Part shown: one piece after another, positions 1 to 24,446 of the stretch
Numbering within the stretch: the first letter of the stretch is position 1
Layout: each line of letters starts with the position of its first letter
IMG/VR virus record: IMGVR_UViG_3300024520_000481
Location: 1-24,446 of that record
Length of the DNA: 24,446 nucleotides
Reading direction: 5' to 3' (one strand)
Source of the DNA: a virus
Translations under genes and position numbers: made by a program
Notes under the pieces: generated by a model
The model's input: only the letters and a program-made list of their open reading frames with translations
Database searches by the model: none
What the model was told of the DNA's origin: nothing

Positions 1-8
1 TTTATAAT

Positions 9-1565
9 TTAAAATTGATACCCGTTTAACACAAACTCTCTTACTAAAATATCTTTTGAAGTAGGTGCTCCTGCCGTTGTTAATGCTTCAAATTCTACAT
101 CAAATACATCTCCAAAGGTAGCTTGCCCAATGACACTAAATGTAAAACTCTGTGCTCTACCTTGTCTTATTTCGGGATAACCTATTGCATAAGGAATAGC
201 TGTTCCATTAGAACGCAACCTACAAGCTATAAATCCATCACCCGACATTTCAACTGTCGCTGTAACAACTACCATGAAATTTGCATCTACCTTTGAGTCG
301 TAAGTAAGGGAGCAATTTGCAGCACTCGTTATTACCCTTGTAACAAGAGGGAAAGTAGGTGTATTGGTAAAAGCACCTGTTGTTACATTAGCTGCCGCTA
401 AAACTTGGGGATTAGTTGTTCCTGTATCTAAATCTTCTAAATTCCCTACAATAGACATAGTTGCCTTAGCATTTCCATTACCAATACCTTGATTGGCTTG
501 AATAATTGTAGTATTCTGAATGTCATAATCTATATTTGTTGCAACACCTGTTGTAAGTCCTACATTAATAACCGTATTAGCAGATATAGTTCCAAAACCT
601 ATTGTTGCTGTATTCGATATATTAATACCATCTTGTGTCTGTTGTGGGTGTATAATACATCCCGATATATTAACTGCCCCAAATCCATTTCCTAAACCAT
701 TAGCAAGCAATTCTATAAGTGAAGCGGTTGCCCATCCGCCAGGAGTCGGAATAGTAGATTCTCTAAACCACCTAACATATTCGCAACTTGTTATCTGTAA
801 CTTTGATACATTCTTGAAGTGGCAACCCATTGTAGTAGCTTGAATATACCAAAACAAACAATTTTGAATATCTACTAAATCGAAACCCTCTATATGATGA
901 ACGTCATAACACCCTCTAAACTGTAAGTTTATAAGAGTTAAAACTTTTAATCTACCATCATTATATGTTCCGTAATTAAAATTAGATGCTCTTAGTACAA
1001 CTTCACCTCCAACTGCATTTCCTGACGAAAGCTTTAGATTAATCATCTCAAAGTTAACATCAGTAACAGTTATAAAGTCTCCACCTGACCCTGTATAATC
1101 TAACCCATCTTTATCTCTATCCCAACCAGATAAAACAATACCTTCAGTATCAATTACTAATCTGTTAGGGCAAGAAACAATACCTCTAATAAAATAAGTT
1201 GTCCCTGTTACTAAAGTAATATTTCCACTACCATCAGGAGTACCAAAGTCAGACTCTTGGCTGACTTCAACCATATTAGTACTGTTAATGGTTGGAGTAA
1301 ATGGCCCAAACCCATTAGCAGTATAATTAGTATGTAGTGTAAATGTTTTTGCTGAAGTATCAGTTATTAATATTTCTTCTAAAGTTCCTGGATCACGCAA
1401 CTTCCAAGAACTTGCTGAAGTAGTTTTTGTTTGCCATACAAAATCACCTCCCGTTGAATCTATCTCAGGATTAGTTGTTGTATCAAATTGAATCTCTGAG
1501 TCTACTTTTACTATAGAACCCTTTAGCCAATGACCTGCTGTTTTTAATATTGTCCTTAATCCCAT
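9..1565 (-). CDS. Beta-helix tail spike/fibre-like protein
   Basis: A 518-aa protein at the end of the fibre cluster, complete with ATG start and TAA stop. Residues about 110-330 are rich in short beta strands with repeated Asn/Gly turns (patterns such as INLKL, LINLQF, VDIQNC, VNISGC), as expected of a right-handed parallel beta-helix of the pectate-lyase type used by phage spikes. A D-R-D-K-D-G motif sits at residues 149-154 before the helix. Residues about 395-518 form a second beta-rich region that may be a trimerisation or receptor-binding tip. The N-terminal 100 residues probably attach it to the virion. No catalytic motif of a polysaccharide lyase or hydrolase could be identified, so an enzymatic role is unproven. 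The fibre assignment is inferred from composition and from the neighbouring fibre genes. Confidence 0.7.
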   Translation of the reverse strand: MGLRTILKTAGHWLKGSIVKVDSEIQFDTTTNPEIDSTGGDFVWQTKTTSASSWKLRDPGTLEEILITDTSAKTFTLHTNYTANGFGPFTPTINSTNMVEVSQESDFGTPDGSGNITLVTGTTYFIRGIVSCPNRLVIDTEGIVLSGWDRDKDGLDYTGSGGDFITVTDVNFEMINLKLSSGNAVGGEVVLRASNFNYGTYNDGRLKVLTLINLQFRGCYDVHHIEGFDLVDIQNCLFWYIQATTMGCHFKNVSKLQITSCEYVRWFRESTIPTPGGWATASLIELLANGLGNGFGAVNISGCIIHPQQTQDGINISNTATIGFGTISANTVINVGLTTGVATNIDYDIQNTTIIQANQGIGNGNAKATMSIVGNLEDLDTGTTNPQVLAAANVTTGAFTNTPTFPLVTRVITSAANCSLTYDSKVDANFMVVVTATVEMSGDGFIACRLRSNGTAIPYAIGYPEIRQGRAQSFTFSVIGQATFGDVFDVEFEALTTAGAPTSKDILVREFVLNGYQF

Positions 1566-1577
1566 TGTTTATTTATT

Positions 1578-1832
1578 TTATACTATAAATGGATCTTTCC
1601 ATTCTTCTGTTAACATTATTGCTTCCATTTCTTCATATGTATATGGACCTTCTTTTGTTGTTAAGCTATCAAGAAAATCTGGTGGACTACCATGTTCCCA
1701 CTTTACAAATGCTTTAGTTTTGTCAATAGACTTCCTAACATCTTCTGTTTCATAAACCTGAGAATAATCTATTTTTGATAGTTCACTAACATTGAATATG
1801 ATAGAATCTCTATTTTCATAATTATGTGACAT
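1578..1832 (-). CDS. Small fibre-cluster protein with WEHGSPPDFL and YTYEEM motifs
   Basis: An 84-aa acidic protein whose ATG lies inside the last 11 bases of the preceding LamG-like gene, so the two are probably translationally coupled. The C-terminal half carries a pattern recalled from small proteins in phage fibre clusters: an aromatic/charged start (FVKWEHGSPPDFL), then a Leu-Thr-Thr-Lys-Glu-Gly-Pro-Tyr-Thr stretch, then EEM and a final E-W-x-D-P segment. No signal peptide or membrane segment is present. It may be a small structural or fibre-assembly protein. Its function is not established and only its genomic setting supports a virion role. Confidence 0.7.
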   Translation of the reverse strand: MSHNYENRDSIIFNVSELSKIDYSQVYETEDVRKSIDKTKAFVKWEHGSPPDFLDSLTTKEGPYTYEEMEAIMLTEEWKDPFIV

Positions 1833-2673
1833 CGTATCTACCGTTTAAAACATTAATATTCTGTGTTACTTCTTCTTGTGTAAGAACCCTATCATATACT
1901 AATGTCTGATAAGTAGTTCCTGCAAAAGGGGCTACTGGAATTGTTCCTGTTCCTATCCATCCATTAAGAGCAACTTTATTTGCTGTAGATTGGAATGAAT
2001 TTGTTAAACCACCCCAGCTTATAACCATTACATTACTTTGTAGTTTACCATCAATATAAATGGTTGGTCTATCTAACCCATCGTTAGTGTTTATAGAGCC
2101 ATCAAAACATATAGTTAAATTATGTAATTTATTTGGTTCTATAATATCCCCATCACTTCTTACAAATCTTGTCTGTGGTAATCCCCCAATAAGCCCAGGA
2201 GATGTATAAGGAATGTGTTCTATTCTAACCCCCCCATAACTTTCTGCTGTCATATTTCTCACTAATATAGCAAGTTGCCTTTGAGCAGTAGCCGAAGGAG
2301 CAGTATCATACTTTGAAAAAAACGTATATGCAACATCATCTACTAATGTATCAAACTTTATCCAAACTTGAATTGTATAAGTAGGACTTGTTCCTGCTAA
2401 GACTCCATTCAATATATTTCCTAAGTCAATAGTATCATCTAAACCATCAAACCCTACTCCTCCCCCTTTATCTGCTGTATATGAAGCACCATTAAGCATA
2501 GTTCCATCATAGTTATTGCTTGTAAGGTCACTCCATGTGTTATTACCTTCTGCTAACGATGAACTATAGAACCCATCTAAATTTAAAACAAGACCACTTG
2601 TGATTAACCCAGAGGGCAGTTCTTGTCCTTTTAGATACTTTAAATTTTTTATGTTTAAGTTCTTAATTATCAT
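1822..2673 (-). CDS. LamG-like jelly-roll fibre protein
   Basis: A 283-aa protein with a concanavalin A-like/LamG_3-type jelly roll over residues about 25-275. Visible hallmarks are the opening LVLNLDG strand, an FDGLDDTIDLG strand near residue 80, a YTIQVWIKF strand, a YIDGKL hairpin, and the closing pattern VYDRVLTQEEVTQN followed by N-G-R-Y, which is characteristic of LamG_3 domains. Such domains bind glycans, so a role in recognising host surface polysaccharide is reasonable. The start codon overlaps the upstream stop by four bases (ATGA), indicating translational coupling to the 140-aa fibre protein. There is no signal peptide. The domain call is fairly secure; the exact position in the virion is inferred. 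Confidence 0.8.
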   Translation of the reverse strand: MIIKNLNIKNLKYLKGQELPSGLITSGLVLNLDGFYSSSLAEGNNTWSDLTSNNYDGTMLNGASYTADKGGGVGFDGLDDTIDLGNILNGVLAGTSPTYTIQVWIKFDTLVDDVAYTFFSKYDTAPSATAQRQLAILVRNMTAESYGGVRIEHIPYTSPGLIGGLPQTRFVRSDGDIIEPNKLHNLTICFDGSINTNDGLDRPTIYIDGKLQSNVMVISWGGLTNSFQSTANKVALNGWIGTGTIPVAPFAGTTYQTLVYDRVLTQEEVTQNINVLNGRYDVT

Positions 2674-3092
2674 ATTACTATTTCACTAAATGTAGTTTCT
2701 GCTTTCCATTTAATATTAACTGCTGCTCCTGTTACTGTCACAGACATAGATCCAGGAACTGCTGTAATCGCTGTTCCCCAAGCTGCTGTAGCAACATCTT
2801 CTGCTATCATTTCATCTGTTACTGTATCAACAATAGAAGTGACACCTCCAAATTGCTTTATAGCACCTCTAAATTCATGACACCAAACATTTCCTAAAAC
2901 TGTTGATATAGCAGTAACTCTTGTTACAAAAGATTGAACAGTTCCATTCGCTATAGCTTTTGACGAAGTAAGCAAAAATGGAGTAGCATTTACTGTTGTT
3001 GCTGTCTGTACATATTCTCCACCACCACCTGCAGCAGTACTAACTTCTTGAAATCTTTTAGGTAATAGTGGATTAAATATTTGTTTTCCCAT
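2670..3092 (-). CDS. Small fibre tip/head-domain protein
   Basis: A 140-aa protein with a Gly-rich linker (residues about 20-26) after a short N-terminal region, then a beta-rich domain. The C-terminal pattern VTVTGAAVNIKWKAETTFSEI resembles the end of small beta-sandwich head domains found at the C-termini of phage fibres, where a V-T-G stretch is followed by an I-x-W strand. It ends in a TGA overlapping the next ATG. The single-base spacer after the preceding gene, the coupling to the next gene and the tiny size suggest a separately encoded fibre subunit or knob. The receptor-binding role is inferred. Confidence 0.65.
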   Translation of the reverse strand: MGKQIFNPLLPKRFQEVSTAAGGGGEYVQTATTVNATPFLLTSSKAIANGTVQSFVTRVTAISTVLGNVWCHEFRGAIKQFGGVTSIVDTVTDEMIAEDVATAAWGTAITAVPGSMSVTVTGAAVNIKWKAETTFSEIVI

Positions 3093-3093
3093 T

Positions 3094-3435
3094 TTATGAT
3101 AAAGTTGAAGTAGCTACATGATATGTACCTGCACCACCGTTGTAAGTAAATGTTTCTCTAACCGTTAGCCCAAGACTAGCAGAAGAATAAACTATCTCAT
3201 CTATTCTTTGATCTGCTAAACCCCCGCTTAACCAAGTATAAGTTTCTACTAAATCATTAGCTTCTGTTTTTAATTTTTCTAAGTTACTTTTTATTATGCC
3301 TGTTCCACCAGTGATTGAAGAATTAATAACTTTTAATTCTATTAATTTCTTAACTATTGCGTTTAAAGCTCCTAATTCCGTGTTTTTATTAGACGAACCT
3401 GTTCTACCAGGAAGTCCAAGTCTAGGTCCTGCCAT
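3094..3435 (-). CDS. Small virion/fibre-associated protein
   Basis: A 113-aa protein with a flexible N-terminus (MAGPRLGLPGRTG), a helical middle segment (residues about 20-68, Leu/Ile/Lys rich and probably coiled-coil) and a beta-rich C-terminus ending YNGGAGTYHVATSTLS. The helix-then-strand layout suits a trimeric fibre shaft segment. It lies in the run of overlapping or abutting fibre genes, one base before the 140-aa gene. No recognised enzymatic motif is present. It is called structural from context and secondary-structure reading only. Confidence 0.65.
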   Translation of the reverse strand: MAGPRLGLPGRTGSSNKNTELGALNAIVKKLIELKVINSSITGGTGIIKSNLEKLKTEANDLVETYTWLSGGLADQRIDEIVYSSASLGLTVRETFTYNGGAGTYHVATSTLS

Positions 3436-3441
3436 GATTTA

Positions 3442-3660
3442 TTATGCTTTATAAGATATTGTATTATCAGTTGAGTTTTTATATAATTGACCAGTAGTTA
3501 TTCCTGCAGCGCCTGCAGCTGCGTCGTCTACATATTCAGGTAAAGCTTGTAATAATTGAAGTACAAAAGTATGCACTGCAACTGGATTGTCCATAAGTAT
3601 TTTGGACTTTGCTCCTGTTACTGCTGTTCTTCTGTCGATAAATAATTTGTTACTTGACAT
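3442..3660 (-). CDS. Short fibre protein with shared N-terminal anchor
   Basis: A 72-aa protein. Its N-terminus (FIDRRTAVTGAKSKILMDNP) is clearly related to the N-terminus of the 526-aa fibre immediately upstream (FIDKRVFVTGRKSVLSLDNP). Its C-terminus has a D-D-A-A-A-G-A-A-G stretch and a G-Q-L-Y-K...I-S-Y-K ending, a pattern frequent in short phage fibre and spike proteins. The shared N-terminus suggests both proteins dock on the same virion site, the short one possibly as a truncated or decoy fibre or an adaptor. ATG start, preceded by a very AT-rich leader. Confidence 0.7.
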   Translation of the reverse strand: MSSNKLFIDRRTAVTGAKSKILMDNPVAVHTFVLQLLQALPEYVDDAAAGAAGITTGQLYKNSTDNTISYKA

Positions 3661-3707
3661 AATTTTGAATTTTAATATTATTAATATTTTATTGTTATTT
3701 TATTATT

Positions 3708-5288
3708 TTAATTATATGATATAACAAACCACTCTGTTCCATTGCTTACAACAGTCATAACTTCATATTGTGAATTCAGCGGTTGATCATTTACACCATC
3801 TATTGTTTCAACTCCATTACCTACTATGTGTACAACACCTGCTCCAGCATCAATTTTTTTAATAGTTATTTGTTGATTAGCTCTTGCTACTAGAGGTAAT
3901 GTTATATTTTTATCTATTGCTCCAGTAGTTACTAAAACAATTTCTTTATTATTTGCTGTATAATTTATTGCAGTACTAACAACATTTATAGAATCTTCCC
4001 AATTAATAGCATTTCCTCCATCATTAACAAGACTCTGACCTGCAAGACCATCTACTATTGGGAAATCATAAGAATAAGCAGGGGAGTTATTATTTCCAAA
4101 TCTTACTCCGCTAGTTAAATCTAAATCTATATACATGTCGGCTGCACCAGTATCTCTTGCACTCAGTGTTATTCCTTGATCAGAATTTACTGTAATTAAA
4201 GATCTTAAATTATCCGTCTCATCACTTATAAGTATCGAAGTATCAAAAGAAATAGATCTTTCAAAATTTTGACTAGGAACAGCCTGATACATTATAGGTT
4301 GGGGAGGATATGTTGCAATTACAGCACTTATTGCTGTAGAGGGAGTAAGTCCACTGCCTCCACTTAAAGTATGGGATACACCTGTAGAAAGTGGTCCCCA
4401 ATTTGATCCTAAATAATATATTACTGTAGCTGTGTTTGAAGGATTTAATAAATTCCAATCTATTACTAGTTGTTCTATTGTGTTTGCTCCATCAGTAGTT
4501 ATTACTATTGAATTTCCTATTGTACCATAATTATCTGCAATTATTTCAAATGAGAATCCAATTGCAGGATTAACTATTCCTGTAGTAGCCTGTGTTCCTG
4601 TTGTAGAGATATCAGAAATAATTCCTGGTCCATATAAAGGATTTGTTCCTATTCCTAAACTTAAATTAGTATCTGCAACTGTTCCACTTTCTTTTACTTC
4701 CCATAAACCTGCATTTGCTACTTCTAAATTTTCACTTGACCCTATTCCTACACCTCCAAGTTTAACTGTTCCTGCAGGTGATTCTGTAAGTCCTAAACCT
4801 ACATTTAATAAACCACTTGGATCAGCCCATTCACATGTTCCACCTGTAACAGGTCCTGCAGATGATTGTAAAGTTAATATTTGTCCAATTGTACCAGTAG
4901 AAGCTACAATACTAGGAGTAATTAATTTTACTGTTGAATCTCCTCGCAGCATTAAAGTTTGTGCAGATCTTATAGCTATAGTTTCTGTATATTGAGTAAA
5001 CCAAAAATCTCCTGTAAAGTCTAAATCTACAGTATCAAATGCAAACTGATGTCCTCCTCCTGCAACTGTAGTACCATGTAATAATGTACCACCTAATTCT
5101 GTACAATTAGTTTGTGTTCCAGTTATAGGATCTAACGCTGTTTGAATATTTAATCCATTTTGAGCACAAGAAACACCCATTAATGAAATTTGACTATTCG
5201 TAAAAGCAGTTAGATTAAACGGATTATCTAAAGAAAGAACAGATTTTCTTCCTGTTACAAATACACGTTTATCTATAAAATACTCCAT
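3708..5288 (-). CDS. Modular fibre protein
   Basis: A 526-aa fibre taken from the ATG at 5288. A GTG at 5315 would add nine residues but overlap the upstream gene by 20 bases and lacks the match to the 72-aa paralogue, whose anchor motif begins right after its own start. Modules in order: N-terminal anchor (FIDKRVFVTGRK); a G-x-x-G-Q-x-L...W repeat unit at about residues 132-157; an ADN-x-G-x-IGN-x-IVIT domain at about 230-310; a second GQSL...W unit at about 414-431; and a C-terminal domain with ITLPLVARANQQITIKKID, VETIDG and a W-F-V-I-S ending, widely seen at the ends of phage fibres. This makes it a probable host-recognition or head/tail fibre. The stop is TAA. Confidence 0.8.
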   Translation of the reverse strand: MEYFIDKRVFVTGRKSVLSLDNPFNLTAFTNSQISLMGVSCAQNGLNIQTALDPITGTQTNCTELGGTLLHGTTVAGGGHQFAFDTVDLDFTGDFWFTQYTETIAIRSAQTLMLRGDSTVKLITPSIVASTGTIGQILTLQSSAGPVTGGTCEWADPSGLLNVGLGLTESPAGTVKLGGVGIGSSENLEVANAGLWEVKESGTVADTNLSLGIGTNPLYGPGIISDISTTGTQATTGIVNPAIGFSFEIIADNYGTIGNSIVITTDGANTIEQLVIDWNLLNPSNTATVIYYLGSNWGPLSTGVSHTLSGGSGLTPSTAISAVIATYPPQPIMYQAVPSQNFERSISFDTSILISDETDNLRSLITVNSDQGITLSARDTGAADMYIDLDLTSGVRFGNNNSPAYSYDFPIVDGLAGQSLVNDGGNAINWEDSINVVSTAINYTANNKEIVLVTTGAIDKNITLPLVARANQQITIKKIDAGAGVVHIVGNGVETIDGVNDQPLNSQYEVMTVVSNGTEWFVISYN

Positions 5289-5295
5289 AGTTAAT

Positions 5296-5535
5296 TTAAC
5301 ACCCTCTACAGGCACTAGAATAGTTAGTTAATAGTAATTGTCTATATTTATTAAGATCGTTAATAATAGCACCATTTAAAGAACAGCTAACGATATTGTC
5401 TTCAATTGTAATAAATCGTTTAACTGTATTAATATCACTTAGTAATACTTCCATATTACAATTATACCCATATAATATCCTTGATGCATATTGAGATAAT
5501 TGTTTAACAAAATGACATTTTAAATCTGGATCCAT
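5296..5535 (-). CDS. Small Cys-containing protein ending in CxxC
   Basis: A 79-aa protein with five cysteines (C7, C26, C51, C76, C79) ending in C-R-G-C at the very C-terminus. Its opening DLKCHFVK and helical Leu/Ile-rich segment resemble the C-terminal region of the 414-aa protein encoded just upstream (TLKCQVVSKWVL...), which also ends in a CxxC. It may therefore be a detached copy or partner of that domain. One base separates it from the upstream stop. A small structural or fibre-linking protein is the likely role; metal binding or disulfide linkage through the terminal CxxC is possible but unproven. Confidence 0.6.
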   Translation of the reverse strand: MDPDLKCHFVKQLSQYASRILYGYNCNMEVLLSDINTVKRFITIEDNIVSCSLNGAIINDLNKYRQLLLTNYSSACRGC

Positions 5536-5536
5536 A

Positions 5537-6781
5537 TTAACAGCTACTACAAGGGTTATTATTAGAATTAGTTGGATATGCTATAGGATTTAATTTATTG
5601 GCTACAGTAGAAGCATCAGAACAATTACAATCATCAATTCTACCAAAACATCCATCTGTTTGTAATAATACAATTAATATTTCATATAATGCACATATTT
5701 CAGAATATGAAACACTTGATGTACAATCATTAGAATATAATAATGCATTATAAAAATCCATTATATTAGAATCAATACATAAAACCCATTTACTAACAAC
5801 TTGACATTTAAGTGTTCCACAATCAATAAATGTATGATTTTGTATACAGGTTGATGTTGTATTTTGATTTACTTCACAGAATATAATTTCATAAGTACCA
5901 GGCAACATGGTTGTTGAACCATATAAAGAATTAATACTTAATTGTATAACTTCATCAACTCCACCTGATAATGTAAATGTTTCTCCATTTGAAGGAGTAT
6001 AATCATTACCTTCAATTTCAGTTAATGTTATTGTATTAGCTGGGTTAGCAGCATTCCAATTTGAGACAAGTGTACTTAGCAGTATTGCTCCTGTTCCTGT
6101 AATAACAATATTGTTACCAATTATTCCTGTATTATCAGCAGTTAAATTTATTGCTTCTGGTGTACCGCCTGTTGTGGCAGCAAAAGAACCCGATAAAGTA
6201 GTAACATTTCCTGTAGTTGCTGCAATTCCAGGAGAAGCTATTTGTACAATATTACTAGGTAAAGCAGGGTATGTAATTACAGTTCCTGAAAGAACTCCAT
6301 CACAAGCACCGGTTGATTTTGTTATAATAAAATCTATAATATAGACAAATCCAGATTGAGTTGTTATTGTAAGTTCATAGGTTGTAGCAAGTCCATATCC
6401 ACTTGATAAAGTAAGATCTATACTTAATACCCCACCAACAACAGTAGATACAGGACTAATAGGTAATCCACCATCAATTACTAAAGATAAATTTCCAGAT
6501 ATTAAATCTCCGTTAAATCCAGCAAATTGAACGCTATATACATCATTTGGACCTGCAAGAACACATGATTCACTCAATACAAATTGATATCGAGGTGCAA
6601 TATTGGTTATAATACCAGGTGTACAACAATTGGTAGAATGTGTTATTGTATACTTATCAACATTTGTGAAATCCTTAACAGCAGAGCCCAGTATGTAATC
6701 AACATACTGAAGCCCTGTTGTAGGAGTATTAAATGTTATAGCATCACAATTTGTTGTATTTAAAAAATTGAGATCTGCCAT
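5537..6781 (-). CDS. Cys-rich virion structural protein
   Basis: A 414-aa protein with 17 cysteines. Residues about 1-160 are beta-rich and Ig-like. Residues about 200-275 hold an ADNTG-IIGN-NIVIT...WNAANPANT...LSGG module also found in the downstream fibre. Residues about 320-414 form a helical, Cys-dense tail (C321, C326, C335, C353, C363, C378, C385, C387) ending P-C-S-S-C. No signal peptide is present. The position after the 466-aa structural gene and before fibre genes suggests a baseplate, collar or fibre-attachment protein. The high cysteine content is unusual for a cytoplasmically assembled virion protein and may reflect zinc binding or disulfides formed after release. Function not recognised. 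Confidence 0.7.
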   Translation of the reverse strand: MADLNFLNTTNCDAITFNTPTTGLQYVDYILGSAVKDFTNVDKYTITHSTNCCTPGIITNIAPRYQFVLSESCVLAGPNDVYSVQFAGFNGDLISGNLSLVIDGGLPISPVSTVVGGVLSIDLTLSSGYGLATTYELTITTQSGFVYIIDFIITKSTGACDGVLSGTVITYPALPSNIVQIASPGIAATTGNVTTLSGSFAATTGGTPEAINLTADNTGIIGNNIVITGTGAILLSTLVSNWNAANPANTITLTEIEGNDYTPSNGETFTLSGGVDEVIQLSINSLYGSTTMLPGTYEIIFCEVNQNTTSTCIQNHTFIDCGTLKCQVVSKWVLCIDSNIMDFYNALLYSNDCTSSVSYSEICALYEILIVLLQTDGCFGRIDDCNCSDASTVANKLNPIAYPTNSNNNPCSSC

Positions 6782-6793
6782 TTTAATGTTTTA

Positions 6794-8194
6794 TTAAACT
6801 AATGCTGCGCCTGATGCTGTTGCGTTTAAACTATTATTAGTATTAAATAAATTTAAATTTAATACCATATATGCTCTTTGAGCAGCTGCTGTAGCAACAC
6901 CAAAAAATGGATTGCTTGTAGCATCTCCAATAGTTGTATTAACAACTGCTACAATAGTTGTAGATTTATTTACGGAAGGCATTCCACTAGATGCTGTTCT
7001 ACCATCACAATGTTCTATTACGAAATAATCATAGAAAGCATTAGCTCTAAATGCATTTGGAAATTCAACATTATAACTTTCCCAAGGCATTCTTGAACGA
7101 TTAGTTTCTTCATAGCGATTATTCATTTGATATTGAATATTCAATTGATGACCATAACCTTGACCTTCAGAACCAACACTAATTCTTTCTTGAACTACAT
7201 TGTCTAGTCCACTTACTAGACCCACTTCAATTCTACGTTTAGTTTGCATTCTAAAATCATAATATGCTTGACCTTCATCTAATGCCATAACATAAATCAT
7301 GTCACAATCATTTGTTGTGCCGGCGACTGGGGCTATTGCAGTTGCAGGTGCATTAGTTGTACCAGAAACAACATATGGTACAACGAGAGCAGTTGTAAAA
7401 GTTAGTGCTGTTAAGCGAGCATCAAGAGCTGCGAAAGATTGAGCCATTTCAGTTGTAAGTACAAATGAATGTACATTACCTGTTTTATCATATCCGATAG
7501 TTACAGCAGTACCCACTGCAACAGTACCATCACCTAATGAAGAAACAAGAACTGCTCCTGAACCCGGAGATGTACCTGCCGAATCAATACAAACAGCAAA
7601 TGCCATTTGTTGAGATTTATTGTCATTGACAGCAAGTGCTAATTCAGCAACAATTGTATCTTCCTGTTGAAGAGGAGTAAGTGTTCCGAGAGAAAAATCA
7701 GGAGTTGTATAAAATCCCATTACCGTTGGAGTATTATATCCACCATTAAACCAATCAGTACGGTCACCATGACCAGATACTTGAACTTGGTAAGTAGTTA
7801 AATCCCCGGGTATAATTGAACCACTTGCAGAAGCATCTCCTATTAAATGTGAATCATTAGATCCTAGAGCAGCATTAGACTGATCAATTATAATACCTTC
7901 TGAACAGAAAGCGTTAATCCAATCAGATTGCTCAAATGGACGACTATACAATGGAGATTTATCTAAAGATGTATCTCTGCGTTGGATTATCTGAAATGCA
8001 GATCCTGGACCAGCAGGTGCAACTGCAACTTCCTGATGATTACCTGAACCTGGTGTAGGGCCAAAAAACCCTGCGCTACCAGTTGCTAGATTAAGTACTC
8101 CTGTACCGGCTGTGTACAAAAAACTTGAACCTGTAGCAATAGCTACAGCGGGATCAAGTATAAAATATTTTGTTTGACTATGTTTTGAAATCAT
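6794..8194 (-). CDS. Unassigned virion structural protein (466 aa)
   Basis: A 466-aa, Ala/Gly/Thr-rich protein that does not match a family with confidence. The first 60 residues are hydrophobic and Gly-rich (AIATGSSFLYTAGTGVLN). The middle contains long beta-rich stretches (VAVGTAVTIGYD, LTFTTALVVPYVV). Residues about 310-420 contain a more compact region with RRIEVGLVSGLDN, QGYGHQLNIQYQMNN and FRANAFYDYFVIEH. The size, composition and position right after the ring/adaptor gene suit a major structural component of tail or head surface. A tail sheath, tube or capsid decoration protein are all possible and cannot be separated by eye. It is preceded by a 40-base AT-rich leader. Confidence 0.6.
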   Translation of the reverse strand: MISKHSQTKYFILDPAVAIATGSSFLYTAGTGVLNLATGSAGFFGPTPGSGNHQEVAVAPAGPGSAFQIIQRRDTSLDKSPLYSRPFEQSDWINAFCSEGIIIDQSNAALGSNDSHLIGDASASGSIIPGDLTTYQVQVSGHGDRTDWFNGGYNTPTVMGFYTTPDFSLGTLTPLQQEDTIVAELALAVNDNKSQQMAFAVCIDSAGTSPGSGAVLVSSLGDGTVAVGTAVTIGYDKTGNVHSFVLTTEMAQSFAALDARLTALTFTTALVVPYVVSGTTNAPATAIAPVAGTTNDCDMIYVMALDEGQAYYDFRMQTKRRIEVGLVSGLDNVVQERISVGSEGQGYGHQLNIQYQMNNRYEETNRSRMPWESYNVEFPNAFRANAFYDYFVIEHCDGRTASSGMPSVNKSTTIVAVVNTTIGDATSNPFFGVATAAAQRAYMVLNLNLFNTNNSLNATASGAALV

Positions 8195-8234
8195 TTTAAG
8201 TAATTTTTAATTAATAATTATAAATTGTTTAGTA

Positions 8235-9098
8235 TTATTTTTGTGTTTTTGGAGGCGGAGGAGCTTGATTTATTCCACCAATTATATCTTTTAATGCAAG
8301 TTGTATTGCCATTTGAACTATGTCTTGATGAAAACCTTCATCAATATCACATTGAATTTGTTCAGTAGTAGCTGTTGAATGTTTATCAATATGTGCATAT
8401 CCTCCTATAAAAACTCTATTTGGATATTTAATATAACTTATACATGCACTACTTACTGTAAATTGTTGTGTTCCATCAGAGCCGTTTGTATCAAGATATA
8501 AAGATTGTAATTGATCATTATTAAAACGCTCAGTTGTAAGTCCAGGATCATCTATTAACTTAGCAGTCATATCATATGAATCTGCATTAATTGCAGGAGC
8601 AGGTATGATTGCTGGAGTATTATAAGTTGATTTACCAAACATTGCAAGTATTTCTCCCCAATCAAAACTAGGTTGACTGAAAAAGGTTTTATTGTCATCA
8701 GTTTGATGTAAATTAACTCTAATTTTTTTAGTACAAGTTCCCTTCGTTATTGTTATCTCTGCTTTTGTTAAAAATAAATATCTAAAGTATTGATTATTAA
8801 TGTTATTACCTAAATCATTTAATCTTACTTCGTATAAACCATTACCCAAATCAGTGGGTGTTATTGCTGGTTGTAATTCAGGAGATTTTATATGCAAGTT
8901 TGCAAGTTCAGACATTCTAAATTGATCAACCTCAAATGCTTTCCGAGCTTGATCAAGTTTATATCTTTTCTTTAAAAATAACAAAATTGCATTATTTAGA
9001 TATTCATCTATTTCCCACGGCATAAAATCAGGTCGATCATTTGATGCGACCCGATCTAAGCCAAGTTCAAAATTATAATGCATTTGTTCAATACGCAT
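8235..9098 (-). CDS. Head-tail ring/adaptor-like protein
   Basis: A 287-aa protein. The N-terminal pattern (F-E-L-G-L-D-R-V-A-S-N-D-R-P-D-F, then WEIDEYLNNA, then FLKKRY, then FEVDQFR) matches what is recalled of a protein family that is standard in crAss-like phages. That family forms a ring or adaptor between portal and tail; the names used include ring protein and tail stabilisation protein. The rest is beta-rich and ends in a Pro-rich tail (APPPPK). Order after capsid genes and before tail/fibre genes agrees. The start ATG lies two bases after the preceding stop. The family recognition is from memory; the exact ring position is not determined. Confidence 0.65.
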   Translation of the reverse strand: MRIEQMHYNFELGLDRVASNDRPDFMPWEIDEYLNNAILLFLKKRYKLDQARKAFEVDQFRMSELANLHIKSPELQPAITPTDLGNGLYEVRLNDLGNNINNQYFRYLFLTKAEITITKGTCTKKIRVNLHQTDDNKTFFSQPSFDWGEILAMFGKSTYNTPAIIPAPAINADSYDMTAKLIDDPGLTTERFNNDQLQSLYLDTNGSDGTQQFTVSSACISYIKYPNRVFIGGYAHIDKHSTATTEQIQCDIDEGFHQDIVQMAIQLALKDIIGGINQAPPPPKTQK

Positions 9099-9100
9099 AC

Positions 9101-10183
9101 TTATTTAATTTTACTTTCGTATTCTTCCTGAAGCATTTCTACATTTTCTTGATTTGCCGGATCCAATAAAAACTCAACAATAAAATTCATTTTACCATTG
9201 AATGTAAATGTTTCAGCCGGTTCACCAGGGATTGTTTTGTACCAAGTATATCTTCCACCTTTATATGAAACTAAACCTTGATTCTGATAATTGAATAAAT
9301 CACCCATTGCAATAAATTTATTTCTACCAACAACAGGATCTTTCCACAAGTTATACAACTCAATAAATTGGTCAAAAGATTTAATATCTTTATTATAATA
9401 ATTATAAATAATATTAAATGCTTTATCTTTAGTCATATTACGATCAGAAGCTTCTGATAATTCTAATGCTTTAGTCATTGTGAGTATAGAATCTGAATTA
9501 CTATCCATTAATTCTTTTAAAGCAGCCCCACCTTCAACTACACGCATTGATTTAGACTTCTGACGTTTTTGTTTTGATTCATCATCAACAATATACCATT
9601 CAGCTTCTTCATTACCACCATCCATAAGTTCATCCCAAGTATTAGCAACAGACTTATGTGCCAATAGCGTATAGTAATTAACTTTATGAATAGGGTTTGA
9701 AAGATGCAGAAATGTTACATTGCCATCTAATCTAGGTTTAGATTCAACAGTTTCAAAGAACCTTTTATCAACTTTATCTGAAGCAACTACTCCATTAGGA
9801 ATACGATGAGTTAGATAATCTAAAGAATATCCACACTCGTATTCTAAAATATGTTGTAAAAGAACCTTTTCCTTTCCTTTTAATACTACTTCCCATTCAG
9901 GTGTATATGAATTAACATCTTTATATGGGTTTGTAACTAGCATGTCAAGTCCTGTATTTAATCCCTTTTGAGTTCTTGCTGGGGCGACTCTTTTACTTGT
10001 CCCCGGAACTCTATATAGTGATTCAGGTGTAACTTCTGTATATACAGGGTTACCTTGCAAATTAACTACAGGTTGACCGCCACTAAGCTTTTTAGTTTTC
10101 ATTTTAAACTTTTGCTTAATATTTCGATAAGGATTAGGTTCAATTCTAATTTTTCTGTTATCTTCTTTAATATATTTAGTCAT
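9101..10183 (-). CDS. Head-associated structural protein
   Basis: A 360-aa, mildly basic protein encoded directly after the major capsid protein. The N-terminal 75 residues are strongly basic and disordered-looking (KIRIEPNPYRNIKQKFKMKTKKL). The middle has a helical part with an acidic/basic patch (DDESKQKRQKSK) and the C-terminus has mixed strand/helix (YKGGRYTWYKT, FTFNGKMNFIVEFLLD). No catalytic motif seen. A basic N-terminus could contact DNA or the capsid interior. Candidates are an inner head protein, decoration protein or connector component. The leader contains the repeated element ACTAACTAAAAAAATG. Function inferred from position. Confidence 0.6.
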   Translation of the reverse strand: MTKYIKEDNRKIRIEPNPYRNIKQKFKMKTKKLSGGQPVVNLQGNPVYTEVTPESLYRVPGTSKRVAPARTQKGLNTGLDMLVTNPYKDVNSYTPEWEVVLKGKEKVLLQHILEYECGYSLDYLTHRIPNGVVASDKVDKRFFETVESKPRLDGNVTFLHLSNPIHKVNYYTLLAHKSVANTWDELMDGGNEEAEWYIVDDESKQKRQKSKSMRVVEGGAALKELMDSNSDSILTMTKALELSEASDRNMTKDKAFNIIYNYYNKDIKSFDQFIELYNLWKDPVVGRNKFIAMGDLFNYQNQGLVSYKGGRYTWYKTIPGEPAETFTFNGKMNFIVEFLLDPANQENVEMLQEEYESKIK

Positions 10184-10208
10184 TTTTTTAGTTAGTTTTT
10201 AAATTATG

Positions 10209-10223
10209 AAATGTGTTTTATTA
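10209..10223 (-). repeat. 3' copy of the near-repeat flanking the capsid gene
   Basis: In the RNA sense TAATAAAACACATTT, beginning with the TAA stop codon of the major capsid gene and extending into the leader of the next gene. It differs by one base from the copy before the capsid start. Confidence 0.5.
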
Positions 10224-11819
10224 ATCAAATGATAAGAATATTGCACCACAACGAGTTACATCAGCAACCATAAGACCAACAGATTTTTCACGTAAAATAG
10301 AATATCCTGATACACCTCCAGCTTGACCTAAGCCACCGTCAGTAATAGGCATTCCTGTTTTACCATCATGTTCGCCATACCATTTACCATTATAGCTAAT
10401 GTTATAGTTACAATAAGATTCTTGAATCATTGAAATATTATCAGTTTCTCCACCTGTTCCTTGTTGTTTACTAGAACCAAAATCAAGGATATCTGCACGC
10501 CAAGAATCAATAGGTACATTTGTACGTACTGGGTGCATTTGTGGACAGTAATATTGATTATCATAAGCTGGATTTTCCATTACGGAAATATCAACTGTAA
10601 ATCCTTTATAATTAGCAAAATAAGAACCATAATCAAGATCACGGAAATTACTTCCTTTACGTAGGAATAATGAATCAATAGTTGTAAATGCTTTAGCATC
10701 TGCTTTAATCATCTTATCAAACATTTTGCGGAATTCACGTCCTGCAGATAATACAATTTTTTGTTCACCTTCAGAGATTTTATCTTTAATGATAGAATCA
10801 AACCAATCTTCTAACTCTTCAAGAGATAGAGCACCATTATGTTCTAATGTATGTCCTGATTCTAATTGTTGACGTAAACCTGAAGCTGTTAAAATTTGAT
10901 GACCTTCAGGAGATACCATGTTATTAGATGTTTTACCAAATACTAACGTCCATTCACAGTTTTGATATAATTCATTAAATGCTTCTGCATCTAACAATGC
11001 CATAAAACGAGCCATTGGTTTACCTGTAACTTTGTCTTCATATTTAACCCAAAGCATTTTCAAATATTTACCATATTCGTCCATTCCACCTTTACCGTCC
11101 ATAGCTTGTTTGGATCTACGAGCAGCTTTATCTGATACAGCTACTTTAATTGCATGTTGTTGAATCTGACCTTCACTTTCAAAAATTGAATAGAATTGGA
11201 ATCCACCAGCATCAATATTATCTTCTGTAGCTACAGCACCGGATACTTTACACCATTCCTGTCCTTCTTGGATATATTTAGGATCTAAGAATTCATTACC
11301 ATTATTAGTAACATATTGAATAGTATACCTAAATGCATTAGGGCCTACTTGGTGATGAGAACGGGATTGACCATTACCATAAGTCATTACACGACATAAT
11401 TTTTGATTATGTTGAGGAATTATGATATCCGATACATTGAACCAGGGTTTATCAACTACAATATCAAAAGATTGTAAATGAAGACCAGGTCTAGTATCAG
11501 TACATGGAACTTGAGTAATACGAGCTTTTTGTGTATTACCTCCTGATAGCTCCCAACGGAATCCTGAACGATTGATTGTTTTTACTTTACCTTTAGCTTC
11601 GGTCATACCAATCATTGGTTTACCATAATAACGGTTAGTCGCAGAGAATATCTGAGCATAACCCATATTTATAGTTTCAAGATTTTCAGTACTTCCAAAA
11701 GCTTGACTTAAATGAAGTCCTTTAATTGTACCTGTTGCCAAAAGACCATCTGTTAATACGGTAGGTCTTAATTGTCCATTATGGATAAATTTGGCATTTT
11801 CAAATGTTTTTACTGACAT
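10221..11819 (-). CDS. Major capsid protein
   Basis: A 532-aa protein in the canonical place after the portal and a scaffold-like gene. It has the length and character of the crAss-like HK97-fold capsid proteins: an N-terminal arm (residues about 1-90), a long mixed alpha/beta core with a spine-helix-like segment (LSLEELEDWFDSIIKDKISEG, followed by IVLSAGREFRKMFDKMIKADAK), and a C-terminal part with many aromatic/Gly loops (YNISYNGKWYGEHDGK). The final segment (GLMVADVTRCGAIFLSFD) is a beta strand typical of an axial domain end. No separate maturation protease gene is visible beside it. It is the most likely client of the neighbouring chaperonin. Start ATG follows a 40-base AT-rich leader. 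Confidence 0.8.
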   Translation of the reverse strand: MSVKTFENAKFIHNGQLRPTVLTDGLLATGTIKGLHLSQAFGSTENLETINMGYAQIFSATNRYYGKPMIGMTEAKGKVKTINRSGFRWELSGGNTQKARITQVPCTDTRPGLHLQSFDIVVDKPWFNVSDIIIPQHNQKLCRVMTYGNGQSRSHHQVGPNAFRYTIQYVTNNGNEFLDPKYIQEGQEWCKVSGAVATEDNIDAGGFQFYSIFESEGQIQQHAIKVAVSDKAARRSKQAMDGKGGMDEYGKYLKMLWVKYEDKVTGKPMARFMALLDAEAFNELYQNCEWTLVFGKTSNNMVSPEGHQILTASGLRQQLESGHTLEHNGALSLEELEDWFDSIIKDKISEGEQKIVLSAGREFRKMFDKMIKADAKAFTTIDSLFLRKGSNFRDLDYGSYFANYKGFTVDISVMENPAYDNQYYCPQMHPVRTNVPIDSWRADILDFGSSKQQGTGGETDNISMIQESYCNYNISYNGKWYGEHDGKTGMPITDGGLGQAGGVSGYSILREKSVGLMVADVTRCGAIFLSFD

Positions 11820-11823
11820 TGTT

Positions 11824-11838
11824 AAATGTGTTTAATTA
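11824..11838 (-). repeat. Leader copy of a 15-base near-repeat flanking the capsid gene
   Basis: In the RNA sense TAATTAAACACATTT, located five bases before the major capsid ATG. It matches 14 of 15 bases with a copy at the 3' end of the same gene (10209-10223). Confidence 0.5.
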
Positions 11839-11859
11839 TAAAAATAAATATTATTAATT

Positions 11860-12990
11860 TTAAATATTTCGAGGGTCAATTCTTTGAACTGAAGAATCTG
11901 ATTGTCTTTTATCGCTATATTGACCTTTTGATCTATTTTGCTGTTTACTGTTTATTAAATTTTGTATTGTTGATGTTACTTGTTTATTAACTGAAACTCC
12001 TCTTGAATTAAATTGTAATGTGTGAGGATCAAGATCTGAAATAAAATCTATAAAAACTTGTGTTAAATTTGGATCTTTCCATAGTTCATTAAATTTATAT
12101 CTCCACATTTCCATTTCTCTACCATCGTCTAATTCTACAATATCAAATTGCTTAACAACATTATTCTTTTTATTTTGAGACCAACTTTTTTCATTTAATG
12201 TTTGTCTAAAATCATTAATCCATTGTTGTTGTTGTTGAGCTTGTTGTTGTTGATAATGAAATTCTTGTTGCTGGGCTTCTTGTTGTTGATAGGCAACCAT
12301 TTGTTTTTGTTCATTTACTTTACCTAAAAAATAATTTTTTGCCTCTTGTGCAATATCTTCAGCTTCTAATCTATCAAAATAATTTTCTACCTCATTAGGA
12401 ACATTTTCAATTCTTCGTTGATGTGCTGGATTTTGAGGATCTAATCCTTCTCTTAAATAAGAATCAATTAAGTATCTTTGATCATCTGCTTCTTGAGTGT
12501 TCAGTGATTCGATATTAATTTCGTCACTTATGGTTTGTTTCATTTCTTCAAATCCATGCCACGAACCCCCTTGATAAACATAATCAAACAATTCAGTTAT
12601 TTTAGGATCAGCGGCATTCATTCGCATTTCATTTAAAATAGTAGATCGTTGATATTGTTTATTCTGTTCTATAAGGTCATTCCATGTTTCTTGATTAATA
12701 TCCCCAATATCATCAGGTATATTAAGTAAGTTATTTTCTCTCAATACATCTAGAGCTGCTGAATAAACATCATTATTATATGATGGTTTTGGTTGCTCTA
12801 TAGTTTGTTCTTCTACTGCAGGATCATTTTCTGCAGTATATTGTTCGATAGTTTGTTGAACATCTTCCATAAAATTAGAAGTATCTTCACTATCTGTCGG
12901 TTCGGAGGAAGCTTCATTTGTTGTCTTAAGAATATCGTCAAGACCAAAATCAAAATTCATTTCCTCTTCGGGGATACTTGGATCAATCAT
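11860..12990 (-). CDS. Probable scaffold/head assembly protein
   Basis: A 376-aa protein between chaperonin and major capsid genes, the usual place for a scaffold. Residues 1-70 are very acidic (PEEEMNFDFGLDD, SEPTDSEDTS). Residues about 75-220 are helical. Residues about 228-256 are a glutamine-dominated coiled coil (QQQEAQQQ and QQQQAQQQQQ). The C-terminus (about 330-376) is basic and polar (NRSKGQYSDKRQSDSS), which in scaffolds contacts the capsid shell. No enzymatic motif such as a serine protease triad was recognised. Composition and position give good, but not decisive, support for scaffold. Confidence 0.65.
   Translation of the reverse strand: MIDPSIPEEEMNFDFGLDDILKTTNEASSEPTDSEDTSNFMEDVQQTIEQYTAENDPAVEEQTIEQPKPSYNNDVYSAALDVLRENNLLNIPDDIGDINQETWNDLIEQNKQYQRSTILNEMRMNAADPKITELFDYVYQGGSWHGFEEMKQTISDEINIESLNTQEADDQRYLIDSYLREGLDPQNPAHQRRIENVPNEVENYFDRLEAEDIAQEAKNYFLGKVNEQKQMVAYQQQEAQQQEFHYQQQQAQQQQQWINDFRQTLNEKSWSQNKKNNVVKQFDIVELDDGREMEMWRYKFNELWKDPNLTQVFIDFISDLDPHTLQFNSRGVSVNKQVTSTIQNLINSKQQNRSKGQYSDKRQSDSSVQRIDPRNI
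12223..12309 (-). repeat. CAA-rich low-complexity tract encoding poly-Gln coil
   Basis: Imperfect CAA/CAG trinucleotide tract (GTT/TTG on the plus strand) inside the scaffold-like gene, encoding Q-rich residues about 228-256. Such tracts can change length by slippage; the reading frame is intact here. Confidence 0.75.
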
Positions 12991-13065
12991 GTGTAATTTA
13001 CGTAATTTAGTTATTAATAAGTTATATTTTATTTATTTATATTTTAATAGTTGTCATAATTAAGC
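12991..13065 (-). promoter_or_regulatory. 75-base AT-rich leader between chaperonin and scaffold genes
   Basis: The longest gap in the window. In the transcribed sense it contains a TATA-like A/T run (AAAATATAAATAAATAAAAT), the element AATAACTAAAT and a TTACGTAA palindrome just before the scaffold ATG. No strong hairpin followed by a U tract is seen. It could hold a promoter or a leader that sets scaffold and capsid expression apart from portal and chaperonin. No consensus promoter (for example a Bacteroidota TTTG / TAnnTTTG pair) can be pointed to. Confidence 0.3.
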
Positions 13066-14634
13066 CTATACACTTAATTTTTTACCATCAAATATTATAT
13101 CTTTTATTGATAATAATGATTTTGCAACTGTTGATGCATTAATTAAAGAGTCAATAAGAACCGAAGATGGATCGTATACTCTATATTTAGCATTAGATAA
13201 TTTGTATAATTTATTATCTCTTAAGTCTAATGCAAAACCACTAGTTAATTTTTCTTTATATGTTTCATAGTTATCAGACAAATCTGCATTAGCTAATAAT
13301 TGTTTAAAAGGTTCACTTAATGAATCAAGAATTAATTGACGACCTGATTCAAAACATAATTCTTTTCTGTATTTTTCATTTAATGTTTTTTGGCAATTTA
13401 AATAAGCAGAACCACCACCCACATTAACACCTTGTTTGATAGCTGATTCTACTGCTAATACTGCGTCATCAAGTCTATCCTTTAATTCTTTCATCTCCAT
13501 GTGAGTTCTTCCTCCTACATGTATAACTGCAACTCCTCCTGTTAAATTAGCTAATCTTTTCTTATGAAATTTACGATCTACTTTTGTTATAAGTGTTTCA
13601 TCACTATTATCATCATCTGATAGTATTTCTTTAATATCATAAATTATGTCTTCAATTAATTCCTCATCGTTATTACCATCTAAGATAGAAGTATACCATT
13701 CGTCTACTTTTACCTGTTTAGCAAATCCTAAATTACGAGGATCAAAATCATCCTGTGCTCCTATAACATAAGATGATGTTAATGCAGCCAAATCATTCAT
13801 AAGTAGGTGTTTTCTATCTCCATGTCCATCATTAGTAACAAAACAAATAGGATTACCTGTAGCACCCATAAACTTTTCTATTTGAGTAAGAGTAATATCA
13901 GTGATATCCTCACAAAATACCACAAGAGGTTTCCCCATTAAATGTTTAATGTATTGATCAATATCGGTTACAGCTTGAATAATATCATCAACAATAAGAA
14001 CATGACAATCATCTGCTTTAAAACACATTTCACGAGTATCGTTAACCATAAAGTTTTCAATCCAACCTTTATGTAATTTCATACCTTTTGTTTTATTAAC
14101 ACGTGTTTCTGAATATTGACTTTCCTTAACTTCGATATCACCATATAAACCAATATCATCAATTATAGAATAAATAAATTCTCCTAGCTTTTCATCATTG
14201 GATGAAATAGATGCTATTTCTTTTAATAGTTCTTTATTGTTTTCAATTTTAATTGAATCATAATTGACATAATCAACAACATTTTGAACAGCTTTATCAA
14301 TCTGTTTACTTAACTCATAATAACTTAATCCATTATCAATTAATTTAAGTCCCTCAGTAAGAATATACTGTGCTAATATCATTGTTGTAGTAGTACCATC
14401 ACCACTTGATTTCATAGTTTTTAATGATGCTTCTCTTAATACAGTAATAACCATATTCTCATAATCATCAGCTGACATTATATGTCTTGCGACAGTAACA
14501 CCATCTTTTGTTATATGTGTTCTATTGTTTTCATCATTAAATAAAATTGTTCTACCTTTAGTACCTAATGTTTGTTTAACAGTATTGGCAAGGGTATTAA
14601 CCCCATGTAAAATAATTTCAGTTGTTTTATTCAT
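13066..14634 (-). CDS. groEL: Phage-encoded group I chaperonin (GroEL-like)
   Basis: A 522-aa protein that aligns by eye along the full length of bacterial GroEL (about 548 aa). Equatorial/ATP motifs are kept: VKQTLGTKGRT (residues 19-29), ITKDGVTVAR with D44 (E. coli D52), SGDGTTTT with D79 (D87), RLDDAV with D390 (D398), NVGGG at 404-408, and YDPSSV with D488 (D495). The apical domain is recognisable: KGWIENFMVN (188-198), GKPLVV, GHGDRK (270-275). The intermediate stretch LANLTGGVAVIHVGG is also kept. The Gly-Met tail of GroEL is absent and P33 is replaced by T25. It should form an ATP-driven folding ring in the host cytoplasm. It lies between portal and scaffold, so capsid or other virion proteins are its likely clients. 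It is the only gene here ending in TAG, backed by TAA two codons later. Confidence 0.93.
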   Translation of the reverse strand: MNKTTEIILHGVNTLANTVKQTLGTKGRTILFNDENNRTHITKDGVTVARHIMSADDYENMVITVLREASLKTMKSSGDGTTTTMILAQYILTEGLKLIDNGLSYYELSKQIDKAVQNVVDYVNYDSIKIENNKELLKEIASISSNDEKLGEFIYSIIDDIGLYGDIEVKESQYSETRVNKTKGMKLHKGWIENFMVNDTREMCFKADDCHVLIVDDIIQAVTDIDQYIKHLMGKPLVVFCEDITDITLTQIEKFMGATGNPICFVTNDGHGDRKHLLMNDLAALTSSYVIGAQDDFDPRNLGFAKQVKVDEWYTSILDGNNDEELIEDIIYDIKEILSDDDNSDETLITKVDRKFHKKRLANLTGGVAVIHVGGRTHMEMKELKDRLDDAVLAVESAIKQGVNVGGGSAYLNCQKTLNEKYRKELCFESGRQLILDSLSEPFKQLLANADLSDNYETYKEKLTSGFALDLRDNKLYKLSNAKYRVYDPSSVLIDSLINASTVAKSLLSIKDIIFDGKKLSV

Positions 14635-14635
14635 T

Positions 14636-14658
14636 TTAGTTAGTTAGTTAGTTAGTTA
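14636..14658 (-). repeat. TTAG tandem repeat in the chaperonin leader
   Basis: Five exact TTAG units plus TTA on the plus strand, filling the whole gap between the portal stop and the chaperonin start. In the RNA sense this is CTAA repeated and running straight into AAATG. The first TAA is the portal stop itself. Because the period is four, the repeat places a stop codon in all three frames immediately upstream of the chaperonin ATG, and gives an unstructured A/C/U leader without a Shine-Dalgarno. Confidence 0.8.
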
Positions 14659-17379
14659 TTTAGATTTATTTTTATCTTTTATGGCTTTTATTTTCATGGC
14701 CTCTAATCTTTCTTTTTGTTGCATTTCAAGATCTTTCATTTGCCTATCCAATGCTTCTTTTTCTAATCTTAATTTAGAATCTGACATTTTAAGTTCTTGT
14801 TCTGCTTCTATCTTACGTTCATCCATTCCGATTTTAAATTCTGCTATATCTAGTTTACGACTTTCATTATTTACTTTTTGTTGTAACTGTTCCCATTGTA
14901 AATAATCAGCAATACCATCTCTATTATAATCTTTTTCTTCATCAAATGAAGCGGCATTTAATTTAGCCTTCATTACTTCTTTTTGATACTCAATTCTACC
15001 TTTAAGATATATTTCATCAAGTCTTGCAATTTGATCATCTTCAGATTGTTTACGAGCCATTTCAGCCATTTCTTTTTCATGATCTCTTTGAGCCTGTTCA
15101 GATTCTTGTCTACGTTGTCTATTCTCTTCTTCAATCTCTTTAACAATATGTTTAAATTCACTAAGATTTTCAGTTTCCATTAATTCAATTAATGTATCAA
15201 GACTTGCTTTGTCATTTTGTACAAGAGCATGACTAAGTTGTTTAGCTTGTTCAAGTATTTTAAATGCTTTAGAATTATCAGCTACCCTAAGTTTAAAATT
15301 ATCTTCTAATGTTAATAAATCTAAATTTACAAGTACTTTTTCTTCATCATTAAGAAATCCTCTTATCTTACCTGTAGATTCACTTAAAACAGATAATGTC
15401 ATTTCCATCATTCCCTGTAATACATCCTGCCACAGTAAATCATGTGCTGCATGCAATGGTTCAGTTATATTAATAGAGTGCATTGTATCCCTATAATTAT
15501 CAGTAGCTGTCATACGTGCGTTAGTTTGTGCTAAACGTTGATCAGACATTCCGGATGATAATTTAATATTTTGTTCTATAAATTGTAAGATGTTAATATA
15601 GTGCTGAATTGCCCCTGAGTTGGTGGCATCAATGCGTTCAGCTACTTTCATGGTATTTGTATTACCAAAATTACCAGCTCCTTTAGAGTTACTTAATGGA
15701 TTATAAGGGATTATACCATTATCTTCAGCAACTCTCAATGCCTCTTTGAAACCTAAATTTTTATCAAGCATGTGTATATTAATAAAAGTTAATACACCTC
15801 TATCTTGACTAATTAGTTTTAACATCCTGGCCATTATAACATAGTATAGTTTCTGCCATGGTTTCATTCTATCCATTAAGGAAATACTATATGCATTCCT
15901 GTTATTATATATATGTCCATATATTGGTAATTTAACATCATAAGGATTTAACAATGATTGATAAGCATGTTTAACAGGTCCTATTTGACAATATATATCT
16001 TGACCTATTCTAATTCCTTTCCATACTTCAGGAACCCATATCCACTCTAAAGAAAATTGTTTGGTAGTATCTTTTTTATCTACCCAGCTATAAATTACTT
16101 TATTTTTAGTATAACCGTTTGATACCGTTTCTTTCCTTGCACTTCTAGGAATGCTAAATGATTCATCAACATAAGTTACATCTGGTTCACCATACTCATT
16201 GATAAAAGAGTATTTTCCTAATTTACGTTGAGACTTCCAATATATTGTATATACATTTATATATTCACGTAATTTATTACTACGGGTATCAGTAGCATTC
16301 AATCCTAATCTATTAACATAATCTGTTCCTATATAACCATTGTTACCCATATCAGAAAGAATATAATCTTCTGCATTTAATGAGTTTTGATCGCGAGGAA
16401 GGTTTTTAAAATTACGAACTTCTCTATCTTCAGATGGTTGTTTATTATTTTTATCTACTGAGAAAGGATGATTTAATCCTTTTAAATCTCCAAAGTATGG
16501 TCCTGTTTCTGTTAGTTTTTTATACTCTTCTTTTGTTATAAACTCACCATATTCTTCAATCACCTTATCAACAGTTTGTAATTCTGAATAACCTGCAAAA
16601 TCTGCATCTTGTATCCACATTACATCTGGTGATTTTTGAAAGAATAAATTTAAGGGATTTATTTGTCTAACTCTAGGTAAGTCATTTTCATGAAGAGAAT
16701 AAATTTCAACAGCCTCTCTTCCTGCTATAATAGCATCTTCAAAGGTTTGATTCTTTATAAATTTTAAATTGAGTTTATCTGAAATCATTTTCATGATTCT
16801 ACTCATTGCTATCTCCTCCGCTGTTGTTATATTTTTATATTTATCAAATACTGTTTTTGGATCAGTTATTTCTCCATATAACTTATCATACCTTGCTTGT
16901 AGCTTTTCTATTTCTCCCTGAGCTTGCTGCTCATCCATTGAACCCTTTATTTTCTGCTCTTCAATTTTATAGAGTTCAATTTGTCTTTCTGATTCAACTT
17001 TAAATATTTCATTTGCTATCTCTTCTATTTCTCTTCTTTTATCTCTTTCTAACTTATCTACCGTTCGTTTAGAATTATTAATAATACTAAAAGAAAATGG
17101 TCTATTCCATTCTTCACCTTTATGAGCATCAATAATATTATGTGTTTTATTATATGCATTAATAAATACATCGGAATGTTCCTCAGTGCCCAACCCTTTA
17201 CATATACTCGCAATTTCACTACGATTTAATTGATTATTCTTAAGAGCATAATTTTCTTCAATCTTTTCCCATTCATCTGACCAAGAATAAGATAACTCGA
17301 CATGGTAGTCAACCATTTTTTCTCTCCATTTCTTATTCTTCTTTTTAGAAGAAATACGTTGATTTAAAAAATACTTCAT
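14656..17379 (-). CDS. Portal protein
   Basis: A 907-aa protein immediately after the large terminase gene. The central part has the portal pattern seen in crAss-like phages: AGREAVEIY, then an R-Q-I-N-P-L-N-L-F-F strand segment, then WIQDADFAGYSELQTVDKVIEEYG. It continues with a Tyr/Trp-rich clip/stem region and a long helical crown. The N-terminus is very basic (KKKNKKWRE). Residues about 120-175 are a charged coiled coil. The C-terminal 150 residues are an extended, highly charged coiled coil interrupted by a D-x-N-x-D-G-x-x-D loop at 817-825. It forms the DNA-entry ring at one capsid vertex and docks TerL. It is longer than typical portals because of the two coils. Six bases separate it from the terL stop. 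Confidence 0.85.
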   Translation of the reverse strand: MKYFLNQRISSKKKNKKWREKMVDYHVELSYSWSDEWEKIEENYALKNNQLNRSEIASICKGLGTEEHSDVFINAYNKTHNIIDAHKGEEWNRPFSFSIINNSKRTVDKLERDKRREIEEIANEIFKVESERQIELYKIEEQKIKGSMDEQQAQGEIEKLQARYDKLYGEITDPKTVFDKYKNITTAEEIAMSRIMKMISDKLNLKFIKNQTFEDAIIAGREAVEIYSLHENDLPRVRQINPLNLFFQKSPDVMWIQDADFAGYSELQTVDKVIEEYGEFITKEEYKKLTETGPYFGDLKGLNHPFSVDKNNKQPSEDREVRNFKNLPRDQNSLNAEDYILSDMGNNGYIGTDYVNRLGLNATDTRSNKLREYINVYTIYWKSQRKLGKYSFINEYGEPDVTYVDESFSIPRSARKETVSNGYTKNKVIYSWVDKKDTTKQFSLEWIWVPEVWKGIRIGQDIYCQIGPVKHAYQSLLNPYDVKLPIYGHIYNNRNAYSISLMDRMKPWQKLYYVIMARMLKLISQDRGVLTFINIHMLDKNLGFKEALRVAEDNGIIPYNPLSNSKGAGNFGNTNTMKVAERIDATNSGAIQHYINILQFIEQNIKLSSGMSDQRLAQTNARMTATDNYRDTMHSINITEPLHAAHDLLWQDVLQGMMEMTLSVLSESTGKIRGFLNDEEKVLVNLDLLTLEDNFKLRVADNSKAFKILEQAKQLSHALVQNDKASLDTLIELMETENLSEFKHIVKEIEEENRQRRQESEQAQRDHEKEMAEMARKQSEDDQIARLDEIYLKGRIEYQKEVMKAKLNAASFDEEKDYNRDGIADYLQWEQLQQKVNNESRKLDIAEFKIGMDERKIEAEQELKMSDSKLRLEKEALDRQMKDLEMQQKERLEAMKIKAIKDKNKSK

Positions 17380-17385
17380 TGGTAA

Positions 17386-19848
17386 TTATAATTTAAACTT
17401 TTTATTTATGTTTTTCATTTTTTCTTCATAGTTTCCATATCGTTCCATTCTCCACTCAAGTAATTGATCTGAAATACTATTTTCTTCCCATAAATCATCT
17501 TCTTCAGGATCGTACCATTCTTTTAATTGAACTACAATACCCATCATTGCCATAACTAAATCGTAGTTACCGGATCTTTCATAATTTATTAATTGTTCAA
17601 TTAGTAATTGATCTTCTAATCTATCTATATTACGAACACCTTTTTTAACTACCTTTTCACCATCTTCAGTATCATAGTAATTAGTATTCACTCCACGTTG
17701 ATCTAACCATTCATACAATAAATCTTCACCTATTTGTTTATGTCGTACACTAGACATTGCATGTCCATAAGCCCTGCGATTAGTTTTACTGCCCGGCATT
17801 ATCTTTTCTAGTGTTGTAATAGGCGGACCCATTAATCTAGCTGCTTCACCTTTACGTATAAAAAATTGAGGTATACCTCCATCTCTATCATTCTCAACTG
17901 TTATCTTAGCATTATAGTATTTAGATAATTTTAATAATAATCTATGTACATATCCTTGTGGATTCATTTTCTTTCTACCAAAGTATATCCCAACTATTTT
18001 TTCAGGACCAATCCACTGTTCATACTTTCGTGTCTTATAGACAATAATTGCACTTAATGATTTACCCGCATTTGTATTTTGACCAATAGGGTCAACAGAT
18101 ATAATATAAGCATCTTCTGGTACATCTCCTCTAATTTTCTGAGGAGGTTCATATCTTAAAAAACATCCTTCTCGCTCCGCTTCATTAAAGGTATTTAATA
18201 ATGGTTCCTCATTTGGTTTAGGAATAAATTCAATTCTACCATTTATTTCCACCAATTCTCCCGGCATTCTTAATGCTTCAAATCCCCCTTTAGATGTTGC
18301 TATTTCTGTTCTACGTTCAACTAAATCTTCTGTTTGAAATCTACTACCTTGGGTGATTAAAAATGCTTCTGCTGGCGTTTTACATCTTTGTGTAAGAAAT
18401 TTATCATAATCTTTCTTTTTACCTAATGGTGGTCTCTTGCTTAATCGTTCTTGATTTAATGCAAATTCAGCAATCCAAAATATAGCATTTCCGTTCTTAT
18501 CCAATCCTCTATATGGTGTACCATCAATAATAATCTTACATCCAAAGTTAGCCCACATAGCACTTACAAAATAACCACATTTTCTTTGCGTTGGTTTATA
18601 TTCATATATATTTCTAAACCCTGCTACACCTACTGTTTCAGGTCTATCGTTAATATTAGAGAAATCATGCGACGATCCCCTTTTACCACTATCCGTTATC
18701 ATAGAACCACCAGTACCAAATATAATAGCAATACCTGCTCTATATACTGTACCTACTCTCATTGATTCTCTAGAAAATGTCCATGCATCTCCTAAATTAG
18801 AAATCTTACCTGCTTCTTCAATATACAACCTTGTAAGACCTTCACCTGATGCTGCATCAGATTTATTAAATAAAGATGCTGTTGTTATTTCACTTTGTCT
18901 TCCTGCACGTTCTCCTGTTCTTGTGTTAAGTAACCCAAAAGTAAAATTACCACTATCTTTTGTTTTACTCATAGTTAAGTGTTTCCACCCACCATTATCT
19001 TGTGGTCTACCTGGATTTTTTCTACCAAAAGGAGTATACTTGGATATGTGATCTATTATATCAAGTGACTTCTGAAAACATAAGGTAGCATCTTTTCCTT
19101 GAGCAGATGCAATAAGAACTTTTGCTTTGTTTCTAAATGCAGCGCACCACACTGCTCCTGAACCTGCTTTATAACTATATCCCATACGTCTAGATTTAGT
19201 TATAGATAGAGACTTTTTATATTCACGAGGTAAATTATATAACTTGGGATTTTCCCTTGCTTCTAGTTCTTTATAGTAATAGTAGTCCATAACAAGGAAA
19301 TCAGGAACGCCTGACATATCAGTTACATCTTCTGTTTCCTCATCAATATGAACTTTTTGCATCCACCCGTAATTTAAAAAAAAGTAAAATTCTCCACTTA
19401 TTCTAACACCACACGGCTTACCATCTATAAGGGGTTCATATCCTTTTGTTATTCTTAAAAACTCTTGTTCCCAGAACTTCTTATGTATTTTAGTTCCAGG
19501 AAGAAATTTAGTATACGATGGTTTAAGTTTAGTTCCTTTAGTAGCTTTTACACTTTTCATAAAAGCATTCCCTGCAGGACTAAACAATTTAGAGTTTGTA
19601 AAAAATAAATAATCCCAATTTAAATTACTTACGGGTGTATAATCTGTAGAAAATCTACTTAACTTACCATATATGTGTTCTACTCTTTTTAAAATATGTT
19701 TATCAGGAATAGAATTCTTAATATCCTCATCGGAAACCAAATAAGCAACAGATGGATTAACTACCATCTTTTCTTTCGGTGTTTCAGAGAGTATATCATT
19801 GTCATACTCATATTGTAACTTAAGTAAATCTTCTTTTGTTTTATACAT
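17386..19848 (-). CDS. terL: Terminase large subunit
   Basis: An 820-aa packaging motor. The ATPase shows a P-loop-like KSRRMGYSYK (residues 218-227), which lacks the usual GK[S/T]. A Walker B/catalytic pair LYIEEAG with E344 and E345 follows, then an IIFGTGGSM coupling motif at about 375-383. The C-terminal RNase H-fold nuclease shows D586 in YIISVDPIG, E652/D654 in ITVENDRDGG, and D763 in NYDLVMAMMG, the expected three acidic positions. The enzyme translocates DNA into the prohead through the portal and cuts genome ends. The start ATG lies within the last eight bases of the 108-aa gene, and the portal follows after six bases. Motif spacing and length agree with crAss-like TerL. Confidence 0.92.
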   Translation of the reverse strand: MYKTKEDLLKLQYEYDNDILSETPKEKMVVNPSVAYLVSDEDIKNSIPDKHILKRVEHIYGKLSRFSTDYTPVSNLNWDYLFFTNSKLFSPAGNAFMKSVKATKGTKLKPSYTKFLPGTKIHKKFWEQEFLRITKGYEPLIDGKPCGVRISGEFYFFLNYGWMQKVHIDEETEDVTDMSGVPDFLVMDYYYYKELEARENPKLYNLPREYKKSLSITKSRRMGYSYKAGSGAVWCAAFRNKAKVLIASAQGKDATLCFQKSLDIIDHISKYTPFGRKNPGRPQDNGGWKHLTMSKTKDSGNFTFGLLNTRTGERAGRQSEITTASLFNKSDAASGEGLTRLYIEEAGKISNLGDAWTFSRESMRVGTVYRAGIAIIFGTGGSMITDSGKRGSSHDFSNINDRPETVGVAGFRNIYEYKPTQRKCGYFVSAMWANFGCKIIIDGTPYRGLDKNGNAIFWIAEFALNQERLSKRPPLGKKKDYDKFLTQRCKTPAEAFLITQGSRFQTEDLVERRTEIATSKGGFEALRMPGELVEINGRIEFIPKPNEEPLLNTFNEAEREGCFLRYEPPQKIRGDVPEDAYIISVDPIGQNTNAGKSLSAIIVYKTRKYEQWIGPEKIVGIYFGRKKMNPQGYVHRLLLKLSKYYNAKITVENDRDGGIPQFFIRKGEAARLMGPPITTLEKIMPGSKTNRRAYGHAMSSVRHKQIGEDLLYEWLDQRGVNTNYYDTEDGEKVVKKGVRNIDRLEDQLLIEQLINYERSGNYDLVMAMMGIVVQLKEWYDPEEDDLWEENSISDQLLEWRMERYGNYEEKMKNINKKFKL

Positions 19849-20167
19849 TCTTTTTAGTTAGTAAATTATAAAAATATTCAAGATCTAAAGCTGCTAAGTT
19901 TATTGAATGGTTTTTATATTCATTTATTATTTCATTTCCATATAAGACCCAATCTGAGTAAGTATATGGTGGTTCTGAATTTTCATGAGTAATAGGGTAT
20001 AAATATTTTGATATTGTTATATAGTTTCTATCTCCTTTATAATAAGGGTGGGCAAATGTACATATAGGTTTTTTAAGTTTTAACTTTAAACCTTTAAGAT
20101 CAAATAACCTCCACCATTTACCTTTATTGATACTATCAACGATAGAATGATTTTGTGTTATTATCAT
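19841..20167 (-). CDS. Unknown 108-aa protein between terminase genes
   Basis: A basic, aromatic-rich 108-aa protein with no recognised family. It contains GKWWRLFDLKGLKLKLKKP near residues 16-34 and a YPITHENSEPPYTYSDWVLYG stretch in the middle, and ends in a short helix. Its start directly abuts the preceding stop and its end overlaps the terL start by eight bases, so it is cotranslated with packaging genes. Size and location would allow a packaging accessory role. It lacks the mobile loop and beta-barrel pattern expected of a GroES-type co-chaperonin. Function unknown. Confidence 0.65.
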   Translation of the reverse strand: MIITQNHSIVDSINKGKWWRLFDLKGLKLKLKKPICTFAHPYYKGDRNYITISKYLYPITHENSEPPYTYSDWVLYGNEIINEYKNHSINLAALDLEYFYNLLTKKNV

Positions 20168-20836
20168 TTATATATGTCTTTCAATAAACTCATCAACAAT
20201 ATAATTTGCTATTGCTTCTTTGTTATCCTCACTATCAATTTGCATTCTTGCTTTATCAACTTCCTTTTTAAGTTCCAATAACTCTTTTACTTGTTTATTA
20301 ATGGTTGGAACCATCTTAGATAATTCAGATTGATTCTTAATCTTTTTAGCTTCTATGTCTTGAACCCTTTCAAGTAACTCAATCCTTGCTAAAATTTCAT
20401 CAGGATTCTTACCTAATGATTGTAAAAGACTAGTTGAATCATCTATTAAACGTTGCCACTCTACAGCCTGTTGATTATCCTTTTGCAATATAGATTCATT
20501 TTGATCTGTTATTCTCATTGCTCTTTCATATGCTCTTATCATAGGTGTAGATTGACGTTTAGTATATTCAGTCATACATTTCTTTAAATGCTTTGTCATT
20601 ACTTTTTTACGTCCATATACTTCTACTGCAGCATCTAATAATCTTTCTTCACTATTAAAGTAAGGAGAACTAGGATCACAGGTATACCATATGTATAATA
20701 AATGTTGTGCAAACTTATGTTTATCATCACTACCATCTAACATATATAGTTCTTTAAAACATTTAATATTTATAAGTATTGCACAATATACGGGTTCTTC
20801 GTCAATTATCTGGAATAAACGGTTAGATAGATTCAT
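20168..20836 (-). CDS. Possible terminase small subunit
   Basis: A 222-aa, mostly helical protein two genes before terL. The N-terminal half has a compact region (DKHKFAQHLLYIWYTCDPSSPYF, then EERLLDAAVEVYGRKKVMTKHLKKC) that could be a DNA-binding helical domain. Residues about 150-200 are a strong coiled coil (IELLERVQDIEAKKIKNQ, KQVKELLELKKEVDKARM). A DNA-binding head followed by an oligomerising coil is the layout of small terminases, which recognise genome DNA and stimulate TerL. No direct family match is claimed. The support is gene order and architecture, and another packaging or head accessory protein is possible. Confidence 0.5.
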   Translation of the reverse strand: MNLSNRLFQIIDEEPVYCAILINIKCFKELYMLDGSDDKHKFAQHLLYIWYTCDPSSPYFNSEERLLDAAVEVYGRKKVMTKHLKKCMTEYTKRQSTPMIRAYERAMRITDQNESILQKDNQQAVEWQRLIDDSTSLLQSLGKNPDEILARIELLERVQDIEAKKIKNQSELSKMVPTINKQVKELLELKKEVDKARMQIDSEDNKEAIANYIVDEFIERHI

Positions 20837-20837
20837 A

Positions 20838-21410
20838 TTATAAAGGTTTTACTATTACATGGTCTCCATAAATTGTAGTTATTTTATCTGCTGTATTAAC
20901 TATAACACTATTATTATATGTTAATACCCAGTTGGGTCCAACTAAAGATATTGGCACCCATGATACTGTTATATCTCTATATGAAGATGGATTCTCGGAT
21001 ACATTGTATGATGCAAAAACTGAATCTTGAAATGTACTAGAAGTATAATAAGTACCTCCGGAAGGAGTTAATACTTCTCTATTTGATATTTCTATTAAAT
21101 ACTCTATGTTTAATATATTAGTATCAATAGCAACATACTCTGGTATTAACAATGTATCTAATGATGCTAGATCAGTTACAACAGCAGTGGCTAATATGTC
21201 AGATTGTTCCCTCCAATATTTACTGTCAACAAATGTATAAACATGTGCATATGATGTAGTGTCAACTGTTAATTTAAGTATAGTATTAAAATTATCTTTA
21301 AAATACATTATTAATGGAGATCCTATACTTTCTGTTTCTAACCAATCATAACCATATTGAGCTAAATCATTATTTATTTGAGCTTCTGTTTGTGTATTAA
21401 AATTTGGCAT
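20838..21410 (-). CDS. Unknown beta-rich protein (190 aa)
   Basis: A 190-aa acidic protein, Thr/Ser/Tyr-rich, with no recognised family. It starts with a helical N-terminus (TQTEAQINNDLAQYGYDWLE). Mixed strands and helices follow (LIPEYVAIDTNILNIEYLIEI), and it ends in short beta strands (WVLTYNNSVIVNTADKITTIYG). No signal peptide or membrane segment. It lies between the endolysin and the possible small terminase, one base from the latter, so it belongs to the same transcript. A virion or packaging role is possible but the sequence gives no specific function. Confidence 0.6.
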   Translation of the reverse strand: MPNFNTQTEAQINNDLAQYGYDWLETESIGSPLIMYFKDNFNTILKLTVDTTSYAHVYTFVDSKYWREQSDILATAVVTDLASLDTLLIPEYVAIDTNILNIEYLIEISNREVLTPSGGTYYTSSTFQDSVFASYNVSENPSSYRDITVSWVPISLVGPNWVLTYNNSVIVNTADKITTIYGDHVIVKPL

Positions 21411-21426
21411 TGTATTATTTATTTAA

Positions 21427-22335
21427 TTAATTATCTAATTTGTTTTTAACCCATTTAGCTGTTTTTAAACAAGCGTTTATTCTTTCATTGCGAGTTCCCA
21501 TTATCTTTTGACAATCCTTACCACTTGTATGAAATCCCCATTCATCTAATATAGAACCAAATTTATCAAACTCAGCGAGATCTGTTTCTCTTAGTAATTG
21601 AAAATTAGCTTCAAAATCAGAATCACCGTCACTACCTTGTGTTCTAAACTTCCAATCCGATACTGCAGCTTTAACATTATTAAAATGTTGTTCTGTTATC
21701 TCATCGCTTAAATTATCACCTCTTGTACTATAAACACAATATCCAACAGTATTTTCTAATTTACTTGGACTATTAGTTGAAGATATTGCATTAGAATGAA
21801 ATGAATGTAAATATCCATAATACCCTCTCTTTAGCCAACTTCTTACTAACTCTGTTCTAGAAGATAATGATGTATCCTTATAAGGATGATATGTACGTAT
21901 GGCCATTATACCATTTTTAGTTAATTCCTCTATAAACATCTCTGCTATTATTCTATTCTCATATCCTTCATAGTAATGACCACCATCATGTAATTTTAAT
22001 CCTTTATGATATCCTCGTTTACCAGAAGTAACATACTCACCTGAATCACTAATACCTCCATGACCAGCATCAACGAATACAACAAATCTATTTTTATTAA
22101 ATGTTAATAGATTGCTGTTATTAACATGCATTGCCTTATATGCTCTATCTAAAACAGCAATGGTGTTTGTACCAGCTATACCGTCTACATGTAAATTATA
22201 TAATTCTTGAAATTCCCATACTGCTTGTTTTGTACCATTTCCATAATCACCATCAACTGTTATTCTTTTATTTAATACTTTCTTTAACTTATATTGAAGA
22301 TCTTTTACATTAGATCCCTTATCGCCCTTTTTCAT
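21427..22335 (-). CDS. Endolysin: peptidoglycan-binding domain plus N-acetylmuramoyl-L-alanine amidase
   Basis: A 302-aa lysis enzyme that cleaves the amide bond between N-acetylmuramic acid and the stem peptide. Residues about 3-66 are a PG_binding_1 domain (GDKGSNVKDLQYKL, VDGDYGNGTKQAVWEFQ, VDGIAGTNTIAVL). Residues about 84-300 are an Amidase_3 domain. Zinc ligands read as H92 (VDAGHGG), E126 (GYENRI) and H180 (HSFHSNA), with the catalytic Glu probably E265 (LDEWGF), so it appears active. There is no signal peptide, so it should need a holin to reach the periplasm; the 93-aa membrane protein is a candidate. The binding-domain-first order is typical of cell-wall targeting lysins. Confidence 0.88.
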   Translation of the reverse strand: MKKGDKGSNVKDLQYKLKKVLNKRITVDGDYGNGTKQAVWEFQELYNLHVDGIAGTNTIAVLDRAYKAMHVNNSNLLTFNKNRFVVFVDAGHGGISDSGEYVTSGKRGYHKGLKLHDGGHYYEGYENRIIAEMFIEELTKNGIMAIRTYHPYKDTSLSSRTELVRSWLKRGYYGYLHSFHSNAISSTNSPSKLENTVGYCVYSTRGDNLSDEITEQHFNNVKAAVSDWKFRTQGSDGDSDFEANFQLLRETDLAEFDKFGSILDEWGFHTSGKDCQKIMGTRNERINACLKTAKWVKNKLDN

Positions 22336-22342
22336 TAATTAT

Positions 22343-22564
22343 TTATTTTTTATTTAACGTCTTCATATGAAGATCAATAAAATGATTTGATTTGATTTTA
22401 TTATTATAAAACAATATATGATCAGATATCATTGTCCATCCTTTACATCCTAGTGCACTACAATCACATGGTAGTATTTCATTTTCCATCATAAACTCTT
22501 TAAACATAATATTATTCATTTTATATCTTTTTTGATACCATTGTTTAAACTCATTTTCCGTCAT
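22343..22564 (-). CDS. Small protein with CDCSALGCKGW motif
   Basis: A 73-aa protein with an N-terminal helical segment (EFKQWYQKRYK) and the short cysteine motif C-D-C-x-x-x-G-C-x-G-W, which is recalled from small uncharacterised phage proteins and may bind a metal. The start codon overlaps the stop of the preceding gene by four bases (ATGA). It lies seven bases before the endolysin gene. No membrane segment. Function unknown; a role linked to lysis rests only on position. Confidence 0.65.
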   Translation of the reverse strand: MTENEFKQWYQKRYKMNNIMFKEFMMENEILPCDCSALGCKGWTMISDHILFYNNKIKSNHFIDLHMKTLNKK

Positions 22565-22785
22565 AAACTCTTTAAATACTTATCTGCCATCCTATAATTA
22601 ATTTCTTTTTCTTTTGTTGTTAAATCATCAAAACTAGTTACTAGTAATCTTTTCCATTTAGTAATAACATCATTAGATAGTTCTAGACATCCATTTTGTC
22701 CGGTTGGATGAGCATGAGCAATAAAATATTCTAAATAATGAATATACATATTATAAGCTGTTTTTCCTTTTTCTTCTTTGTTCAT
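22561..22785 (-). CDS. Small helical unknown protein (74 aa)
   Basis: A 74-aa soluble protein, mostly helical, starting MNKEEKGK, with an FIAHAHPTGQ stretch in the middle and a charged C-terminal helix. The chosen ATG overlaps the upstream membrane-protein gene by 35 bases. An internal ATG at 22749 would remove the overlap but would discard the MNKEEK opening typical of small Bacteroidota-phage proteins of this kind, so the longer form is preferred. It overlaps the next gene by ATGA. Function unknown. Confidence 0.6.
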   Translation of the reverse strand: MNKEEKGKTAYNMYIHYLEYFIAHAHPTGQNGCLELSNDVITKWKRLLVTSFDDLTTKEKEINYRMADKYLKSL

Positions 22786-23032
22786 ACTTAATTGCAGTAT
22801 AGCACCCTAACATTGAACCTATTACATATCCTAATGCAATTATAAATTGACCTTTAAACATTGAGAATATTCCAATTGTTATACTAGTTAACCATACGAT
22901 AGTTGTTAATCCTGTTAATAATATAGATTCTACTAATTTTTGTTGAACAATCTTATTAATATTAACCGTCTTTAACATTATGAAAATAAACTCTAATATA
23001 GTTACCAATATAAACTTTATAATTAGTTCCAT
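22751..23032 (-). CDS. Small membrane protein, holin candidate
   Basis: A 93-aa protein with about three hydrophobic segments (residues about 3-21, 34-56 and 61-80) and a short, strongly basic tail (KYEQRRKRKNSL). The spacing and the pattern T-V-N-I-N...LLTGLTTIVWLTSI...ALGYVIGSMLGCYTAIKYE resembles the N-terminal membrane half of UPF0316/DUF5698 proteins. Small size, three membrane segments, a charged C-terminus and location two genes before the endolysin fit a class I-like holin that forms membrane holes to release the lysin. The holin role is inferred. Confidence 0.6.
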   Translation of the reverse strand: MELIIKFILVTILEFIFIMLKTVNINKIVQQKLVESILLTGLTTIVWLTSITIGIFSMFKGQFIIALGYVIGSMLGCYTAIKYEQRRKRKNSL

Positions 23033-23044
23033 GTAATGTTTCTA

Positions 23045-23734
23045 TTATTTTGTTTTATAGATTAATTTAAAATTCATTCTTTTTATTTCATTATATCTAA
23101 TAGTAAACCATAGATCATGTTCTTTATTTAACCTTTTATTAGAAGTATCTATAGTGCATACCAAGTATCCAAATTCATTTGATTTTATAGGTTCAGGTAT
23201 TATTGCTTTACCACATGAACAACTAATACTCATAGTATTAATTACTAGATCTTCTTCATCTGGGTTGAATAATTCGAACTTGTGTTCGAGTAGAGTTCCT
23301 ACTTGGCATTCGCCAAGGTCCACTATAGCTTTATCAGAACAAATAATAGAAGAATAATATGCATCCCCTAAATGATCAACATCAGAGATAACTACATCCC
23401 AATCAAACTTATCTTTAAATATATCTATCTTACGACGTAAACACATTTGATTAAATTTATTCCATTTACTTTCATCCATAATAGAAGGATAGCAACCTCC
23501 CTCGCATTCTTTATCGGAATAAAACTTATCGGGTACTGTACAATGACATTCAATACAACTACCCTTCTCTGAACATTTTGGATTGTGTATAGCTTTACGC
23601 CACAATATCTGTTCTTGTATGTGTTTAGGTGATTTTAATATATCAGGTCCTAATTCATCAACTATTTTGCGAGTATTGCCCTGTATATAAGCCCATACAT
23701 TTTTTATTGTAATATCGTATTTACCTAACTTCAT
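23045..23734 (-). CDS. Cys-rich protein with DUF1573-like domain
   Basis: A 229-aa protein. The N-terminus (MKLGKYDITIKNVWAYIQGN) resembles a conserved opening recalled from proteins of Bacteroidota phages. Residues 54-81 hold six cysteines (C54, C60, C63, C65, C77, C81), a plausible zinc or disulfide cluster. Residues about 136-225 resemble DUF1573 (DLGECQVGTLLEHKFELFNP, then VINTMSISCSCGKAIIPEPI, then LVCTIDTSNK), an Ig-like fold usually found in exported Bacteroidota proteins. No signal peptide is present, so it is probably cytoplasmic or released at lysis. It sits between the spanin-like and holin-like genes. Function unknown. Confidence 0.7.
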   Translation of the reverse strand: MKLGKYDITIKNVWAYIQGNTRKIVDELGPDILKSPKHIQEQILWRKAIHNPKCSEKGSCIECHCTVPDKFYSDKECEGGCYPSIMDESKWNKFNQMCLRRKIDIFKDKFDWDVVISDVDHLGDAYYSSIICSDKAIVDLGECQVGTLLEHKFELFNPDEEDLVINTMSISCSCGKAIIPEPIKSNEFGYLVCTIDTSNKRLNKEHDLWFTIRYNEIKRMNFKLIYKTK

Positions 23735-23746
23735 TTATTTAAATTT

Positions 23747-23782
23747 AAATGGGTTTAGATAATTACTTATCCTCACCCATTT
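23747..23782 (-). promoter_or_regulatory. Stem-loop with GUAA tetraloop in gene leader
   Basis: In the RNA sense: 8-bp outer stem AAATGGGT/ACCCATTT, a symmetric 3x3 internal loop (GAG facing UAA), 5-bp inner stem GATAA/TTATC and a GUAA loop of the GNRA class. It lies between the spanin-like gene and the Cys-rich gene, ending 12 bases before the latter's ATG. No U tract follows, so a simple intrinsic terminator is unlikely. An RNA processing or translational control element is possible. Confidence 0.6.
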
Positions 23783-23794
23783 TTATGATTTTAA

Positions 23795-24268
23795 TTATAT
23801 TGCAATAACTAATATTGATATAATGATTCCAATTAATGAAATCCCCGCAACAGTTCCTGTTATTGTCATAGTTGTCTTTTGTCTCTTTATTTGCTTATTT
23901 GCTTTAAGTAAGACTATAGAGCATTGTTCAACTTCTTCTTTCAATAGAGATTCTTTATCTGATCTAATATTTAACTGTTCCTCAAGACTAAGTATTTTAT
24001 TTTCTAATGCTGTCTTTTGATTAAATAAATTAGATAGTGCCTCTTCAGATGATTTAATGACAATATCACTGTTTCTAATTGTTTCTTCAAGTAATTCATT
24101 TAAAGTATAAAGATTAGATAAACTATCCATCATATTAGCTAATTCAGCGGCTTTCTCTTTAGTCATACATATACTACTATCCGGCCCTGCCCAAACATCA
24201 GTTTGACTGTAACCTTGCAATGATACTAATTGTAGAAGAGTCGCTATAATTATTATACTTAATTTCAT
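23795..24268 (-). CDS. Spanin-like envelope lysis protein
   Basis: A 157-aa protein with a cleavable-looking signal peptide (residues 1-22, MKLSIIIIATLLQLVSLQGYSQ), a short linker with C34 and the motif DSSICMTKEKAAELA, a coiled coil over about 55-128, and a C-terminal membrane segment (about 135-157, ITGTVAGISLIGIIISILVI) that ends the protein. An exported, membrane-anchored coiled coil beside holin-like and endolysin genes suits a spanin, which disrupts the outer membrane in the last lysis step. No lipobox Cys is present, so it is not an outer-membrane lipoprotein spanin; it may be the inner-membrane partner or a one-protein spanin. The start, preceded by AAGG, lies within the end of the upstream gene. 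Confidence 0.65.
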   Translation of the reverse strand: MKLSIIIIATLLQLVSLQGYSQTDVWAGPDSSICMTKEKAAELANMMDSLSNLYTLNELLEETIRNSDIVIKSSEEALSNLFNQKTALENKILSLEEQLNIRSDKESLLKEEVEQCSIVLLKANKQIKRQKTTMTITGTVAGISLIGIIISILVIAI

Positions 24269-24446
24269 CCTTATATTTTTTAATTTTAGTTATTGATATT
24301 GATAGTTGATTGTTATACTCTATTAAATCATTGGATAAATGTCCATATGTTATTTCTAATGAATCAATTTCTTTTTGTATAATAATTTGATTAATAATCA
24401 AATTACTTTCTACCTGATCTAATTTATCATATATTAAATCAAATTG
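24198..24446 (-). CDS. Partial coiled-coil protein cut by the window edge
   Basis: The reading frame is open from the right edge, so the true start lies outside the window. The visible 82 residues are helical and Ile/Asn/Lys-rich (LIYDKLDQVESN, then KEIDSLEITYGHL), ending in a polar tail and a TGA. Its last 71 bases overlap, in another frame, the start of the spanin-like gene, including that protein's signal peptide. Extended out-of-frame overlap of coiled-coil genes is known for Rz/Rz1 spanin pairs, so a lysis partner is possible, but it could equally be an unrelated structural or accessory protein. Confidence 0.5.
   Translation of the reverse strand, partial: QFDLIYDKLDQVESNLIINQIIIQKEIDSLEITYGHLSNDLIEYNNQLSISITKIKKYKDEIKYNNYSDSSTISIIARLQSN

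Follow-up and report, generated by a model that had tools for sequence, protein, structure and literature searches.

Host GroEL was first discovered via phage head assembly. The stretch of viral DNA analysed here (24,446 nucleotides, hereafter the window) carries a GroEL-like gene of its own among putative head genes, which raises the question of whether this gene is a host passenger, a general-purpose chaperonin or a folding machine for virion proteins. The open reading frame is intact, starts with ATG and fills exactly the span given for it in Table 1. The preliminary description had called its product a full-length chaperonin, and profile searches bore this out: Pfam PF00118 (Cpn60_TCP1) matched with 150.8 bits (cut-off 34.3) and PHROG_5725 ('chaperonin groEL') with 360.6 bits, covering residues 2-517. 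The top PDB sequence match was 9rwr, an ancestral Fibrobacteres-Chlorobi-Bacteroidetes chaperonin (2.6e-77). The AlphaFold model (mean pLDDT 86.8) matched GroEL/Hsp60 closely (Foldseek 4.4e-41, TM 0.82; VIA Z 38-41 with ~500 residues aligned), and the equatorial-intermediate-apical fold of GroEL/Hsp60 is thus predicted for the phage protein. At the sequence level, the gene is confirmed as encoding a complete member of the Cpn60/GroEL (group I) family.

Table 1. Chaperonin gene and its surroundings in the window
Feature	Coordinates	Strand	Evidence
Terminase large subunit (TerL), 820 aa	17386..19848	-	PHROG_6681, 1.6e-75; Crassvirales TerL matches at 25-29% identity
Portal protein, 907 aa	14656..17379	-	PHROG_6547, 1.7e-80
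Portal-GroEL spacer, tandem (TAAC)n tract just before the chaperonin ATG	14635..14655	-	Repeat number varies among close relatives
Cpn60/GroEL-family chaperonin, 522 aa	13066..14634	-	Pfam, PHROG and PDB matches, alignment, model
Gln/acid-rich protein in scaffold position, 376 aa	11860..12990	-	No family match; syntenic homologue in relatives
Crassvirales-type major capsid protein (MCP), 532 aa	10221..11819	-	Pfam PF23898 (Crass_capsid), 3.7e-35; PHROG_11589
Protein conserved directly 3' of MCP in relatives, 360 aa	9101..10183	-	No family match
Conserved head-module protein, 287 aa	8235..9098	-	PHROG_15924, unknown function; syntenic

The chaperonin gene is separated from the portal gene by 21 nt and from the next gene by 75 nt, with all of these genes on one strand. 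The tight run described earlier, with the portal on one side of the chaperonin and a scaffold-position gene on the other, was thus recovered, and family matches support the portal, TerL and MCP assignments. The earlier labels of the neighbours held for the portal and the MCP but not for the 'scaffold': Pfam and PHROG searches with the 376-aa protein returned no family match, and we call it scaffold-like by its position. By its MCP, portal and TerL in conserved order, the uncultured carrier phage appears to be of Crassvirales type, placed within or beside the order on the basis of this 24 kb fragment. Compared with named records, the MCP and TerL matched mostly crAss-like phages at 20-29% identity; since identity to the named crAss-like phages is this low, the lineage stands, as judged from these two proteins, far from the described crAss-like families.

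Several further features of the window were recorded. A gene for a peptidoglycan-binding and amidase-like endolysin lies in the same run (21427-22335; PF01471, with PF01520 just under the cut-off). On the tail side, two adjacent open reading frames (3442-3660 and 3708-5315) both start with a similar FID(R/K)R..VTG.KS.L..DNP motif, which suggests a duplicated attachment or assembly segment. Tracts of CTAACTAA were found directly 5' of start codons at 14635-14655, 10188-10195 and 19854-19861. All six CTAACTAA sites in the window have an ATG no more than 40 nt away, as do 8 of the 13 plus-strand sites in a 178 kb relative, and the tracts may possibly serve as a translation or expression signal. 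The tract before the chaperonin gene is a TAAC microsatellite that varies by one unit in length among close relatives. A promoter scan gave hits at chance level only.

The relatives used to follow the gene were collected by IMG/VR scans with GroEL and MCP, as single sequences and as alignments, and span MCP identities of 38-100%. The order TerL-portal-GroEL-scaffold-MCP was found in all 20 contigs that show this stretch and have MCP identity of at least about 50%, as far as the contigs reach and with some near-duplicates among them. In four more distant relatives (L134, L136, L138 and L139; MCP identity 38-43%) the portal gene is followed by the scaffold-like gene with no GroEL between them, and in a fifth of the same class (L135) no GroEL precedes the scaffold-like gene and MCP; a Cpn60 search of the whole records of these five found nothing. 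The slot is thus constant down to about 50% MCP identity, and no relative was found that lacks the chaperonin while sharing an identical capsid protein. The MCP is 525-555 aa long in GroEL-positive and 505-507 aa in GroEL-negative relatives (three sequences of the latter), a hint that a longer MCP goes with the presence of the chaperonin.

GroEL-positive phages were monophyletic in both the GroEL tree (support 100/100) and the MCP tree (100/98), and both trees recovered the subclade of L130, L131, L132 and L137. Because each protein forms one clade with the same two subclades, a single acquisition followed by vertical inheritance with the head genes is the simplest account. The first GroEL tree gave long-branch warnings from PBS1, Aphrodite1 and Mx1; it was rebuilt with these three left out and intermediate relatives added. 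The stem of the phage clade was long in both, 4.5 substitutions per site in the first tree and 1.6 in the rebuilt one, with long branches preventing an exact rooting of the clade among chaperonins. The gene is under purifying selection, its dN/dS of 0.045-0.16 being similar to the values for the portal and MCP. The intact reading frame and this ratio (rounded, 0.05-0.16) rule out a chance open reading frame or a pseudogene.

The same data bear on the origin of the gene. A recently captured host groEL, carried as a passenger without any special link to the head genes, would agree with the membership of the protein in a bacterial family, Cpn60. The phage clade, however, is monophyletic on its long stem, the chaperonin is present in all relatives with MCP identity of at least 50%, and the closest sampled cellular GroELs are only ~34% identical. 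Furthermore, a scan of 296 Bacteroidota genomes found no chaperonin match at E<=1e-80, with known host GroELs reaching 1e-71 to 1e-75. Given this low identity and the absence of any 1e-80 match in the scanned genomes, the gene is not a recent host gene; together with the trees, which place the phage clade apart, these results rule out recent host capture and make the passenger explanation extremely improbable.

Alignment with Escherichia coli GroEL, to which the phage protein is about 30% identical, showed the catalytic centre to be preserved. The ATP-site residues listed earlier (D44, D79, D390 and D488) are correct, corresponding to E. coli D52, D87, D398 and D495; TLG (E. coli 30-32), K51, DGTTT (87-91, phage 79-83) and G415 are also kept. 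Phage residues K43, D44, G78, D79, G80, D390 and D488 do not vary across the alignment of 23 sequences, of which phages contribute 13. Other parts of the protein are altered. By alignment and model it begins at the equivalent of E. coli residue 9, without the N-terminal strand, and this strand is truly absent, since the portal stop codon 21 nt upstream leaves no room for a longer N-terminus; in three deeper relatives (L130, L131 and L132) a long extension is found at this end instead. The inter-ring positions 461, 463 and 464 are changed, the GGM tail is absent, and the salt bridges D83-K327, E386-R197 and E409-R501 are lost.

This combination speaks to whether the protein could have given up folding to serve as a scaffold or structural part of procapsids or virions. 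Both its place amid virion genes and the loss of conserved intersubunit salt bridges would be compatible with such a change, whereas the retention of all ATP-site residues under purifying selection would not be expected from it. In addition, in Cellulophaga phage phi14:2 the GroEL was annotated by sequence similarity, and it was nearby virion proteins that were noted from MS/MS. We consider a structural role improbable.

The apical domain is altered at positions that in E. coli bind GroES and substrate, as known from GroEL mutants. Y199, Y203, F204, L234, L237, L259, V263 and V264 are replaced by W, F, M, D, I, L, E and K, respectively, i.e. by five hydrophobic and three charged residues (L234D, V263E and V264K, alongside F204M), and every near relative in the comparison has a polar or charged residue at both 263 and 264. 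These apical positions are also variable in other phage GroELs. A co-chaperonin was sought in two ways. Pfam PF00166 (Cpn10) found none in the records of 19 relatives, 14 of them GroEL-positive, including records of 178, 113, 87 and 84 kb, any of which may be incomplete. A custom profile of phage and bacterial GroES, which recovered the positive controls phi38:1 and elemoE at about 1e-21, found nothing in records of 178, 87 and 66 kb; a lid as divergent as T4 gp31 is beyond the reach of these Cpn10 searches. The altered lid contacts and the searches without a Cpn10 point towards a chaperonin that would work without a standard lid. With lid-contact residues and salt bridges lost and no Cpn10 found, the standard GroEL-type machine implied by the preliminary description is weakened. 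Some binding of GroES may nevertheless be possible, since hydrophobic side chains persist at positions 199, 203, 237 and 259 (W, F, I and L), and host GroES is always available to a phage.

The protein could instead stand in for host GroEL or add to it in a general way, working with host GroES on many clients, in which case the head-module slot would be incidental, a stable insertion point. An intact ATP site would suit such a function, and several Bacteroidota phages do carry GroEL outside their head modules, some with a Cpn10 of their own. Against this stand the partly charged GroES and substrate contacts and a slot that is identical in all GroEL-positive relatives despite deep capsid divergence; we therefore regard a general-purpose role as unlikely, though far from implausible.

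Inserts were found in the chaperonin and capsid genes of relatives. Four of them (L007, L008, L009 and L010; in L010 at 2984-3985) have an intein of 334 residues that splits the chaperonin ATP motif precisely at the junction of GDG and TTT. It contains Hom_end and LAGLIDADG_3 domains, is similar to the gp41-1 intein and ends in VTHN before Thr; the reading frame is kept through it in L008 and L010, and L007 has frame errors. Its first residue is Pro, not Cys or Ser, and a W and a C sit where class 3 inteins have them, which makes it a candidate class 3-like intein. Genes that carry an intein at such a site are usually essential and conserved, and the location of this one in the ATP motif fits the importance of the chaperonin. 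To our knowledge, no chaperonin intein of the GDG/TTT kind has been described before, and a literature search found no earlier chaperonin intein. L008 also has an in-frame TAA near the chaperonin C-terminus (3834-3836), where L007 has a Leu codon; this is either a sequencing error or decay. In two further relatives the MCP gene is split by inserts (L020, 5079-6107; L025, 6978-10166) containing LAGLIDADG-like endonuclease open reading frames and stop codons. They resemble group I introns, although an Rfam search at the gathering threshold called neither as an intron.

Taken together, the results make it probable, in our view, that the gene encodes a chaperonin that is driven by ATP, serves virion proteins specifically and possibly needs no lid, as with phage EL. 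The preliminary idea of a dedicated folding machine is in this way supported in part, with the capsid protein as a putative client. A role in the head module is suggested by the position of the gene, i.e. by guilt by association, the chaperonins of other Bacteroidota phages being located elsewhere. An ancestor of this undescribed crAss-like clade acquired the gene once, and it then became fixed between the portal and capsid genes and was co-inherited with them; its product would be a group I-type, ATP-hydrolysing chaperonin. The chaperonin would most likely be produced together with the head proteins and assemble as a ring, to which newly made virion proteins (the portal, the scaffold-like protein, the capsid protein of ~59 kDa, or several of these) may bind. 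ATP could be used to fold these proteins or to block their aggregation, and host GroES would probably not cap the ring in the canonical way, a mode of action also proposed for the EL chaperonin. A chaperonin acting outside virion assembly, as a counter-defence or host-modulating decoy, is very improbable, because the location among head genes and the constant synteny suit assembly better. A narrower version of the dedicated virion chaperonin, in which it is devoted to the capsid, lid-free, co-evolved with the crAss-like head module and obligatory for the longer capsid protein, is possible but doubtful; if true, it would represent a client-specific chaperonin of a virus. The clade, which adds an undescribed crAss-like lineage, offers natural pairs with and without the chaperonin at moderate capsid divergence, and in it both the specialisation of a chaperonin on viral clients and the loss of its lid become directly testable.

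The preliminary description placed phage chaperonins in a few large phages, a view that did not survive a wider search: matches were found in 262 of 50,697 phage records, some of which look like host contamination, and complete genomes of 39-72 kb are among them. EL, one of the known carriers, is a Pseudomonas jumbo phage. Its chaperonin is ATP-active, prevents aggregation and shows no interaction with the GroES of E. coli (PMC7185714). Like the present protein, EL gp146 is a phage-encoded divergent ATPase of the Cpn60 family with an altered substrate cleft and ring contacts and no known lid (PMC7185714). However, no report describes the EL gene as a fixed member of a capsid module, and the EL protein has been biochemically tested, whereas the present one is known from sequence. 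Compared with E. coli GroEL, the phage protein shares the fold, the three domains and the ATP-site residues, and differs in the N-terminal strand, several apical contacts, the inter-ring and salt-bridge residues and the GGM tail.

Closer in phage type is the GroEL of Cellulophaga phage phi14:2 (Crassvirales, Steigviridae; AGO48995), which is 28% identical and has an intact ATP site. Its gene, in contrast, lies among small genes, with the presumed TerL gene following after ~3.3 kb, and not in the portal-MCP slot, and the protein falls outside the present clade in the GroEL tree. Cellulophaga phi38:1, Calle_2, the Flavobacterium elemovirus and immutovirus are likewise marine or brackish Bacteroidota phages with a chaperonin, but they have a recognisable Cpn10 adjoining or near groEL and carry these genes outside the portal-capsid stretch. 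In Vibrio phage VB_VaC_TDDLMA the groEL gene does lie inside a run of virion genes, between tail sheath and tail tube; this is a tail module in another type of phage, and the sequence groups with E. coli-type GroEL. We know of no described virus lineage with a complete chaperonin as a fixed, vertically inherited part of its head module. A search of the literature, mostly open-access papers, found no paper in which a crAss-like head module includes a chaperonin, and 'chaperon' does not occur in PMC7886860. Phage-encoded GroELs are thus already known, including one in the crAss-like phi14:2 away from the head genes; new here is a chaperonin with lost lid contacts and no Cpn10 detected, of single origin, in a fixed portal-capsid slot across a deep crAss-like clade.
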